In this document: in pieces, positions 1 to 64,000 of the stretch
Layout of the letters: each line of letters opens with the position of its first letter
Position numbering within the stretch: the first letter of the stretch is position 1
Assembly (NCBI RefSeq): GCF_033962415.1
Contig: NZ_JAVIKH010000002.1
Span: forward strand, 124,001 to 188,000
DNA: 64,000 nucleotides
Origin: Candidatus Cetobacterium colombiensis
GTDB taxonomy: Bacteria > Fusobacteriota > Fusobacteriia > Fusobacteriales > Fusobacteriaceae
Direction of reading: 5' to 3'
Notes under the pieces: generated by a model
Databases searched by the model: none
What the model was told of the DNA's origin: nothing
The model's input: only the letters and a program-made list of their open reading frames with translations
Position numbers and translations under genes: made by a program

Positions 1-266
1 AATTTTGTTACTGGTAAGTTATGGTAATCTTTATATAAACTTTTCAGATAATCTAAAACATCATCATTTACTTTTTTAAAAGTGTTTTTATCTATCCTTT
101 CTTTTTTTACAAGTCCTTTTTCTCCAGAATTTCGATATTGACTAACCCATCTTTTTAATGTTGCATAAGATATTTTTGTCTCTTTTTCTATGTCTCTTAA
201 TTTCTTTTCTTTATTAAAAAAAGGTTCAAGTATCTTGTATTTTCTATTCTTTTCCTCTATACTCAC
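1..266 (-). CDS. Transposase-like protein, N-terminal part (runs off the window)
   Basis: Reading the minus strand from a GTG at 266 gives 88 residues and no stop before the window edge. The visible part is a winged-helix/helix-turn-helix region (IEKETKISYATLKRWVSQY) followed by a basic stretch (GEKGLVKKERIDKN). This is the usual N-terminus of Mu/Tn552/IS481-type DDE transposases, whose catalytic core would lie outside the window. A GGGGG tract about 11 bases upstream may be the ribosome site. No terminal inverted repeat could be recognised between here and 355. It could also be a plain HTH regulator; the family assignment is moderate. Confidence 0.5.
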   Translation of the reverse strand, partial: MSIEEKNRKYKILEPFFNKEKKLRDIEKETKISYATLKRWVSQYRNSGEKGLVKKERIDKNTFKKVNDDVLDYLKSLYKDYHNLPVTK

Positions 267-354
267 AGATAATTTTACCCCCTTTTAAACTCTTTTGTTA
301 AATTATAACACAAATGATGCGTAAAAAAAAGGCTCATTTATTTTGATAATTTTC

Positions 355-383
355 TTGACTTTTTTTAAAATAAAATGTATTCT
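355..383 (+). promoter_or_regulatory. Promoter of the PTS gene
   Basis: TTGACT at 355-360 and TATTCT at 378-383 are separated by 17 bases, a near-consensus housekeeping promoter. Transcription would start about 35-40 bases before the PTS start codon. Confidence 0.6.
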
Positions 384-429
384 TTTAGTGAATTAACTAT
401 TTATATCAATCTTAATGGAGGAGTTTTTT

Positions 430-1905
430 ATGAAAATATTTGCTGAAGTTCAAAAAATCGGTAAAGCACTTATGACGCCGGTTGCAATTTTACCAGCAGC
501 TGGTATATTCCTTGCAGCTGGAAATAAGTTAGGAATCCCTTTAATGGAGCAAGCAGGAGGAGTAATATTCGGTAATTTACCACTTTTATTCGCTGTTGGT
601 GCTGCTATTGGTCTTGTTGGAGGAGATGGAATTGCTGCCCTTGCTGCAATTGTTGCGCTTTTAATTATGAATACTACTATGGGATCTCTTACTAATGCTG
701 CTGATGGTATCGCTGCTGGAAATCCTGCTTTCGCTGAAGTTTTAGGAATTCCTACTCTTCAAACTGGAGTTTTCGGAGGATTAATCGCTGGTATTATAGC
801 TGCTATTTGTTACAAAAAGTTCTATAAAACTGAGTTACCTGCATTCTTAGGTTTCTTTGCTGGAAAAAGATTAGTTCCTATTATGACAGCTGTTGCTGCT
901 TTCTTAGTTGGTTTAGCTATGCCTTATATTTGGCAACCAGTTCAAGCTGGACTTGCTCAATTATCTTACTTAGCTAATGAGACAAATACAAATATATCTA
1001 CATTACTATTCGGTATTACAGAAAGAGCTTTAATCCCATTCGGATTACACCATATCTTCTATGCTCCTTTCTGGTTCCAATTTGGAGAGTATACAAACAA
1101 TGCTGGACAAATTGTTAACGGAGACCAAGCTATATGGTTTGCAATGTTAAAAGATGGAGTTCATTCATTCTCATCAGCAACTTATTCTGGTGCTGGTAAA
1201 TTTATGACTGGTAAATTCCCATTCATGATGTTTGGATTACCTGCTGCTGCTCTTGCAATGTATCACGAAGCTAAATCAGAAAACAAGAAGATGGCTGCTG
1301 GAATTTTATTCTCTGCTGCTCTTACTTCTTTCTTAACAGGAATAACTGAACCATTAGAGTTCTCATTCTTATTCGTTGCTCCAGTTTTATACGGAATTCA
1401 CTGTGTTTTTGCTGGATTATCTTTCATGTTAATGAATATGTTTGGTGTTAGAATTGGTATGACATTCTCTGGAGGAGTTATTGACTATATCATGTTCGGT
1501 GTTTTACCTGGAACTGAAGGATTTGAAACTAACTGGCCTATGGTTATAATTGTTGGTTTAGGATTTGCTGTTCTATACTACTTCGGATTCAGATTCTTCA
1601 TTAGAAAGTTTAATCTAGCAACTCCTGGTAGAGAAGATGGTCCTGAGATTGATGATCAACCAAAAGCTCAAGGAAGCGAATTAGCTGCTCTTGTTCTTGC
1701 TGCTTTAGGTGGTAAAGAAAACTTAGTTTCTGTTGATGCTTGTATCACAAGATTAAGACTTGAAGTTAAAGACACTGCTTTAGTTAATGATGCAGAGCTT
1801 AAGAGATTAGGAGCTTCTGGAGTTTTAAAAGTAGGACAAAATGGAGTTCAAGCTATATTTGGTGCTAAAGCACAATTTATTGCTAACGACATTAAAGGAT
1901 TATAA
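430..1905 (+). CDS. ptsG: PTS glucose-type transporter, EIICB
   Basis: Membrane permease that imports and phosphorylates glucose or a related hexose using phosphate from HPr and EIIA. The 491-residue product has the EIIC channel domain (about residues 1-390, many membrane segments, with the [12 protein letters not shown] signature) followed by an EIIB domain carrying the phospho-cysteine in [11 protein letters not shown]. There is no C-terminal EIIA, so EIIA must be supplied elsewhere. The start is placed at ATG 430 because an ATG at 415 lies inside the ribosome site (GGAGGAG, 417-423), 6 bases upstream of 430. It resembles PtsG more than NagE, but the sugar is not proven. It is monocistronic, ending at a strong hairpin. 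Confidence 0.88.
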
Positions 1906-1920
1906 TATATTCTTAAATTA

Positions 1921-1951
1921 ATAAGTGAGGAGTTTAAAACTCCTCACTTAT
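1921..1951. terminator. Bidirectional terminator between ptsG and the methyltransferase gene
   Basis: A perfect 15-bp inverted repeat with a one-base centre (ATAAGTGAGGAGTTT and its complement) is followed by T-rich sequence on the plus strand. The last codons and stop of the convergent methyltransferase gene (stop at 1934-1936) lie inside the stem. Confidence 0.8.
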
Positions 1952-3475
1952 ATTTTTTATATCCATTATTTTATTAAAATAATTATCAATCTCTATTTGA
2001 ATATCTTCTTTGTAATTTCCAATTTGACATTTTACTAAATCTGCAATATAATTAATCTCTTCAATATTATCAGGATAATAAAGAGGACATTCTTTTAACG
2101 GTGTAGAATAAAACTCTAAGTTTTTTCCTTTTTTCTTTCCAATATAATTAAACCAATAATAGAAAACTTTAGAATTTAGATAACCTAAAATATAAAATAA
2201 ATTTATATTTTCCTTTTTAGCAGTTAAATAATAAATATCTGCACTTCCATAAAACTCTTTTTCAGTATAAGCAAAATTATTTGTTTTACATCTTTGTCTA
2301 ACTACAATTTTAGGTTTTATAAAAATCTCTTCATCTCTAGCCCATTGCAACTCCCACCAATTTATCCTATTATTTACAACTTCCCTCCTTAAAGAAAGTT
2401 TAGTTTTATAATCCAATAAATACTCAGTCACTATTGAATCTAATTTTGTTTTACTGTTTAAATACATTATCCAAAAAGGTGGATTTTTAGTTACCTCATA
2501 TTTCCCTATATCTCTATTTTTATAGAAAGGTTTTAAATAATTTTTAAATTCCTCTTTAAACTCCTTAAATACATAAACTTTATCTGCTCCACTAACAATA
2601 CCTTGATTTACATTTACTAATGTTCCTAAAATAGTATTACTTTTTTCTCTTATTTTCTTTATATTATTTTTACAAAATGGTGGTATTAAAGCTATTTTAT
2701 TATGTTCCTCAGTAAAAAAACTTTCTTGTTCCATAATATATTCAAATCCATCATCGTTTATAGCAATTAAAGAATTAGATTTATTTTTTTGCCAATAAAA
2801 AATTATATTATGCTGACCAATAGCATCTTTGAAAATAGAATGACTGTAATTTTCTATTCTAAAAAACTCACCTTCTAATTTCATTTTTTCTCTCAACCCT
2901 TCAGCACTATCAGCTTTTAGCCAATAATTTGTTGTTAAATAAACTAAAACTCCATTACTTTTTAATATATCTATTCCTTTTTCAATAAAAAAATAAAAAT
3001 AATCCATCTTTGGTTTATAATATTTTTTTCCAAAATTAGTTTCTTTTATAGTGTGAAAAACCTCTTTATGATTCTTCTCTCCTAAATAAGGAGGGTTACC
3101 TATCACTATATCAAATTTTTCATCAATATTTTCATATAATGAGTCACAATTTTTTAAATTTAATTTTCCTAAAATTTTATATTTAAAGAAAAGAGCCTCA
3201 GCTCTTTTCTCTAATAGTTCCAATGCTTTCGAATCTACATCAAAACCTGTTATCCACTTTTCACTGTAAACGTACTCTCCTAAAATATCTTTTGTTGCTT
3301 TTAATAACTCCTCTAACATAGCTAACAAAAGATTTCCTGAACCACATGATATATCTATTATTTTTATATTTAATATATTTTCCTTAGGATTATTTTCTAG
3401 ATATTTTTTTAAAGCTATCTGTACCATGCTAATTGCATATTCTTCTGGTGTGTATATTTTATAATTGTATTCCAC
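1934..3475 (-). CDS. Orphan class I DNA methyltransferase (Eco57I/TaqI-like, N6-adenine type)
   Basis: Predicted SAM-dependent N6-adenine DNA methyltransferase. Motif I (DISCGSGN, residues 41-48) binds SAM, and the catalytic NPPY motif is at about 126-129. The C-terminal half (about 280-500) looks like the TaqI-type target-recognition domain. No restriction endonuclease or specificity subunit is adjacent. The GTG start at 3475 directly abuts the scpA TAA, and the AGGAGGG ribosome site lies within the final codons of scpA, so translation should be coupled. This is the last gene of the polA-whiA-ribF-scpA run. The NPPY assignment is firm; the target sequence and role (epigenetic regulation or remnant of an R-M system) are unknown. 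Confidence 0.85.
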   Translation of the reverse strand: MEYNYKIYTPEEYAISMVQIALKKYLENNPKENILNIKIIDISCGSGNLLLAMLEELLKATKDILGEYVYSEKWITGFDVDSKALELLEKRAEALFFKYKILGKLNLKNCDSLYENIDEKFDIVIGNPPYLGEKNHKEVFHTIKETNFGKKYYKPKMDYFYFFIEKGIDILKSNGVLVYLTTNYWLKADSAEGLREKMKLEGEFFRIENYSHSIFKDAIGQHNIIFYWQKNKSNSLIAINDDGFEYIMEQESFFTEEHNKIALIPPFCKNNIKKIREKSNTILGTLVNVNQGIVSGADKVYVFKEFKEEFKNYLKPFYKNRDIGKYEVTKNPPFWIMYLNSKTKLDSIVTEYLLDYKTKLSLRREVVNNRINWWELQWARDEEIFIKPKIVVRQRCKTNNFAYTEKEFYGSADIYYLTAKKENINLFYILGYLNSKVFYYWFNYIGKKKGKNLEFYSTPLKECPLYYPDNIEEINYIADLVKCQIGNYKEDIQIEIDNYFNKIMDIKNISEEF

Positions 3476-4156
3476 TTAATCCCTCCTAAAAAGCTTTAAG
3501 TTACCTTCTCCCTCTATCAATATAATTCCATCTCTATATAAATCTAAAATTGCTAAAAATATATAAACTAAATGTGTTCTATTTTCTGCTCTTCTAAAAA
3601 GATCTACAACCTCTTTTTCAGAAGAGTATAGAATTACTTTTATTCTATCCATTTCCTCTTTTAAAGAATATCTTTTTTCAATTTCAATTTCTAAAACTTC
3701 CTCATTTTTAGGTAAATATTTAACATAACTATTAAACATATCTTGAAGCTTTAATGTTGTTAAATCAAATTCTTTAGGTACATTTTTCGTTATTTTTCGC
3801 CCTTCTTTTCTTGTATATGAAATATTATGTTCACACTCTATCTGAGATATAACACTAGCTACTTCCTTGAAAACTTTATAATCTTCTAGTCTTCTTTTTA
3901 AATCTTTTTCTTTTTCCTCTTCTTTTTCTACACTTAAAATAGACATTGCTTTTATTTCAAGAAGTTCTGAGGCTATCTCTAAGAATTCTACTTTTACGCT
4001 TAAATTGTCACTTTTTGCTTTTTCTATAAATTGAAGATATTCATCTATAATCTGAGATATTTTTATTTCAGATATTTTCATTTTTTTCTTCTCTATTAGA
4101 TGTAGCAATAGATCCAAAGGACCTTCAAAGTTATCTATCTTTAATACTATATCCAT
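3476..4156 (-). CDS. scpA: Segregation and condensation protein A
   Basis: Kleisin subunit of the SMC-ScpAB condensin that organises and segregates the chromosome. The 226-residue protein begins with the typical FEGPLDLLLHLIEKKKM segment, has a helical, acidic middle, and ends in a winged-helix region (about 160-226) expected to bind the SMC head. It overlaps the end of ribF by 26 bases, so its start at 4156 lies within ribF and is probably translationally coupled. Its last codons (encoding RRD) double as the ribosome binding site of the downstream methyltransferase. scpB is not in the window. Confidence 0.92.
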   Translation of the reverse strand: MDIVLKIDNFEGPLDLLLHLIEKKKMKISEIKISQIIDEYLQFIEKAKSDNLSVKVEFLEIASELLEIKAMSILSVEKEEEKEKDLKRRLEDYKVFKEVASVISQIECEHNISYTRKEGRKITKNVPKEFDLTTLKLQDMFNSYVKYLPKNEEVLEIEIEKRYSLKEEMDRIKVILYSSEKEVVDLFRRAENRTHLVYIFLAILDLYRDGIILIEGEGNLKLFRRD

Positions 4157-5090
4157 CTTCTATTACCTTAACCTTCTCTCTCCAATTTAGAACATCTTTT
4201 GTAATTGTTTCTTTTAATTCATCCATAGAATTAAATTTCTTTTCCTCTCTTAAAAATTCAATTAAAGAAACATATATTCTTTTTCCATAAATATCTCTAT
4301 TAAAATCTAAAATATGTACTTCTATACTTCTTTCATCAGGCTTTAATGTTGGATTTTTCCCAATATTTATAACTGCATTCCAACACTCGTTTTCTCCTTC
4401 CACTCTAACTTTTCCACCATATATTCCAAACGGTGGGTATATTTTATTTAATATTTTTAAGTTCGCTGTTGGAAATCCCATAACTCTTCCTAATTTTCTT
4501 CCGTGTACAACTTCACCTATAATTAAAAACGGTTGTCCTAAACATCTATTTGCTATATCTAATTTTCCCGTTGCTAACATTTGTCTTATAAAAGTTGAAC
4601 TTATAATTTGTTCTTCAATTTTTATTGGTTCTATTATATTTATATTAATCTCACATTTTTTACCCAGTTTTTTCAAATTTTCTACAGTTCCTTTACCACC
4701 TTTTCCAAAAGAAAAATTAAATCCAACATAAACCTCTTTTGTATTCAATATTTTTTTCAATACTTTCTCTACAAATTCTTCTGGAATCATATTTGAAAAA
4801 TCTTTTGTAAATGGTTGAAGAATTAGATAGTCAACTCCTAAAGATTTTATTATATGAATTTTTTCGTCCAAAGAACTAATTAATTTTGGAGCTTTCACTG
4901 TATTTGTTATTTCCATAGGGTGATTCAAAAAAGTAAACACTACTGCTTTCCCACCAGTTTTTTTTGCTTTTTCTACAGCTTGAGAAATTAACTCTCTATG
5001 ACCCATATGAATTCCATCAAAAGCACCAATGGCAACATAAGTATTTTCAAACTTTTCTTTAGTAAGTAAAATATCCTCTATTATTTTCAT
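4131..5090 (-). CDS. ribF: Bifunctional riboflavin kinase / FAD synthetase
   Basis: Converts riboflavin to FMN and FMN to FAD. The N-terminal FAD synthetase nucleotidyltransferase domain shows GAFDGIHMGH near residue 22 (the HxGH-like site). The C-terminal flavokinase domain (about 180-305) shows GRKLGRVMGFPTANL. The length, 319 residues, is normal. The ATG at 5090 is preceded by GGGGAG and follows whiA by 10 bases; the 3' end overlaps scpA. The RibF-ScpA pairing is simple operon packing rather than an evident functional link. Confidence 0.93.
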   Translation of the reverse strand: MKIIEDILLTKEKFENTYVAIGAFDGIHMGHRELISQAVEKAKKTGGKAVVFTFLNHPMEITNTVKAPKLISSLDEKIHIIKSLGVDYLILQPFTKDFSNMIPEEFVEKVLKKILNTKEVYVGFNFSFGKGGKGTVENLKKLGKKCEININIIEPIKIEEQIISSTFIRQMLATGKLDIANRCLGQPFLIIGEVVHGRKLGRVMGFPTANLKILNKIYPPFGIYGGKVRVEGENECWNAVINIGKNPTLKPDERSIEVHILDFNRDIYGKRIYVSLIEFLREEKKFNSMDELKETITKDVLNWREKVKVIEDGYSIKDR

Positions 5091-5100
5091 TGTACTCCCC

Positions 5101-6003
5101 TTACGATTCTCTTTCTTTTTCTAAAAGTTCATTATGTATCTCTTCTAATCTTCTGAATCTATTTCTAATTCCTGATTTTGATATTCCTATTATTTCTGCC
5201 AATTCTTGTAATGATGCTTCTTGATTCTCCAATCTTAAAAATGCTATTTCTTCTAAAACTGGACTTAATTCATTTAATCCAATTTTATATCCTATATAAT
5301 TAATCATTTTTATCTGTTTTCTTGCTGTATCTAAGGTTTTAGTTTCATTTGCAACTTCCCAATTCATCTCTCTTATAGTTTTATTTTTCAAGTCCTTTAT
5401 CATTGTAGTTTCTTCATAGTTATAAAACTCTTTCATAGAACCTATTAAAACTATTATATCCATTATATCCTCTGCATTTCTCATATAAACTAAAGGTTTA
5501 TTTCTTTTTACTGTTTTATAGACTCTCTTTTCCATTCTCAATAAAAGGTCATATAATTCATTAGCTAGCTCATCACTATCCACAAAAAAATCTAAAGCAT
5601 ACTCTTTTTCAGGAGATTTTATATAGCCACATCCTAAAAACATTCCTCTTATAAAACCTTTTTGAATATTTTCATTAATTTCATCTCCCACAGATGTATA
5701 AAGATTTAACATATCTATAAATTTTTTCACTCCAGGTTGAGATGGTATTGTTATTACATAGGTATTATGTTCTCCAAACTTTTTACTTTTTGTAAACTTT
5801 ATAAATATCTTTAACTGCGTCAAATCTTTTAACATTGAATATATTCTTTCTGCTATCTCTTTATTTTCTAACTTTAATTCGATACTATTTTCATTAATAG
5901 CATGTTTTAATAATAGTATCGCTCTTATTTCGGCATATTTTTCATCCACGGTTAATTCGCCCCGATGAAGTATCTCATTTTTAACTTTATAAGTATACGA
6001 CAC
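5101..6003 (-). CDS. whiA: DNA-binding protein WhiA
   Basis: Homologue of WhiA, a two-domain DNA-binding protein with an N-terminal degenerate LAGLIDADG-like fold (about residues 20-200) and a C-terminal helix-turn-helix (about 225-295, including LQELAEIIGISKSGIRNR). In Gram-positives it affects cell division and chromosome segregation, and in actinomycetes sporulation; its role here is unknown. The start is GTG at 6003 with GGAGGAAG upstream. It sits 9 bases after polA and 10 bases before ribF, so it belongs to the polA transcript. Confidence 0.9.
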   Translation of the reverse strand: MSYTYKVKNEILHRGELTVDEKYAEIRAILLLKHAINENSIELKLENKEIAERIYSMLKDLTQLKIFIKFTKSKKFGEHNTYVITIPSQPGVKKFIDMLNLYTSVGDEINENIQKGFIRGMFLGCGYIKSPEKEYALDFFVDSDELANELYDLLLRMEKRVYKTVKRNKPLVYMRNAEDIMDIIVLIGSMKEFYNYEETTMIKDLKNKTIREMNWEVANETKTLDTARKQIKMINYIGYKIGLNELSPVLEEIAFLRLENQEASLQELAEIIGISKSGIRNRFRRLEEIHNELLEKERES

Positions 6004-6012
6004 AACTTCCTC

Positions 6013-8697
6013 CTACTTTGTTTCAGCCCAACTGTTTCCTATTGAGCTATTTACTTCTAATTTTACTTTAGAAAACTTAATGCTTTCTCTCATTATTTTT
6101 TCTATTTCTTCCTTATATTTTAATACTTTATCTTTTTCTACTTCAAATATCAATTCGTCATGAACTTGAAGTAACATATATATATCATTTTTATCTTTTA
6201 AAAAATTATATAAATTTATCATAACTTTTTTTAGAACCTCTGCTGCAGTTCCCTGAATAACTGTATTTACTGCCATTCTTTCAGCTTGGCTTTTAATCAC
6301 TCTATTTTTAGAATTAATACCTTCTATTATTCTTTTTCTTTTAAAATAAGTTTCTACGTAACCATGCTCTTCTGCATACATTATAATCTCTTTTTCTAAA
6401 TGTTTTACAGAAGGATATTGTTCAAAATATCTCGTTATATATTCTGAAGCTTCTTTTGGAGAAATTTTTAATTCTTGAGATAATCCAAAAGCTGTTTTTC
6501 CATATATTATACTAAAATTTACAGTTTTTGCTGCATCTCTTTGCTCTCTAGTCACTGTTTCGTCTTCTCTTAAATCAAATATTTTTCTTGCTGTTAAGCT
6601 ATGTAAATCTTGATTTTCTGAATATGCTTCTATTAAATTTTCATCTTGAGATATCTCTGCTAAAACCCTTAATTCTATTTGAGAATAATCTATTCCCAAA
6701 AGAACTGATCCTTCTTTTGCTATAAATCCAGCTCTAATTTTCATTCCATCCTCTGTTCTAACTGGTATATTTTGTAAGTTTGGATCAGATGATGACAATC
6801 TTCCTGTTGCTGTTCCTGTTTGGTTAAAAGTTGTATGAAGTCTATTATTTTGGTCTACCATTTTCGGAAGAGGATCTACATATGTTGATTTTAATTTAGA
6901 TAGTTTTCTAAATTCTAAAATATATTTAGCTATTTCATATCCTTGTTCTGCTAATTTTTCTAAAACTTCTCCATCAGTAGAAAATCCTGTTTTAGTCTTT
7001 TTTATAGGTGGAATATTTAAATTAATAAATAAAACTTCTCCCAATTGTTTTGGAGAGTTAATATTAAATTCTCCTTGTGCATCCTCATATATTTTTTTCG
7101 TCAATTGCTCTAATTTCTCTTCTAATTCTAAACTATATTTTGAAAAATATTCTGGTGATATTTTGATTCCTTCTATTTCCATATCAGCTAAAACTCTAAT
7201 TAAAGGCATCTCTGTTTCTTTTAAAACTTCATATAAGTTATTAACTTCTAACTCTTTCATAAGCTCTGGATATGCTACTAGTATACCTCTAGATCTTTTA
7301 ACAAGAAATTTTCCGTACTCTTCTAAAGAAACTTCATGTATTTTAGTTTTTCCAAAAACTTCACTATATTTTTCTATTTCTTCATCTAATACATTTTTTA
7401 ACATTACTTCAACTTCTTCTCTAGTTTGAGATGTTAATAAATGATATGCTAGCATAGAATCGAATTCCATATTTTTTATAGAGTATCCTTTTCTTAAAAA
7501 ATTTTTAAATCCATATGATATAAATTTAGCATTTGAGTTTAAAATTTCTTGGAAATATTTTTTATCTTCATCATTATCTAAAGGTATATAATAATCCTTA
7601 TTTTTTAAAGAAACTGCTACTCCTTTTTCTCCTAGAAAAATTGATATTACATCACTAGAATTCAACTTTTCTTTTATTTTTGTTCCATTTAATACATCAA
7701 ACCCTTTTTCTTCTAAAACTTCAGGAGTACCTTGAAAACTAAATAGTCCAAGTTGCATTCCATTATTAGGTTGACTTATTGTTTGAACTAATTGAGGATC
7801 TACTTTTTCTTGTTCTTCATTTTCAAGTCCCATTTTCTTAATTAAAGATTTAAACTCCAATGTTTTAAAAAGATTTAATAATTTTTTATTATCTTTTTTA
7901 TATTCTAGCTCATTTTCTTTTAAATCTAAGTGCATTATCTCTATTGTTGCCAAGTCACGACTTATAAAAGCTAACTCTTTATCCTCTATTAAGTTATTTA
8001 CTAATGATTTCCCTATCCCTGGAAGTTCTGTTAAAGAGTCTATATTTTCATATATTCCCTCTAAGTTTTCATATTTTTGAAGCATTGGAATAGCTTTTTT
8101 AGAACCTATTTTTCTAACTCCAGGAATTCCATCACTACTATCTCCAATTAAACCAAATAAATCGGGAATCATATTAGGTTTTACTCCCAATTGTTCTATT
8201 ACATCTTCTTCTGTTGATAGAATTTTTAATCCTCCACCATCACCTTTCCCTAAAAGTGCAATATTTACATGTCCATCTAATATTTGAGATAAATCTTTAT
8301 CTCCTGTTATTATGTATGAGTTGATGTCTTTAGCTCCTAACTCTTTAGCTAAACTTCCTAATACATCATCCGCTTCGTATCCATCTATTTTAAACTTTTT
8401 AATTCCAAAACAATCTAAAAGTTCTTCTATTCTTGGTATTTGAGCCACTAAATCTTCTGGTGCAGATTCTCTTTGAGCTTTATATTCTTTATACATTTCA
8501 GTTCTTTTTAACGTTGATCTTTTTACATCAAAAGCTGCTCCTATATAATCTGGCTCTAGTTGATTTATTATACTTAAAAGAGTGTTTACAAATCCATAAA
8601 CCGCTCCTGTTGGTTCATTTTTAGTTCTAAAATTTAGGTTTCCATAAAAGGCTCTATACATTATAGCACTTACATCTAATAAAACTGCTTTTTTCAT
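6013..8697 (-). CDS. polA: DNA polymerase I
   Basis: Fills gaps and removes RNA primers in lagging-strand synthesis and repair. Domains in order are a 5'-3' exonuclease/FEN (about 1-290), a degenerate 3'-5' exonuclease-like region (about 310-500) and a family A polymerase (about 520-894). The polymerase has DYSQIELRVLAEIS (motif A), YGKTAFGLS-type motif B and LQVHDELIFEV (motif C). The middle region lacks the usual DxE metal ligands (the strand reads VISIFLGEKG), so proofreading is probably absent, as in many Gram-positive Pol I enzymes. It is the first gene of the minus-strand operon; its ATG is preceded by GGGGAA. Confidence 0.95.
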   Translation of the reverse strand: MKKAVLLDVSAIMYRAFYGNLNFRTKNEPTGAVYGFVNTLLSIINQLEPDYIGAAFDVKRSTLKRTEMYKEYKAQRESAPEDLVAQIPRIEELLDCFGIKKFKIDGYEADDVLGSLAKELGAKDINSYIITGDKDLSQILDGHVNIALLGKGDGGGLKILSTEEDVIEQLGVKPNMIPDLFGLIGDSSDGIPGVRKIGSKKAIPMLQKYENLEGIYENIDSLTELPGIGKSLVNNLIEDKELAFISRDLATIEIMHLDLKENELEYKKDNKKLLNLFKTLEFKSLIKKMGLENEEQEKVDPQLVQTISQPNNGMQLGLFSFQGTPEVLEEKGFDVLNGTKIKEKLNSSDVISIFLGEKGVAVSLKNKDYYIPLDNDEDKKYFQEILNSNAKFISYGFKNFLRKGYSIKNMEFDSMLAYHLLTSQTREEVEVMLKNVLDEEIEKYSEVFGKTKIHEVSLEEYGKFLVKRSRGILVAYPELMKELEVNNLYEVLKETEMPLIRVLADMEIEGIKISPEYFSKYSLELEEKLEQLTKKIYEDAQGEFNINSPKQLGEVLFINLNIPPIKKTKTGFSTDGEVLEKLAEQGYEIAKYILEFRKLSKLKSTYVDPLPKMVDQNNRLHTTFNQTGTATGRLSSSDPNLQNIPVRTEDGMKIRAGFIAKEGSVLLGIDYSQIELRVLAEISQDENLIEAYSENQDLHSLTARKIFDLREDETVTREQRDAAKTVNFSIIYGKTAFGLSQELKISPKEASEYITRYFEQYPSVKHLEKEIIMYAEEHGYVETYFKRKRIIEGINSKNRVIKSQAERMAVNTVIQGTAAEVLKKVMINLYNFLKDKNDIYMLLQVHDELIFEVEKDKVLKYKEEIEKIMRESIKFSKVKLEVNSSIGNSWAETK

Positions 8698-8735
8698 TCT
8701 ATTCCCCTTTCTAAATTATTTTCATTTTTCATATC

Positions 8736-8764
8736 ATTATACCATATTCAACACCTTTGTTAAA
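8736..8764 (-). promoter_or_regulatory. Promoter of the polA operon
   Basis: On the minus strand TATAAT (8736-8741) is preceded by TGG (extended -10), and a weak -35 (TTTAAC, 8759-8764) lies 17 bases further upstream. It is divergent from the ssb promoter. Confidence 0.55.
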
Positions 8765-8803
8765 AAAATTATTTATAAATAAATATTATTTTTCTCATTT
8801 TTC

Positions 8804-8812
8804 TGTTATAAT
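8804..8812 (+). promoter_or_regulatory. Extended -10 promoter of ssb
   Basis: TGT precedes a perfect TATAAT (8807-8812), about 34 bases before the ssb ATG. No good -35 box is visible at 17 bases, which fits an extended -10 promoter. Confidence 0.55.
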
Positions 8813-8845
8813 TTATGTGTATAAACTTAAATGTAGGAGGTATTT

Positions 8846-9271
8846 ATGAATCTAGTTGTATTAATTGGACGTTTAACTAGAGATCCTGAACTTAAATTTG
8901 GTCAAAGTGGTAAAGCATACTCAAGATTTAGTTTAGCTGTTGACAGACCTTTTTCAAAAGGAGAAGCTGACTTTATTAACTGTGTGGCTTTTGGAAAAAC
9001 AGCTGAGCTTATTGGTGAGTACCTAAGAAAGGGAAGAAAAGTTGCTGTTAACGGTAGACTTCAAATGAATAGATATGAGGTTAATGGAGAAAAAAGAACA
9101 ACTTATGATGTACTTGTTGAGAGTATGGAATTTGTTGAGGGAAGAGGAGAATCTTCAGCTCCTTCTGATTTTGCTCCAACACCATCTTACTCAGCACCTA
9201 AAGCTGCTGAAAAGCCATCAAATGATGACTTTGGTGGAACATCTTTTGATGAAGATGAGTTCCCATTCTAA
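8846..9271 (+). CDS. ssb: Single-stranded DNA-binding protein
   Basis: Coats single-stranded DNA in replication, repair and recombination. The 141-residue protein has an OB-fold (about 1-105, starting MNLVVLIGRLTRDPEL). A low-complexity Ser/Pro/Ala linker follows, then the acidic tip DEDEFPF, which recruits partner enzymes. GGAGG lies 7 bases before the ATG. No terminator is seen immediately after the gene; the next one downstream is that of the TPP riboswitch. Confidence 0.95.
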   Translation: MNLVVLIGRLTRDPELKFGQSGKAYSRFSLAVDRPFSKGEADFINCVAFGKTAELIGEYLRKGRKVAVNGRLQMNRYEVNGEKRTTYDVLVESMEFVEGRGESSAPSDFAPTPSYSAPKAAEKPSNDDFGGTSFDEDEFPF

Positions 9272-9274
9272 TAA
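9246..9274 (+). promoter_or_regulatory. Candidate promoter inside the 3' end of ssb for the thiamin operon
   Basis: TTGATG (9246-9251) and TAATAA (9269-9274) are 17 bases apart, placing a start about 9281, just ahead of the aptamer. The -35 lies in the codons for the acidic SSB tail. Read-through from ssb is the alternative. Confidence 0.35.
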
Positions 9275-9287
9275 TTAAATAATACTA

Positions 9288-9364
9288 AACTACTAGGGGT
9301 GCCTTTTGGCTGAGATTTTACCCTTAGAACCTGATCTAGTTAATACTAGCGTAGGGAAGTAGTT
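9288..9364 (+). promoter_or_regulatory. TPP riboswitch aptamer (THI element)
   Basis: The conserved blocks are present in order: GGGGTGCC, GCTGAGA, ACCCTTAGAACCTGATC and GCGTAGGGAAG. The P1 stem is formed by AACTACT (9288-9294) and AGTAGTT (9358-9364). It binds thiamin pyrophosphate and should shut off the downstream tenA-transporter operon when TPP is abundant. Confidence 0.95.
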
Positions 9365-9397
9365 ATCTATCACTTTTATTTTTTAATTGTGCATATT

Positions 9398-9437
9398 AAG
9401 CTATTTTCCTGTTTTTTTTGGAAGGTAGCTTTTTTTA
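9398..9437 (+). terminator. Riboswitch-controlled terminator upstream of tenA
   Basis: Arms 9398-9409 (AAGCTATTTTCC) and 9420-9431 (GGAAGGTAGCTT) pair over 12 bp with two G-U pairs and are followed by a T run. This is the transcription-off structure of the TPP riboswitch. It is also the first terminator downstream of ssb. Confidence 0.85.
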
Positions 9438-9464
9438 TTTACAAAATTTTAAGGAGGATTACTT

Positions 9465-10118
9465 ATGTTTTCAAAAGAGTTGTATGAAAGTGCTAAGAAT
9501 ATTTGGGATAGTTATTACGAACATCCATTTGTTAAAGGAATAGGAGATGGATCTTTACAAAAAGAAAAATTTAAATTTTATATTATTCAAGATTATTTAT
9601 ATCTTTTAGAATACGCTAAGCTTTTTGCTTTAGGAGTTATTAAAAGTAAAACTGAAAATGATATGAAAAAATTTGCAAGTCTTACTGACGGGATTTTAAA
9701 TTCAGAAATGGGAATCCATAGAATATATATGAAAAAATTAGGAGTTAATGAACTTGATATTTCCAATGCAAATCCAACTTTAGATAATATTTCCTATACA
9801 AGTTATATGTTATCCGCTTCTCATTGCGGTGATATTAAAGAAATTGCTGTTGCTGCTCTTTCATGTATGTGGAGTTACAAAATGATTGGAGACAATCTAA
9901 AAAAATTATACAGTTTAAATAATAATTTTTATCAAGAGTGGATTGATTGTTACTGTTCTGAAAGATATGCAGAACTGACAAAATGGAATATTGAATTAGT
10001 TGAAAAATATTGTCAAAATATTACTTCTGCAGAAAAAGAACATTTAAAATCTATTTTTATTAATTGTAGTATTTATGAATCTAAATTTTGGGATATGTCG
10101 TACAAAGGGAAGCTTTAA
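9465..10118 (+). CDS. tenA: Aminopyrimidine aminohydrolase (thiaminase II family)
   Basis: TenA hydrolyses degraded thiamin pyrimidines (aminomethyl-HMP) to HMP for thiamin salvage. The 217-residue all-helical protein carries the expected nucleophilic cysteine in AALSCMWSY and a C-terminal YESKFWDM with the conserved Glu. It is the first gene behind the TPP riboswitch and is followed by a complete ABC importer, which matches the base-degraded-thiamin salvage system. AAGGAGG precedes the ATG at a normal distance. Confidence 0.9.
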   Translation: MFSKELYESAKNIWDSYYEHPFVKGIGDGSLQKEKFKFYIIQDYLYLLEYAKLFALGVIKSKTENDMKKFASLTDGILNSEMGIHRIYMKKLGVNELDISNANPTLDNISYTSYMLSASHCGDIKEIAVAALSCMWSYKMIGDNLKKLYSLNNNFYQEWIDCYCSERYAELTKWNIELVEKYCQNITSAEKEHLKSIFINCSIYESKFWDMSYKGKL

Positions 10119-10119
10119 A

Positions 10120-10836
10120 ATGAATATACTTGAAGCAAAAAATATCACTTTTAGTTATGATGATGATTCTATTATTTTAAAAAATCTTTCTTTCCATATA
10201 AAAAAAGGAGAATTAATTAGTATTGTTGGTGGAAGTGGTTGTGGAAAATCCACTATTCTTAAAATTTTAACAGGAATTGAAAAAAATTCTCAAGGAAATA
10301 TAAATACCAATGATTTATCATATATGCCACAATCTGATACTTTACTTCCTTGGAGAAATATTCTCGACAATATTCTTCTTCCTGCTGAAATAAAAAAAGA
10401 AAACTTAAAAAAAGCAAAAGAAAAAGCAATTACTTATTTAAAAAGATTGGAGTTATTTGATTATGCTTATAATTTTCCAAAAGATTTGTCAGGCGGAATG
10501 AAACAACGAATTTGCTTTATCCGAGCCCTTATAAATGACAATGAACTTTTATTATTAGATGAACCTTTTTCAGCTTTAGACTCTATAACTAGGGAAGATT
10601 TGCAAAAGTGGCTTTTAAAAAATCTTTCCTTATTAAAAAAAAGTATGATTTTTATAACTCATGATATTGATGAAGCAATTTTTTTATCTAATAGAATTCT
10701 TGTATGTTCTGAAAAACCTATTTCTTTTTTTAAAGAATTTAATATTCCACCAAATATTAATTCTGAACAAAAATTACAATTAAAAAAAGAAATTCTTAAA
10801 GCTATAAAAGGAGAAGCATCTTATGAAAAAAATTAA
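10120..10836 (+). CDS. thiZ: ABC transporter ATPase, thiamin precursor uptake
   Basis: ATP-binding subunit of the importer encoded with tenA. The 238-residue protein has a Walker A motif (GGSGCGKST), the signature LSGGMKQR, Walker B (LLLLDEPFSALD) and the H-loop histidine in FITHDIDEA. It is in the nitrate/taurine/thiamin-precursor class. ATG 10120 is chosen because it follows AAAGGGA by normal spacing and sits 1 base after the tenA stop; an upstream in-frame start would lie inside tenA. It overlaps the permease gene by 14 bases. The symbol follows the ThiXYZ convention and is inferred from context. Confidence 0.85.
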   Translation: MNILEAKNITFSYDDDSIILKNLSFHIKKGELISIVGGSGCGKSTILKILTGIEKNSQGNINTNDLSYMPQSDTLLPWRNILDNILLPAEIKKENLKKAKEKAITYLKRLELFDYAYNFPKDLSGGMKQRICFIRALINDNELLLLDEPFSALDSITREDLQKWLLKNLSLLKKSMIFITHDIDEAIFLSNRILVCSEKPISFFKEFNIPPNINSEQKLQLKKEILKAIKGEASYEKN

Positions 10837-11563
10837 TTATTCTATTATTTCAGCTATTACTTTTTTTATAGTTTGGGAAGCTTTAGGTAGATATATTAAT
10901 AAAGGCTATATTTTACCTACACCTTTGAATATTATTAAAAAAATTTGGATTTTAAAAGAAAGCCTTTTTATGACTCATCTTCCTGTAACATTTTTAATTG
11001 CAGGAATTTCATTAATTTTAACAATGGGATTAGGAATTTTTTTAGCTAGTGCTATGGATTTAAGTAAGATTATATACAACTGCATTCATCCTCTAATTGT
11101 AACTAGCCAAACAATTCCCATCACTGCACTAGCTCCAATATTTATTTTATGGTTTGGTTATTCTATTTGGAGTAAAATTATTGTATCTGTTATGATTTCA
11201 TTTTTTCCAGTTACTATAACCATATATAATGGTCTTCAAAATATTAATCAAAGTGAGTTAGATTACTTTAAAAGTTTAAAAGCTACTAAAACTCAAATAT
11301 TTTTTAAATTAAAAATACCCACAGCATTACCTAATCTTTTTTCTGCTTTCAAAATGAGTATTCCTCTTGTTTTAATTGGAGCAGCTATTGGTGAATGGTT
11401 AGGAGCTACTGCTGGACTTGGATATTTTAGTAAAAGAATGATGTCTCAGCTTGATGGAGCTGGAGTTTTTGCTCCTATTTTTATTTTATCTTCATTGGCA
11501 ATTCTACTTGTTCGATTAATAGGTTATTTAGAAAATAAAATTTTACACTGGAGGAAAAAATGA
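10823..11563 (+). CDS. thiX: ABC transporter permease, thiamin precursor uptake
   Basis: Integral membrane subunit, 246 residues with about six hydrophobic segments. It has the EAA-like loop (SLKATKTQIFFKLKIPTALP, about 153-172) that docks the ATPase. It overlaps the ATPase gene at its start and the binding-protein gene by 4 bases at its end, so the three are one transcriptional unit. Substrate assignment (formylaminopyrimidine or related HMP precursor) rests on tenA and the TPP riboswitch. Confidence 0.82.
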   Translation: MKKINYSIISAITFFIVWEALGRYINKGYILPTPLNIIKKIWILKESLFMTHLPVTFLIAGISLILTMGLGIFLASAMDLSKIIYNCIHPLIVTSQTIPITALAPIFILWFGYSIWSKIIVSVMISFFPVTITIYNGLQNINQSELDYFKSLKATKTQIFFKLKIPTALPNLFSAFKMSIPLVLIGAAIGEWLGATAGLGYFSKRMMSQLDGAGVFAPIFILSSLAILLVRLIGYLENKILHWRKK

Positions 11564-12537
11564 AAAAAATGTTACTTATTATTTTCAGTTTATTTTTTTT
11601 AATTGGATGCAATAAAGGAGAAAAAAATAATACTCTTAAAGAAGTTTCTATAATTTTAGACTGGTATCCTAATGCAGTTCATTCATTTATCTATACAGCT
11701 ATTGAAAAGGGCTATTTTGAAGAGGAGGGGATTAAACTAAACATTATTTACCCATCTTCACCAAACGATTCTTTAACCCTTCCTGCAGCTCAAAAGGCTG
11801 ATATTGGAATTTCATACTTAAATAATGTTATAATTGCAAAAACTAATGAAAATATACCAATTAAATCATTTGGAGCTATTTTACAAAGATCTGTTAATAC
11901 TGTTATTTCTTTGAAAGAAAAAAACATTACTTCTCCTAAAGATTTTAAAAATAAAATTGCCGGAACAAGTGGTGGAGTTCTTTCAGAAATATATTTAACT
12001 TCCATGATGAAATTTGAAAATTTAAACCCATCATCTCTTAAAGTAATCGATGTAGGATTTGATCTTTTAACTTCTCTAATTACAAATCAAGTTGATTTTA
12101 CTATTGGAAATATGATTAATCATGAAATTCCTGTAATTAAAGAAAAAGGAATTGAGATCAATTACTTTTTAATTGATAATTATGGTATTCCTCAAGCTTA
12201 TGAATTAGTTTTAGTTGCCAATGAAAATTCATTAAATAAAAATAAGGCTATCTATCAAAAAGTATTAAAAGCTATGACAAAAGGATTTGATTATGTTCAA
12301 AAAAATCCAAATGAATCATTACAAATTCTTTTATCAAAACAAGCGGTAGACCAATTTCCTTTAAATAAAAATGTTGAAAAGCAAAGTTTAGATATTTTAC
12401 TTCCTATTATGCAAACTTCTGAAAATAATTTTTTAAATCAAACAAAAAAAGTTTGGGAAAATAATGTTAATTGGCTATATGAAAACAAAGTTATTTTAAA
12501 AAAATTACCTGTTGAAAACTTTATATATCAATTTTAA
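11560..12537 (+). CDS. thiY: Thiamin-precursor-binding lipoprotein
   Basis: Periplasmic-side solute-binding protein of the NMT1/THI5-like family. The 325-residue product starts with a lipoprotein signal (MKKMLLIIFSLFFLIGC, with the lipid-attachment Cys at 17). It continues with VSIILDWYPNAVHSFIYTAI, which matches the LDWxPN start typical of pyrimidine-binding members. It is the last gene of the TPP-regulated operon. The exact ligand (HMP or formylaminopyrimidine) cannot be read from the sequence. Confidence 0.82.
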   Translation: MKKMLLIIFSLFFLIGCNKGEKNNTLKEVSIILDWYPNAVHSFIYTAIEKGYFEEEGIKLNIIYPSSPNDSLTLPAAQKADIGISYLNNVIIAKTNENIPIKSFGAILQRSVNTVISLKEKNITSPKDFKNKIAGTSGGVLSEIYLTSMMKFENLNPSSLKVIDVGFDLLTSLITNQVDFTIGNMINHEIPVIKEKGIEINYFLIDNYGIPQAYELVLVANENSLNKNKAIYQKVLKAMTKGFDYVQKNPNESLQILLSKQAVDQFPLNKNVEKQSLDILLPIMQTSENNFLNQTKKVWENNVNWLYENKVILKKLPVENFIYQF

Positions 12538-12586
12538 AATTTTTAATATATAATAGCCTTTGAAATAAAATTTTGGAGGGATTATT

Positions 12587-13930
12587 TTGAAACAATTTCG
12601 CTCTTTATGGAGAGAAAATAGAAGTGAGATTCTATCTATTTTTACAATTGCTTTACCTACTATAGTTGATATGTTTGTTCAAACTTTACTTGGATTTTTT
12701 GATTTGATTATGGTTGGGCGTTTAGGACCAGATGCTATTGCTTCTGTAGGATTAGGAACTGCACCTATTTTAACTGTTATACCTATATTTTTTGCTATTA
12801 GTGTTGGTACTACTGCAATGGTCAGCCGTGCTTTTGGAGCTAGAAATTATTCTGAAGCTAAAGAAAGTATGAGCCAAAGTTTAATTTTAGGAATTCCTGC
12901 GGCATTTATTGTTACCTTTATCTTTATAATTTTTGGTAAAAACATTTTAGAAATAATTAGTAAAAATCAGCCTATTACAGATGCTTTAAGTTACCTAAAA
13001 GTTGTTTCTTTAGGAATTCCTTTTCTATGTTTCAATATTATTTTTTCTTATGGTTTCAGATCTATAAACAAAGCTAAGATACCTATGATTAATAATACAG
13101 TTAGTATTTTTTCAAATATACTTCTTAACTATATTTTTATTTTTATTTTAGATCTTGGAATTTTAGGAGCAGGAATAGCTACTACTATTTCTAGAGGTAT
13201 TGTTACTCTTATATTTTCTTTTCTTATTATTTATAAGAGAAACTATTGTATTGCCTTAAACATAGAAGACTTTAAAATAAATAAAGATATTTGTAAAAGA
13301 CTTTTAAAGGTTGGTCTCCCTTCTGCAGGAGAGCAAGGAATATTTAGAATTGGAATGCTTATTTTTGAAGCTATGGTTATAAATTTAGGTACTTTACAAT
13401 ATGCTGCACACAAGATTGCATTGACAGCAGAATCATTTTCTTTTAACTTAGGTTTAGGATTTTCTGTTGCAGGAACAACACTTGTAGGACAACATTTAGG
13501 TGCCCATAAGTATCAAGATGCTCGAAAAGCCGGATTTTTAAATATGTTTTTAGCCATGTTTGTTATGACAACTTTTGGATTTATCTTTATGCTATTTCCT
13601 AAATTTGTTATATCGATGTTTACAAAAGATCAAAGTATTGTTCCTATGGCTAGTTCTGCTCTTAGAATTGTATCTATTGCTCAACCAATTCTTGCAGTTT
13701 CTATGGTTTTAAGTGGTGCTCTTAGAGGAGCTGGAGATACAAAATCCGTTCTTTGGATAACATCATTTGGTATGTTTTTCATAAGAATTCCTCTTACTTA
13801 TCTTTTGTTATATGTACTTAACTTTGGATTAAATGGAGCTTGGATGGTTATGATTGTAGATTTAACATACAGAGGTCTTGCTTGCTTATATAGATTTAAA
13901 CAAGGACAATGGAGATATATTGAGGTGTAA
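12587..13930 (+). CDS. MATE family multidrug efflux transporter
   Basis: Cation-coupled drug/metabolite exporter of 447 residues with about twelve membrane helices and the MATE pattern FxxLxxxGRLGPDAIASVGLG near residue 37. The start is TTG at 12587 with GGAGGG 6 bases upstream; no ATG is available in that spacing. The last codons GAG GTG TAA also form the ribosome site of the next gene, 2 bases downstream. Substrate unknown. Confidence 0.88.
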   Translation: MKQFRSLWRENRSEILSIFTIALPTIVDMFVQTLLGFFDLIMVGRLGPDAIASVGLGTAPILTVIPIFFAISVGTTAMVSRAFGARNYSEAKESMSQSLILGIPAAFIVTFIFIIFGKNILEIISKNQPITDALSYLKVVSLGIPFLCFNIIFSYGFRSINKAKIPMINNTVSIFSNILLNYIFIFILDLGILGAGIATTISRGIVTLIFSFLIIYKRNYCIALNIEDFKINKDICKRLLKVGLPSAGEQGIFRIGMLIFEAMVINLGTLQYAAHKIALTAESFSFNLGLGFSVAGTTLVGQHLGAHKYQDARKAGFLNMFLAMFVMTTFGFIFMLFPKFVISMFTKDQSIVPMASSALRIVSIAQPILAVSMVLSGALRGAGDTKSVLWITSFGMFFIRIPLTYLLLYVLNFGLNGAWMVMIVDLTYRGLACLYRFKQGQWRYIEV

Positions 13931-13932
13931 TT

Positions 13933-14262
13933 ATGATAATACAAATTTTTGGTAGAAAAAACTGTAATGATACAAAAAAAGTTCAAAGATTTTTTAAAGA
14001 GAGAGGAATCAAATTTCAATTTATAGATTTTTCCGAAAAAGCTCCTTCTAAAAAAGAATTTGAAAATTTTTTAAAATACTATAATATTGAAGAGTTTTTA
14101 GATATTAATGGAAATGAATTTAAAAAAAGAAATTTACAATATCATGTATTTGATACAAAAGAATTACTTCTAGAAAATCCTATACTTTTTAAAACACCAA
14201 TCATTAGGTGGGAAAAAGGAGTTCTTTTAGGATATAATCTTGAAATCTTAAAAAAAATTTAA
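13933..14262 (+). CDS. ArsC/Spx-family thioredoxin-fold protein
   Basis: A 109-residue member of the ArsC/Spx/YffB group: an N-terminal beta strand followed by GRKNCNDT with a single redox-position Cys near residue 11, and C-terminal FKTPIIRWEKGVLLGY, matching the TPLxR..xxxxGf motif. It lacks the CxxC of Spx, so it may be an arsenate-reductase-like or glutathione-independent thiol protein rather than a transcription partner. It is probably co-translated with the MATE gene. Confidence 0.8.
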   Translation: MIIQIFGRKNCNDTKKVQRFFKERGIKFQFIDFSEKAPSKKEFENFLKYYNIEEFLDINGNEFKKRNLQYHVFDTKELLLENPILFKTPIIRWEKGVLLGYNLEILKKI

Positions 14263-14339
14263 TTTTTCAAACTTTTTAAGACTTTATGCTGTCTAAAAAT
14301 TAAATAAAGTGTTAAAGTAAAATAATTTTAATCCCCCCC

Positions 14340-14371
14340 AAAAGCCTCTCATCCCCCCGAGAGGCTTTTTT
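14340..14371. terminator. Bidirectional terminator with C-rich loop
   Basis: AAAAGCCTCTC (14340-14350) pairs with GAGAGGCTTTT (14359-14369) around the loop ATCCCCCC and is followed by T residues. It ends the plus-strand ArsC/Spx gene and the minus-strand WYL gene. A second ATCCCCCCC tract sits directly upstream, which is odd in this AT-rich DNA. Confidence 0.8.
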
Positions 14372-15210
14372 TATTCATATTTCATCAGAGCTTTTTTATA
14401 TTTATCTTTAAACCACTCTCTCAACTCTTTAGGCTCTATTATCTCAACATCATCTAAGAAAAAACTAAAATATCTTTTTGCTTTTTCTTGAGAACATTCT
14501 AAAATATATTCGTTCCCATCTTTTTTTAATATTTTAGGTCTATTTGTTTCTAAATCTTTAAATAATTTTTCTCCTTTTTCACTTAAAATTATTTTTATTT
14601 TTTGATCTAAAGAGATAAATGGATCAAAATCAACTTTCATTTTTTCAACAATATTTTTATCTCTCATTTTAAAAATTATTTTTTTTACATAAATTGATTT
14701 TATATATTTTATTTTATAGTTTTTCCATCTTTGCTCTTTTAAATTATAACAAAATAAATAATTTGTAACTTCTAATTTTGAACTTTCAATTAAATATGGT
14801 TCGACCTCTACATTTTTATCATCCCTAAAAGTTATTTTTATTAATTTATTTTCTTTGATTGAATAATTTATTCTATCAATAATCTCTTTAAATAAAAATT
14901 GTTCTCTCTTTTTTTTTCCTTGATTTGTATATTCAATTAAAATTTCTCTAAAAAATTCTGATTCATTTTGAATTTTATTTTCTTCTAAAAAATTATAGTA
15001 CCCTTCTAGATTTTTTTTATTTAAATTAAACTGAATTACACTCGTTTCTCCTTTATAAGAATTCATAAATTTTCTATTTTTATTTTCTAGTATAGCTCGA
15101 GTATAAATATAATTTAATAATGTATTCTTTTTTATAAAAAATTCTTCTATATCATTTTCTAAAATTTCAACTACTCTGCTTGGCAATGTTATTCTTATTT
15201 TTTTTTCCAT
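14371..15210 (-). CDS. WYL-domain transcriptional regulator with a ribbon-helix-helix-like N-terminus
   Basis: A 279-residue protein. The N-terminus (KKIRITLPSRVVEILENDI) looks like a ribbon-helix-helix DNA-binding segment. The middle (about 115-190) is a WYL sensor domain (KLIKITFRDD...EVEPYLIESSKLEVTNYLFCYN), followed by a WYL C-terminal extension. ATG 15210 is preferred because GGAG lies 6 bases before it, whereas a TTG at 15222 overlaps that site. WYL proteins usually sense nucleic acids or nucleotides and often regulate defence or stress genes; no target is evident nearby. Confidence 0.75.
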   Translation of the reverse strand: MEKKIRITLPSRVVEILENDIEEFFIKKNTLLNYIYTRAILENKNRKFMNSYKGETSVIQFNLNKKNLEGYYNFLEENKIQNESEFFREILIEYTNQGKKKREQFLFKEIIDRINYSIKENKLIKITFRDDKNVEVEPYLIESSKLEVTNYLFCYNLKEQRWKNYKIKYIKSIYVKKIIFKMRDKNIVEKMKVDFDPFISLDQKIKIILSEKGEKLFKDLETNRPKILKKDGNEYILECSQEKAKRYFSFFLDDVEIIEPKELREWFKDKYKKALMKYE

Positions 15211-15249
15211 ATTTCGCTCCAATAGAATCTTTATTTAGGGATTATTATA

Positions 15250-15261
15250 TCATGAAAATAA
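15250..15261. promoter_or_regulatory. Possible autoregulatory operator of the RpiR-type regulator
   Basis: TCATGAAAATAA here repeats the first 12 bases of the reverse complement of the left arm and flank of the dyad in front of nanE (16186-16222). Only a half-site is visible. It lies between the WYL and RpiR genes. Confidence 0.25.
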
Positions 15262-15323
15262 ATATTTTTTTATAAATTTATTTGTGGTATATTTATTATA
15301 AAAACTATTTAGGGGGTCTTCTT

Positions 15324-16118
15324 TTGGATATTGTCTATCAAATAAAACAAAAATACAGTACTTTTTCTCAAAAAGAAAAAGATATTGCAAATTATATACT
15401 CGAGCATAAAAAGAATATAGAAAATATTTCTATTACAAATTTATCAAAAGCTACTGGTGCTTCTACTTCAACAATAACTCGATTTTCTAAAAAAATTAAC
15501 TGTGAAAGTTTTGTTCAAATGAAAATAAAGTTAAATACTCATTCTATAAATACTACACATAAAGAGGATGAACTTTTTTCGGCAGTTTATAATTACTACA
15601 CTGAAGTCATCGAAAAAACAAATACTTTAATCAATAAAAAATTAATTTTAAAAATTGTCTATGAAATTAAAAGAGCTAAAAAAATATATATTTACGGAGT
15701 GGGAAGTTCTGGTTTAACTGCTCAAGAATTCATGCATCGACTCTTAAGAATGGGCTTTAATGTTTCTTGTATTACCGATTCTCATATGATGATTATTAAT
15801 AGTTCTATTTTATCAAAAGATGATTTAGTTATTGGAATATCTATATCCGGTGAAACTAAAGAAATTGTAGATTCTTTAAGAGTATCGCAAAAAAATAACG
15901 CTTATACTATTGGAGTAACTAGTTTTTCTAATAGCAGTTTAAGCAAATACTCAAATGATTTAATCTTAATTTGTGCTTCTGATTTTATACATAAACAAGA
16001 CTTTATAAATACTCAATTTTCAACTATGTATCTTTTCGATTTAATTTCTACTATTTTATTAACTGATGAAGAACTTAAATATAAAATGCAACTTACTATT
16101 AAAGCTATTTTAAAATAA
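15324..16118 (+). CDS. RpiR-family regulator (HTH plus sugar isomerase domain)
   Basis: A 264-residue regulator with an N-terminal HTH_6 domain (about 1-75; TGASTSTITRFSKKINCESF) and a C-terminal SIS domain (about 110-250) that senses phosphosugars (IYIYGVGSSGLTAQEF). TTG 15324 is chosen because AGGGGG lies 7 bases upstream; a TTG at 15282 sits in the likely promoter. Its neighbour nanE and the dyad between them suggest it is the local control of amino-sugar or sialic-acid catabolism (NanR-like). Effector not provable from sequence. Confidence 0.82.
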   Translation: MDIVYQIKQKYSTFSQKEKDIANYILEHKKNIENISITNLSKATGASTSTITRFSKKINCESFVQMKIKLNTHSINTTHKEDELFSAVYNYYTEVIEKTNTLINKKLILKIVYEIKRAKKIYIYGVGSSGLTAQEFMHRLLRMGFNVSCITDSHMMIINSSILSKDDLVIGISISGETKEIVDSLRVSQKNNAYTIGVTSFSNSSLSKYSNDLILICASDFIHKQDFINTQFSTMYLFDLISTILLTDEELKYKMQLTIKAILK

Positions 16119-16142
16119 ACGGCTAAAAAGCTGTTTTTTTTT
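16117..16142 (+). terminator. Terminator after the RpiR gene
   Basis: AAACGGCT and AGCTGTTT pair (one G-U) around AAAA, followed by a long T run. The stem overlaps the stop codon. Confidence 0.65.
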
Positions 16143-16185
16143 ATTGTAATTTTAATCTTCTTGTGATATATTCATATTACAAGAA

Positions 16186-16222
16186 AATTATTTTCATGAT
16201 ATTTTTTAAAATGAAAATAATT
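16186..16222. promoter_or_regulatory. Operator-like dyad upstream of nanE
   Basis: AATTATTTTCAT (16186-16197) and ATGAAAATAATT (16211-16222) are perfect 12-bp inverted copies with 13 bases between them, 23 bases before the nanE start. Within the left arm GAAAAT-T-ATTTTC is itself palindromic. It is a good candidate binding site for the upstream RpiR regulator. Confidence 0.5.
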
Positions 16223-16244
16223 ATGAAACGACGGGAGGAATTTT

Positions 16245-16892
16245 ATGAAAAGAGGTCTTATTGTATCATGTCAAGCTTTAGAAAATGAACCTTTACATAG
16301 TTCATTTATAATGGGGAAAATGGCTCTTGCAGCAGAAATGGGAGGAGCAGTTGGTATTAGAGCTAATGGTGTTGAAGATATTTTAGAAATTAAGAAAATG
16401 GTTAATTTACCTATTATTGGTATTATAAAAAAAGATTATGAAAATATGGTTTCTTATATCACTCCTACAAGAAAAGAGCTAGAAGCTTTAATTGATATAA
16501 ATATTGATGTTATAGCTCTTGATGCCACTATAAATGCTGATTTAAATCTTTTAAACTCTTTAAAAATCAAGTATCCTAATCAAAAGTTTATGGCAGATAT
16601 TTCAACTGTTGAGGAAGGAATTCGTGCTGAAAAACTTGGGTTTGACTATATAGGTACAACATTAGTAGGCTATACTGAACAATCTAAAAATTTAAATAAT
16701 TTTGATGTTTTAAAAGAACTTTTAGAAAAATGTAACACACCTATTATTGCTGAAGGAAACTTTGATACTCCTGAAAAATCTAGAAAAGCTATGGAAATGG
16801 GTTCTTATGCAGTTGTCGTTGGAGGTGCAATAACTCGTCCACAGTTAATTACAAAAAAATTCTCAGATGAAATTAATAAAGTAAATTTCTAA
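16245..16892 (+). CDS. nanE: N-acetylmannosamine-6-phosphate 2-epimerase
   Basis: Converts ManNAc-6-P to GlcNAc-6-P in sialic acid and ManNAc catabolism. The 215-residue TIM-barrel protein has the NanE hallmarks: the N-terminal [42 protein letters not shown], and the C-terminal phosphate loop IAEGNF...[16 protein letters not shown] precedes the ATG. It stands alone between the RpiR gene and a terminator; other nan genes are not in the window. Confidence 0.92.
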
Positions 16893-16893
16893 A

Positions 16894-16932
16894 ATAAAAA
16901 TAAGGTAGAGAAATCCTCTACCTTATTTTTAT
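16894..16932. terminator. Bidirectional terminator nanE / aminotransferase
   Basis: A 17-bp perfect stem (16894-16910 with 16916-16932) around a 5-base loop, with A and T flanks on each side. The minus-strand aminotransferase gene ends inside it. Confidence 0.8.
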
Positions 16933-18069
16933 AAACTCTATAAATCTATCTATAGCTTCTAGTAAAATTTCTTCATCTTTCACTAATGATATTCTTATAT
17001 AATTATCCATTCCAAATGCAATTCCTGGAACAACTGCTACTTTTTCTTTTTCTAATAATTGTTTTGCAAACTCTAGAGAATCTAAATTAGTTATTCCATC
17101 TAAACTTACAAACATATAGATAGCACCTTTTGGTTCAATTACATCTATTTTTTCATCTTTTAATTTTTTATATACTTTTTCTGCTCTATTTTTATAAATT
17201 TCAACTTGTGATGATATATCTTGACATTTCTTCAAAGCAATCAAAGCACCTTTTTGTGAAATAATGCTTGGTGAAGTTACAGCATATTGATGGACTTTAA
17301 CTAGATATTCTTTCATTTTTTTACTTGAAATTATATACCCTATTCTCCATCCTGTTAAAGAGTGAGATTTAGAAAATCCATTCACTAAAATAACATTTTC
17401 TCTATATCCATCTTTTAAAAAACTATTATGTCTCTCTCCAAATGTAATTTCACTATATACTTCATCTGTTATTATATAAAGATGATTTTCTTTTGCAAAT
17501 TTTAAAATTTCATCTCTATTTTTTTCAGAAATTATAACCCCAGAAGGATTAGATGGATAATTAACTATGATTGCTTTAGTTTTATCTGTCATATTTCTTT
17601 TTAAGCTTTCAACTGTTAATTCAAAATTATCAGAAGAAGTATCTATCTTAACTAATTTAGCACCTGCTAAAGTAATTAATGGCTCATACCCTGGATAAAC
17701 TGGTAATGGCGTCAAAACTTCATCTCCTGGTAAAATAATAGTTCTTATTGCTGTTGAAAGCCCCTCAGTACTCCCTACAGTTACTATAATCTCATCAGAA
17801 GTAACATTTACATCAAATTTTTCTCTATAATATTTTGCAATCTCTTCTCTTAGTTCTAGCATTCCTCCCAATTGAGGATATCCTAATTTTTCTTCTTGCA
17901 TATATTCAATCGTTCCATCTATAACTTCTTTTGGCTGAGGTAAGTCAGGTTCTCCTATTGTTAAATTAATTAAAGTCTTTTCTCCTCCCTCATACTCTTT
18001 ACAAGCCTCAGCGATTTTTCTTATCACAGAGACTTCTATTTTTTCTAAATTAGGATTTACTTTTAACAT
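16918..18069 (-). CDS. Class I/II PLP aminotransferase of the lysine/aspartate operon
   Basis: Fold-type I aminotransferase of 383 residues with NYPSNPSGV and the PLP-lysine motif FSKSHSLTGWRIGY. It lies 14 bases after asd in an operon led by aspartokinase and a lysine riboswitch. That suggests a role in diaminopimelate/lysine synthesis (acetyl-DAP aminotransferase, DapX/PatA-like), although an aspartate aminotransferase would look much the same. GAGGAG precedes ATG 18069. Class assignment is firm; substrate is inferred from context. Confidence 0.82.
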   Translation of the reverse strand: MLKVNPNLEKIEVSVIRKIAEACKEYEGGEKTLINLTIGEPDLPQPKEVIDGTIEYMQEEKLGYPQLGGMLELREEIAKYYREKFDVNVTSDEIIVTVGSTEGLSTAIRTIILPGDEVLTPLPVYPGYEPLITLAGAKLVKIDTSSDNFELTVESLKRNMTDKTKAIIVNYPSNPSGVIISEKNRDEILKFAKENHLYIITDEVYSEITFGERHNSFLKDGYRENVILVNGFSKSHSLTGWRIGYIISSKKMKEYLVKVHQYAVTSPSIISQKGALIALKKCQDISSQVEIYKNRAEKVYKKLKDEKIDVIEPKGAIYMFVSLDGITNLDSLEFAKQLLEKEKVAVVPGIAFGMDNYIRISLVKDEEILLEAIDRFIEFIKIR

Positions 18070-18083
18070 ATTTTCTCCTCTGA

Positions 18084-19067
18084 TTATTTTTTCATTAAAA
18101 TCTCTGCTATTTGAACAGCATTTGTTGCTGCACCTTTTCTTATATTGTCAGCTACAACCCATAAATTCAACCCTTTTTCTATACTATAATCTTTTCTTAA
18201 TCTTCCAACAAAAACTTCATCTCTTCCTGTTGATTTAGCTGATAAAGGATATATATTATTTTTTACATCATCTTCTAATACTACTCCTTCTGTTTTTCTA
18301 AATTTATCTTTCAATTCTTCTAAGTTTGGTTCTCTTTCTAACTCTACATTAATTGATACTGAGTGTCCATTTAATACTGGAACTCTTACACAAGTAGCTG
18401 TTACTGGTAAATCTTTTTTATTTAATATCTTACGAGTTTCATTTATCATTTTCTCTTCTTCTTTTGTATAATCATTATCTAAAAAAGAATCTATATGAGG
18501 AAGACAATTATTTACTATTGCATGGGCGTATGTTTTTGGCTCTTCTCCTCTTAATCCTCTTTCTAGATCCTCAATTCCTTTAATTCCACTTCCTGATACA
18601 GCCTGATACGTTGAATAAACAACTCTTTTTATACCGTATAAATCATCTATTACTTTAAGAGGAACAACTGATTGAATTGTTGAGCAATTTGGATTTGCTA
18701 TTATTCCATTATGTTTAAAAATATCCTCTGGATTAACTTCTGGAACTACTAACGGTACATTTTCATCCATTCTCCAAGCACTACTATTATCTACTACCAC
18801 TACACCTTTTTTGCTTGCTATTGGCGCAAATTTTTTACTAATATCTCCACCTGCAGAAAACAATGCTATATCTATTGGTCTATCAAAACTTTCTTCTGTT
18901 AATTCCTCTATTATTAAAGTTTTTCCTTTAAAATTTACTTCTTTTCCCGCTGAACGAGCTGAGGCAAAAAGATATAAATTCTCTATTGGTAAATCTCTTT
19001 CTTCTAAAACTTTTAAAAATGTTCCTCCTACTAAACCACTTGCACCTACTATTGCTACGTTATACAT
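18084..19067 (-). CDS. asd: Aspartate-semialdehyde dehydrogenase
   Basis: Reduces aspartyl phosphate to aspartate semialdehyde, the branch point to lysine, diaminopimelate, methionine and threonine. The 327-residue protein has the NADP-binding VGASGLVGGTFLKVL at the N-terminus and the catalytic cysteine in NPNCSTIQ. A later VNGHSVSINVE segment carries a conserved His. It is the middle gene of the riboswitch operon, 13 bases after lysC; GGAGGG precedes ATG 19067. Confidence 0.94.
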   Translation of the reverse strand: MYNVAIVGASGLVGGTFLKVLEERDLPIENLYLFASARSAGKEVNFKGKTLIIEELTEESFDRPIDIALFSAGGDISKKFAPIASKKGVVVVDNSSAWRMDENVPLVVPEVNPEDIFKHNGIIANPNCSTIQSVVPLKVIDDLYGIKRVVYSTYQAVSGSGIKGIEDLERGLRGEEPKTYAHAIVNNCLPHIDSFLDNDYTKEEEKMINETRKILNKKDLPVTATCVRVPVLNGHSVSINVELEREPNLEELKDKFRKTEGVVLEDDVKNNIYPLSAKSTGRDEVFVGRLRKDYSIEKGLNLWVVADNIRKGAATNAVQIAEILMKK

Positions 19068-19080
19068 TCTTATCCCTCCA

Positions 19081-20283
19081 TTATATCGAAAATACTTGAG
19101 CTAATCTTTCTACAACTTTAACAGCATCGCTTTCTTTTATTATTAAAGATATTGAAATTTCTGATGTTGTGCATTGATAAAATTGTGCATCAATATCTGA
19201 TAATACTTCAAAAACTTTAGCTGCTACACCAAAATTACTTATCATTCCTATTCCCACTAACGATATTTTTATAACTCCCGTTCTCTTAGTTAATTCAATT
19301 TCTGGTATATGTTTTTTTATATCTTTTAATGAATTATTTAAAAAATGTTCATCCGTTAAAGGACACGTAAATCCTATACTTCCCTTTACATTTTCTACTT
19401 CATTTTGAGAAATCATATCAACATTGATACTATGTTCAGCTAAATTATTAAATATTGTAGCCACATTTTTAGGAATTGCTGAAAAGTTTTCTAAGTTAAC
19501 CATTATAACATTTTTATTTATAGATATTCCTGTTACAGCCTTTTTTTCTATTATCTCACTATTATCACATATATATGTTCCTGTTTCAACTCCTAAAGTT
19601 TGACCAACATATATTCTAACTCCATACTTTTTTCCTATTTCAACCGCTCTTGTCTCCATTACCCCTGCCCCTAAATTTGCCATCTCCATCATCTCCTCGT
19701 ATGAAATTTTATCTAATTTTTTAGCATTTACATAAACTCTAGGATCCACCCCGTATATCCCTGTTACATCTGTATATATTTCACATTCACATTTTAAAGC
19801 AGCTGCTAATGCTACTGCACTTGTATCTGATCCTCCTCTTCCAAGAGTCGTTATATCTCCATTTTCATTTACTCCTTGAAATCCAGCCACAATAACTATT
19901 TCTCCATTTTGTAAATGATTTTCAATTCTATCTGCTTTTATACTTTCAATTTTATTTTTTGTATGTACACCACCTGTTTTTATTCCTGCTTGAGCTCCAG
20001 TTAAAGATATTGCCTTACATCCTTCCTCTTTTAAAGCCATACTTAAAAGAGAAATAGATTGTTGTTCTCCTATCGATAATAAAGAATCCAGTTCTCTAAC
20101 ATCTGGAGTTTTAGATATCTCTTTAGCTAACTTTATTAATTCATCTGTTGTCTTTCCCATGGCTGAAACAACTATCACAACTTCATCTCCATGTTTATAA
20201 TTTTTAGCTATATCCTTAGCTATATTTTTTATTTTTTCTGTTGTTGCAACTGAGCTTCCACCAAATTTTTTAACTACTCTCAT
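19081..20283 (-). CDS. lysC: Aspartokinase
   Basis: Phosphorylates aspartate, the first step toward lysine, threonine and methionine. The 400-residue product starts MRVVKKFGGSSVAT, the diagnostic amino-acid kinase motif. It continues with the kinase domain (about 1-230) and two C-terminal ACT domains (about 260-400) for end-product feedback. The start at 20283 is fixed by AAGGAGGA just upstream; the open frame extends further but runs into the riboswitch terminator. Transcription is controlled by the lysine riboswitch in front. Confidence 0.94.
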   Translation of the reverse strand: MRVVKKFGGSSVATTEKIKNIAKDIAKNYKHGDEVVIVVSAMGKTTDELIKLAKEISKTPDVRELDSLLSIGEQQSISLLSMALKEEGCKAISLTGAQAGIKTGGVHTKNKIESIKADRIENHLQNGEIVIVAGFQGVNENGDITTLGRGGSDTSAVALAAALKCECEIYTDVTGIYGVDPRVYVNAKKLDKISYEEMMEMANLGAGVMETRAVEIGKKYGVRIYVGQTLGVETGTYICDNSEIIEKKAVTGISINKNVIMVNLENFSAIPKNVATIFNNLAEHSINVDMISQNEVENVKGSIGFTCPLTDEHFLNNSLKDIKKHIPEIELTKRTGVIKISLVGIGMISNFGVAAKVFEVLSDIDAQFYQCTTSEISISLIIKESDAVKVVERLAQVFSI

Positions 20284-20310
20284 TAGTTCCTCCTTGGATG
20301 ATATTAATAA

Positions 20311-20342
20311 TAAAAAAACGATAGTCAATAAATAACTATCGT
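20311..20342 (-). terminator. Terminator of the lysine riboswitch
   Basis: On the minus strand ACGATAGT (20342-20335) and ACTATCGT (20326-20319) pair and are followed by seven T residues. The 5' arm can alternatively pair with CTATCGT at 20390-20384, the 3' strand of aptamer P1, giving the antiterminator. Confidence 0.85.
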
Positions 20343-20383
20343 CTAAAAGTCTCATTTCAACTATGTTAGCTTAAAATAAATCA

Positions 20384-20550
20384 ACGATAGCACAACACCA
20401 TTTTAGGTGACAGTTGTATAAATCTTCTTTATACACCCAGCTCAAATCTTTTTAGTAGCAAAGATGAACTTCGGCGAACTTTCCTTTTAACAAATCTCAC
20501 TGATCTACCAATCTCAACTTGTTTACTTATAAAATTCGCAACCTCTATCA
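20384..20550 (-). promoter_or_regulatory. Lysine riboswitch (L box)
   Basis: Read on the minus strand the conserved L-box blocks occur in order: GAGGTTGCG, AGTGAGA, AAAGG...GCCGAAG, GAGCTGGGTG, ACTGTCACC and GTTGTGCTATCG. P1 is GATAG (20549-20545) with CTATC (20390-20386). Lysine binding should stabilise P1, free the terminator and switch off lysC-asd-aminotransferase. Confidence 0.93.
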
Positions 20551-20568
20551 AAAATATTAATTTAAGGT

Positions 20569-20597
20569 AGAATATCATCTTTTTTTTCAAATGTCAA
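20569..20597 (-). promoter_or_regulatory. Promoter of the lysine riboswitch operon
   Basis: TTGACA (20597-20592) and TATTCT (20574-20569) with exactly 17 bases between them, ending about 20 bases before the aptamer. Confidence 0.75.
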
Positions 20598-20716
20598 AAG
20601 TTTTTTTATTAATCATATTTAATTCCTTTTTATTTTTTTATAGAATTTATTTATAAAGTATATTTTTTAAATATAAATCTTTTATATAATATATTTTATT
20701 TTTATATTTTTATGAG

Positions 20717-20728
20717 GTAATAAATTAC
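20717..20728. promoter_or_regulatory. Short palindrome in the hutU leader
   Basis: GTAATAAATTAC is a palindromic 12-mer with a 2-base centre, 32 bases before the hutU ATG, flanked by a longer GGTAA...TTACC pair (20716-20749). It may be an operator for a histidine-utilisation regulator; no other support. Confidence 0.25.
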
Positions 20729-20759
20729 TGCTATTAAATATTTTTTACCGGAGGGGATT

Positions 20760-22778
20760 ATGTTAAATCAAGAAATTTTCAATGCTATGACTATTAAATT
20801 AACTGCTAATGATATTCCTTTAGAGGTTCCCAAATTTGATCCTAAAATTAGAAGAGCTCCTAAAAGAGTTGTTCATTTAGAAAAAGATGAAATTGCCTTA
20901 GCTCTTAAAAATGCTCTAAGATATATTCCAGAAGAGTTTCATGAAATGCTTGCACCTGAGTTTTTAGAAGAACTTCATACTCATGGAAGAATCTATGGAT
21001 ACAGATTTAGACCGACTGGAATCATTCATGGTAAACCAATTTTTGAATACGAAGGTAAATGTACTGATGCTAAAGCAATACAAGTTATGATTGATAATAA
21101 TCTTGATTTTGATATAGCTTTATATCCATATGAACTTGTTACATATGGAGAAACTGGACAAGTTTGTCAAAATTGGATGCAATATAGATTAATTAAAAAA
21201 TATCTTGAAAATATAACAATGGACCAAACTTTAGTTGTTGCCTCTGGTCACCCTACTGGACTTTTTAAATCAAACCCTTCAGCCCCTAGAGTTATTATAA
21301 CAAATGGGCTTATGATTGGAGCATTTGATGATTATGATAACTGGGCAAGGGGTGCTGCTCTTGGCGTTGCTAACTATGGACAGATGACTGCTGGTGGATG
21401 GATGTATATTGGGCCTCAAGGAATTGTTCACGGAACATATTCAACAATTCTAAACGCCGGTAGACTTTTCTGTGGTGTTCCTGCTGATGGAGATCTATCA
21501 GGAAAACTTTTTGTTACTTCTGGTCTTGGAGGAATGAGTGGAGCTCAAGGAAAAGCAACTGTTATTGCTAAAGGAGTTTCTATAATAGCTGAGGTGGATC
21601 TTTCTAGAATTCAAACTAGATTAGAGCAAGGATGGATTAATAAATTTGTGACTACTCCAAAAGAAGCTTTTGACTTAGCTAAAGAAAAAATGAATTCAAA
21701 AACTCCGTATGCTATTGCATACTTAGGAAATATTGTAGATTTATTGGAGTATGCTGATGAAAATAATGTTCATATTGATCTTTTATCTGATCAAACATCT
21801 TGTCATGCTGTTTATGACGGAGGATACTGTCCCGCTGGAATAACTTTTAATGAAAGAACTAGATTGCTAGCTGAAGATAGAGAAACTTTTAAAAAATTAG
21901 TTGATGAAACATTAAGAAGACATTACAACGTTATTAAAAATCTAACAAAAAAAGGAGTTTATTTCTTTGACTATGGAAATAGTTTTTTAAAGTCTATATA
22001 TGATATTGGTATAAAAGAAATTTCAAAAAATGGTCGAGATGATAAAGGCGGGTTCATATTCCCATCTTATGTTGAAGATATTTTAGGACCTGAACTTTTT
22101 GACTATGGGTATGGCCCTTTTAGATGGGTTTGTTTATCTGGAAAAAAAGAAGATCTTTTAAAAACTGATGCTGCTGCTCTTGAATTAGTTAATCCTAACA
22201 GAAGATATCAAGATAGAGATAACTATATTTGGATTAAAGATGCTGATGAAAATGGTTTAGTTGTCGGTACTCAAGCTAGAATTTTTTATCAAGATGCTAT
22301 GAGTAGAACTCAAATTGCTTTAAAATTTAATGACATGGTTAGAAAAGGAGAGATTGGTCCTGTTATGCTAGGGCGTGATCATCACGATGTTTCTGGAACA
22401 GATTCTCCATTTAGAGAAACTTCAAACATTAAAGATGGAAGTAATATTATGGCTGATATGGCAACTCAATGTTTTGCTGGAAATGCCGCTAGAGGAATGA
22501 CAATGATAGCTTTACACAATGGTGGTGGAGTAGGAATTGGGAAGTCTATTAATGGTGGTTTTGGGATGGTTTTAGATGGAAGTAGAAGAGTTGATGAAAT
22601 TCTTTTACAAGCAATGCCTTGGGATGTTATGGGAGGAGTTGCAAGAAGAGCTTGGGCTAGAAACCCCCATTCTATTGAAACTGTTATAGAATTTAATAAA
22701 AACAATATGGGAACAGATCATATAACTTTGCCATATATTGCTAGTGAAGAACTAATTAATAAACTGATTAATAATTAA
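20760..22778 (+). CDS. hutU: Urocanate hydratase
   Basis: Second step of histidine degradation, urocanate to imidazolonepropionate, using bound NAD+. The 672-residue protein has the characteristic TYGETGQVCQNWMQYRLIKKYL, MTAGGWMYIGPQGIVHGT, SGLGGMSGAQGKA and GRDHHDVSGTDSPFRET segments. It is longer than the roughly 550-residue proteobacterial form, mainly at the N-terminus, as in the Fusobacteria/Firmicutes long type. GGAGGGG lies just before the ATG. hutH and hutI are not in this window. Confidence 0.94.
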   Translation: MLNQEIFNAMTIKLTANDIPLEVPKFDPKIRRAPKRVVHLEKDEIALALKNALRYIPEEFHEMLAPEFLEELHTHGRIYGYRFRPTGIIHGKPIFEYEGKCTDAKAIQVMIDNNLDFDIALYPYELVTYGETGQVCQNWMQYRLIKKYLENITMDQTLVVASGHPTGLFKSNPSAPRVIITNGLMIGAFDDYDNWARGAALGVANYGQMTAGGWMYIGPQGIVHGTYSTILNAGRLFCGVPADGDLSGKLFVTSGLGGMSGAQGKATVIAKGVSIIAEVDLSRIQTRLEQGWINKFVTTPKEAFDLAKEKMNSKTPYAIAYLGNIVDLLEYADENNVHIDLLSDQTSCHAVYDGGYCPAGITFNERTRLLAEDRETFKKLVDETLRRHYNVIKNLTKKGVYFFDYGNSFLKSIYDIGIKEISKNGRDDKGGFIFPSYVEDILGPELFDYGYGPFRWVCLSGKKEDLLKTDAAALELVNPNRRYQDRDNYIWIKDADENGLVVGTQARIFYQDAMSRTQIALKFNDMVRKGEIGPVMLGRDHHDVSGTDSPFRETSNIKDGSNIMADMATQCFAGNAARGMTMIALHNGGGVGIGKSINGGFGMVLDGSRRVDEILLQAMPWDVMGGVARRAWARNPHSIETVIEFNKNNMGTDHITLPYIASEELINKLINN

Positions 22779-22790
22779 TAGGAGTAGATT

Positions 22791-23735
22791 ATGTATTGGA
22801 CTGGAAGAATCGATGGAGAAGAACTAGATGTTCTTCGTATACACCAAGTTGTCAAAGTTATGCCTTTAAATGAACTACTTAAAGTTGATTTAAAAGAAAA
22901 AAAAGTTTGTTTTGTAAGTTTTAATTCCGATGAAGGAGTTAGACGAAATTCTGGAAGACTGGGAGCAAAAGAAGGATGGATTCATGTTAAAAAAGCCTTA
23001 TCTGGATTTCCTATTTTTAAAAATGATTTAAATTTTTATGATTTAAAAGATTCTATTGAAGTTACTAATTTTGATTTAGAATCTGCTCACAATAAGTTAT
23101 CTAGTATTGTTTCTTCTTTAAAAGAAAGAAACTTTCTAGTTGTTCTTTTAGGTGGGGGACATGACATAGCTTTTGCTAATTATTCTGGTATTTTAGACTA
23201 TGCTTCTAAAAAACAAGAAAATCCCAAAATTGGAATTATTAATTTCGATGCTCATTTTGATATGAGAGATTATTCTAATGGAAGAAACTCTGGAACTATG
23301 TTTTTACAAATTGCTGATATTTGTAAAGAAAGAAATCTAAATTTTGATTATAATGTTTTTGGAATTCAAAAATTCTCTAATACAAAAAGACTTTTTGATA
23401 GAGCTGAAAAATTCAATGTTAAATATTATTTTGCTGAAGAGATTAGAAACATTCCAAGTGACGATTTATATTCAATTTTAAAAAGAAATGATTATATTCA
23501 TTTAACTTTATGTACAGATGTTTTTCATATTACATCTGCACCTGGAGTTAGTGCTCCTCAAACTTTTGGAGTCAATCCAAGAAATGCACTACCTCTTTTA
23601 AAAACTATAGCTCGATATTCTAAAAATTTAACTATTGATGTTGCTGAAATTAATCCAACTTTTGATTATGATGATAGAACTTCTAGGTTAATGGCCAATA
23701 TAATATACGAATTAATACTTTGTCATTTTGAATAA
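22791..23735 (+). CDS. hutG: Formimidoylglutamase
   Basis: Arginase-fold manganese enzyme that hydrolyses N-formimidoylglutamate to glutamate and formamide at the end of the histidine pathway. The 314-residue protein has GGGHDIAF (metal His/Asp) and NFDAHFDMR (second ligand set). The third segment CTDVFHITSAPGVSAP has Cys where arginases have the first Asp of DxD. That may be normal for this branch, but it touches the metal site. It starts 12 bases after hutU with GGAG upstream, so the two are co-transcribed. Confidence 0.88.
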   Translation: MYWTGRIDGEELDVLRIHQVVKVMPLNELLKVDLKEKKVCFVSFNSDEGVRRNSGRLGAKEGWIHVKKALSGFPIFKNDLNFYDLKDSIEVTNFDLESAHNKLSSIVSSLKERNFLVVLLGGGHDIAFANYSGILDYASKKQENPKIGIINFDAHFDMRDYSNGRNSGTMFLQIADICKERNLNFDYNVFGIQKFSNTKRLFDRAEKFNVKYYFAEEIRNIPSDDLYSILKRNDYIHLTLCTDVFHITSAPGVSAPQTFGVNPRNALPLLKTIARYSKNLTIDVAEINPTFDYDDRTSRLMANIIYELILCHFE

Positions 23736-23826
23736 TCAATAAATTTAATTTATTTTATCTGTAATTAAAGGAATTTCTGAATTTTATTAGAAGAATATCT
23801 TTAAGAAAAATAAAGAGGTGATTTTA

Positions 23827-23994
23827 ATGTCAAAATGCTGTAACAAAAAAGAAGTTGAAATTCCTAAAAATTGTGCTTGTTCTACTGAAAAAAAAGAAAC
23901 TCCAAAAGCTCCTGATATATTAAATCCAAATGTCGAAGGAGAAGCAAGCGAAGTTAGAGATGAAGATGATAAAGAAGGACAAGAAAAAGAATAA
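23827..23994 (+). CDS. Small acidic protein with an N-terminal cysteine cluster (55 aa)
   Basis: An unrecognised 55-residue protein with a good ribosome site (AAAGAGGTG, 6 bases before ATG). Residues 4-5 are CC and residues 16-18 are CAC, giving a possible small metal-binding head. The second half is acidic and unstructured (EGEASEVRDEDDKEGQEKE). It has its own space between hutG and a strong terminator, and the codon pattern is like its neighbours. No function is assigned. Confidence 0.6.
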   Translation: MSKCCNKKEVEIPKNCACSTEKKETPKAPDILNPNVEGEASEVRDEDDKEGQEKE

Positions 23995-23998
23995 TTTA

Positions 23999-24024
23999 AA
24001 AAGAGGAGCTGAGCTCCTCTTTTT
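23999..24024. terminator. Bidirectional terminator
   Basis: AAAAGAGGAGC and GCTCCTCTTTT form an 11-bp perfect stem around TGA. It serves the small acidic gene on plus and the flavoprotein gene on minus. Confidence 0.85.
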
Positions 24025-24025
24025 A

Positions 24026-24961
24026 TTATAAACTATTTAAATAGATTGCCGCATTAACTCCTGCTATTGTTCCATCAGAAACTGCCGTTGCAACTTGTCT
24101 TATCTCTTTACAACAAATATCTCCAGCAGCAAAAACTCCTTCAATATTTGTTTTCATTTTATTATCTGTTTTTATAAAACCATTTTCTAATTCTAAAGCT
24201 TTGTATTCTTTTGTATTTGGTAATGCTCCTGCATATATAAATACAGCTGCACCTTTACTATTTATTTTTGCTACTTCTTTAGTTTTTTCATTAGTTATTT
24301 CTAAATTCTCTATACATTTGTCTCCTTGAATATTTGTCAGTCTTGAATTTAAATATACTTTTACATTTGATAACTGATTCAATTTATTCTTAAATTCTGC
24401 AATTGTACCTAATTGATCTTCAAAATGTATTATAGATAATGTCTTTGCAAATTGTGATAAATAAATTGCTTCTTTTATAGCACCATCTGCTCCACCTACA
24501 ACAAAAATATCCTTACCTTTATAGTTTTTTCCTTCTCTAAAAGGTACTGAGCATAATCCCTTATTTAAAAATTCCTCCTCACCAGGAATTCCTAAACTTC
24601 TTGGAGTAGTTCCATTAGCTATTACTATACTTTTACCCAAATAGTTTTTTCCTGATTTTGTTGTAACCTCTTTTAAAAAATCTACTTTTTTTAATTCTAC
24701 TACTTCCTCTTTTAAAACTTCTATATTATAAACTTTCAATTGATTTTCTAATTTATTTTTAAATGACTCTCCTGTTTCATAATTATCTACAGATAAATAG
24801 TGTGTTACTGACGAAACCTTCCCTACTGTTCCTCCAATTTCATTCTTTTCTAAGATGACTGGCTTATATCCACGACTTGCAATATATATTGCAGCACTTA
24901 CCCCTGCTGGTCCTCCACCTATTATTATAGCATCGTAAATATATTTTGTTTCATTTGTCAT
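24026..24961 (-). CDS. Thioredoxin-reductase-like flavoprotein lacking the CxxC
   Basis: FAD/NAD(P)H pyridine nucleotide-disulfide oxidoreductase of 311 residues. It has the FAD-binding GGGPAGVSAAIYIASRGY, a second dinucleotide site (FVVGGADGAIKEA) and the C-terminal FAAGDIC. The redox CATC/CxxC between the two NAD-domain strands is absent: the segment reads LCSVPFREGKNYKGK. It therefore cannot be a classical TrxB, and may serve another acceptor such as ferredoxin or a dedicated thiol protein. ATG 24961 follows AAGGAAG; an upstream TTG overlaps that site. Confidence 0.82.
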   Translation of the reverse strand: MTNETKYIYDAIIIGGGPAGVSAAIYIASRGYKPVILEKNEIGGTVGKVSSVTHYLSVDNYETGESFKNKLENQLKVYNIEVLKEEVVELKKVDFLKEVTTKSGKNYLGKSIVIANGTTPRSLGIPGEEEFLNKGLCSVPFREGKNYKGKDIFVVGGADGAIKEAIYLSQFAKTLSIIHFEDQLGTIAEFKNKLNQLSNVKVYLNSRLTNIQGDKCIENLEITNEKTKEVAKINSKGAAVFIYAGALPNTKEYKALELENGFIKTDNKMKTNIEGVFAAGDICCKEIRQVATAVSDGTIAGVNAAIYLNSL

Positions 24962-25011
24962 TTTCAACACTTCCTTCAACCTGTTTTTTGTTTCATATTT
25001 CTATATAAGTA

Positions 25012-25040
25012 TTTATACCACTTTTTGAATATTGAGTCAA
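25012..25040 (-). promoter_or_regulatory. Promoter of the flavoprotein gene
   Basis: TTGACT (25040-25035) and TATAAA (25017-25012) are 17 bases apart on the minus strand, with a TGG extension before the -10. Confidence 0.7.
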
Positions 25041-25064
25041 ATGTTTTTTATGTATTTTTTTAAC

Positions 25065-26036
25065 TTAGTAGTATAAATCTATTATATTTATTTCACTAGT
25101 ACTATTAACTCTATGAGGAATTAGCCAAGAACTAAACCCCGCACTTACAATTGTGTGAGTTAATCCAAACTTTTTATATCCATGATAATTTTTATACATT
25201 TTTTTTACTATTAAATTATAAGGAAAAAATTGTCCTCTATGAGTATGACCACAAAGCTCTAAATCTATTTTACTTACAATGGCTTCTGCTATTGAATTGG
25301 GATTATGATCTAATAAAACTATTGGCAAATCTCTATCTACTTTCTTAATTAAATAAGATATTTTTTTTCTACTTTTATTTGTTACATCATCTCTTCCAAT
25401 AATATTAACACCTTGAATCTTTAAAATATTATCTCTTAAAACTTTTACTCCTAAATTTTCTATATATTTTATATTTGCTTCTATTCCACCATGATATTCA
25501 TGATTTCCTACAACTGCATATATTCCATATTTAGGTTCAACCTCACGGAAACTACTCGTAAAATCTGCTTTAATATCTTTACAGCTAAAATCTACTAAAT
25601 CTCCTCCTATCAATAATATATCTGGTTCTTCTTCAGACATTTTTTTTAATGAATCTTCTATATTTTGTTTATTTGTTAAAGCAGATAAATGTACATCAGA
25701 TATAAATGCAATTCTTAATTTTTTTCCACTTTTATGTTTTTCTAATCTTATTTCATTTTTTATAACTTTAGCAAATGAAAAGTTTTTATAAGAATATACG
25801 AAAAATATTGGTAATACTATAAATGCTATTGTTACCATATTCAAACTACTTAATCTATAAAAATAATTTACAACACCAAGTATAATTAATAAGAAAAAAA
25901 CATAGTGAGCAATAAAAATATAGTTACCTAAAAACCTTCCTAAAAATATATTTCTTCTAAAATAGGTTCTTCTTATATATAATACAGGTAAAATTGCTAC
26001 TAAAAATATAAAGTTTATTAAAAATAAATGTTCCAT
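25065..26036 (-). CDS. Membrane-anchored metallophosphoesterase
   Basis: Calcineurin-like phosphoesterase of 323 residues. About three N-terminal membrane helices (residues 5-90) anchor a catalytic domain with the metal motifs DVHLSAL, GGDLVDF, GNHEYH and GHTHRGQ. The arrangement resembles YkuE/YaeI-type proteins, some of which are UDP-2,3-diacylglucosamine or lipid phosphoesterases; the substrate here is unknown. It starts 9 bases after mntP and probably shares its transcript. Confidence 0.85.
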   Translation of the reverse strand: MEHLFLINFIFLVAILPVLYIRRTYFRRNIFLGRFLGNYIFIAHYVFFLLIILGVVNYFYRLSSLNMVTIAFIVLPIFFVYSYKNFSFAKVIKNEIRLEKHKSGKKLRIAFISDVHLSALTNKQNIEDSLKKMSEEEPDILLIGGDLVDFSCKDIKADFTSSFREVEPKYGIYAVVGNHEYHGGIEANIKYIENLGVKVLRDNILKIQGVNIIGRDDVTNKSRKKISYLIKKVDRDLPIVLLDHNPNSIAEAIVSKIDLELCGHTHRGQFFPYNLIVKKMYKNYHGYKKFGLTHTIVSAGFSSWLIPHRVNSTSEINIIDLYY

Positions 26037-26045
26037 AATATCTCC

Positions 26046-26606
26046 TTAAATAAAATGACTAATAAAAGCTTTAATTCCCATTAAAACCAATATTCCTCCT
26101 CCTAGATATTCTGTTTTATAACTTATTAAATGTCCCACTTTGTGACCTAAATAAACTCCCAATGAAGCAATTAAAAAAGTTATCATCCCTATCATTTCTA
26201 TTGAGTAATATATATCTAAATTAGGAACTAAAGAAAATGAAAACCCAATAGCTAAAGCATCAATACTTGTTGCAAATCCCAATAAAAAAAGATTTGATGA
26301 AATTTCACATTTCCCTTCAACTTCGCATTCTTGCTCTTGCCAACCATCAAAAATCATTTTACCTCCAACGAATAATAGTAAAATTGTTGTTATTATATAG
26401 TCATATTGAGATATTTTTTCAGAAAAAACACCTCCAACTCTCCATCCTATATACGGCATAATAGCTTGAAATCCTCCAAATACAAGAGCTATTTTAAAAA
26501 TATTCCTTTTCTTTAATTTTTTCATTGCAAGTCCCTCCGTCAGTGAAACTGCAAAAGCATCCATAGCCAAACCTATAGATATTAATACTAATGATATTGT
26601 ATCCAT
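26046..26606 (-). CDS. mntP: Manganese efflux pump MntP
   Basis: Six-helix membrane exporter of Mn2+, 186 residues, with the signature SIGLAMDAFAVSLTEGL at the N-terminus and the repeated GFATSIDALAIGFSFSL in the second half (acidic residues within the membrane). TGGAGG precedes ATG 26606. The yybP-ykoY manganese riboswitch that often precedes this gene was looked for and not found in the roughly 95-base leader. Confidence 0.92.
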   Translation of the reverse strand: MDTISLVLISIGLAMDAFAVSLTEGLAMKKLKKRNIFKIALVFGGFQAIMPYIGWRVGGVFSEKISQYDYIITTILLLFVGGKMIFDGWQEQECEVEGKCEISSNLFLLGFATSIDALAIGFSFSLVPNLDIYYSIEMIGMITFLIASLGVYLGHKVGHLISYKTEYLGGGILVLMGIKAFISHFI

Positions 26607-26675
26607 AATATTCCTCCATTTATTTTAATTCTTTTATTATATCTCTTCTTTTAATTTTTCTCAATTCCTTTTAAT

Positions 26676-26705
26676 AAAAAAAGAGAGTAATTCTCTCTCT
26701 TTTTT
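26676..26705. terminator. Terminator between the purine permease and mntP
   Basis: A run of A, then GAGAG-TAATT-CTCTC, then CTCTTTTTT forms a short hairpin with a T tail. It ends the minus-strand permease operon. The stem is short. Confidence 0.5.
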
Positions 26706-28029
26706 AAACTATTAAATTTAGAACAGATAAAACTCCTATTATCCATAATGCTATATTTATTTTTTTAATTTCTCCTGCTGCAACGTGAGTTATTATATAT
26801 GCAACAAATCCAAAGCTTAAACCTATGCTAATACTATAAGTTAATGGCATCATAACTATTGTTATAAAAGCTGGAACCGCTAACTTCATATCTGTAAAAT
26901 CTATATTTCCTATAGATTTAAACATAAATACTCCTACTAAAACTAAAGCTGGAGCCGATGCATATCCTGGAACCACTCCTACTAAAGGAGTGAATAGTAA
27001 AGCTAATAAAAATAGACCACTTGTAACTAAAGAAGCTAATCCTGTTCTAGCACCTGCTGAAATTCCTGCTGCTGATTCAGCAAAAGATGTAACTGTACTT
27101 GTTCCTAAAACAGCTCCTATTAAAGTTGATGAAACATCCACTTGTAACATTCTTTTTAAACCTTTAGCTCCTTCATCACCTTGAACAAGTCCCATATTTT
27201 TATAACAAGCCATCATAAATCCTAAAGAATCAAATAAATCTATAAACATAAAAGAAAATATTGATCCAATCAAAGAAATTTTTAATGCTCCTAATATATT
27301 AACTTTCATAAATATTGGAGATATTGATGGAGGTAAAGAAATAATTGATTTTGGAACTTCAACTATTCCAAAAAACATACCTATAATTGTTGTTATAGCT
27401 ATACTTATTAAAATTCCACCTCTTATTTTTCTTATTTCACAAATAGCCATAATTGCTAATCCCAATATTCCTAATAATGTTGGTAAAGAAAAATTTCCTA
27501 ATCCTACAAATGTAGCATCATTTGCTACTATTATCTCCATATTTTTAAGACCTATAAAAGCAATGAAAAGTCCAATTCCAGAAGTTGCTGCTGTTGATAT
27601 TACACTAGGGATTGCATTTGCAATTTTTTCTCTAATTCCACCTAAGGTCATAATTAAGAAAAATAATCCTGATATAAAAACTACTCCTAAAGCATCTTGC
27701 CAAGAAACTCCTTGCCCTAAAACTAAAGTATAAGTAAAAAAGGCATTTAATCCCATTCCTGGAGCTAATGCAAATGGCGCATTTGCCCATAAAGCTGCTA
27801 TTCCAGTACCAATTGCAGTTGCTAAACAAGTTACTGTTATTAAAGCTCCCTTATCCATTCCAGTTGCAGAAAGAATCGCTGGATTAACAAAAACTATATA
27901 AGCCATCGTTAAAAATGTTGTTAATCCTCCTAATAATTCAGTTTTTATAGAACTTCCTCTTTCAGAAACTTTAAAGAATCCCTCTAATATATTTGATAAT
28001 GCATTTTGACGTGTTATTACTTTTTCCAC
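26704..28029 (-). CDS. NCS2 purine permease (AzgA/PbuG-like)
   Basis: Membrane importer of the hypoxanthine/guanine/adenine type, 441 residues with 12-14 hydrophobic segments. It carries FLTMAYIVFVNPAILSATGM and GTSTVTSFAESAAGISAGARTG, which mark the AzgA-like branch rather than the uracil/xanthine branch. GTG 28029 is chosen because GGAGG lies 8 bases before it; the frame extends to 28044, immediately after the amidohydrolase stop. Cotranscription with that gene behind a purine riboswitch supports guanine/hypoxanthine transport. Confidence 0.88.
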   Translation of the reverse strand: MEKVITRQNALSNILEGFFKVSERGSSIKTELLGGLTTFLTMAYIVFVNPAILSATGMDKGALITVTCLATAIGTGIAALWANAPFALAPGMGLNAFFTYTLVLGQGVSWQDALGVVFISGLFFLIMTLGGIREKIANAIPSVISTAATSGIGLFIAFIGLKNMEIIVANDATFVGLGNFSLPTLLGILGLAIMAICEIRKIRGGILISIAITTIIGMFFGIVEVPKSIISLPPSISPIFMKVNILGALKISLIGSIFSFMFIDLFDSLGFMMACYKNMGLVQGDEGAKGLKRMLQVDVSSTLIGAVLGTSTVTSFAESAAGISAGARTGLASLVTSGLFLLALLFTPLVGVVPGYASAPALVLVGVFMFKSIGNIDFTDMKLAVPAFITIVMMPLTYSISIGLSFGFVAYIITHVAAGEIKKINIALWIIGVLSVLNLIV

Positions 28030-28044
28030 TTTATAATCCTCCAC

Positions 28045-29415
28045 TTATATTATATCAATTACAGGAAATCTATTTGGTAATACTATTCCTGCTTTTTCTT
28101 TAATTTCTTTAGATTTTTGTTTTAAATTTTCCATTAATTCTTTTTCATTTAAAAACAAAATTTCTCTATTTTTCATTAACCATTGTCCATTACACATTGT
28201 AGATTCTACATTTTCACTAGACATTGTATACACAATATTAGCTATTGGATCATGTAAAGGTAAAGAATGAATTGTATTTGGATTTAAAATAATTAAATCA
28301 GCTTTCTTTCCAACTTCTAAGCTTCCAATTTCTTTTTCTAATAAAGCACATTTTGCTCCATTGATTGTTGCCATTTCTAAAACTTGCTCAGCAGGTACTA
28401 CCTTCGGATTTAAAGTTCTTCCTTTGTGGATTAAAGAAGTTAAGTACATTTCCCTCATCATATCCATTCTATTATTTGAAGGAGCTCCATCTGTACCTAT
28501 TGATACATTTAATCCTTTATCTAACATCTCTGGAATTCTAGCAAACCCTAGTACTACTTTCATTGCTGCTGCTGGATTATGAGAAACTTTTACATCATAT
28601 AATCTAAATAAATCAATTTCTCTATCAGTTAACCAAACTGTATGAACTGCTAATAAGTTTGGTCCTAAAGCTCCTAATTTATGAAGATGTTCTACTGTTG
28701 AATTTCCTCTACTTGATTTTACATAATCATTTTCCGCTGCAATTTCAGCTATATGCATATGTATTCCTGTATTTAATTCATCTGCTATTTTTTTAGTTTT
28801 TAAAATTAATTCATCTGAATTATTAAAAATAGTTCTTAATCCAAACCAGATCTTTATTCTACCATCAGCACTATTATTATATTTTTCAAATAATTCTTTT
28901 TGAGTTTCAATCTCTTCGTCAGCTGTTTTTACCCAATTTTCAGGCAGCCCAATTCCATCATCCATAACAGATTTTGATAATGCTGCTCTCATTCCTGTAT
29001 TTTTAACTGCTTCTACCATTGCATCAACATATTGACCACCAGACTCTAGAAAAGTTGTTACCCCTGACTTTATCATTTCAACACAACAAGCAGTGGATGA
29101 AATAAGTGAACTTTCATAATCAAAACTACTTTCATAAGGCCAAACTCTTTCTCTTAGCCATGTTAACAAATCAACATCATCTGCTATTCCACGCCCTAAT
29201 TGTTGAGATAAATGAACATGTGTATTTATAAATCCAGGTAAAATTATCTTTCCATTTGCATCTAAAATCTCTACATTTTCTGCAATTAAATTTTTTTCAA
29301 CTTTTCCTATTGCTTTTATTTTATTTCCTTCTATTAAAATTGAACCATTATTATAAATTTCTCTCTTAGCATTCATTGTCACTATGTAAGCATTTTTTAT
29401 TAATATTTGTTTCAC
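28045..29415 (-). CDS. Amidohydrolase, probable purine (guanine/8-oxoguanine) deaminase
   Basis: Metal-dependent amidohydrolase of 456 residues with HVH near residue 66, HMHIAE (about 220), HTVW (about 250) and GTDGAPSN (about 305), the full set of ligands for aminohydrolases. Overall it resembles the SAH/MTA deaminase-TrzN-guanine deaminase cluster (RGIADDVDLLTWLRERVWP). A guanine-type riboswitch and the downstream purine permease make a guanine or 8-oxoguanine deaminase the best reading; adenosine-type substrates cannot be excluded. Start GTG 29415, GGAGGT upstream. Confidence 0.8.
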   Translation of the reverse strand: MKQILIKNAYIVTMNAKREIYNNGSILIEGNKIKAIGKVEKNLIAENVEILDANGKIILPGFINTHVHLSQQLGRGIADDVDLLTWLRERVWPYESSFDYESSLISSTACCVEMIKSGVTTFLESGGQYVDAMVEAVKNTGMRAALSKSVMDDGIGLPENWVKTADEEIETQKELFEKYNNSADGRIKIWFGLRTIFNNSDELILKTKKIADELNTGIHMHIAEIAAENDYVKSSRGNSTVEHLHKLGALGPNLLAVHTVWLTDREIDLFRLYDVKVSHNPAAAMKVVLGFARIPEMLDKGLNVSIGTDGAPSNNRMDMMREMYLTSLIHKGRTLNPKVVPAEQVLEMATINGAKCALLEKEIGSLEVGKKADLIILNPNTIHSLPLHDPIANIVYTMSSENVESTMCNGQWLMKNREILFLNEKELMENLKQKSKEIKEKAGIVLPNRFPVIDII

Positions 29416-29440
29416 TATCTAAAAACCTCCAATTTTATAA

Positions 29441-29479
29441 TAAAAAAAGTGTAAACTCTATCTGGGATAGAATTTACAC
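29441..29479 (-). terminator. Riboswitch-associated terminator upstream of the amidohydrolase
   Basis: On the minus strand GTGTAAATTCTATC (29479-29466) pairs with GATAGAGTTTACAC (29462-29449), with one G-U, around a 3-base loop, followed by seven T residues. It lies between the aptamer and the start codon, so it controls the operon. Confidence 0.85.
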
Positions 29480-29533
29480 TTAAATTGGACTTAAAATTAA
29501 AATACTACTTTTTTAAGATAATTTATAGTATAA

Positions 29534-29610
29534 GCTCTCCCCATAGCATCCATATTTAAGGTTAGGACGTAGAAACTTTTGGACCATATCTCCAAAATAT
29601 ATGAGTAAAC
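29534..29610 (-). promoter_or_regulatory. Purine riboswitch aptamer (guanine type, divergent)
   Basis: On the minus strand the aptamer reads ACTCATATA, then P2 arms TTTTGGA/TCCAAAA around loop GATATGG, then GTTTCTAC. P3 follows around CCTTAAA, then GCTATGGGGAG. These match the purine riboswitch core, including the L2 loop and the J2/3 UUUCUAC. The specificity base is C (CUAU), as in guanine binders. The base before it is G where A is usual, and P1 and P3 contain mismatches. Confidence 0.8.
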
Positions 29611-29749
29611 TTTTAGATTTATAATAACATATTTTTTAAGAAACTTCAATTATTCTTGTGAATTTTTTTCTTTTCTAAAAAAAAGATAAAGGAATTTTCA
29701 TTTTTTTTAGTAATCTATTTTTAATTTAATAATTTTAAGAGGTGATTAT

Positions 29750-30307
29750 ATGTGGAAAAATTTGGGTCCTGTTACTGCTTTATACCCTACTCCCGTTACA
29801 GTTATTGGTATGATTGATGAATACGAAAAAGCTAACTGGATTAATATCGCTCATGTTGGAGTTCTTGGAGAAAATTGTTTAATGATAAGTGTTCATAAAA
29901 GTCATTTTAGTAACGAAATTATCAAAGATAAAAATTATGTTTCTGTTAATATGATAACAGAAAATATTCTTGAAGCTGCAGATTTTGTTGGAATTGTAAG
30001 TGGGAAAAATACAGACAAATCAAATGTCTTTGATTATACTATTGGTATAAAAAATGTTCCCATGATAAATCAATCTCCCGTTATAATGGAATGTGAAGTT
30101 ATTGATAATTATGAAACAAAAGAACATAATCAGTATATATTAAAAATTAAACACACTCATATTAAGGCGGAAGTCTTAGATGAGAAAGGTAATATCAATT
30201 ATGATATTTTTAAGCCCATCCTTTTTGAAATGCCTACAAAATCATATTATAAATTAGGCGACAAAGTTGGAAAATGTTGGGATATTGGGACAAAGTTTTC
30301 AAAATAA
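29750..30307 (+). CDS. Flavin reductase-like FMN-binding protein
   Basis: A 185-residue split-barrel flavoprotein of the flavin reductase/DIM6-NTAB family (PTPVTVIGMID, then INIAHVGVLGENCLMISVHKSH, then VNMITE). It is expected to bind FMN and reduce flavin or a protein partner with NAD(P)H. It precedes the siroheme reductase gene by 117 bases but is separated from it by a terminator. AGAGGTG precedes the ATG. Confidence 0.8.
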   Translation: MWKNLGPVTALYPTPVTVIGMIDEYEKANWINIAHVGVLGENCLMISVHKSHFSNEIIKDKNYVSVNMITENILEAADFVGIVSGKNTDKSNVFDYTIGIKNVPMINQSPVIMECEVIDNYETKEHNQYILKIKHTHIKAEVLDEKGNINYDIFKPILFEMPTKSYYKLGDKVGKCWDIGTKFSK

Positions 30308-30333
30308 AAAGCTCATTTTGAGCTTTTTTTATT
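30306..30333 (+). terminator. Terminator after the flavin reductase gene
   Basis: AAAGCTCA and TGAGCTTT form an 8-bp stem around TTT, followed by T residues. Confidence 0.75.
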
Positions 30334-30356
30334 TTTTTGTAAATTTCTTACAAAAA
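30334..30356. promoter_or_regulatory. 23-bp palindromic operator candidate upstream of the sulfite/nitrite reductase
   Basis: TTTTTGTAA (30334-30342) and TTACAAAAA (30348-30356) are perfect inverted 9-mers with a 5-base centre. The element ends 4 bases before the -35 box, a normal activator position. The binding protein is unknown; Rex- or CRP/FNR-like factors are possible. Confidence 0.5.
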
Positions 30357-30359
30357 CAG

Positions 30360-30388
30360 TTGAATTATTATTCAAAAAGTTGTAGAAT
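30360..30388 (+). promoter_or_regulatory. Promoter of the siroheme reductase gene
   Basis: TTGAAT (30360-30365) and TAGAAT (30383-30388) are separated by 17 bases, about 37 bases before the start codon. Confidence 0.65.
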
Positions 30389-30424
30389 ACTAAAATTGAA
30401 TATGTTCGAATAAAGGAGACAAAA

Positions 30425-32047
30425 ATGGAAAGAATCACAAAGAAATTGTACGAAATTGAAAATGAATACCTTGAACTTGAAAATGGGATTATTGATTATT
30501 CAAATAATCTTATCAAATCTCCAGATTTGAAAAAAAAAGGATCTAAATTTGGAATTTATGAGCAAAAAGGAAAAAAAATGATGCTTAGATTAAAAGCTGT
30601 CGGCGGAGAGCTTTCTAAAGAAAATTTTAAAGATTTATCAAATATTATGCTTCAACAAAATATTCCTTTTTTACATCTTTCAACAAGACAAAATTACCAA
30701 CTTCACGAAGTTGATTTTGATAAAGTTAAAAGTACTATAAATCTTTGCAACAATAAAAAAATGTATTTTAGAGGTGGGGGTGGAAATACTTTTAGAAGTA
30801 TTTTAGTTTCTACTTATACTGGTGTTGATAAAAAAAGTAATTTTGATGTTACACCATACGCTAAAATGATTGAAAATGAAGTTTTTTTAATTGATAAAGC
30901 CTTTGATTTTGGAAGAAAATTAAAAATTGGATTTTCTAACAGTACAGAAGATGAGTTTGTAATGGCTGTACAAGATATGGGATTTATTGCTAAAGAAATT
31001 AACGGAAAAAAAGGTTTTAAAGTTTTTGCTGGTGGAGGAATGGGAAGAGGTAGTAAAATCGGACATATTTTAATTGAATTCCTTCCTGAAGAAGATCTTT
31101 TAAAATCTGTTAAAGCTATGATTGAGCTTTTTTATGATCGTGGTGATAGAACTAATAGAATGCAAGCTAGACTTAGATTCTTAGTTGAAAAAATTGGAAT
31201 TGATGGATTTAGAAAATTATTTTTAGAATACTTTAACAAAGAAATTATTGAAAATGGGTATATTGAAAATATTGATTACACTAGATTTATTCCTAATTTA
31301 AGCAAATTTGATTTAAATAACGATGATAATAATTATAAACAATGGTTAGAATTGTGTGTAAAGGAAACAAAATTTAAAGATGTTGTTTCTTTAGTTCTTT
31401 ATGTAAAAAATGGTGATTTATCTAAAGAGCATATTGAAAAATTATCAAATCTTTTAGAAAAAGTAAATACACCTATTATTAGAGCTACAATAAATCAAAA
31501 CTTAGTTATTCCTATGGTACACAAATCAGCTTTACCATATATATATGAGTTTTTAAATAATGAAATTCCTGAAATAGTTACTGAATCATTCTCAATTAGA
31601 GGACAAATTAGAGCATGTGTTGGTGCTAAAGTTTGTATGATTGGTATCCAAGATTCTGTTTCAGTAGCTGATAGTATCGCTATTGAATTAGATAATTTAG
31701 CTAATACTTATCCACAGTATAGAAATATTATTTTTAAAGAAGCTAAAAACATAAGAATTTCTGGATGCCCAAGTTCTTGTGCCGGTATTCCTGTAGCTCC
31801 TTTAGGATTTATTGGTCTAAAGAAAAAAATTAATGATGTTTTAACAGATTGTATGCAAGTTTATATGGGAGGAATTTTGACTGAATCAATTCAATCTTTA
31901 GCTTTTGAAATTCCAAACCTTATTATTCCAATTGATGAAATCCCATTATTGGTTAAAAGACTTTTTGAAGATTACTTAGAAATGTTACAAGTTTATGATT
32001 TAACTTTCGCACAATATATGTATGAAAGAAGATTAGAAGAATTTTAA
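30425..32047 (+). CDS. Nitrite/sulfite reductase-like siroheme protein
   Basis: A 540-residue member of the siroheme/4Fe-4S reductase family with two ferredoxin-like half domains (about 50-130 and 310-380) and two heme domains. The cluster ligands are seen as C-x5-C (RACVGAKVC, about 398-404) and C-x3-C (ISGCPSSCAG, about 441-445), complete as in CysI/NirA. Arginines expected to bind substrate are present (FRGGGGNTFR). It is a single-gene unit with no flavoprotein partner fused; sulfite is the likelier substrate, nitrite possible. AAGGAG precedes the ATG. Confidence 0.85.
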   Translation: MERITKKLYEIENEYLELENGIIDYSNNLIKSPDLKKKGSKFGIYEQKGKKMMLRLKAVGGELSKENFKDLSNIMLQQNIPFLHLSTRQNYQLHEVDFDKVKSTINLCNNKKMYFRGGGGNTFRSILVSTYTGVDKKSNFDVTPYAKMIENEVFLIDKAFDFGRKLKIGFSNSTEDEFVMAVQDMGFIAKEINGKKGFKVFAGGGMGRGSKIGHILIEFLPEEDLLKSVKAMIELFYDRGDRTNRMQARLRFLVEKIGIDGFRKLFLEYFNKEIIENGYIENIDYTRFIPNLSKFDLNNDDNNYKQWLELCVKETKFKDVVSLVLYVKNGDLSKEHIEKLSNLLEKVNTPIIRATINQNLVIPMVHKSALPYIYEFLNNEIPEIVTESFSIRGQIRACVGAKVCMIGIQDSVSVADSIAIELDNLANTYPQYRNIIFKEAKNIRISGCPSSCAGIPVAPLGFIGLKKKINDVLTDCMQVYMGGILTESIQSLAFEIPNLIIPIDEIPLLVKRLFEDYLEMLQVYDLTFAQYMYERRLEEF

Positions 32048-32050
32048 TTG

Positions 32051-32079
32051 AAAGAAGAGAGGTTTCTCTTCTTTTTTTT
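32051..32079 (+). terminator. Terminator after the siroheme reductase gene
   Basis: AAAGAAGAGA and TCTCTTCTTT pair perfectly around GGTT and are followed by T residues. Confidence 0.8.
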
Positions 32080-32141
32080 AAAATATATTAAAAAAATATT
32101 TTTATTTTTTTTGTTTTTTGAATATTTTTTCTATTTTATTC

Positions 32142-32170
32142 TTGACTTATATATTTTTTTCATTTAAAAT
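32142..32170 (+). promoter_or_regulatory. Promoter of the aminotransferase gene
   Basis: TTGACT (32142-32147), a 17-base spacer and TAAAAT (32165-32170). The element closely resembles the promoter at 36207-36235. Confidence 0.7.
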
Positions 32171-32202
32171 TGATTTAAAATAAAAATTGAGAGGTGAATG
32201 TT

Positions 32203-33432
32203 ATGTTAGCTGAGCACTCTAAAAGCAAAAAAATATTTGATAATGGATTTCAAATTTCTAAAAATGCTGATCTTGCATCTAAAATTTATGGAAAAGAAAA
32301 TGTTGTGAATGCTACTTTAGGAATTTTTTATAATGAAGAGGAGGAAATGCATACTTTAGATATTGTAAATGAAGAGTACAAAACTTTATCTGGAAGAGAA
32401 CTTTTTAATTATTCTTCAAGTATAAATGGAGAAGAACTTTTTATTCAAGCAGTTAAACAGTATCTTTTTGGTAAAAACTTTTCTAAATCACTAGGAGAAA
32501 ATTTTTCAGAAGTTATAGCTGCTCCTGGTGGTAGTGGAGCCATTTACAATACTTTTAAAAATTATATAAATCCTGGGGAAGTTGTTTTACTTCCTAATTA
32601 TATGTGGAGCTCGTATAAACTAATGAGCAAAGAAGTTGGTGGCGGATATCAAACATACTCTCTTTTTAATAAAAAAGGAAAATTTGATTTAGTTAATTTT
32701 AAAAATTCTGTTATGGAGTTAGCTAAAATTCAAAAAAATTTAGTTATTGTTTTAAATAATCCATGTCATAATCCTACTGGATATACATTATCTTCTTATG
32801 AAGTTAAAGGTGTTATGAATATTTTAAAAGAAGCTTGTTCTTTATGTAATGTTGTTTTGATAAATGATATCGCATATATGGATTTTAATAATAAAAAAAA
32901 TGATTTAACAGAATTCTGTAAAGATCTTCCTAAAAATTTTCTTTTAATGATTACTTTTAGTATGTCTAAATCATTTTGTTGTTATGGTCTTAGAGTTGGG
33001 GCTCAAGTGGCAATATCTTCTTCTAAAGAAACTATTGATACTTTTTTAGATGCAAGTCTTTATACTTGTAGAAGTGTTTGGTCTAATATTTCCAAAGGTG
33101 GAATGACTTTATTTAGTAACATTGTTTTAAATAAGAAAAAGTATAAGCAGCTTGTTTTAGAACAAACTTATATGAAAAATTTACTTCAAGAAAGAGCTAA
33201 TATCTTTCTAAAAGAAGCTCTTGAAATCGATTTAAAAATTTTACCATATAAAAGTGGATTTTTCATTACAATTCCTTTTAAAAAGGGAGATGAAGAAAAA
33301 ATTGAAAAGAAATTAAAAGAAGAAAATATATTTGCAATAATTATTCCTGGAGCAATTAGAGTTGCTATTTGCAGCATTCCTAAATATAAAATTTATAATC
33401 TCGCTTCAAAAATTAAAAAAGTAATATATTAA
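32203..33432 (+). CDS. Class I PLP aminotransferase, probably aromatic/aspartate type
   Basis: A 409-residue fold-type I enzyme. Visible motifs are the cofactor-phosphate loop AAPGGSGAIYNTF, the Asn site LNNPCHNPTGY, the Asp/Tyr strand NDIAYMDF and the PLP lysine in FSMSKSFCCYGLRVGAQ. The pattern is of the AspC/TyrB branch. ATG 32203 is chosen because AGAGGTG lies at normal distance; a GTG at 32194 overlaps that site. It is monocistronic with its own promoter and terminator. Substrate not resolvable. Confidence 0.8.
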   Translation: MLAEHSKSKKIFDNGFQISKNADLASKIYGKENVVNATLGIFYNEEEEMHTLDIVNEEYKTLSGRELFNYSSSINGEELFIQAVKQYLFGKNFSKSLGENFSEVIAAPGGSGAIYNTFKNYINPGEVVLLPNYMWSSYKLMSKEVGGGYQTYSLFNKKGKFDLVNFKNSVMELAKIQKNLVIVLNNPCHNPTGYTLSSYEVKGVMNILKEACSLCNVVLINDIAYMDFNNKKNDLTEFCKDLPKNFLLMITFSMSKSFCCYGLRVGAQVAISSSKETIDTFLDASLYTCRSVWSNISKGGMTLFSNIVLNKKKYKQLVLEQTYMKNLLQERANIFLKEALEIDLKILPYKSGFFITIPFKKGDEEKIEKKLKEENIFAIIIPGAIRVAICSIPKYKIYNLASKIKKVIY

Positions 33433-33459
33433 AAAAAGGATCTTTAAGATCCTTTTTTT
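33431..33459. terminator. Bidirectional terminator aminotransferase / cstA
   Basis: AAAAAAAGGATCTT and AAGATCCTTTTTTT form a 14-bp perfect palindromic stem with a one-base centre. Confidence 0.8.
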
Positions 33460-34867
33460 AAATTCTAGCTTCATCTACTTCTTTATTAGATTTGCTAGCC
33501 TTAATTCCAATTACTATAATTGAGCTTATAAAAACTAATAATCCTAATATATAAATAAAAGTCATATTAGATACTCCAAGTCCTTCTGGAGCTGCTAAAA
33601 AATAACAGGCAATCATCCCTGACATAAATGCTGCAGGTACTCCTGCTACCCAATAATTTTTACCATTTTCAATAAAATAATATGTACAAGTCCACAATCC
33701 TAATGTTGCTAACAGCTGATTAGTTGAAGCTACATATCTCCAAAGAGTATTAAAACCAACTTGTGATAAAAATCCAGCTAATAAGAATAAAGGAATTGCA
33801 ACTAATAACCTGCTTTTTAATGAAGATTGATTATAATTTAATACTTCAGCAATAGTTACTCTAGCACTTCTAAATGCTGTATCACCAGTTGTTATAGGTA
33901 GAGCTATCAATCCAAATAAAGTAAATACTAATCCATACTTTCCTAAAAGTCCTGTTATCATTTTACTAACTGCAACCATTCCCCCACCACTTGCAGCTAG
34001 TCCTTCAACACCACTAAAAAATCCTAAAGATATCGCTGCCCATGTCAACGCTACAAATCCTTCTAAATACATAGCAGCCATAAAAGATTTTCTTCCATCT
34101 TTTTCACTCTTTAAACATCTCGCAACTAATACTGATTGAGTCGAATGAAATCCTGATATAGCTCCACAAGATATTACCACAAACATATAAGGAAAAATTG
34201 GTAAATTTTTAGGATGCAAATTTTTTAAAGTTATTTCTGGTATTTTAACTCCTTTTACTAACATCGCCCCAATTAATAAAAACATCATTAAAACTAAAGC
34301 TCCTCCAAATAGCGGATAAACTCTTCCTATGATTTTATCAATTGGCAACAGTGTTGCTATAACATAATAACTTACAATTAAAGTTAACCAAATTTCTTTA
34401 TTAACTCCTGTAAATGATTGTAATATTTCTGCAGGTCCAGTTATGAAAGCTACTCCTACTATCACTAGTAATACTATTAGAAAATATTTAGTAAATACCT
34501 TAGCTTTTTTGCCTAAATATTTTCCAATTAGTTCTTGCATGTTCTCTCCATTATTTCTTAAAGAAATCATACCTGTATAGTAATCATGAACGGCACCAGC
34601 AAATATAGTTCCAAATACAATCCATAAAAAAGATGAACTTCCCCACATTGCTCCTGCTACAGCTCCCGTTATAGGCCCTAATCCAGCTATATTTAAAAAT
34701 TGAACTAAGAAACTTTTAAACCAATTCATTTGAACAAAATCAACTCCATCAGCTTTTGAAAGTGCTGGTGTATCTCTTTCATCTATTTCGAAGTTTTTTT
34801 CTAAATATTTTCCATATGTGTAATATGCAACAACTAAAATTAAAATTCCTATAAAATAACTTTTCAT
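33458..34867 (-). CDS. cstA: Carbon starvation protein A (CstA) family transporter
   Basis: Multi-helix membrane protein of 469 residues with the CstA landmarks: YGKYLEKNF, DFVQMNWFKSFLVQFLNIAGLGPITGAVAG and TGDTAFRSARVTIAE. Family members import pyruvate and have been linked to peptide uptake. This is the shorter form, without the C-terminal extension of E. coli CstA. It starts 15 bases after ilvE, so it should be under the same leader control. Confidence 0.88.
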   Translation of the reverse strand: MKSYFIGILILVVAYYTYGKYLEKNFEIDERDTPALSKADGVDFVQMNWFKSFLVQFLNIAGLGPITGAVAGAMWGSSSFLWIVFGTIFAGAVHDYYTGMISLRNNGENMQELIGKYLGKKAKVFTKYFLIVLLVIVGVAFITGPAEILQSFTGVNKEIWLTLIVSYYVIATLLPIDKIIGRVYPLFGGALVLMMFLLIGAMLVKGVKIPEITLKNLHPKNLPIFPYMFVVISCGAISGFHSTQSVLVARCLKSEKDGRKSFMAAMYLEGFVALTWAAISLGFFSGVEGLAASGGGMVAVSKMITGLLGKYGLVFTLFGLIALPITTGDTAFRSARVTIAEVLNYNQSSLKSRLLVAIPLFLLAGFLSQVGFNTLWRYVASTNQLLATLGLWTCTYYFIENGKNYWVAGVPAAFMSGMIACYFLAAPEGLGVSNMTFIYILGLLVFISSIIVIGIKASKSNKEVDEARI

Positions 34868-34882
34868 AACTAAGCCTCCTTG

Positions 34883-35803
34883 TTATTCAATAATAGTTAA
34901 CCAATTTTTATATTTTTCATTCATTCCCTCTGCTATTTTAAAAAATTCATCTTGAATTTTTTTTGTAATTTCTCCTCTAGTTCCCTCTCCTACCTTTATA
35001 TTATCTACAGAACTAACCGGAGTTATTTCTGCTGCTGTTCCCGTTAAAAATATTTCATCTGCTAGATATAAAAATTCTCTTGGAAGTGTTTCATATTTTA
35101 CAGTAATTCCTAAATCTTTAGCTATGTTTACAACGACATCTCTTGTTATTCCAGCTAATGATGATGATGCCATAGGTGGAGTTAAAAGCTCTCCATTTTT
35201 TACTAAAAATATATTTTCTCCACTTCCTTCACTTATATTTCCTAAATAATCTAAAGCAATTCCCTCTTCAAATCCCATTTCTAAAGCTTCCATTTTTATA
35301 AGTTGAGAACTTAAATAATTACCTGAAGCTTTAGCTAATGCAGGAAGAGTGTTTGGAGCTGGTCTTCTCCAAGAAGAAACACAAACTTTTATTCCATTTT
35401 TTAGTCCTTCTTCACCTAAATACGCTCCCCATTCCCATGCAGCAATCATTGATTCTACTGGGTTACACAAAGGATTTACTCCTAATTGGTTGTATCCTCT
35501 AAAAATTAATGGTCTTATATATCCACTTTTTAAATCATTAACTTTTATAGTATCTACAATAGCCTTCATAAACTCATCTTTAGAATATGGAACTTCCATT
35601 CTATAGATTTTACATGAATCAAAGAGTCTATCAACATGCTCTTTTAGTCTAAATACTGCTGATTTTCCATTTCTTAACTTATACAATCTTATCCCCTCAA
35701 AACATCCAGATCCATAATGCAAAACATGTGAGAGTACATGAACTTTTGCCTCATCATGTTCTTTTAATTCACCATTAAACCAAATTTTTCCAGTATTAAT
35801 CAT
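34883..35803 (-). CDS. ilvE: Branched-chain amino acid aminotransferase
   Basis: Fold-type IV PLP enzyme that interconverts Leu, Ile and Val with their 2-oxo acids. The 306-residue protein shows [21 protein letters not shown], the RPLIFRGY segment, the catalytic lysine in [12 protein letters not shown] and the EGSGENIF and GITRD loops. ATG 35803 follows GGGAGGAG. About 145 bases upstream lies a Leu/Ile/Val-rich leader ORF and, between them, a terminator, suggesting attenuation by branched-chain amino acid supply. Confidence 0.92.
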
Positions 35804-35832
35804 AATAACTCCTCCCATTTTTTATAAATAAT

Positions 35833-35866
35833 AAAAAAGACTTGAATCTAAATAGACTCAAGCCTT
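35833..35866 (-). terminator. Attenuator terminator upstream of ilvE
   Basis: On the minus strand AAGGCTTGAGTC (35866-35855) pairs with GATTCAAGTCTT (35848-35837), with two G-U pairs, followed by six T residues. It lies before the ilvE ribosome site and after the leader ORF, so it must be bypassed for ilvE-cstA expression. Confidence 0.8.
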
Positions 35867-35882
35867 AAAATACTTTCACTTA

Positions 35883-35918
35883 GCTCAAGCCTTAAATTTG
35901 TACTAAAATAAGGCTTGA
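35883..35918 (-). promoter_or_regulatory. Competing stem in the ilvE leader (switch segments A and B)
   Basis: Segment A, TCAAGCCTT (35918-35910), can pair with segment B, AAGGCTTGA (35893-35885). It can equally pair with the identical 9-mer forming the 5' arm of the terminator (35866-35858). A:B pairing leaves the terminator free to form; A paired with the terminator arm would prevent it. Confidence 0.6.
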
Positions 35919-35946
35919 AATTTTTAGAAGAATACTCTCACTAAAT

Positions 35947-36015
35947 TCAAACCACTGAACTTAATATTATTATTATCAGAAGTATTAAAAAAAGAAATTT
36001 TAATTTAGTGTTCAT
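35947..36015 (-). CDS. Candidate ilv leader peptide (22 aa)
   Basis: A 22-codon ORF with an excellent ribosome site (AAAAGGAGGA, then AAAAT before ATG 36015). After MNTKLKF comes LFLILLIIIIL, then SSVV. In total 13 of 22 codons are Leu, Ile or Val, including four consecutive ATA Ile codons. It lies between a near-perfect promoter and the ilvE attenuator. Composition, position and the downstream gene all fit a translation-sensed leader peptide; AT-richness alone can also enrich Ile and Leu codons. Confidence 0.65.
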   Translation of the reverse strand: MNTKLKFLFLILLIIIILSSVV

Positions 36016-36048
36016 ATTTTTCCTCCTTTTGTTTTTTTATTAAGACAA

Positions 36049-36077
36049 ATAATAAACTATTTTTTATTGGATGTCAA
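36049..36077 (-). promoter_or_regulatory. Promoter of the ilvE-cstA leader
   Basis: TTGACA (36077-36072) and TATTAT (36054-36049) with a 17-base spacer on the minus strand, about 25 bases before the leader peptide ribosome site. Confidence 0.75.
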
Positions 36078-36206
36078 TAAAAAATTGAAAAAAAATTTTC
36101 ATCTTTATTTTTTTTAATATTTATTAACAGAATCTAAACATTCCCACCTTTAAATGATGCTATTTTTTCCAAATTTTAAACAAATAAAAATATTTTTTTA
36201 TTTTTC

Positions 36207-36235
36207 TTGACTTATAATGTTTTTTTTCATAAAAT
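36207..36235 (+). promoter_or_regulatory. Promoter of the HPrK/PEPCK-like gene
   Basis: TTGACT (36207-36212), 17 bases, TAAAAT (36230-36235), 32 bases before the start codon. The stretch 36078-36206 shows nothing else recognisable. Confidence 0.7.
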
Positions 36236-36267
36236 CTAGTTAACAAATATATCTTTAGGAGGAGTTT

Positions 36268-37986
36268 ATGAAACAAGAAATTTTTATTGGTAGAAATAGT
36301 GCAATTTTAAATTTTTCAACAAAGTATTGTGACACTTCAGAGAGTCTTTTATCTAGTTTATCTTTTAAAAAGGTCCTTTCTAAATACATTCGTTCAATTG
36401 AAAATAAGAATACAAATGTTTTTCTTTTCTTAAAAGCAAATTGTAAAAATGATATTCCTGAAACTATGACTAAGCTTTTTAAACTTCTTATTGTATTAGA
36501 AAAATCTGAAGTTTCAAAACTTGATTCAACTTTTGAGACACTCCTTTCTAACGAAGGTATCCTTTTTGAATTTGTTGAAGGTTTATATTCTTACTGGAGA
36601 CAATTTGAAAGATATGCTATTATACGTAATAAAAATACTAGTTTAGGACTTCAAAATATAAATTTTATTGATTCTATGAATAGTTTCACAAATTTAATTT
36701 TAAAAACTTATAGATTAGTTGAAGAAAATATTTTAGGAGAGCATCATAGAGTTTATAGACAACTTCATGCTGGAGTAAATGCTGGTCTTATTTTAAATAA
36801 TATGAATTGGAAATGTCCTAAAGAATATTCTTTTTTAGAAAAAATTCCATTTGTTGAGTCTATTGTTTTACAACCACCGTTTATAACTTATCCTGGTAAA
36901 AATACTAGAAAAGGTATCTTCTGTGAAAATAAAGAGAACCCTATTGAAAACTTAACATTAAATTTAGATAATTGGGTTTGTTATCCAGCTAAAGTTGGAG
37001 AACTTTTAGCATTTGTTTACTTTGATATAAATTTTATGGCTCAAGGAGTTACTCTTTGTAATCTATTTGAGTTGGCTAAAAAAGAGGAGTATATAAATAA
37101 AAAACCTGATATTATATATATGTATGGAGTTAAAGATTTTCATCCTGAAATGAGAACAGAATTTTTTAAAGATACCCAAAATGACATTATGATTGGATAT
37201 GTTAATTTCAACGAAGGAATTGATTATTTTGGTTATATGAAAAAAATGATTTTAACACTACATAATTTAAGAATGATTGATAATGGTCACCTTCCTATTC
37301 ATGGTGCTATGGTTAATTTAACTTTTAAAAATGGCTTAGAAAAAAATGTTATAATTATGGGTGATAGTGGTGCTGGTAAATCTGAAAGTTTAGAAGCCTT
37401 TAGAAAGCTTAGCGAAAATTATATTAAAGATATGAAAGTAATTTTTGACGATATGGGAATTTTACAAATGGAAAATAATACTATTACTGCTTCTGGAACT
37501 GAAATTGGAGCTTTTGTTAGACTTGATGATTTAGATATAGGTTACCCTTACAAAGAAATTGATAGAAGTATTTTTATGAATCCTGATAAAATAAACTCTC
37601 GTATTATTATACCAATTTCTACTCATGCTGATATTATAAAAAAATATCCAGTTGATATGTTCTTATATGCAAATAATTATGAAGAAGGTGAAGAACTTGA
37701 ATTTTTCAACTCTTCTTCTGAAGCAAAGCCTACTTTTATTGAAGGAGCTAGAAATGCTAAAGGAACAACTAGTGAAATTGGACTAGTTACTTCATACTTT
37801 GCAAATCCTTTTGGCCCTATGCAAAGAAAAAATGAAACAGATATACTAATAAATAACTACTTTGATAAAATGTTTGAAGATGAAATTTTAGTTGGGCAAA
37901 TTAGAACTGGATTAGGTATTGAAGGACTTGAAAAAGCTGGTCCTGAAAAAGCTGCTAAAAAATTATTTGAATTTATTATTAAATAA
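36268..37986 (+). CDS. Divergent HPr kinase/PEP carboxykinase-fold protein, function unknown
   Basis: A 572-residue protein. The first 340 residues match nothing I recognise. The rest has a P-loop of the HPr-kinase/PEPCK type: HGAMVNL (about 345) precedes IIMGDSGAGKSESLEAF (Walker A at 365-372), and FDDMG (393-397) supplies the metal-binding Asp pair. Later come GTEIGAFVRLDDL and NAKGTTSEIGLVTSYFANPFG. It may be an unusual PEP carboxykinase or a protein/small-molecule kinase. Strong own promoter, AGGAGG site, own terminator; not in an operon. Confidence 0.6.
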   Translation: MKQEIFIGRNSAILNFSTKYCDTSESLLSSLSFKKVLSKYIRSIENKNTNVFLFLKANCKNDIPETMTKLFKLLIVLEKSEVSKLDSTFETLLSNEGILFEFVEGLYSYWRQFERYAIIRNKNTSLGLQNINFIDSMNSFTNLILKTYRLVEENILGEHHRVYRQLHAGVNAGLILNNMNWKCPKEYSFLEKIPFVESIVLQPPFITYPGKNTRKGIFCENKENPIENLTLNLDNWVCYPAKVGELLAFVYFDINFMAQGVTLCNLFELAKKEEYINKKPDIIYMYGVKDFHPEMRTEFFKDTQNDIMIGYVNFNEGIDYFGYMKKMILTLHNLRMIDNGHLPIHGAMVNLTFKNGLEKNVIIMGDSGAGKSESLEAFRKLSENYIKDMKVIFDDMGILQMENNTITASGTEIGAFVRLDDLDIGYPYKEIDRSIFMNPDKINSRIIIPISTHADIIKKYPVDMFLYANNYEEGEELEFFNSSSEAKPTFIEGARNAKGTTSEIGLVTSYFANPFGPMQRKNETDILINNYFDKMFEDEILVGQIRTGLGIEGLEKAGPEKAAKKLFEFIIK

Positions 37987-38073
37987 AGCTTGCAATTTTC
38001 AGTTTTTTGAACTATAATTCAATCATACTGAATTTCAATTCATTTTTCTGAAGTTCACGTTGTTCATTGTTTT

Positions 38074-38103
38074 GGAGTTATGACCATAACTCCTTTTTTT
38101 TTA
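38074..38103 (+). terminator. Terminator after the HPrK/PEPCK-like gene
   Basis: GGAGTTATG and CATAACTCC pair around AC and are followed by about ten T residues. Confidence 0.85.
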
Positions 38104-38104
38104 C

Positions 38105-38138
38105 AAAAAGGTAGATATCAATTGATATCTACCTTTTT
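38105..38138. terminator. Terminator of the symporter gene (34-bp perfect palindrome)
   Basis: AAAAAGGTAGATATCAA and its exact complement form a 17-bp stem with no unpaired centre. It serves the minus-strand symporter and backs up the preceding plus-strand terminator. Confidence 0.8.
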
Positions 38139-38144
38139 AATTTT

Positions 38145-39497
38145 CTATGCTTTTATCTTCTTCTCTTCAACTAAATGATAAACATCATGATCTAACTTCC
38201 CTTCACTCTTAGATACATAAACTGCTACTGCACTATCACCAACTACATTTAGTGATGTTAATAACATCTCTAAAGGTCTATTTATTCCTAAAATTATTGC
38301 ATAAGCTGAAACTGCAACCTCGTTACTATATCCCATTCCAGTTAAAATAGTAAATAGAATTATCGCTCCACTTCCTGGAGCTGCTGGTGTTCCTATAGAA
38401 GCCAACAATGCTAATAGTGAGATTGTTGCTAAATTAAATATTGTTATTTCATACCCTGAAACTCCAGCTATAAAAAGTGTTGCTAAAACCTGCATAATTG
38501 CTGTCCCATTCATATTGACAGTCATTCCCATTGGTAAAACGAAAGAAGTTGTCACTTCGTCAACTCCTAACTTCTCCATTGTAGTTTTTGTATTTAGTGG
38601 TAATGATGCGGCAGATGATGATGTTGAAAAAGCAAACATTGCCACATTTGATATCTTTTTCATAAAATGTACTGGATTTAAACCTGTAAAGGCCCAAATG
38701 ATAAATGAATATCCTAAAATTAAAAATACAATTAAAGTTATTGATGTCAGTATAAAGTATATACTTGCAATTCTTAAATATCCAATTCCATATATTGCAA
38801 ATGTTCTTATTAATAAAGAGAATATCGCTATTGGAGCAAATTTATTAATAATAAAAGTTAAAAATATTTGAGATATTTTATTTATTTCAACAATTCCTTT
38901 TTTTATAACTGAATTTTCATCATCCATAAAATTTAACACTAATCCAATTGAAATTCCTAAAAATACTGCAACTAAAACATTTGCATTATTAGATAAACCT
39001 GCTAGTATATTTTGAGGAATAGCTTTAATTAAAATTAATAATGGATTTGAAGAAGTAGCTCCTCCTGCTACAGAAACATTATTTATTGCTACAGAAAATA
39101 AATTTGATTTATAGGCAATCATTCCTACAAATGAAGCATATACTAATGCTAAAATTGAACTAGACCCAAATCCTAAAAAAGTTTTATAAGATATTCTCTT
39201 TAGACTTTTAGAATCTTTAATATTTGTTACTGCAATAATTATCGATGTAAAAACCATTGGAATAATAACTAGTTGCAAAGAATTTATAAATAATTGTCCT
39301 ATTATGTAAAAAAGACCAAAAGATTTTGCTCCCTCACTTGCTGTTATATCTTGAAATAAAATTGAATTTATTAAATTCCAAGTTTCATTATTTCCACTTG
39401 CAATTAAATTTTCTCTTACAAAAAGTGAAATAACTCCCATAGTTATTCCTAGAATCAATGCCATAAATATTTTTTTTGTCAAACTATTTTGTTTCAT
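38145..39497 (-). CDS. DAACS family dicarboxylate/amino-acid:cation symporter
   Basis: A 450-residue membrane carrier of the glutamate/aspartate/C4-dicarboxylate symporter family. It has the Ser-rich re-entrant loop (AFSTSSSAASLPLN), the MTVNMNGTA motif, a second hairpin loop (GTPAAPGSG) and the C-terminal GINRPLEMLLTSLNVVGDSAVA. ATG 39497 is chosen because AGGAGTG lies just upstream; the open frame extends into a leader hairpin. The transported amino or dicarboxylic acid cannot be fixed. A short ORF and a terminator lie between promoter and gene. Confidence 0.85.
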   Translation of the reverse strand: MKQNSLTKKIFMALILGITMGVISLFVRENLIASGNNETWNLINSILFQDITASEGAKSFGLFYIIGQLFINSLQLVIIPMVFTSIIIAVTNIKDSKSLKRISYKTFLGFGSSSILALVYASFVGMIAYKSNLFSVAINNVSVAGGATSSNPLLILIKAIPQNILAGLSNNANVLVAVFLGISIGLVLNFMDDENSVIKKGIVEINKISQIFLTFIINKFAPIAIFSLLIRTFAIYGIGYLRIASIYFILTSITLIVFLILGYSFIIWAFTGLNPVHFMKKISNVAMFAFSTSSSAASLPLNTKTTMEKLGVDEVTTSFVLPMGMTVNMNGTAIMQVLATLFIAGVSGYEITIFNLATISLLALLASIGTPAAPGSGAIILFTILTGMGYSNEVAVSAYAIILGINRPLEMLLTSLNVVGDSAVAVYVSKSEGKLDHDVYHLVEEKKIKA

Positions 39498-39524
39498 ACT
39501 CACACTCCTATTTTTTTCTAAAAA

Positions 39525-39567
39525 AAATAGGAATAGCAACTACAAAATGTAGTTACCATCCCTATTT
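39525..39567 (-). terminator. Terminator hairpin in the symporter leader
   Basis: Arms 39548-39567 and 39525-39544 pair over 20 positions with several G-U pairs around AAA/TTT, followed by a T run on the minus strand. It lies 27 bases before the symporter ATG. No other minus-strand gene precedes it except the short ORF at 39562-39666, whose stop codon is in its 5' arm. Confidence 0.75.
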
Positions 39568-39666
39568 ATATAATATATAATAATTAATAGAAGAAAATAA
39601 TAAATGATTAAATAATGAAAATGATACTATTAAATTTCTTTTCTTTTTCAATCTTTTTTGCAACAT
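39562..39666 (-). CDS. Candidate leader peptide upstream of the symporter (34 aa)
   Basis: A 34-codon ORF with a strong site (AGGAGGA, 4 bases before ATG 39666). The N-terminus is basic (MLQKRLKKKRN), the rest hydrophobic and aromatic, ending NYYILYK. Its TAG falls in the 5' arm of the terminator hairpin, so a ribosome at the stop would block folding. It contains no Glu or Asp. It is either a leader peptide sensing translation or a small membrane peptide; the arrangement favours the former. Confidence 0.5.
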   Translation of the reverse strand: MLQKRLKKKRNLIVSFSLFNHLLFSSINYYILYK

Positions 39667-39696
39667 TATTTCCTCCTAATTTTTTACACTTTTGCT

Positions 39697-39725
39697 ATTT
39701 TAGCATATTTTTTAATTCTTCGCAA
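39697..39725 (-). promoter_or_regulatory. Promoter of the symporter leader
   Basis: TTGCGA (39725-39720) and TAAAAT (39702-39697) with a 17-base spacer and a TGC extension before the -10. It places transcription start just ahead of the short ORF. Confidence 0.65.
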
Positions 39726-39788
39726 CACTTTTTATTTTTAAAGGATTTTATCTTTTTTTTAGAAATAACTATTTATAGAGGTGATTTT

Positions 39789-40667
39789 ATGGAAAAACAT
39801 TATAATGGATTTATAACCCAAGTTATAGACACTTTTACAAATGAAGAGTTTTTAGTAAATTTAACAAATTCTCTTATTGTATTTATTTTTAGATTTGCTC
39901 TTGCACTAATATTCTTTTTAATTGGAAGAAGAATATTAAAAAATTTTTTAACAAAATATTATAAAACTCATTCATTTAAATCAATAGATTCATCTTTTAG
40001 AACTTTTTTATCATCCATTATTGATACTGGCTCTATTGTAGTTCTCCTTATAATTTCTTTATTGATTATGGGATTCCAGCATACTTCTCTTATTGCTTTT
40101 CTTGGAAGTATAGGTATTGGAGTTGGATTAGCATTAAAAGATAATCTTTCTAATTTTGTGGGTGGATTAATTATTTTAATTTTTAAAACATATTCTGTTG
40201 ATGATGAAGTTGAGATTATAGGTAATTATGGTATCATATCTTCTATTGATGTTTTTTCTACTGCTATAACAACTTTTAGTGGAGATATCGTTACTATTCC
40301 TAATGGTAATGTTATAAATAATCAAATTATAAATTATTCTAAAACTCCTAATAGAAGAATGAAAATTGTTATTTCAGTGGCTTATGAAACTGATATCGAT
40401 TTAGTTTTTGATGTTTTAAATGGACTTATAAAAAACAATGAAAATATTTTAAAAGATCCAGAACCTTTTATAAATGTTGAAAAATATAATAGTAGCTCTA
40501 TAGATATTGCTCTTAAAGTCTGGGCTAAAAATGAAGTTTATTGGGGAACATATTTTGATATTTTAAAAAATATTAAACCTGCTCTTGATTCTGTAAATAT
40601 AACAATTCCATTTCCACAGATGGATGTTCATATCAAAAATCACAATTTATACAAAAAAAGCAGTTGA
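39789..40667 (+). CDS. Small-conductance mechanosensitive channel (MscS family)
   Basis: Osmotic-release channel of 292 residues with about three membrane helices (residues 27-125). The pore helix region FLGSIGIGVGLALKDNLSNFVGGLIIL is followed by the beta domain (YSVDDEVEI...IPNGNVINNQIINYS) and a C-terminal alpha/beta vestibule. ATG 39789 follows AGAGGTG; the frame is open further upstream, but that part overlaps the divergent symporter leader and has no ribosome site. Confidence 0.9.
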   Translation: MEKHYNGFITQVIDTFTNEEFLVNLTNSLIVFIFRFALALIFFLIGRRILKNFLTKYYKTHSFKSIDSSFRTFLSSIIDTGSIVVLLIISLLIMGFQHTSLIAFLGSIGIGVGLALKDNLSNFVGGLIILIFKTYSVDDEVEIIGNYGIISSIDVFSTAITTFSGDIVTIPNGNVINNQIINYSKTPNRRMKIVISVAYETDIDLVFDVLNGLIKNNENILKDPEPFINVEKYNSSSIDIALKVWAKNEVYWGTYFDILKNIKPALDSVNITIPFPQMDVHIKNHNLYKKSS

Positions 40668-40684
40668 AATTCAACTGCTTTTTC
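40654..40684. terminator. Bidirectional terminator mscS / L,D-transpeptidase
   Basis: AAAAAGCAGTTGAA pairs with TTCAACTGCTTTTT around a single base. Confidence 0.8.
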
Positions 40685-41380
40685 TTAAACATAATTACTT
40701 TTTTCTAAATATGTAGAATCATTTCCATATGTAAATATTACTGATCCATTTTTTATCATATCTATTGTCTTTTTAGATATATCTCTTGGTAAAGCTGGAC
40801 ATCCTAGGCTTCTCCCTAATCTTCCACGAGATTGAGCAAATCTTGGATTTGCATAATCTGCACCATGGATAACAATGTATCTTTCTTTTGCCTTATCGTT
40901 TATTCCTTTTTCTAATCCATTTAAAACTAAAGAATAACCATTACCACCCATGTATGTATTTTCAGTTAAAAAGAATCCTAAAGAACTTTTATTAGAACTC
41001 ATTTTGTTAGAAAATGATGTCGCAATATTTCCACCACTATTTTTCCCATGTGACACATGAGTTTGAACTAGTAATTCTTTTTTCTCCATATCAATTACAA
41101 AAAATCTTTTTTCTGTTGAAGGTTTTGAATAATCAATTATAGTTAATAATTCTTTTTTTCTACCCTCAATCTTATTATAACCTCTTAAGGCTATTTTAAA
41201 TACTTCGTAATTTAATTTTCCTTTTAATCCAATTTCATTATATAACTTTTCTTCTGAATTTTCTAAAGACATCTCCATCTTCTTCTCTGCTTTTGTAGGA
41301 TTCTTTAATGTAAAACCAAATGATGCTGTTGATATTGATCCTAAAATAAGAGCTAACATTAAATACTTTTTCCCTAACAC
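40685..41380 (-). CDS. Murein L,D-transpeptidase catalytic-domain protein
   Basis: Secreted cell-wall enzyme of 231 residues with an N-terminal signal (LGKKYLMLALILGSISTASFGF). The catalytic region HGADYANPRFAQSRGRLGRSLGCPALP supplies the His and the nucleophilic Cys of the L,D-transpeptidase-like family. GTG 41380 is chosen because GGAGG lies 5 bases before it; a GTG at 41392 overlaps that site. It forms 3-3 type cross-links or attaches proteins. A second, unrelated-looking L,D-transpeptidase gene precedes it. Confidence 0.82.
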   Translation of the reverse strand: MLGKKYLMLALILGSISTASFGFTLKNPTKAEKKMEMSLENSEEKLYNEIGLKGKLNYEVFKIALRGYNKIEGRKKELLTIIDYSKPSTEKRFFVIDMEKKELLVQTHVSHGKNSGGNIATSFSNKMSSNKSSLGFFLTENTYMGGNGYSLVLNGLEKGINDKAKERYIVIHGADYANPRFAQSRGRLGRSLGCPALPRDISKKTIDMIKNGSVIFTYGNDSTYLEKSNYV

Positions 41381-41442
41381 AAAAACCTCCACATATAATT
41401 GACTTTTCCCTAATAAAATCCCTTATATTTTAACATATGATA

Positions 41443-41473
41443 TAAAAAAAATCAAGAATTGTAAATTCTTGAT
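41443..41473 (-). terminator. Terminator after the YkuD-type transpeptidase
   Basis: ATCAAGAATT and AATTCTTGAT pair around a 3-base loop, followed on the minus strand by a T run. Confidence 0.8.
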
Positions 41474-41485
41474 CTTTCGTTTTTA

Positions 41486-42421
41486 TTATTCTATTACAAT
41501 TACTATTCCTTTTTTTGTCTGTGCCCAATTATAAACATACTTTGCATGAGATGTTGCATTTCTTACACACATATGTGATCTTGGAGTCGTTCCTAGCGTT
41601 GAGCTATACTCAATCATCTCTGTTCTTGGTAAATTTACAGGGACTCCATGAATATATCCACCTCCTGAAAATCTACTGGCATATGGTGCATACCCTTCAA
41701 TTTCAGTACTACTTCCATCTTTTAAATAATCCATTTTAAATCTTTTCTCTTGAACTACAAATACTCCTAAAGGTGTTGCTAATTTAAAAGGTGGCTTATC
41801 CAATCCTGTTGATGCTGGATTCATACTTCTAATTTTCCAAATGTCTCCATCTTTTTCTAATGTTGCTATATTTTGATTTTTTCTATCAACCACTACAACT
41901 CTAGGAAATTTTTTTACTTCTAATGCTTCTATATATCTTCTTGGAACTAACCATTCTCCGTCTATATTTTCAACTTTAACTTTATAATAATTTGAATCAT
42001 TAGCTAGTATCGAAATTAAAGATCCATCTAAAGCATATCTTTCAGGTTTATCCATTTGTCCTTCTCTATATAATGGTATGCTTTGATTTCTTCTAATTCC
42101 ATATTTATCTTTAGTTGTAGATGCTCCATTTGAATATTTTTGTGTAACCTCTTCCCTTGCTAAAGGAGGATATCCATTTATATTTTTATAATTTCGTAAT
42201 GTCCCAAACTCTGTATTTTCACTCTGAAATTTATCTAGGTTATCTAACTTATTAGATATTTTTTCCCATTGAAACTCTCTAGTTTTTTTTCCATATTTAT
42301 AGGTATCCGGCAGGGTGTGCTCATTATAAGTTAAATCCTTTTCTATTATTGCAGAATAAATTAATGTAAAATTTATAACTCCTAACATAATTAATATTAA
42401 AAATCTAAGTTTGTTCTTCAT
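41486..42421 (-). CDS. YkuD-type L,D-transpeptidase
   Basis: A 311-residue exported enzyme with an N-terminal membrane/signal segment (FLILIMLGVINFTLIYSAI) and an SH3-like middle (about 105-165). The YkuD domain (about 170-311) carries HGVPVN and the catalytic SHMCVRN; the usual motif is SHGCVR, so Gly is replaced by Met next to the catalytic Cys. Start ATG 42421 with AGAGG upstream. The 41381-41485 gap holds its terminator and the promoter region of the next gene. Confidence 0.85.
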   Translation of the reverse strand: MKNKLRFLILIMLGVINFTLIYSAIIEKDLTYNEHTLPDTYKYGKKTREFQWEKISNKLDNLDKFQSENTEFGTLRNYKNINGYPPLAREEVTQKYSNGASTTKDKYGIRRNQSIPLYREGQMDKPERYALDGSLISILANDSNYYKVKVENIDGEWLVPRRYIEALEVKKFPRVVVVDRKNQNIATLEKDGDIWKIRSMNPASTGLDKPPFKLATPLGVFVVQEKRFKMDYLKDGSSTEIEGYAPYASRFSGGGYIHGVPVNLPRTEMIEYSSTLGTTPRSHMCVRNATSHAKYVYNWAQTKKGIVIVIE

Positions 42422-42607
42422 ATTATACCTCTCTAATTTATTTTATCTCATATCTTTTCTATACTTAAACTTTTTAATTTTCCTACCTTAAATTTAATTT
42501 AAATGAAAGAATTATATCTTTTAATCTTTATTCAAGGATTTATATTCATTTGTTTGTAAAAATATTCAACAGACTATTAAGTTTATAAATCTTAAGGAGG
42601 ATATTGA

Positions 42608-43981
42608 ATGAAGTCCAAAAACATATATTCGGTTGCTGCGATAATAGGAATGGCTGGTTTTATTTTTGTTTATGATTCTGCTAATCTTGGAGGATCTGTT
42701 AAATATATTCAACCTTATTTTAATCTTTTACCTAATCAAGTTGGAATTTTAATTGCAATCTCTCTTATAGGTAATTTTTTTGGAAGTTTATTATCTGGAT
42801 ATTTTTCAGATAAAATAGGTCGGAAAATGACTATGATTTATGGTATTGTTATTGGCGCTTCTGGTCTTGCTTTGGCAGCGTTATCAACAAATATTCTATT
42901 CTTCTGTATTGGAAGAATTATTTTTGGATTTTCTACAGGTTTAATATTTGTAGCAGCTCCTATGTATATTACAGAAGTAGCTCCTGCTTCTAAAAGAGGT
43001 AGAGCGGGATCTATTAGACAGTTGCTTTTAGCTTTTGGTTTAATTTTAGGTTATACCACTACTTTTCTTTTTAATTACTTATTTTCCATAGAATGGAATA
43101 TAAAATTTGGATGGCGTATTCTTATTTCTATCGAAATATTATTATTAGGAATTATGTTTTTAGCAATGCTAACTTTAGTTGAAAGTCCACGTTGGCTTAT
43201 TATAAAAGGTAGAATTGAAGAGGCAAAAAAAAGTTTAGAATGTTTTATTGAATCTGAAGATAGAGTAGATTTAGTTTTTTCTGAAATGTTACTTAATAAT
43301 TCAAAAGAAATTTTAGGAAAAAAAGTACCTATTCGTGGTGGTCTTATATACGCTTTAAGTCTTTGTATTATTTTTCCTATTTTTAGACAACTTTCTGGAG
43401 TAAATGCAATAACTTACTATGCTCAAAAAATTTTTTCTGAAATTTCTAATACTTCTACAAATTTAGCATATTTTCAAAGTATTTTCATAGGTTTTTCTGA
43501 ACTTTTAGGTGCTATTTTTGTTGTTAGTTTTGCTGATAAATTTGGAAGAAAAATTTTATTATTATTAGGTGCTGCTGGAATGTTTTTTTCAGAAGGATTT
43601 ATTGCATACTCTTTATATTATTCTAAAGTTAGTTTAGACTTATCTTATTTAGTATATATTTATAATTTTTTCTTTACAATTTCTGCTGGAGCCATGCTTA
43701 CCGTTTATATATCAGAGGCTTTACCAACTGTTATTAGATCTAAAGGAAGTGCTCTCACAGGAATGATAAATTGGATTGCTGATGCTGCTATTATTTATTC
43801 TTTTCCTTTATTAAATGCCAATGTTTATCTAACTGAAAAGTTTCATGGTTCAATATCTTTTATAATATTTTCAATATCTATGCTTCTTTTCTTTATTGTT
43901 ATTTTATTTTTACCTGAAACAAAAAATAAAACACTTGAAGAAATTGCAAATTATTGGAAAACTAAAGGTAATTGGGAATAA
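42608..43981 (+). CDS. MFS sugar porter family transporter
   Basis: Twelve-helix major facilitator of 457 residues. It has the sugar-porter motifs GYFSDKIGRKMTM, RIIFGFSTGLIFVAAPMYITEVAPASKRG, VESPRWLI, QLSGVNAITYYA and the C-terminal FLPETKNKTLEEI. This points to a proton-coupled monosaccharide importer (XylE/GalP-like); the sugar is not evident. AAGGAGG lies before ATG 42608. The 186 bases upstream show no clear riboswitch or operator. Confidence 0.88.
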   Translation: MKSKNIYSVAAIIGMAGFIFVYDSANLGGSVKYIQPYFNLLPNQVGILIAISLIGNFFGSLLSGYFSDKIGRKMTMIYGIVIGASGLALAALSTNILFFCIGRIIFGFSTGLIFVAAPMYITEVAPASKRGRAGSIRQLLLAFGLILGYTTTFLFNYLFSIEWNIKFGWRILISIEILLLGIMFLAMLTLVESPRWLIIKGRIEEAKKSLECFIESEDRVDLVFSEMLLNNSKEILGKKVPIRGGLIYALSLCIIFPIFRQLSGVNAITYYAQKIFSEISNTSTNLAYFQSIFIGFSELLGAIFVVSFADKFGRKILLLLGAAGMFFSEGFIAYSLYYSKVSLDLSYLVYIYNFFFTISAGAMLTVYISEALPTVIRSKGSALTGMINWIADAAIIYSFPLLNANVYLTEKFHGSISFIIFSISMLLFFIVILFLPETKNKTLEEIANYWKTKGNWE

Positions 43982-44048
43982 AGTATTTTTAAAGGATTTT
44001 TATAATTTTATGCTAATAGTATATTAAAATATGCTTAGGAGGTTTTTT

Positions 44049-44627
44049 ATGAGAATAACAATGATTTTAGATTTTGTATGTCCTTATTGTTTTGTAGGAG
44101 AAAAAATTTTAGAAAAAGCTTTAAAAGAAAAAAATTTAAAGCCTGAATTTAAATTTTTACCTTATGAACTTTCTCCAGAACCAACTCCTCAACCAATAGT
44201 TAATGAAGCTAATAAAGAATACTTTGATAAAAATATTCTTCTTTGGGCAACTCAAGAAGATATTTTAGTTAAATTTCCTACTATAAGTCCTAAACCTAGA
44301 ACTGCTTTAGCTTTTCAGGGTATTTATGTAGCTGAAAAATATGATAAAGGAATTGAATACGTTAGAGCTGTTTTAGATGCATATTGGTTACGTAATAAAA
44401 ATATTGGAAATGTTGAAGTTTTAATAGAAATTGCGGATAATTTACTTATTCCTAAATTTGAATTTGCTGATGCTTTATTATCTGGACAATTTAGTGCAGC
44501 TCATAGAAAATTAAACAATGAAGTTTCTAATTTTGATTTTGATGTTGTTCCTACATTCTATATTGACGATAAGCAATTAAAAGAATTTCCAAGAACAAAA
44601 GAAAAATGGTTAGAAATACTAAATTAA
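44049..44627 (+). CDS. DsbA/FrnE-like thioredoxin-fold oxidoreductase
   Basis: A 192-residue cytoplasmic (no signal peptide) DsbA-family protein with the active site CPYC at residues 11-14 and the FrnE-type pattern AFQGIYVAEKY and VVPTFYIDDK (cis-Pro loop VPT). It probably isomerises or reduces disulfides or handles polyketide-like or thiol substrates. ATG 44049 follows TTAGGAGG at normal spacing; the frame also has an upstream ATG at 44031 overlapping that site. Confidence 0.85.
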   Translation: MRITMILDFVCPYCFVGEKILEKALKEKNLKPEFKFLPYELSPEPTPQPIVNEANKEYFDKNILLWATQEDILVKFPTISPKPRTALAFQGIYVAEKYDKGIEYVRAVLDAYWLRNKNIGNVEVLIEIADNLLIPKFEFADALLSGQFSAAHRKLNNEVSNFDFDVVPTFYIDDKQLKEFPRTKEKWLEILN

Positions 44628-44630
44628 TAT

Positions 44631-44670
44631 AAAGCAAAGGCTATCTTTTATAAAGATAGCCTTTGCTTTT
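44631..44670. terminator. Bidirectional terminator
   Basis: An 18-bp perfect stem, AAAGCAAAGGCTATCTTT with its complement, around ATA/TAT; serves the DsbA-like gene and threonine dehydratase. Confidence 0.85.
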
Positions 44671-45877
44671 AATATATTCTATAACCCATTGTAGATAACT
44701 TTTCTTTCAGTCTTTCTTGATGATCTTTGTCAAAACACTCTAGTACAAAATTTGCCTCTTGAGATGTTATTCCTAAATTAGGACTATACATTGTTTGATT
44801 TACACTTAAAATATTTGCATTCATTTCGCAAATTGCTGAAACAACTTTTGCCATTTCTCCAACTTTATCTGAAAGTTCTACTGAAAAAGCAAATCTTCTT
44901 CCTTCTAACATAAGAGCTTTATTTAAAGCTCTCTCAACAAGATTTATATCTATGTTTCCTCCAGAAATAACTGCACATATTTTTTTATCTTTTACTTTTA
45001 TTTTTCCAGATAAAATTGCTGCAACTGTTGTTGCTCCTGCTCCCTCTGCAACAACTTTACTTTTTTCCATTAGGAAAAGTATTGCTTTTGCTATTTCATC
45101 TTCAGTTACTGTGACTATCTCATCTACACACTCTTGTACAATTTTAAATGGTTCACACCCTGCTTTCCTAACAGCAATTCCATCTGCTATTGTTGGTTTT
45201 GTTGAAATTTCACAAATCTGTTTCATTGCAACAGCCTCTGCCATAGAAGCTGCATGAGCTGCTTCTATCCCAATAACTTTTGCCTCTGGTCTCAGTGATT
45301 TTATAGCTTTAGCTATTCCACCAATGATTCCTCCTCCTCCAATAGGAACTAACACTACATCTACATCTGGTAAATCTTCTAAGATTTCTAATCCAATTGT
45401 ACCTTGTCCTGCCATTACAAATTTATCATCAAAAGGGTGTAAAAACGTGGCTCCTGTTTCTCTTTGAATTTCACAAGCTTTTCTATAAGCATCATCATAA
45501 ACTTCACCTTCTAAAACTACTTCTGCTCCATAAGATTTCGTTGCCGCAATTTTAGCCAAAGGAGCTGTTGCTGGCATAACTATTGTTGCTTTTATACCTT
45601 GATCTCTTGCACCTAATGCTACTCCTTGCGCATGATTTCCAGCTGATGAAGCTATAACTCCTGCTGCTCTTTCTTCAGGAGATAGACTCGCTATCTTATT
45701 TAAAGCACCTCTTAATTTAAAAGAACCTGTTTTTTGAAGGTTTTCTAATTTAAAAAATACTATATTTCCTGTTAATTCATTGAGAGTTGGACACTCTACC
45801 ACTGGTGTTCTTTTTAATGAATCTTTAATAGTTTCATTAGCTTTTAATATGTCCTCTAAAGTAAAATTGCATTCCAC
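44669..45877 (-). CDS. ilvA: Threonine ammonia-lyase
   Basis: PLP fold-type II enzyme that deaminates threonine (or serine) to 2-oxobutyrate. The 402-residue product has the PLP lysine in KTGSFKLRGA, the SSAGNHAQG loop, the Gly-rich PIGGGGIIGG phosphate site and a C-terminal ACT domain (about 328-402). The length is that of the short, single-ACT form (catabolic TdcB-like or IlvA-short). GTG 45877 is selected because GGAGGGG lies just upstream; a GTG at 45892 overlaps it. Monocistronic. Confidence 0.9.
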   Translation of the reverse strand: MECNFTLEDILKANETIKDSLKRTPVVECPTLNELTGNIVFFKLENLQKTGSFKLRGALNKIASLSPEERAAGVIASSAGNHAQGVALGARDQGIKATIVMPATAPLAKIAATKSYGAEVVLEGEVYDDAYRKACEIQRETGATFLHPFDDKFVMAGQGTIGLEILEDLPDVDVVLVPIGGGGIIGGIAKAIKSLRPEAKVIGIEAAHAASMAEAVAMKQICEISTKPTIADGIAVRKAGCEPFKIVQECVDEIVTVTEDEIAKAILFLMEKSKVVAEGAGATTVAAILSGKIKVKDKKICAVISGGNIDINLVERALNKALMLEGRRFAFSVELSDKVGEMAKVVSAICEMNANILSVNQTMYSPNLGITSQEANFVLECFDKDHQERLKEKLSTMGYRIY

Positions 45878-45961
45878 GTTAAACCCCTCCACTTTTTTTC
45901 ATATTATATAACTTTTTATAGCTTTATTATATATTTTTAGACTACTTTTTTCAAGAATTTT

Positions 45962-46876
45962 TTAGTTTTTTTGATTTTTTGTGATCTTATATATCGTGAA
46001 TAGTAACATTCCCGCACTTAAAAATTGAATATTTGACAATATTTTACCATTAAATATATAATCAAAAACTATAGATGATACAGGAAAACAAAGCTCACAC
46101 ATTGTAGCTATATTTGCTCTAATATATCTAAGACCTATATAATAAAGTAGCACTGCTCCACTTCCTGTTGTTAATCCTATGATTATAAAAATAATCCATT
46201 GATGAGGAGTTGTTTTTAAAAACCACCCTAAATTCCCATTTGCTATAACTATCAATCCTGTTATAATTGAAGTAAAAAGATATCTCGTATATAATGCTGT
46301 TCTAAATGTTGAGTGAGCTAATATTTTTTTTCCAAAAACAGTTGAACTTCCAAATGAGAATGCTGCTAAAATTGCATAAAGACTAGCTAATCCAACATTA
46401 TCTCCAGCATCAAAGTGTGGTAACGTTAACTGGAATGTTAATAAATATCCACTCATTAAAGCTGCCACTGCCCAAAAGATAAAGTTCTTTCCAACTCTCT
46501 CTCCTAATAAAATTCTAGCTAAAATTATGGCAAATACCGGTTGTAACTTTTGTAACAAAGTCACTACAGTTAAGTGATTAAAATTCACTAAAAATAGTGC
46601 TTTAACTATTGATAATGTCCCCAGAGTTCCTCCAAATAATGCTATTAAAAAATAAAAAAACAAATCTTCTTTACTCAAATTTTTTATATTTTTTAACTCT
46701 GTTCTTCCAAATAAAATAGTCATTCCTATTAAAGGAAGTAAATGCAGTACAAAAACTACATACGGTACATTTAATTGATAAAGTCTTGGTGTCAATACTA
46801 TTCCATCAAATCCCCACATTGTTGCGGCTAAACAAACTAATCCTGCTCCTAAATATTGCTTTTTAACGTTAAACAC
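45962..46876 (-). CDS. EamA/DMT family transporter
   Basis: A ten-helix drug/metabolite superfamily exporter of 304 residues made of two EamA repeats. The start (GAGLVCLAATMWGFDGIV) and the mid-repeat VTLLQKLQPVFAIILARILLGERVG are typical. GGAGGG precedes a GTG start. It lies 8 bases after polC and may be the distal gene of that operon. Substrate unknown. Confidence 0.82.
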   Translation of the reverse strand: MFNVKKQYLGAGLVCLAATMWGFDGIVLTPRLYQLNVPYVVFVLHLLPLIGMTILFGRTELKNIKNLSKEDLFFYFLIALFGGTLGTLSIVKALFLVNFNHLTVVTLLQKLQPVFAIILARILLGERVGKNFIFWAVAALMSGYLLTFQLTLPHFDAGDNVGLASLYAILAAFSFGSSTVFGKKILAHSTFRTALYTRYLFTSIITGLIVIANGNLGWFLKTTPHQWIIFIIIGLTTGSGAVLLYYIGLRYIRANIATMCELCFPVSSIVFDYIFNGKILSNIQFLSAGMLLFTIYKITKNQKN

Positions 46877-46884
46877 TGTCCCTC

Positions 46885-49800
46885 CTAGAAAAATAAAGTT
46901 GTTTGATTTGTTTCACTTAAAGATTCTATACAATTAAGTTCTTTTAATTTATCAACTGTTGTTTGAGATGTTTTTGTTCTTCTTTTGAAATCTTCATAAG
47001 ATATGAATCTTCCTAACTCTCTTTCTCTAACTATATTCTCCATTACAGAGGTTCCCAGTCCATTTAACCCCATTAAAGGAACTCTTATTTTTCCATCTTC
47101 TATTGTAAATCTATATCCATGAGATTTATATACATCTAAATTTAAAAATTCAAATCCTCTCGCATGCATCTCAACTATTATTTCACATACAGCTAATTGC
47201 GCTTTTTTCTTTACATCTAATTTAGGTTCTTTATTTAACTCTTGAATTTTTTCATTAACTTTATTTAAATCATTCATCAATTCAAAATCAAAATCTTCAA
47301 CTTTCCTACTTAAATACGCTGCATAAAATGCCAATGGATAATGAACTTTAAAATAAGCTATTCTCATTGCCATCATAACATATGCTACAGCATGTCCTTT
47401 AGGGAACATGTACTTTATTCTTCTACACGACTCTATATACCACTCAGGTACTCCATGCTCTTTCATTAAATCAGAATACTCTTTCCATTGAGCTACATTT
47501 TTACTTGGTTGTCCTTTTCTTACAAATTCCATTATTTTAAATGCAACTCCTTTTTCAATTCCTTGATCGATTAAGAAGTTCATAATGTCATCTCTAACTG
47601 ATATTACTTGAGATAGTGTTGCTTTTCCTTCTCTTACAAATTCCTGAGCGTTATTCAACCAAACATCCGTTCCATGTGAAAGACCAGATATTCTAACTAA
47701 TTCTGCAAAAGTTGTTGGCATAGTATCAACAAGCATCTGTCTTACAAAACCGGTACCAAACTCAGGTACCCCATATGTACCTACTATTGAACCTATCTCT
47801 TCTTTAGTTACACCTAATGATTCTGTTCCAGAAAATATTTTTAGAGTTTCTGGATCACCCAAAGGAATATCATACACATTTACCCCTGTATACTCTTGTA
47901 GCATTTTTATAGTTGTCGGGTCATCATGACCTAATATATCTAATTTTACTAACTGTTCATCCATTACATGATAATCATAATGAGTTGTTGTTGAATCACT
48001 ACTTTGATCATTTGCAGGTCTTTGTACTGGACAAAATTCATATATTGAATTTCCTTGAGGTACAACTATCATTCCACCAGGATGCTGACCTGTTGTCTTT
48101 TTTGCTCCCTCACATTTTTGAGCCATTCTCATCACTTCTGCTCTTCCAGAAATTATATTATGATCTTCAAAAAATTTTCTAACATAACCTTCCGCATTTT
48201 TTTCAGCTAAAGTAGAGATTGTTCCTGCTTTAAATACATTTGCTTTACCAAAAAGATCTTCACAATATCTATGTATTTCTGATTGATATTCTCCTGAAAA
48301 GTTTAAATCTATATCTGGAACTTTATCTCCATTGAATCCCATAAACACTTCAAATGGAATTGAATGTCCATCTTTTTTCAATTTAGTTCCACACTTAGGA
48401 CAATCTTTATCAGGTAAATCCACTCCTGCTCCTTCTCTTTCTATAAATTCAGAATGTTTACAGTTGGGATTAGTGCATAGATAATGAGGATATAAAGCAT
48501 TAACTTCTGTTATTCCCATCATATAAGCAACGATAGATGAACCCACTGATCCTCTTGATCCAACTAGATATCCATTATCTAAAGATTTTTTTACTAATTT
48601 TTGAGCTGATAAATATAATACAGAGAATCCATTTCCTATAATAGCTTTTAATTCTCTTTCTATTCTAGCTTCAACATTTTCTGGAAGTGGATTTCCATAT
48701 AATTCATAAGCTTTTTCATAAGTCATTTCTCTTACTATATTTTCTGCATTATCTATTTTTGGAGGATAGAAACCACTTGGTATTGGCTGAATTTTTTCAA
48801 TCATATCATTTATTTGATTTGTTGCTTTCACTACAATCTCTTTTGATATATCTTCACCTAAATAATTAAATTCATTTAATAATTCATCAGTTGTTCTAAA
48901 ATAAAAACCATTATCTACTCTATATTGATTATCTCTAAATACACTTCCACTTCCATAAAGTAAAATTGATCTTATTTTATGATCCTCTTTCTCTAAATAA
49001 TGAACATTTGAAGAAGCTGTTACTATTTTTCCTCTTTCTTTTGCTAATTCATAAAAATATTTATTCATTTTTTCCACATCTTTAAAAGAAGCAATCGCCC
49101 CAGTTTCTTCAGTATCTAAAAATTCAGAAAATGCAATTCTAGGTTGTAACTCTATATAATCATAAAAATCTATTAATTTTTCAACTTTAGGAAGATCATT
49201 TCTAAAATAAGCTTCTGATAATTCTCCACTATTTGAAAAATGAATTGATGTAGGTGCCCCTATAATTAAACCTTCTCTATTTTCATTTAATACACTTCTC
49301 AATATTCTTGGTTTCTTATTTCCAAAATAATCTATATGTGCTTGTGATACTAATTTATATAAGTTTTTTAATCCTACTAACTCTTTTACTAAAACCATAA
49401 TATTTCTTATATCTTGTTTTTTGTAATTTAAAGGGAAAGCCCCTGTCATATCTTTTTGATTTACTATTCCTTTTTCTAAATACTTTTCTAAAAATATTGC
49501 AAACATTGCTGCTGTTGCCTGTGAATCATCCACTGCTCTATGGTGATTTTCAAGAGCTACTTTTAAAAATTTTGTCATAGGTTTTAGTCCATATCCTTTT
49601 TGATCTGGATATAAATCTCTTGCCATTTGTAAAGTATCTATCACTGAAGGATTATAATTTAAATTCATATATTTTTTTGCATCTCTTTTTAAAAATCCCA
49701 TATCAAACGGAGCATTGTGGGCAACCAAAGTTGCATCTCCTAAAAACTCCATAAACTTTGGTAATACTTCATCTATCATTGGCATATTTTCAACCATAGA

Positions 49801-51213
49801 ATCTGTTATTCCTGTTATTTCTTGAATTTTTTTTGGTATTTTTTTCCCAGGATTTATTAGCTGAGAATATCTATCAACTATTCTTCTTCCTTGAAGTTTT
49901 ATAGCTCCAATTTCTATTATCTCGTTTTTATGTGAGTTTAATCCTAGTGTCTCTAAGTCAAATACAACATATGTTTCTTCATCTATTAATACATCCTTGG
50001 CATTTTGAACTATCGGTTGACTATCATCTACCATGTACATTTCACAACCAAAAATTATTTTAATATCCTTTCCTTTTGCTGCTTTATAAGCAAATGGGAA
50101 AGCATGAACTACTCCATAATCTGTTATTGCAACAGCTTTATGACCATAATCTAGAGCTCTTCCTACTATTCCTTTTACATCTTCTACCCCACACATTTCA
50201 CTCATTTTAGTATGAGTATGAAGTTCTACCATTTTCTCTTCTGATGTATCTTGTTTTTTAGTTTTTTTCTTATCTAGTTTATTTAAAATATTGACCAAGA
50301 TAATTTCTTCATTATTTTCAAAACTATCTATTTGTTTTTTACCACTAATTTTTATGAAATCTCCAACTTTTACATCAAATTCATCTGCTTTATTCAAGAA
50401 TATTTTTGCTGTTATAGAATCTTCTCCATCTGTTATTCTTAAAATTTGAAGAATTTTTCCAGTTCTAAGCTCTCTTCCATCAGTAGCAAATAACTCCCCT
50501 TCTACTACAGCTATTTCATTTTCTATTAGTTCTTTAAACTCTGAAATTGGCATACTCGGACTTTTAATATCTTTCTTTTTGCTAAATCCACCTCTTCCAG
50601 TAGGAACCGCTGATTTTATTTCCACTTGTGGAGTAACAGGCTTTTGAATCACTTCTTTTTCTATGGGTTGAGAATTTAAAGTAATTATTTTATTTTCAAT
50701 TTCATCTTCTATATTTTTTATTTCACTATTAAAATCTCCTGAAACAAAATTTACTTTAAATCCTTTTATACCATAGTTTTCCAAAAGTGATTGAATCTTT
50801 ATATCTAAATTTGAACCATATAAAGTTTCTACTGCCATTTCATTTTTTAATTCAATATCTACTGTCTCACCTTTTATAGATATTCTATATAAATATAAAA
50901 AAGATTTTGATATAGCATTAGTTTTTTTCAACTTTTCAATAACTCTCTCAACTATTTCTAAAAAATTTTCTCTACTAATTTCTTTAGTCATGTAGTTTAT
51001 TTTAAAATCAATATCCAATTCATTTCCAAATTTCTTTTTTAAATTTTCATAAGCCTTATCTAATCCCTTTAAATCTTGAGGTGTAGAAACAACGCAAATT
51101 AAATCCATTTTTTTGTTTCTTTCACTAAAAACAATCTCTGTTACTTCAATATTTTCTATCCCCATATCCTTAAAAATATTTCTCTGAGGTCTTATTCTAA
51201 TTTCTCTTTTCAA
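46885..51213 (-). CDS. polC: DNA polymerase III alpha subunit, PolC type
   Basis: Replicative polymerase of 1442 residues. Order of domains: an N-terminal region and OB fold (about 1-320), a PHP domain (HTHTKMSEMCGVEDV...AITDYGVVHAF) split by an inserted DnaQ-like 3'-5' exonuclease (VVFDLETLGLNSHKNEIIEIG), then the C-family polymerase with PDIDLNFSGEYQ. A Cys-rich zinc site (CTNPNC...CPKC) is also present. The C-terminus ends NQTTLFF, a likely clamp-binding motif. The TTG start at 51213 abuts the upstream stop, and its GGAG site lies in the last codons of that gene. Confidence 0.96.
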   Translation of the reverse strand: MKREIRIRPQRNIFKDMGIENIEVTEIVFSERNKKMDLICVVSTPQDLKGLDKAYENLKKKFGNELDIDFKINYMTKEISRENFLEIVERVIEKLKKTNAISKSFLYLYRISIKGETVDIELKNEMAVETLYGSNLDIKIQSLLENYGIKGFKVNFVSGDFNSEIKNIEDEIENKIITLNSQPIEKEVIQKPVTPQVEIKSAVPTGRGGFSKKKDIKSPSMPISEFKELIENEIAVVEGELFATDGRELRTGKILQILRITDGEDSITAKIFLNKADEFDVKVGDFIKISGKKQIDSFENNEEIILVNILNKLDKKKTKKQDTSEEKMVELHTHTKMSEMCGVEDVKGIVGRALDYGHKAVAITDYGVVHAFPFAYKAAKGKDIKIIFGCEMYMVDDSQPIVQNAKDVLIDEETYVVFDLETLGLNSHKNEIIEIGAIKLQGRRIVDRYSQLINPGKKIPKKIQEITGITDSMVENMPMIDEVLPKFMEFLGDATLVAHNAPFDMGFLKRDAKKYMNLNYNPSVIDTLQMARDLYPDQKGYGLKPMTKFLKVALENHHRAVDDSQATAAMFAIFLEKYLEKGIVNQKDMTGAFPLNYKKQDIRNIMVLVKELVGLKNLYKLVSQAHIDYFGNKKPRILRSVLNENREGLIIGAPTSIHFSNSGELSEAYFRNDLPKVEKLIDFYDYIELQPRIAFSEFLDTEETGAIASFKDVEKMNKYFYELAKERGKIVTASSNVHYLEKEDHKIRSILLYGSGSVFRDNQYRVDNGFYFRTTDELLNEFNYLGEDISKEIVVKATNQINDMIEKIQPIPSGFYPPKIDNAENIVREMTYEKAYELYGNPLPENVEARIERELKAIIGNGFSVLYLSAQKLVKKSLDNGYLVGSRGSVGSSIVAYMMGITEVNALYPHYLCTNPNCKHSEFIEREGAGVDLPDKDCPKCGTKLKKDGHSIPFEVFMGFNGDKVPDIDLNFSGEYQSEIHRYCEDLFGKANVFKAGTISTLAEKNAEGYVRKFFEDHNIISGRAEVMRMAQKCEGAKKTTGQHPGGMIVVPQGNSIYEFCPVQRPANDQSSDSTTTHYDYHVMDEQLVKLDILGHDDPTTIKMLQEYTGVNVYDIPLGDPETLKIFSGTESLGVTKEEIGSIVGTYGVPEFGTGFVRQMLVDTMPTTFAELVRISGLSHGTDVWLNNAQEFVREGKATLSQVISVRDDIMNFLIDQGIEKGVAFKIMEFVRKGQPSKNVAQWKEYSDLMKEHGVPEWYIESCRRIKYMFPKGHAVAYVMMAMRIAYFKVHYPLAFYAAYLSRKVEDFDFELMNDLNKVNEKIQELNKEPKLDVKKKAQLAVCEIIVEMHARGFEFLNLDVYKSHGYRFTIEDGKIRVPLMGLNGLGTSVMENIVRERELGRFISYEDFKRRTKTSQTTVDKLKELNCIESLSETNQTTLFF

Positions 51214-51777
51214 TTAATTTTCTCCTAATAATCTATCCAAAATAATAGAAACTGCTGATCTTACAGATAAATGGTTATATTCTGCCTTTCCTCTTATTGG
51301 CTCTAATATATAATCAGACATATCCATTACCTCATCAATTAGTCCCCACCCTGTTCCAAATAATATTAAATAAGGTTGATCATCATTCATCATTTTTTCA
51401 GACAACTCTTTGTACCCTATTGAATTTGGAAATATTTTTGCTGAAGTAGTGATTATTAGTGGTTTTTTACCTTCTCTTTTTTCTATTTCAGATATACTTT
51501 TTTCTATTGATTCATAAACTCTTGTTCTACCAAATGCTTCTTCTCTATCTCTATTGTATCCAGTTCCAAATCCATCCTGCCAATAACCTATTATTCTTTC
51601 TGTAAGTTGCTTTTGTGCATCCACAGATACTATAATATGATACTGATTTACATCGTATGTTCTACATGTTCTAGAAATATCATGAATATCAAAATTTGTC
51701 ACAGAAGTACAAACAACATCTCCTCTTTTATTGTATACTGGTGAGTGAACTAATCCTAAATATATTGCTTTTCTCAT
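51214..51777 (-). CDS. SPOUT-type RNA methyltransferase (TrmD-associated family)
   Basis: A 187-residue putative RNA methyltransferase resembling the stand-alone or TrmD-fused SPOUT domain family (YLGLVHSPVYNKRGDVVCTSVTNFDIHD, then LILFGTGWGLIDEVM, then PIRGKAEYNHLSVRSA). The C-terminal GxGWGL...NHLSVRSA region would form the trefoil knot. It sits between polC and a carbonic-anhydrase-like gene, two genes from trmD, which supports a translation role. Target nucleotide unknown. Confidence 0.75.
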   Translation of the reverse strand: MRKAIYLGLVHSPVYNKRGDVVCTSVTNFDIHDISRTCRTYDVNQYHIIVSVDAQKQLTERIIGYWQDGFGTGYNRDREEAFGRTRVYESIEKSISEIEKREGKKPLIITTSAKIFPNSIGYKELSEKMMNDDQPYLILFGTGWGLIDEVMDMSDYILEPIRGKAEYNHLSVRSAVSIILDRLLGEN

Positions 51778-51786
51778 TAATTTTAC

Positions 51787-52305
51787 CTACCCTATTCTCT
51801 CTAATTTTTTATATGTTTCAATTTTATCTAAATAAACTTTATTTGCATATTTTAAATAATCTATATTTTTTTCAGAAAGTTTTTTTATAACTTTAGCAGG
51901 AGAACCCACAATTAAATCTCCCTCTTCAGCCACTAATTTATCCGTTACTAAACTTCCTGCTCCCACAATACAATTCTTAGGAATTTTAGCTCCGTTTAAT
52001 AAAATAGATCCCATTCCAACTATAACATTATCTCCAATTTCACATCCATGAATAACACAGTTATGACCTATTGTTACATTTTCTCCTATTACAACTGGAT
52101 ATGGAGTATCTCCATGAACTGTTGTATTATCCTGAATATTCGAGTTATTACCTATCACTATTTTACTCATATCAGCTCTTAACACCGCAGAAAACCAAAT
52201 GCTTACATTTTTTCCCGTTTCTACCTCTCCAATTATAGATGCACTCTCTAAAATAAGATTATTTTCACCAATTTTTGGAACTAAATTTCCTAATTTATAT
52301 ATCAT
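51787..52305 (-). CDS. Gamma-class carbonic anhydrase-like hexapeptide protein
   Basis: Left-handed beta-helix protein of 172 residues of the YrdA/PaaY/gamma-CA group, with repeating hexapeptides (GKNVSIWFSAVLRADMSKI, VTIGHNCVIHGCEIGDNVIVGMGS). The zinc His ligands are likely the His in the HGDTPYPV segment and those in GHNCVIHG. CO2 hydration is not certain; related members act as acyltransferases or are inactive. It lies 2 bases after trmD. Confidence 0.82.
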   Translation of the reverse strand: MIYKLGNLVPKIGENNLILESASIIGEVETGKNVSIWFSAVLRADMSKIVIGNNSNIQDNTTVHGDTPYPVVIGENVTIGHNCVIHGCEIGDNVIVGMGSILLNGAKIPKNCIVGAGSLVTDKLVAEEGDLIVGSPAKVIKKLSEKNIDYLKYANKVYLDKIETYKKLERIG

Positions 52306-52307
52306 GT

Positions 52308-53021
52308 CTATTGCCCCTCTTTAATCTCTTTTAAAAGTTTTTTCTCTAACTTAGAAAACTCACGACCTTTTAAAAGTTCTGGTCTTCTTTCTTGAGTTCT
52401 TTTTAAACTTTGTTTTAATCTCCATTCATCTATATTTTTATGATGACCAGACATTAAAACTTCCGGAACTTTTAATCCTTCAAATTCAGCAGGTCTTGTA
52501 TAATGTGGATAATCTAATAATCCATTATAAAAAGAGTCGTTTTCATATGATTCTTTTTTTATAACACCTGGAATCAGACGAATTATTGCGTCTGAAATTA
52601 CCATTGCTGGTAATTCTCCTCCTGTTAAAACAAAATCTCCCAAAGAAATTTCTAAATCAACTTTACTTTCAATAACTCTTTCATCAATTCCTTCATAATG
52701 ACCAGCTATGATTGTAATTTCTTGCTCTTGAGCTAACTCACAAGCTAAATTTTGATTTAATTTTACTCCTTGAGGAGATGTATAAATAACTTTACCTTTA
52801 TTTTCTTCTAAAGCTCTTAGTATTGGCTCTGGTTTCATAACCATTCCAGCTCCGCCTCCAAAAGGAATATCATCACACTGTTTATGTTTTCCTTCAGCAA
52901 AGTCTCTTATATTAACTATATTTATTTTTACCTGCTCTCTTTCCACAGCTCTTTTTATAATACTGTGTTCTTTAAAAGAATTAAAAAACTCTGGAAATAG
53001 TGTTAATATATTTATTTTCAC
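52308..53021 (-). CDS. trmD: tRNA (guanine-N1-)-methyltransferase
   Basis: Methylates G37 of tRNAs to prevent frameshifting. The 237-residue SPOUT enzyme has LTLFPEFF at the N-terminus, FGGGAGMVMKPEPI, GHYEGIDERV and the knot segment SLGDFVLTGGELPAMV, followed by the DYPHYTRP segment. GTG start at 53021 with AAGGAGAG upstream. It follows rimM by 10 bases, the usual pairing, but rpsP, which often leads this operon, is absent here. Confidence 0.94.
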   Translation of the reverse strand: MKINILTLFPEFFNSFKEHSIIKRAVEREQVKINIVNIRDFAEGKHKQCDDIPFGGGAGMVMKPEPILRALEENKGKVIYTSPQGVKLNQNLACELAQEQEITIIAGHYEGIDERVIESKVDLEISLGDFVLTGGELPAMVISDAIIRLIPGVIKKESYENDSFYNGLLDYPHYTRPAEFEGLKVPEVLMSGHHKNIDEWRLKQSLKRTQERRPELLKGREFSKLEKKLLKEIKEGQ

Positions 53022-53031
53022 ATCTCTCTCC

Positions 53032-53547
53032 TTAGTCTTTCTTTTTTTCTCTCATACCTTCAATTAAAGAAACTATCATTTCTCTTTTATTAAAGTCTAT
53101 CTTTTTTATAAAAACTTCTACATCTGGAATCATTGTTTCAAACTCTTCATCTTCTATTACATAAATATCGTGTGCTGCAGTTTCATAAATATCTACAACT
53201 TCACCTATATTCTCTCCAGACTCAGTTATCGCTTTCATTCCTATTACATCATTTGCTAAGAACTCATCCTCTTCAATCCCTAATATATCTCTTCTTACTT
53301 TTATAACTGCATTTTGAATTGTTCCTGCATCTGTTTTATTTGTTAACTCTTCAAATTCTACAATCCACTTTTTATCAATCATATGCGCTACTTTCTTTAT
53401 AGTTAAAATCTTTATTTCTCCAGAAGATAGCTCAACCATTACTTTATTTCCATTTAGTATTTCTAAATCATCTATATTTGAAGTAACCTTTATAGCACCC
53501 TTTAAGTGATGTGTTCCTGAAACTCTTCCAACTGATAATAATTCCAT
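53032..53547 (-). CDS. rimM: 16S rRNA processing protein RimM
   Basis: 30S maturation factor of 171 residues: an N-terminal RimM beta barrel (VGRVSGTHHLKGAIKV) and a C-terminal PRC barrel (about 95-165). It binds S19 and the 16S head. AAAGGAG precedes ATG 53547. It is in the conserved khpA-rimM-trmD order. Confidence 0.92.
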   Translation of the reverse strand: MELLSVGRVSGTHHLKGAIKVTSNIDDLEILNGNKVMVELSSGEIKILTIKKVAHMIDKKWIVEFEELTNKTDAGTIQNAVIKVRRDILGIEEDEFLANDVIGMKAITESGENIGEVVDIYETAAHDIYVIEDEEFETMIPDVEVFIKKIDFNKREMIVSLIEGMREKKKD

Positions 53548-53568
53548 TTTTTCTCCTTTTAACTTTTA

Positions 53569-53808
53569 TTAATCTACAAATTCTACGTTTACATTTAATC
53601 TATCTTTAACTCCAGCAGCTTGCATAACTCCTCTTATAGCATTAGCTGTAAGTCCATTTTTTCCAATAACTCTTCCCATTTCTCCTTGAGTAACACTAAC
53701 TTTAAAAGTAACTGTATCGTCAATTAAATCATAAGATATTCTAATTCCCTCTTTTGTTTCTACTAACTCACCTATAATATAATTTATTAATATCTCTAAT
53801 TTTTCCAC
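53569..53808 (-). CDS. khpA: KH-domain RNA-binding protein KhpA
   Basis: A 79-residue single type II KH domain with the RNA-contacting GKNG loop (GRVIGKNGLTANAIRGVM). In Gram-positives KhpA works with KhpB in RNA regulation and cell elongation. GTG start at 53808 with AAGGAGG upstream, 30 bases after the DUF4911-like gene. Confidence 0.9.
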   Translation of the reverse strand: MEKLEILINYIIGELVETKEGIRISYDLIDDTVTFKVSVTQGEMGRVIGKNGLTANAIRGVMQAAGVKDRLNVNVEFVD

Positions 53809-53838
53809 AAATATTGCCTCCTTATTTTTTAATATATT

Positions 53839-54078
53839 TTATAACTCTCCAGACCAAGGTCCTTCCCATACAATTTCTGCTTTTACCCATTTTTTATTCA
53901 AGTCTTCTACAATCATTCTTACATCTTCTTTAAAATCTGTTGTAGAAACAATCGTTAAGTCTCCCGCATCAGCATTTTTTGTTCTTACTACTCCAACACC
54001 TTCGTAAGCTTCCATTATTTTATTAATGAAGTCTATATCTTCACGTTTTGTTTTTATTCTAAATTCATAACTTTCCAT
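53839..54078 (-). CDS. Small DUF4911-like protein
   Basis: A 79-residue alpha/beta protein beginning MESYEFRIKTKREDIDFINK and containing YEGVGVVRTKNADAGDLTIVST, which fits the DUF4911 pattern (a conserved VRT near the middle). No function is known. Its position before khpA-rimM-trmD suggests a link to translation or RNA. Its ribosome site is inside a perfect hairpin (see 54086-54106), which may control its translation. Confidence 0.65.
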   Translation of the reverse strand: MESYEFRIKTKREDIDFINKIMEAYEGVGVVRTKNADAGDLTIVSTTDFKEDVRMIVEDLNKKWVKAEIVWEGPWSGEL

Positions 54079-54085
54079 TATTTTA

Positions 54086-54106
54086 CTCCTTTTAAGCTAA
54101 AAGGAG
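54086..54106 (-). promoter_or_regulatory. Hairpin that masks the ribosome site of the DUF4911-like gene
   Basis: CTCCTTTT (54106-54099) and AAAAGGAG (54093-54086) form a perfect 8-bp stem with a 5-base loop on the transcript. The 3' arm is the Shine-Dalgarno, 7 bases before the ATG. No T run follows, so it is not an intrinsic terminator. Further upstream GAGGC, at about 54148-54152, could pair with GCCTC and open it. Confidence 0.45.
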
Positions 54107-54160
54107 GCTTTCAAAAATTAGGTAACACCTTATTTTATCCACGCCTCACTTATTTAAGTT

Positions 54161-54952
54161 TTATTCTGCTTCAAATATTTCAGCTAACTCTATGAACTGT
54201 TCTATTGTTAGGTTTTCTGCTCTTTCAGTTTCAGGGATACCTAATTTAGCTAACTTTTCTCTTATAACATCCTTTGAATAACCTAATGTTGTCAGGTTAT
54301 TTATTATATTTTTTCTCTTGTTTGAAAAAGCTGCTTTTACATATTTAAAAAACAATTCTTCTGATATTTTATCCTCGTATCTTCTATCGTTATAGAATTT
54401 TATCGACATAAATGCTGAATCTACTTTTGGTGGCGGTGTAAAGAATGCTTTAGGTATTGTAAATAAATACTCTGCCTCTCCATAATACTCCACTGCTAGA
54501 GTCAGTACACTTCTTTCTTTTCCTGACTTAGAACAAACTCTTTCAGCCACTTCTTTTTGTACCATTATAAACATTTCACTTATAATATCTCTATTTTCTA
54601 TGATTTTATTTATAATTGGTGACGTTATATAGTAAGGAATATTTGCTACTACTCTTCCTTTTTTTAATACATTTTTTAAATCTACTGTCAATACATCTTG
54701 CATTATTAAATTAAATTTTGGATTTGATGAATACTTCTTTGTAAGAATCTTCTCTAAATCAGTATCAATCTCTATACAAGTAACTTTATCTGCTCTTTCT
54801 AAAAGTAAAGCTGTTAAAGCTCCTTCACCTGGTCCAATCTCAATTATATGCTCATCTTCTTGAACACTTGAAACTTCCATTATTTTATTTAACACATCAT
54901 TTTGATCTGTTAAGAAGTTTTGTCCAAATTTTTTCTTATGTTTAAAGGACAT
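54161..54952 (-). CDS. rsmA: 16S rRNA (adenine1518/1519-N6) dimethyltransferase
   Basis: KsgA-type enzyme that dimethylates two adjacent adenines in the 3' hairpin of 16S rRNA. The 263-residue protein has the N-terminal KKFGQNFLTDQ, SAM motif EIGPGEGALT, catalytic NIPYYIT (NxPY) and the C-terminal helical domain. GGAGGG precedes ATG 54952, 14 bases after hpt. Confidence 0.94.
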   Translation of the reverse strand: MSFKHKKKFGQNFLTDQNDVLNKIMEVSSVQEDEHIIEIGPGEGALTALLLERADKVTCIEIDTDLEKILTKKYSSNPKFNLIMQDVLTVDLKNVLKKGRVVANIPYYITSPIINKIIENRDIISEMFIMVQKEVAERVCSKSGKERSVLTLAVEYYGEAEYLFTIPKAFFTPPPKVDSAFMSIKFYNDRRYEDKISEELFFKYVKAAFSNKRKNIINNLTTLGYSKDVIREKLAKLGIPETERAENLTIEQFIELAEIFEAE

Positions 54953-54966
54953 TTTCCCTCCTTTGT

Positions 54967-55491
54967 TTACTTTTTAACTACTTTTCCAATATAAGGAAGG
55001 TTTCTGTATAGTTCATCGTAATCTAAACCATACCCTATAACGAATTCATCTGGAATTTCAAATCCGATGTATTCTCCAACCATTTCAACTTTTCTTCTAC
55101 TTGGCTTATCTAGTAAAGAACAAACTTTTAAAGACTTTGGTTGTTTTGTCATTAAGAATTTTTTTACAGATTCTAAAGTTAAACCTGTATCAATTATATC
55201 CTCTATAATTAAAACATCCTTTCCTGTTAAATCTGCATCTACATCTTTTAAAATCTTCACTACACCTGTACTGTCTGTTCCACCATGGTAACTAGAGACT
55301 TTCATGAAATCCATAGCTAAATCTAATTCTACACTCTTTAATAAATCAGCCATGAACATGATTGATCCTTTAAGTAGACCTACACAAATAAGATCTTTTC
55401 CTTGATAATCTTTTTCAATTTCTTTTGCTACCTCTCTTATTCTAACCTGTAACTCTTCTTCAGAAATCATTTTCTCTATTGTGTAATCCAT
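54967..55491 (-). CDS. hpt: Hypoxanthine phosphoribosyltransferase
   Basis: Purine salvage enzyme (hypoxanthine/guanine plus PRPP to IMP/GMP) of 174 residues with the PRPP-binding VLIIEDIIDTGLTL, the flexible-loop SSYHGGT and the C-terminal EFVIGYGLDYDELYRNLPYIG. GGAGGG precedes ATG 55491. It is the first gene of the long minus-strand run; the 161-base gap to the PASTA gene holds the divergent promoters. Confidence 0.93.
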   Translation of the reverse strand: MDYTIEKMISEEELQVRIREVAKEIEKDYQGKDLICVGLLKGSIMFMADLLKSVELDLAMDFMKVSSYHGGTDSTGVVKILKDVDADLTGKDVLIIEDIIDTGLTLESVKKFLMTKQPKSLKVCSLLDKPSRRKVEMVGEYIGFEIPDEFVIGYGLDYDELYRNLPYIGKVVKK

Positions 55492-55652
55492 TTTACCCTC
55501 CTAAATTTCAAATAATAGTTTACAAAATATTCTATCATTTAAGCTACTATTTATCAAGTAATTATTGATATTTTAGTGTCACTATGATATTATTTTAGGA
55601 GTATTTAGAGTATTTTATCAATTAATTTCATAGTACTAATTTAGGAGGAAAA

Positions 55653-56354
55653 ATGAAAAAATATTTAGCTTATTTGCTATCTTTTGTACTTGTTATTTCT
55701 ATCTGTTTTTTTAGTTTCAACATTGCTCTAAAAACATATTTTAATAAAAGTTATTATTCTTTACCCAATCTTGTTGGAATGAATCTACCACAAATTAATA
55801 AGATAGATTCTATCGATAAAGTAAATGTAATTGTTGCTGGAACAGATTTTTCAGATTTACCTGCTGGAGCTGTTTTCAAACAGAATCCCCTACCTGAAAA
55901 AGTTGTTAAAGAAGGAAGAACTGTTAGAGTTTGGTTAAGTAAAGGAAAAGATGATTACACTATGCCAGACTTTGCTAATAAAAATCTTATTGAAGTATCT
56001 GCAAGATTACAAGAAGAAGGAGTTAAATTAAAAAAAGTTTCATATACTTCTTCAAATCTTCCATACAATACTGTTTTAGCTACTACTCCATCATCTGGAG
56101 AAAATACTCAAAAAAATAAAGGTGTTTCTCTTTTATTAAGTAACTCTAATTCTGTTGCTACTGTAGAAGTTCCAGATACAATTGGTTACACATTTGAAGA
56201 GGCTAATAACGAGTTAATTTCTAAAGGTCTTATAATTGGAACAGTTAAGGAAAAAGTTATCCCTGATTTAGAAAAGGGAATTGTTGTAGAAACTACTCAT
56301 ATGGGAGAAACTGTTCCTGCAGGAACAATTATCGATCTCGTAGTGAGTTATTAA
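55653..56354 (+). CDS. Membrane-anchored three-PASTA protein without kinase domain
   Basis: A 233-residue protein: one N-terminal membrane helix (residues 5-27), then three PASTA domains (about 35-98, 100-158, 168-233) outside the cell. PASTA domains bind peptidoglycan or beta-lactams and usually form the sensor of PrkC/Stk kinases or PBPs. No catalytic domain is present. It is followed by rsgA and rpe, the genes that follow prkC in Bacillus, so this looks like the PASTA part of that locus without its kinase. AGGAGG precedes the ATG. Confidence 0.88.
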   Translation: MKKYLAYLLSFVLVISICFFSFNIALKTYFNKSYYSLPNLVGMNLPQINKIDSIDKVNVIVAGTDFSDLPAGAVFKQNPLPEKVVKEGRTVRVWLSKGKDDYTMPDFANKNLIEVSARLQEEGVKLKKVSYTSSNLPYNTVLATTPSSGENTQKNKGVSLLLSNSNSVATVEVPDTIGYTFEEANNELISKGLIIGTVKEKVIPDLEKGIVVETTHMGETVPAGTIIDLVVSY

Positions 56355-56371
56355 TTTAAGGAGAGTGAATT

Positions 56372-57256
56372 ATTATCGAAGGAATTGTTATTAATAAAAT
56401 TCAAGGATTTTATAATATTGAAAGCAATGGTAAAGAGTACCTTTGTAAATTAAGAGGTATTTTAAAAAGATCTGACAAAAGAGAAAATTGTACAGTTGGA
56501 GATTATGTTATTTTTGACGAAGATGGTTTCATCACAGAAGTTAAACCTAGAAAAAATCTTCTAAGAAGACCTTTAGTTGCCAATATTGATTATGGTGTTA
56601 TCCAATTTGCAGCAAAAGACCCTGTTATAGATTATGAAAAAATTAATATTTTAATATTAAATAGTCTATATAACAAAATTAATCCAGTTTTAATAATAAA
56701 TAAAATTGATCTTTTAACTAAAGAGGAATTAGAAGAAATTAAATCTAATTTAGAATATCTATCTAAAATAGATATACCTGTTTTTTATATTTCAACTTAT
56801 GAAAATCTTGGAATTGAAGATTTAAAAGATTTTTTAAAAGGAAATGTTACTGCATTTGGAGGTCCATCTGGAGTTGGTAAATCTAGTATTTTAAATCTTT
56901 TACAAGATTCAAAGGAATTAAAAACTGGTGAAACAAGTAAAAGATTGAGAGCTGGAAAACATACTACTAGAGATAGTAAACTTCTTACATTACCTAGCGG
57001 TGGATTCGTTATAGATACTCCTGGATTTTCTTCAGTTGATTTACCACCTACGGAAAATGCTCAAGAATTAATTTCTCTTTTTCCAGAATTTAAAACAGTC
57101 GAAGATTGTAAATTTAACAATTGTGTTCATATTAATGAACCACAATGTGGTATTAAAAATGCTGCTGAAAGTGGAAAAATTCCAAAAGAACGTTATGATT
57201 TTTATAAGCGTTGCTATGAAAAATCTAAAAATGAAATTTGGAATAAATATAAATAA
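56372..57256 (+). CDS. rsgA: Ribosome small-subunit GTPase RsgA, non-standard start codon
   Basis: Circularly permuted GTPase for 30S maturation: OB fold (about 1-65), G4-like NKIDLL (about 111-116), P-loop GGPSGVGKSS (about 166-175), G2/G3 (TTRD, DTPGFSS) and a C-terminal Cys/His zinc motif (C-x4-C-x-H-x5-C: CKFNNCVHINEPQC). The frame is full length (about 294 residues) but has no ATG, GTG or TTG before 56945. An in-frame TGA at 56366-56368 limits it. AAGGAG (56358-56363) is 8 bases before ATT 56372 and 11 before ATC 56375, one of which must be used. Confidence 0.88.
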   Translation: MIEGIVINKIQGFYNIESNGKEYLCKLRGILKRSDKRENCTVGDYVIFDEDGFITEVKPRKNLLRRPLVANIDYGVIQFAAKDPVIDYEKINILILNSLYNKINPVLIINKIDLLTKEELEEIKSNLEYLSKIDIPVFYISTYENLGIEDLKDFLKGNVTAFGGPSGVGKSSILNLLQDSKELKTGETSKRLRAGKHTTRDSKLLTLPSGGFVIDTPGFSSVDLPPTENAQELISLFPEFKTVEDCKFNNCVHINEPQCGIKNAAESGKIPKERYDFYKRCYEKSKNEIWNKYK

Positions 57257-57292
57257 AAAATATTAGAATACCTTAAAGGAGTGAATTATTAA

Positions 57293-57937
57293 ATGATAAA
57301 AAAAGATATTAAAATAGCACCATCTATTCTTTCTGCTGATTTCAGTCAACTAGGAAATGAAGTTATTGCCATTGATAAAGCTGGAGCCGATTATGTACAC
57401 ATCGATGTTATGGATGGAATGTTTGTTCCTAATATAACATTCGGTGCACCTGTTATAAAATCAATAAGAAATAAAACTAACTTAATCTTCGATGTTCATC
57501 TTATGATTGAATCCCCTGAAAGATATATTGAAGATTTCGTAAAAGCTGGAGCTGATATAATTGTTGTTCATGCTGAAGCTACTAAACATCTACACAGAAC
57601 TCTTCAATTAATAAAATCTTTTGGAATAAAAGCTGGTGTTTCTTTAAATCCTGCAACTCCTGTTGAGGCTATTAAATATGTTATTGATGAGTTAGATATG
57701 GTTTTAGTTATGTCAGTTAACCCTGGGTTTGGCGGACAAAAATTTATTGAAAGCTCACTAAAAAAAATCAAAGAAGTTCGTAATTTAAATGAAACTGTTG
57801 ACATCCAAGTTGATGGTGGTATTACTAACGAAACTATTGGAAAATGTATCGAAGCTGGAGCTAATATTTTTGTTGCTGGTTCGTATGTTTTCTCTGGAGA
57901 TTATAAGGAGAGAATTGAATCTTTAAAGGAGAGATAA
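57293..57937 (+). CDS. rpe: Ribulose-phosphate 3-epimerase
   Basis: Pentose-phosphate TIM-barrel enzyme of 214 residues with [30 protein letters not shown] (metal His and Asp), [21 protein letters not shown] and the VDGGI phosphate loop. AAAGGAG lies about 12 bases before ATG 57293. It follows rsgA as in many Firmicutes. Confidence 0.95.
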
Positions 57938-57940
57938 TTT

Positions 57941-58615
57941 ATGAATAATATAAATAAAGTTAACGATGTCTTAGAAAATTTTTATAAACTTTTTTACGAA
58001 ACAGAAGACCTTGCATTAAAAAGAGGAATAAAATGCATTACACACACTGAGCTACACATAATCGAAGCAATTGGAAAAGAATCTCTTAGTATGAATGAGC
58101 TTTCTGATAGACTTGGAATTACAATGGGAACTGCAACAGTTGCTATTACAAAATTAAGAGAAAAAGGATTTATTGATAGAGTTCGTTCTGATGCAGATAG
58201 AAGAAAAGTTTATGTTTCTTTATCAAAAAAAGGTATTGAAGCATTAAATTACCATAATAGCTACCATAAGAATATTATTTCTACTATCACAGAGAATATT
58301 CCAGCTAAAGATTTAAATCATTTTACTGAAACTTTTGAACTGATTTTAAAAAATTTAAAAGATAAAACAGAGTTTTTCAAACCTCATTCTGTTACTGAGT
58401 TCCCTGTGGGAACAATCGTTTCTATCAATGAAGTTAAAGGTACTCCAATTGTTCAAGATTATTTCTCAAACAACGGTATAGAACACTACTCAACAGTTAA
58501 AATTGTAGAATCTGAAGAAAAAGATAAGGTAGCACTTGAAAAAGAAGATGGTTCAATTTTAAAAGTTAATCTTTTAGACGCTAAAAACTTAATCGCCATA
58601 AAGGTAGAGGAATAA
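57941..58615 (+). CDS. MarR-type regulator fused to a FeoA/SH3-like domain
   Basis: A 224-residue protein. Residues 1-140 form a MarR winged helix (TELHIIEAIG, MNELSDRLGITMGTATVAITKLREKGFIDR, SDADRRKVYVSLSKKG). Residues about 148-224 (FPVGTIVSINEVKGTP, then YSTVKIVES, then NAKNL-like ending LLDAKNLIAIKVEE) look like a FeoA or DtxR-type SH3 domain. The combination resembles iron/manganese regulators built on a different HTH. Its stop overlaps the rqcH ATG by one base, and it follows rpe by 3 bases. Confidence 0.75.
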   Translation: MNNINKVNDVLENFYKLFYETEDLALKRGIKCITHTELHIIEAIGKESLSMNELSDRLGITMGTATVAITKLREKGFIDRVRSDADRRKVYVSLSKKGIEALNYHNSYHKNIISTITENIPAKDLNHFTETFELILKNLKDKTEFFKPHSVTEFPVGTIVSINEVKGTPIVQDYFSNNGIEHYSTVKIVESEEKDKVALEKEDGSILKVNLLDAKNLIAIKVEE

Positions 58616-60243
58616 TGTTATATTTAGATGGAATCTCTTTAAATAAAATCAAAAATGAATTAGAAGAGACTTTAAAAGGAAAAGGAGTTAACAAAGTTGT
58701 TCAAACTAGTTCGTTAGCAATAAGTATTAACTTCGGGAAACAGAGATTTATTCTCTCTTGTTTCCCTTCTCTTTCATTATGCTACCTTTCTGATACAAAA
58801 GAAGATAATTTATTAGAAGAAAATAGTTCTTTTTCTCTAAATCTAAAAAAATATATTGTAGGATCAACTTTAATTAGTATTAAACAAATAGGTTTTGATA
58901 GAATTCTTATGTTTACTTTTTCAAAGTTAAATGAACTAGGAGAAGTTAAAGTTTATAATCTTTATTTTGAAATGATGGGAAAACATTCCAACCTTATTCT
59001 TACAACAAAAGAAAATAAAGTTTTAGACTCTATAAAACGTTTTTCTATTGAAGAAAATCCAACTAGAGTTTTATTTCCTGGAATTGATTATACTACTCCT
59101 TCTGTTAATAAAAAAACTTCTCCTTCTTCACTTGACGAAAAAACTTTTTCCAAAGAAAAAGAAGAGAATACACTTTTAAAAAATGTTGAAGGATTTGGTA
59201 AACTTCTTGCTAATTCCGTTTCATCTTTTGAAAAGTTTGAAAATATTTTAAATGATAAAATTTCACCTAAAATATTTTTCAATGAGTACGATGAAATAAT
59301 TTTAGCAACTGTCTTAAATATTGAACCTAAAGAGTTTCATTCTGTAAAAAGCTACGACTCTTTCCAAGAACTAATAAATTTTTATTTACAAAATCAAAAT
59401 TTATCAAACACTTTTAAAATTTTAAAAGATAAACTTTTATCTTGTGTAAAAAAAGAGATAAAAAAATCTGAAAAAGTTATTCTATCTATAAAAAAAGATT
59501 TAGAAGAAAAAAAAGATTTTGACAGATATAGAGAACTTGGAGATATTTTAGCAGCCTCACTGTACTCTTTAAAAAAAGGAATGTCTGAAGTTGAACTTTA
59601 TGATTTTTACAATGATACTATGTGTAAAATTCCTTTAGATCCTTTGGTATCTCCTCAAGTTAATTTAGAAAAAATCTATAAAAAATATAATAAATTAAAA
59701 AAGGGAATGGAGTTTAATCAAAAAAGATTAATTGAAATCTCTGATAACTTAAAATATTTTTTAGGCGTTGAATCATTTATTAATAATAGTGATTCAAAAG
59801 AAAATTTAAAATTAATTGAAGAAGAGTTATTAAATCAAGGTTATTTAAAAATATCTTCTAAAGTAAAAAATAAAAAAGCACCTAAAAAACAAGTTTCAAA
59901 ATCTTTTAACTTTGGAGAGATTAATATTGATAACGTATTGGTTAGATATGGTAGAAATAATTTAGAAAATGATGCTTTAACTACTAAATACGCTCACAGA
60001 GAAGATATGTGGTTCCACTGTAAAGATATGCCTGGAACTCACGCCGTTGTTAATCATACTGAAACTTTATCAGACAAAACTATATATGATATTGCTGTTT
60101 TTTGTGGTCAACAGTCAAAGTTGCCAAAAGGTACAAAACTAACAGTTGATTATACACAAGTTAAATACTTAAATAAACCCAAAAATGCTAAGCCAGGTTT
60201 TGTAACTTATAAAATATTTAATTCAATTATAGTAACAATTTAA
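58615..60243 (+). CDS. rqcH: NFACT family ribosome-associated quality control protein
   Basis: RqcH/Rqc2/FbpA homologue of 542 residues that binds 50S-peptidyl-tRNA and adds C-terminal alanine tails to stalled chains. The NFACT-N domain (about 1-200) has the EMMGKHSNLIL signature, a long coiled coil follows (about 270-400), and NFACT-R (about 430-520) contains NVLVRYGRNNLENDALT...HREDMWFHCKDMPGTHAVV. The gene overlaps its upstream neighbour (TAATG). It ends at a strong terminator. Confidence 0.9.
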   Translation: MLYLDGISLNKIKNELEETLKGKGVNKVVQTSSLAISINFGKQRFILSCFPSLSLCYLSDTKEDNLLEENSSFSLNLKKYIVGSTLISIKQIGFDRILMFTFSKLNELGEVKVYNLYFEMMGKHSNLILTTKENKVLDSIKRFSIEENPTRVLFPGIDYTTPSVNKKTSPSSLDEKTFSKEKEENTLLKNVEGFGKLLANSVSSFEKFENILNDKISPKIFFNEYDEIILATVLNIEPKEFHSVKSYDSFQELINFYLQNQNLSNTFKILKDKLLSCVKKEIKKSEKVILSIKKDLEEKKDFDRYRELGDILAASLYSLKKGMSEVELYDFYNDTMCKIPLDPLVSPQVNLEKIYKKYNKLKKGMEFNQKRLIEISDNLKYFLGVESFINNSDSKENLKLIEEELLNQGYLKISSKVKNKKAPKKQVSKSFNFGEINIDNVLVRYGRNNLENDALTTKYAHREDMWFHCKDMPGTHAVVNHTETLSDKTIYDIAVFCGQQSKLPKGTKLTVDYTQVKYLNKPKNAKPGFVTYKIFNSIIVTI

Positions 60244-60244
60244 C

Positions 60245-60277
60245 AAAAAAGGGAAATTAAATTAATTTCCCTTTTTT
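60245..60277. terminator. Bidirectional terminator rqcH / ynjF
   Basis: AAAAAAGGGAAATTAA and TTAATTTCCCTTTTTT are perfect inverted copies around one base; the ynjF-like stop is at its edge. Confidence 0.85.
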
Positions 60278-60860
60278 ATTTTAATATTTTTTTAGCATCA
60301 AAAAATCTTTGACCTGCTGTAAATAAAACCATAACTGTAAATATATTTATTACAGCTCCAGCTTTATCACCTAATAGCATCATTAAACTAAGCATTAAAA
60401 ATCCCTCTGTTCTCTCTGCTAAACCAGCTTGGTAATGGAATGTTTTTTCTCCTTTATTCTCTGCTAAAGGTCCTGTTGTTAAAAATATAGTCATTGATAT
60501 TATTATACTTATCGCTAAAATTAACGATATAAAGCTAAATTGAGGATATTTATATGCAACACCAAGTATTATAGCCCCCTCAACCATTCTATCAAAAGTT
60601 ATATCCATTACAGTTCCAAAAGCTGAAGATGATTTTGTTTTTCTAGCCATTGTTCCATCTACTGCATCTAAATATCCTGAAAACCAAAGAATAGCAACTC
60701 CAATAATGCTTAAATTAAATGCAGTTAGAACTCCACTTAAAAGTCCAACTAGCATAGCTATAATTGTAACACCATTTGCTGTCAACCCTAATTTTAAAGC
60801 TATATCCGCTCCAACTGCAATCAATGGTTGGATATATTTTCTACAATGTGTATCTAACAT
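60276..60860 (-). CDS. ynjF: CDP-alcohol phosphatidyltransferase family protein (YnjF-like)
   Basis: A 194-residue membrane enzyme of the phospholipid-synthase family. The full catalytic motif DG-x2-AR-x8-G-x3-D-x3-D is visible (DGTMAR ... FGTVMDITFD, about residues 68-90), with about five membrane helices. The alcohol acceptor is unknown. It overlaps the ABC ATPase gene by 7 bases, and the order binding protein-permease-ATPase-phosphatidyltransferase matches ynjB-C-D-F of E. coli. Confidence 0.82.
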   Translation of the reverse strand: MLDTHCRKYIQPLIAVGADIALKLGLTANGVTIIAMLVGLLSGVLTAFNLSIIGVAILWFSGYLDAVDGTMARKTKSSSAFGTVMDITFDRMVEGAIILGVAYKYPQFSFISLILAISIIISMTIFLTTGPLAENKGEKTFHYQAGLAERTEGFLMLSLMMLLGDKAGAVINIFTVMVLFTAGQRFFDAKKILK

Positions 60861-61843
60861 TTTTTTACTCCTTCTATTAAAATCTTATCTTTATCATCAT
60901 AGTCAAAAGATATTACATCACCTATTTTAGAAGTGAATTCTTTTTCTTGAACTAAAGTTATTTTTTCATTTTGAACTAAAATTTCAATAGAATACTCTCC
61001 CATTTTAAAATTAACTTCATGAACTTGTCCTTTTAATTTTGAATCGTCTACAATTTTTATATTTCTTCCTCTTATAGCAACAAATCCACATTCTTTAACT
61101 TCACATTGAAATATTTTCTCAAAAATATTTTTAGAAAAAATATTTTCAACTGCTAATAATTTTGCTGTATATACATTTTTAGGTCTGTAATATAAACTTT
61201 CTGGAGTCCCATAGTCTAATAGTTCTCCTTTAAACATTACTCCTATTTTAGTTGATAGATAAAACGCTTCCTCTCTATCGTGAGTCACAAAAATAATTGT
61301 AATTTTTAATTTTTCGTGAAGTTTTTTAACTAATTTTTGCATTCTATCTCTTAAATTAAAGTCTAAGGCTGAAAATGGTTCATCCATCAATAAAATTTTA
61401 GGTCTTGTAACTATAGCCCTAGCTATAGCCACTCTTTGTTTTTCACCACCGCTCAATTCATTTGGAAATCTTTTTTCTTTTCCAACTAAATCCACATCTT
61501 TGATAGCTTCTTTTACTCTTTTTTCAATTTCACCCTTATTAACTTTTTTTATTTTTAAACCAAATGCTATATTTTCCCAAACATTTAAATGAGGAAGCAA
61601 TAAATCTTTCTGAAAAACCATAGCTACCTCTCCATCTTTTATCATTTTACTAGGCTTTTTTTCATCTATTAATATTTCACCTATAAAATCTTTATCTAAA
61701 CCTGCTACTAAATTTAAAAGAGTTGATTTTCCCGATCCAGATTGTCCTAAAATACCTATAAATTCACCCTTCTCTATAAATAAATTTATATTTTTCAATG
61801 AAAATCCAGAAAAAGATTTTGATACCCTTTTGATTTCTATCAT
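60854..61843 (-). CDS. ynjD: ABC transporter ATPase (YnjD-like)
   Basis: A 329-residue ATPase of the iron/thiamin/spermidine (CUT1-like) importer class: Walker A GQSGSGKST, signature LSGGEKQRVAIARAI, Walker B ILLMDEPFSALD, H-loop FVTHDREEA. A C-terminal regulatory extension (about 240-329) is longer than in E. coli YnjD. Its ATG directly follows the permease stop. Substrate unknown. Confidence 0.85.
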   Translation of the reverse strand: MIEIKRVSKSFSGFSLKNINLFIEKGEFIGILGQSGSGKSTLLNLVAGLDKDFIGEILIDEKKPSKMIKDGEVAMVFQKDLLLPHLNVWENIAFGLKIKKVNKGEIEKRVKEAIKDVDLVGKEKRFPNELSGGEKQRVAIARAIVTRPKILLMDEPFSALDFNLRDRMQKLVKKLHEKLKITIIFVTHDREEAFYLSTKIGVMFKGELLDYGTPESLYYRPKNVYTAKLLAVENIFSKNIFEKIFQCEVKECGFVAIRGRNIKIVDDSKLKGQVHEVNFKMGEYSIEILVQNEKITLVQEKEFTSKIGDVISFDYDDKDKILIEGVKKC

Positions 61844-62590
61844 TTAATATTCTCTCTTTCTATATATACTTTTTACTACTCTACCCACTAAAAAAACTAA
61901 AAAATATGTAAAGGCCACATAAATAACACTATAGACTGTTCCATTAGTTACTCCACCATCAACTAAGTATGGCATCATTAATATTGGAAGTGTCATAATT
62001 TGACCTCCTCCAATTATAAATGTAATTAAATATTGGGCTAATGATACTATTATTATTAATGACATTCCAACTAAAAAAGATGGATATATTATTGGTAAAG
62101 TGATTTTTAAAAATCTTTGAATTGAATTAGCACCTAGAACTTTTCCTAAATTTATATAATCTTTATTTAAGGTAATATAACCTGCTCTCATACTTTGAAT
62201 ATAATAGGGCATTGTAGCTATGCTGTGAACAATTGCTACACCTAAAATACTTTCTATCAAGTTTATTTTTATAAATGCAAATTGAAGTCCCATAGTACTA
62301 ACCATCGTTGGAATTATTAGGGGTAAAATTATTAAAAATTCTATAATCCCTTTTCCTTTAAAATTTTCTCTAGCCATAAATGAAGCCAACGGTGTCCCTA
62401 TTATAAAATTGATTAGCATAGTTATTACTACAACTAAAAAAGTGGTCCATAAACTTTCATAGGTTTGAGGTGACTTTAATACATATTCCCACATTTTTAA
62501 ATTTATACTTTTTACAAATATTCCCATAAATGGTAACAAAAATAGCAAAGACAAAAGTAAATATATTAATCCTACAAAAAATTTTCTCAT
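61844..62590 (-). CDS. ABC transporter permease, second half of a YnjC-like pair
   Basis: Permease of 248 residues with about six helices and the EAA loop (GKVLGANSIQRFLKITLPIIYP, about 147-168). ATG 62590 is preferred because it follows GGAGAGAG in the end of the previous gene and starts 2 bases after that stop; the open frame extends upstream into it. E. coli YnjC is a single polypeptide with two such units; here they are separate genes. Confidence 0.8.
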   Translation of the reverse strand: MRKFFVGLIYLLLSLLFLLPFMGIFVKSINLKMWEYVLKSPQTYESLWTTFLVVVITMLINFIIGTPLASFMARENFKGKGIIEFLIILPLIIPTMVSTMGLQFAFIKINLIESILGVAIVHSIATMPYYIQSMRAGYITLNKDYINLGKVLGANSIQRFLKITLPIIYPSFLVGMSLIIIVSLAQYLITFIIGGGQIMTLPILMMPYLVDGGVTNGTVYSVIYVAFTYFLVFLVGRVVKSIYRKREY

Positions 62591-62592
62591 AT

Positions 62593-63474
62593 CTACCACT
62601 CTCTCTCCTGGAATTTTGTAAAAAATCTTAAAGCTAAACACATAACTCCACCAAATAGCAAGCTTATTGCTGAAATTAATATATTCATAACCATTATTTT
62701 TCCTCTTAAATCTAAACTTCCTTTTGCATACATATCAAATACCATTACAGCTAAAACTCTTGGATGTGTAACTCCGAGTATATAAGGAGTTTCAAAAGAA
62801 GCAAATAAATAAGTTAAAACTATAAAAAAACTTATGCTTAAACTAGGAAAAACCAAAGGAAAAATTATTTTTTTAAAAAAAGCAATATCACTTAAATTAT
62901 AAATTTTTCCTAAAGAATCCCATTTTTTATCCACTCTAAAAACCACGGGCAAACTCATCATTGTCATAAAAGGTAAAGCTTTCCATACATATGTAAAAAT
63001 TATTCCTATTCCATTATGATCATTAGTTAATATTGGAAATTGATCAATTGATGATATCAAACCTAACTTCAATAAAATATTATTTATTACTCCTCTTCTC
63101 ATTAAAAGTAGTAATACACCATAAGAACTTACTAAATATGGAACAAACACAGGAGCTTCTATTACTTTTTGAAAACTCTTTGTGTAAAAATATCCTTTTC
63201 TTTTACTAAAAAAAACTAAAAATAAAACTATTACAGTTAAAATAAAAGCTATAAATGATGCAATACTATTTATTTTTATTGTGTATATTAAACTTGCATA
63301 AAACTCTTTCGAGCATAAAACTTCTTTATAATAATCTAAAGTAAAACAAGATTCAGTTAGAATTCTATTATAGCCTAAAGATGTCATCAACACATAGTAT
63401 AGACCATATAAAAAGAAAAATGTCATATATAATAAAAAAGGAATTATATATATAAACTTTTTAATTTTTTCCAA
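62593..63474 (-). CDS. ABC transporter permease, first half of a YnjC-like pair
   Basis: Permease of 293 residues with about six to seven helices and the loop GKIYNLSDIAFFKKIIFPLVFP (about 188-209). It starts at TTG 63474, overlapping the binding-protein gene by 14 bases. Its final codons contain the ribosome site for the second permease. Confidence 0.8.
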   Translation of the reverse strand: MEKIKKFIYIIPFLLYMTFFFLYGLYYVLMTSLGYNRILTESCFTLDYYKEVLCSKEFYASLIYTIKINSIASFIAFILTVIVLFLVFFSKRKGYFYTKSFQKVIEAPVFVPYLVSSYGVLLLLMRRGVINNILLKLGLISSIDQFPILTNDHNGIGIIFTYVWKALPFMTMMSLPVVFRVDKKWDSLGKIYNLSDIAFFKKIIFPLVFPSLSISFFIVLTYLFASFETPYILGVTHPRVLAVMVFDMYAKGSLDLRGKIMVMNILISAISLLFGGVMCLALRFFTKFQEREW

Positions 63475-64000
63475 CTTTCTCTATCCATCCTTCCTCTATA
63501 ATTCTTAACTTATCAGGTGTTAATTCTAGAACTCTTTTTTCTTGTAACTCTTCAAGTGATGGGATTTTTCCATTTTTATTTAAATCAAAGAATTTTTTTA
63601 CAGTTTCAGGAGGTAATTTTTTCATATCTAAAATAGTAAAGTCTCCCCAATTTTTTGGTTCTTGCTTTAATAATTGTATCTCTGGAGAAACCAATTCATT
63701 TATTACTGCTATTGCTCCATCTTTATTTTGAGAATTTTTAGGTATTGCTAAATAGTGGTTATTAAATAATGTCCCTCTATTTAATAAGAAACTTTTTGAT
63801 GTTTCTGGATAGTCACCTGATTCTATTTTTGAATTTACTTTATTAATAGTATAACCCATTGTTACATCTACTTCACCAGCTGAGTATAAAAGGTCTAACT
63901 TTCCTTCTGACTCAGGGTAAGTTTCTCCTTTTCTCCATAAATAAGGTTCAATTTCATTTAAATAATTCCATACTATATTTAAATTTTGTTTAAACTCTTC
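63461..64000 (-). CDS. ynjB: ABC transporter substrate-binding protein, YnjB-like (partial)
   Basis: The reading frame is open to the window edge, giving the C-terminal 179 residues. It contains PYLWRKGETYPESEGKLDLLYSAGEVDVTMGYTIN, then FLLNRGTLFNNHYLAIPKNSQN, then the C-terminal GWIEKVGKN. The pattern is of the YnjB family (extracellular solute-binding). The N-terminus and signal are beyond 64000. An internal ATG at 63859 is not the start, since coding sequence continues upstream. Confidence 0.8.
   Translation of the reverse strand, partial: EEFKQNLNIVWNYLNEIEPYLWRKGETYPESEGKLDLLYSAGEVDVTMGYTINKVNSKIESGDYPETSKSFLLNRGTLFNNHYLAIPKNSQNKDGAIAVINELVSPEIQLLKQEPKNWGDFTILDMKKLPPETVKKFFDLNKNGKIPSLEELQEKRVLELTPDKLRIIEEGWIEKVGKN

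Follow-up and report, generated by a model that had tools for sequence, protein, structure and literature searches.

A leader-peptide RNA switch ahead of ilvE-cstA in Cetobacterium and its probable role in halting transcription when isoleucine is plentiful

The gene pair ilvE-cstA of Ca. Cetobacterium colombiensis raises the question of how its transcription is controlled and which part the RNA made ahead of ilvE plays in this control. We analysed a stretch of 64,000 nucleotides (the window), in which ilvE (34883-35803, minus strand) encodes a branched-chain amino acid transaminase of 306 amino acids (TIGR01122, above cut-off), followed by the gene for a CstA-family transporter (33458-34867, minus strand; PF02554). 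The latter lies after ilvE in all Cetobacterium loci checked (eight genomes with ilvE). The original prediction, made from the sequence of this stretch, had read the region in front of ilvE as a ribosome-stalling attenuator. Conservation, paralogous copies and a match between leader codons and downstream genes bear out this general reading, but not the switch between the helices A:B and A:C that had been proposed with it. We consider it very probable that ilvE-cstA is controlled by ribosome-mediated transcription attenuation, with the charging of Ile-tRNA as the main signal sensed by the element; when isoleucine is plentiful, this RNA switch would most likely shut off transcription.

All features of the leader lie on the minus strand. 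The predicted promoter (36049-36077) is present with a -35 box TTGACA (36077-36072), a 17-nt spacer and a -10 box TATTAT (36054-36049), giving 11 of 12 matches, and homologous leaders carry an identical or similar TTGACA-N17-TATTAT arrangement. The AGGAGG ribosome-binding site was likewise located (36027-36022) and is kept in homologues. It precedes a leader ORF encoding MNTKLKFLFLILLIIIILSSVV (35947-36015, including the stop codon), in which 13 of the 22 codons specify Leu, Ile or Val and codons 14-17 are four consecutive ATA codons (35965-35976). While the count of branched-chain codons agrees with the prediction, the control codons are mainly Ile and do not represent all three amino acids equally. 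The window has 55 short ORFs preceded by a ribosome-binding site; none but the leader ORF contains at least nine Ile, Leu or Val within 12 residues, or four Ile in a row. The genome from which the window was taken contains ilvDBNC, and its branched-chain pathway makes Ile and Val; leuA was not evident in this genome, where the sole HMGL-like match was weak (76 bits). An Ile and Val pathway without an evident leuA fits the Ile-dominated leader.

Downstream of the control codons, the leader contains a series of segments that can pair with one another. Segment X, GGTTTGAA (35946-35953), spans the leader stop codon and has segment A, TTCAAGCCTTA (35909-35919), as its partner; between them lies a small hairpin, TTTAG...CTAAA (35923-35945), and homologues also have a hairpin at this place. 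The sequence originally assigned to A, TCAAGCCTT, falls inside 35919-35909, and the two AAGGCTTGA copies described downstream of it fall inside segment B, TAAGGCTTGAGC (35894-35883), and segment C, AAGGCTTGAGTCTA (35866-35853), respectively. B can pair alternatively with A or C, and C with B, forming an antiterminator, or with segment D (35837-35850), the 3' arm of an intrinsic terminator. This terminator was correctly foreseen just before ilvE, with the second copy as its 5' arm: its stem extends from 35866 to 35837 and its U run (35833-35838) ends at 35833. It is the single terminator found in the leader stretch, where shuffled sequences gave a mean of 0.0. The 217-nt leader folds with a z-score of -4.3, and none of 200 dinucleotide shuffles was equally stable. 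A further segment F at the 5' end of the ORF (36002-36012) is provisional and lacks conservation in the diverged leader of G052; according to computed pairing, it can pair with X and the region after the stop codon if the ORF is untranslated. The F:X pairing is found in Cetobacterium ilvE and ilvD leaders and is weak in G052 (-2.5 kcal/mol).

Conservation was analysed in 12 Cetobacterium genomes, eight of which contain ilvE. In all eight, the promoter, the ORF, the segments and the terminator are found in front of this gene. The proposed conservation of the ilvE leader holds for the ORF, the Ile codons, A:B and the terminator in 8/8 genomes, but not for A:C, which is mismatched in half of them. 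The frame and the Ile run are kept in the eight leaders, although the peptides vary (MNTKLKFLFLILLIIIILSSVV, MNTKFKINFLLILIIIISSMVWC, MNTKFKNRFLLILIIILSSMV, MNTKLKFGFLLALIIIILSSSV), with ATA/ATT changes in the Ile codons. All length differences between the ORFs amount to whole codons, and where the stop codon TGA has become TGG, the ORF is two codons longer. The diverged ilvE leader of G052, a member of genus g13, contains the segments in identical order.

Duplex energies calculated for 16 leaders revealed four consecutive overlapping helices, X:A, A:B, B:C and C:D, with X overlapping or adjoining the stop codon. In the 15 Cetobacterium leaders the energies range from -8 to -11 kcal/mol for X:A, -14 to -16 kcal/mol for A:B, -13 to -15 kcal/mol for B:C and -16 to -20 kcal/mol for C:D, and all four helices form in the G052 leader as well. 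Covariation was assessed in an alignment of 11 rows and in one of 17 rows, to which BASS, ilvA, ilvB and opp leaders were added; the pairing segments were cut by hand in a fixed register, and one bulged T was dropped in some D arms. Covariation was seen for C:D, with 24 two-sided changes, seven pairs showing such changes and a score reached in 0/500 shuffles on 17 rows (five pairs and again 0/500 on 11 rows). For X:A, pairing amounts to 91.5% in the 17 divergent rows, where six two-sided changes occur (3/500 shuffles), and the covariation of A:B was reached in 2/500 shuffles. B:C is paired to 98% on 11 rows and 95.3% on 17 rows; the pairing is nearly always kept, but its covariation is not significant against shuffles, as much of the variation is G-U. 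When the partners were shuffled in nine groups (excluding ilvB_G040 and ilvD_G003, and with B clipped in metN_G002 and gldA_G002), the combined p-values were about 1e-7 for X:A, 3e-8 for B:C and 0.006 for A:C, values which are overstated owing to shared ancestry. Both B:C and X:A represent a conserved, mutually exclusive helix predicted to act as an antiterminator.

To follow the effect of translation, we placed a ribosome either on a control codon or on the stop codon and folded the RNA that lies downstream of it, in transcripts ending before D. With the ribosome at codon 15 of the window's ilvE leader, 9.4 of 10 B:C pairs are expected; with the ribosome at the stop codon, the expected pairs are 0.1 for B:C and 7.2 for A:B. 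A similar contrast was computed for the ilvE leaders of G002, G003 and G052 and for the ilvD, bass_G003 and opp leaders. It was partial in metN, partial or weak in tyrS, and absent or weak in bass_G000 and ilvA_G042. In the ilvE leader of G001, a different pairing of A is in competition once the ribosome has reached the stop codon. Ribosome position, control codons versus stop, hence decides the computed fold in most members, not in all. Shuffling of the X region abolished the gain in B:C upon stalling (eight of nine members gave p between 0.003 and 0.04). Once the transcript is finished, C:D is favoured at equilibrium in nearly all members regardless of the ribosome, which implies that the switch must be kinetic and that antitermination would have to be decided before D is made, as it is in known attenuators. 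Without a ribosome, A:B forms in most Cetobacterium leaders, not in those of ilvB, tyrS or metN; for the former this indicates termination by default.

From the anatomy and the energies we infer the direction of control, stalling of the ribosome on uncharged tRNA-Ile and a kinetic trap in the form of B:C. Transcription would start near 36042 and a ribosome would begin to translate the ORF of 22 codons. With charged Ile-tRNA available, translation would proceed to the stop codon and the ribosome would cover X, so that A:B could form, C would remain free to pair with D and transcription would terminate at 35833. If charged Ile-tRNA is scarce, the ribosome would be expected to stall at codons 14-17 and leave X exposed; X:A could then form and release B, which would pair with C ahead of the synthesis of D, preventing the terminator and allowing transcription of ilvE-cstA. 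When the leader is not translated, A:B and C:D would form by default and transcription would stop. In this model X is the only element found that would allow the position of the ribosome to act on A.

Copies of the element also precede other genes. A first covariance model built from 12 leaders and a second from 30 were searched in 98 Fusobacteriota genomes and added further copies, which brings the total to about 41. A homologous element lies before ilvDBNC in seven of the eight Cetobacterium genomes with ilvE, including that of the window (L122), with peptides such as MNKFKNLINIIIIIICFWV. Other Cetobacterium copies precede the genes for a BASS-family transporter and an L-lactate-dehydrogenase-like protein (L191, L192, L193, L194). 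One of them is the third copy in the window's genome (G000 C7, L191:1455-1576, plus strand; leader MNTNKKSLILVVIILLILSSVV). Genus g8 has further copies in front of ilvA and ilvB, and genus g4 has one ahead of the gene for a peptide-binding protein of a peptide-transporter operon (opp). In genus g14, seven genomes carry the element upstream of tyrS (L205:4286-4391, minus strand, and L224-L229), where the leader mostly reads MKF.NNQTYYYYY before the stop. Three Cetobacterium genomes contain a copy in front of metN (L230, L232, L233), with a Met-rich leader, MTTYNLISKTTMMNMMMPMGVGTKN and variants, alternating hairpins and a terminator. An aromatic-rich leader of like layout, MSLRKVRAMFWFMYYFKTKVCI, lies before a dehydrogenase-like gene in G002 (L231) and is a single case. 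The metN and aromatic-leader copies were assigned by weak model scores (E about 1e-4) together with their anatomy. The leader codons match the genes behind them: Ile for ilvA, ilvB, ilvD and ilvE, Met for metN and five Tyr for tyrS. Several candidates were set aside. The weak R2 matches L234-L243 (E 2e-4 and above) resemble plain terminators at the ends of genes or similar structures; they lack a matching leader ORF and were left out of the count, and antisense R1 matches in ilvE leaders are due only to the repeated palindromic segments.

In the scheme of the original prediction, A would pair either with C as the antiterminator or with B, and neither X nor B:C would have a role. In the window itself A can indeed pair with both downstream copies, A:C reaching -15.4 kcal/mol, similar to A:B, and A:C is the strongest alternative in the ilvE leader of G001. 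However, conservation does not extend to the pairing with the second copy: A:C is mismatched in the ilvE leaders of G002, G003, G004 and G007, that is in half of them, and it is weak or absent in the ilvD, BASS, tyrS and G052 leaders (about -6.7 kcal/mol in ilvD and -3.2 kcal/mol in G052). It is paired to 79.5% on 11 rows and 75% on 17 rows, compared to 95-98% for B:C. Furthermore, that scheme overlooked X, which covers the stop codon at 35953-35946 and whose pairing with A is conserved. It also contains no coupling of A to the ribosome, which still stands about 30 nt upstream of A on reaching the stop codon. We therefore regard an A:C antiterminator as very unlikely.

Alternatively, the attenuator might work in the opposite direction or answer to another signal, for instance slow translation of a hydrophobic nascent peptide instead of uncharged tRNA-Ile. 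The leader peptide is strongly hydrophobic, ilvE-cstA could also serve catabolism, and G007 has ilvE and its leader although ilvC and ilvD were not found there. On the other hand, the tyrS and metN copies contain Tyr or Met codons and no hydrophobic stretch as such, like elements precede the biosynthetic ilvDBNC, ilvA and ilvB, and folding favours antitermination upon stalling, which makes this reading highly improbable. A riboswitch, T-box or protein-binding leader with an incidental short ORF seems even harder to sustain and is extremely improbable: the conserved loop of the A:B hairpin (CCTTATTTTAGTA-like), which the pairing scheme does not need, would speak for it, yet conservation includes the ORF with its reading frame and control codons, and the codons shift with the gene. 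T-box and known Rfam families were rejected as the identity of the element because the T-box covariance model (RF00230) had no match in the 12 genomes of the genus, including the window, and the leader matched no Rfam family at gathering score. A published T-box survey, with none in its Fusobacteria/Thermotogae row, is in line with the former result.

The preferred reading, a ribosome-mediated attenuator based on the chain X-A-B-C-D, resembles known systems in several respects. The his leader of Salmonella and E. coli contains alternately pairing segments A-F, one set of helices terminating and the other antiterminating, with termination as the default without translation. The element described here shares the chain of alternating segments and the two opposing sets and, as computed for most Cetobacterium leaders, the default termination, and by analogy it would work like a his-type chain; the comparison concerns the mode of action and not membership of a sequence family. 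It differs in its control codons, which are for Ile/Leu/Val, Met or Tyr and not for His, and in the place of X, the segment predicted to respond to the ribosome, at or next to the stop codon. In the enterobacterial ilvGMEDA, ilvB and leu attenuators, a leader peptide rich in branched-chain residues is followed by the helices 1:2, 2:3 and 3:4, and stalling prevents the intrinsic terminator. The branched-chain leader before ilv or leu genes and, in our model, the prevention of termination by stalling are common to both, whereas that helix chain is shorter; here, a stalled ribosome would expose X, and two antiterminating helices, X:A and B:C, would be involved.

The original description of this layout as known for ilv/leu operons of Proteobacteria applies to enterobacteria but is too narrow, as such attenuators are also reported or predicted outside, e.g. 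in S. aureus and Corynebacterium. The S. aureus ilvD attenuator has an Ile/Leu-rich leader peptide and a terminator without a T-box, as is the case here, but in its model the antiterminator pairs with the poly-U tail while the terminator stem stays intact (PMC5794164), and it belongs to another phylum. The Corynebacterium ilvBNC attenuator (PMC11857589, PMC10272879) shares the translated upstream ORF and alternative hairpins, and leader peptides before ilv genes have been reported or predicted in actinobacteria (PMC1262725), again in another phylum. No report of such attenuation for Fusobacteria or Cetobacterium was found in the open-access literature, in agreement with the earlier remark that it had not been described for this lineage. 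Ribosome-mediated attenuation is a known mechanism, while the literature searched seems to contain no description of a reusable Fusobacteriota version fitted to Ile, Met and Tyr genes. Of greater interest is this wider repertoire. With moderate confidence, we propose that in Fusobacteriaceae, where the genus tested seemingly lacks T-boxes, one five-segment chassis X-A-B-C-D has been placed in front of genes for biosynthesis, transport and tRNA synthetases, where it serves as an interchangeable sensor of amino acids, with specificity given only by the leader codons (Ile, Met, Tyr and perhaps aromatic).

If correct, this would add Fusobacteriota to the bacteria with translation-coupled attenuation and provide a mechanistic reading of the control of branched-chain, methionine and tyrosine genes in amino-acid-fermenting bacteria. 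The leader codons would serve as a built-in functional label for the downstream gene. On their basis, the sequences suggest that the Cetobacterium BASS transporter encoded beside the lactate-dehydrogenase-like gene may handle or take up keto or hydroxy acids of the branched-chain type. They likewise suggest a response to branched-chain shortage for the peptide-transporter operon of genus g4. A common chassis with swapped codons would also offer a natural test of how far the leader sequence alone sets specificity.

Some further observations were made. The loop of A:B in the window (35895-35908; TTATTTTAGTAC and variants) is conserved beyond the need of the pairing scheme and could possibly be a pause or binding signal. 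G007, a genome estimated to be 98% complete, keeps ilvE-cstA and an intact leader while ilvC and ilvD were not found, and ilvE may have another role there. Rfam riboswitches in the window comprise a purine (29524-29624, minus strand), a lysine (20380-20555, minus strand) and a TPP riboswitch (9285-9374, plus strand). Finally, several additional genera of Fusobacteriaceae have Ile/Leu/Val-rich leader ORFs with terminators (L092, L097, L144, L145, L147, L150-L154). The Ile-rich ORFs before ilvE in g14 (L092, L097) and before ilvD in several other genera (L144, L145, L147, L150-L154) are associated with other RNA folds and were kept outside the element's family; in L092, the segment AATAATATTAGTTG of the ORF shows full complementarity to the terminator arm.
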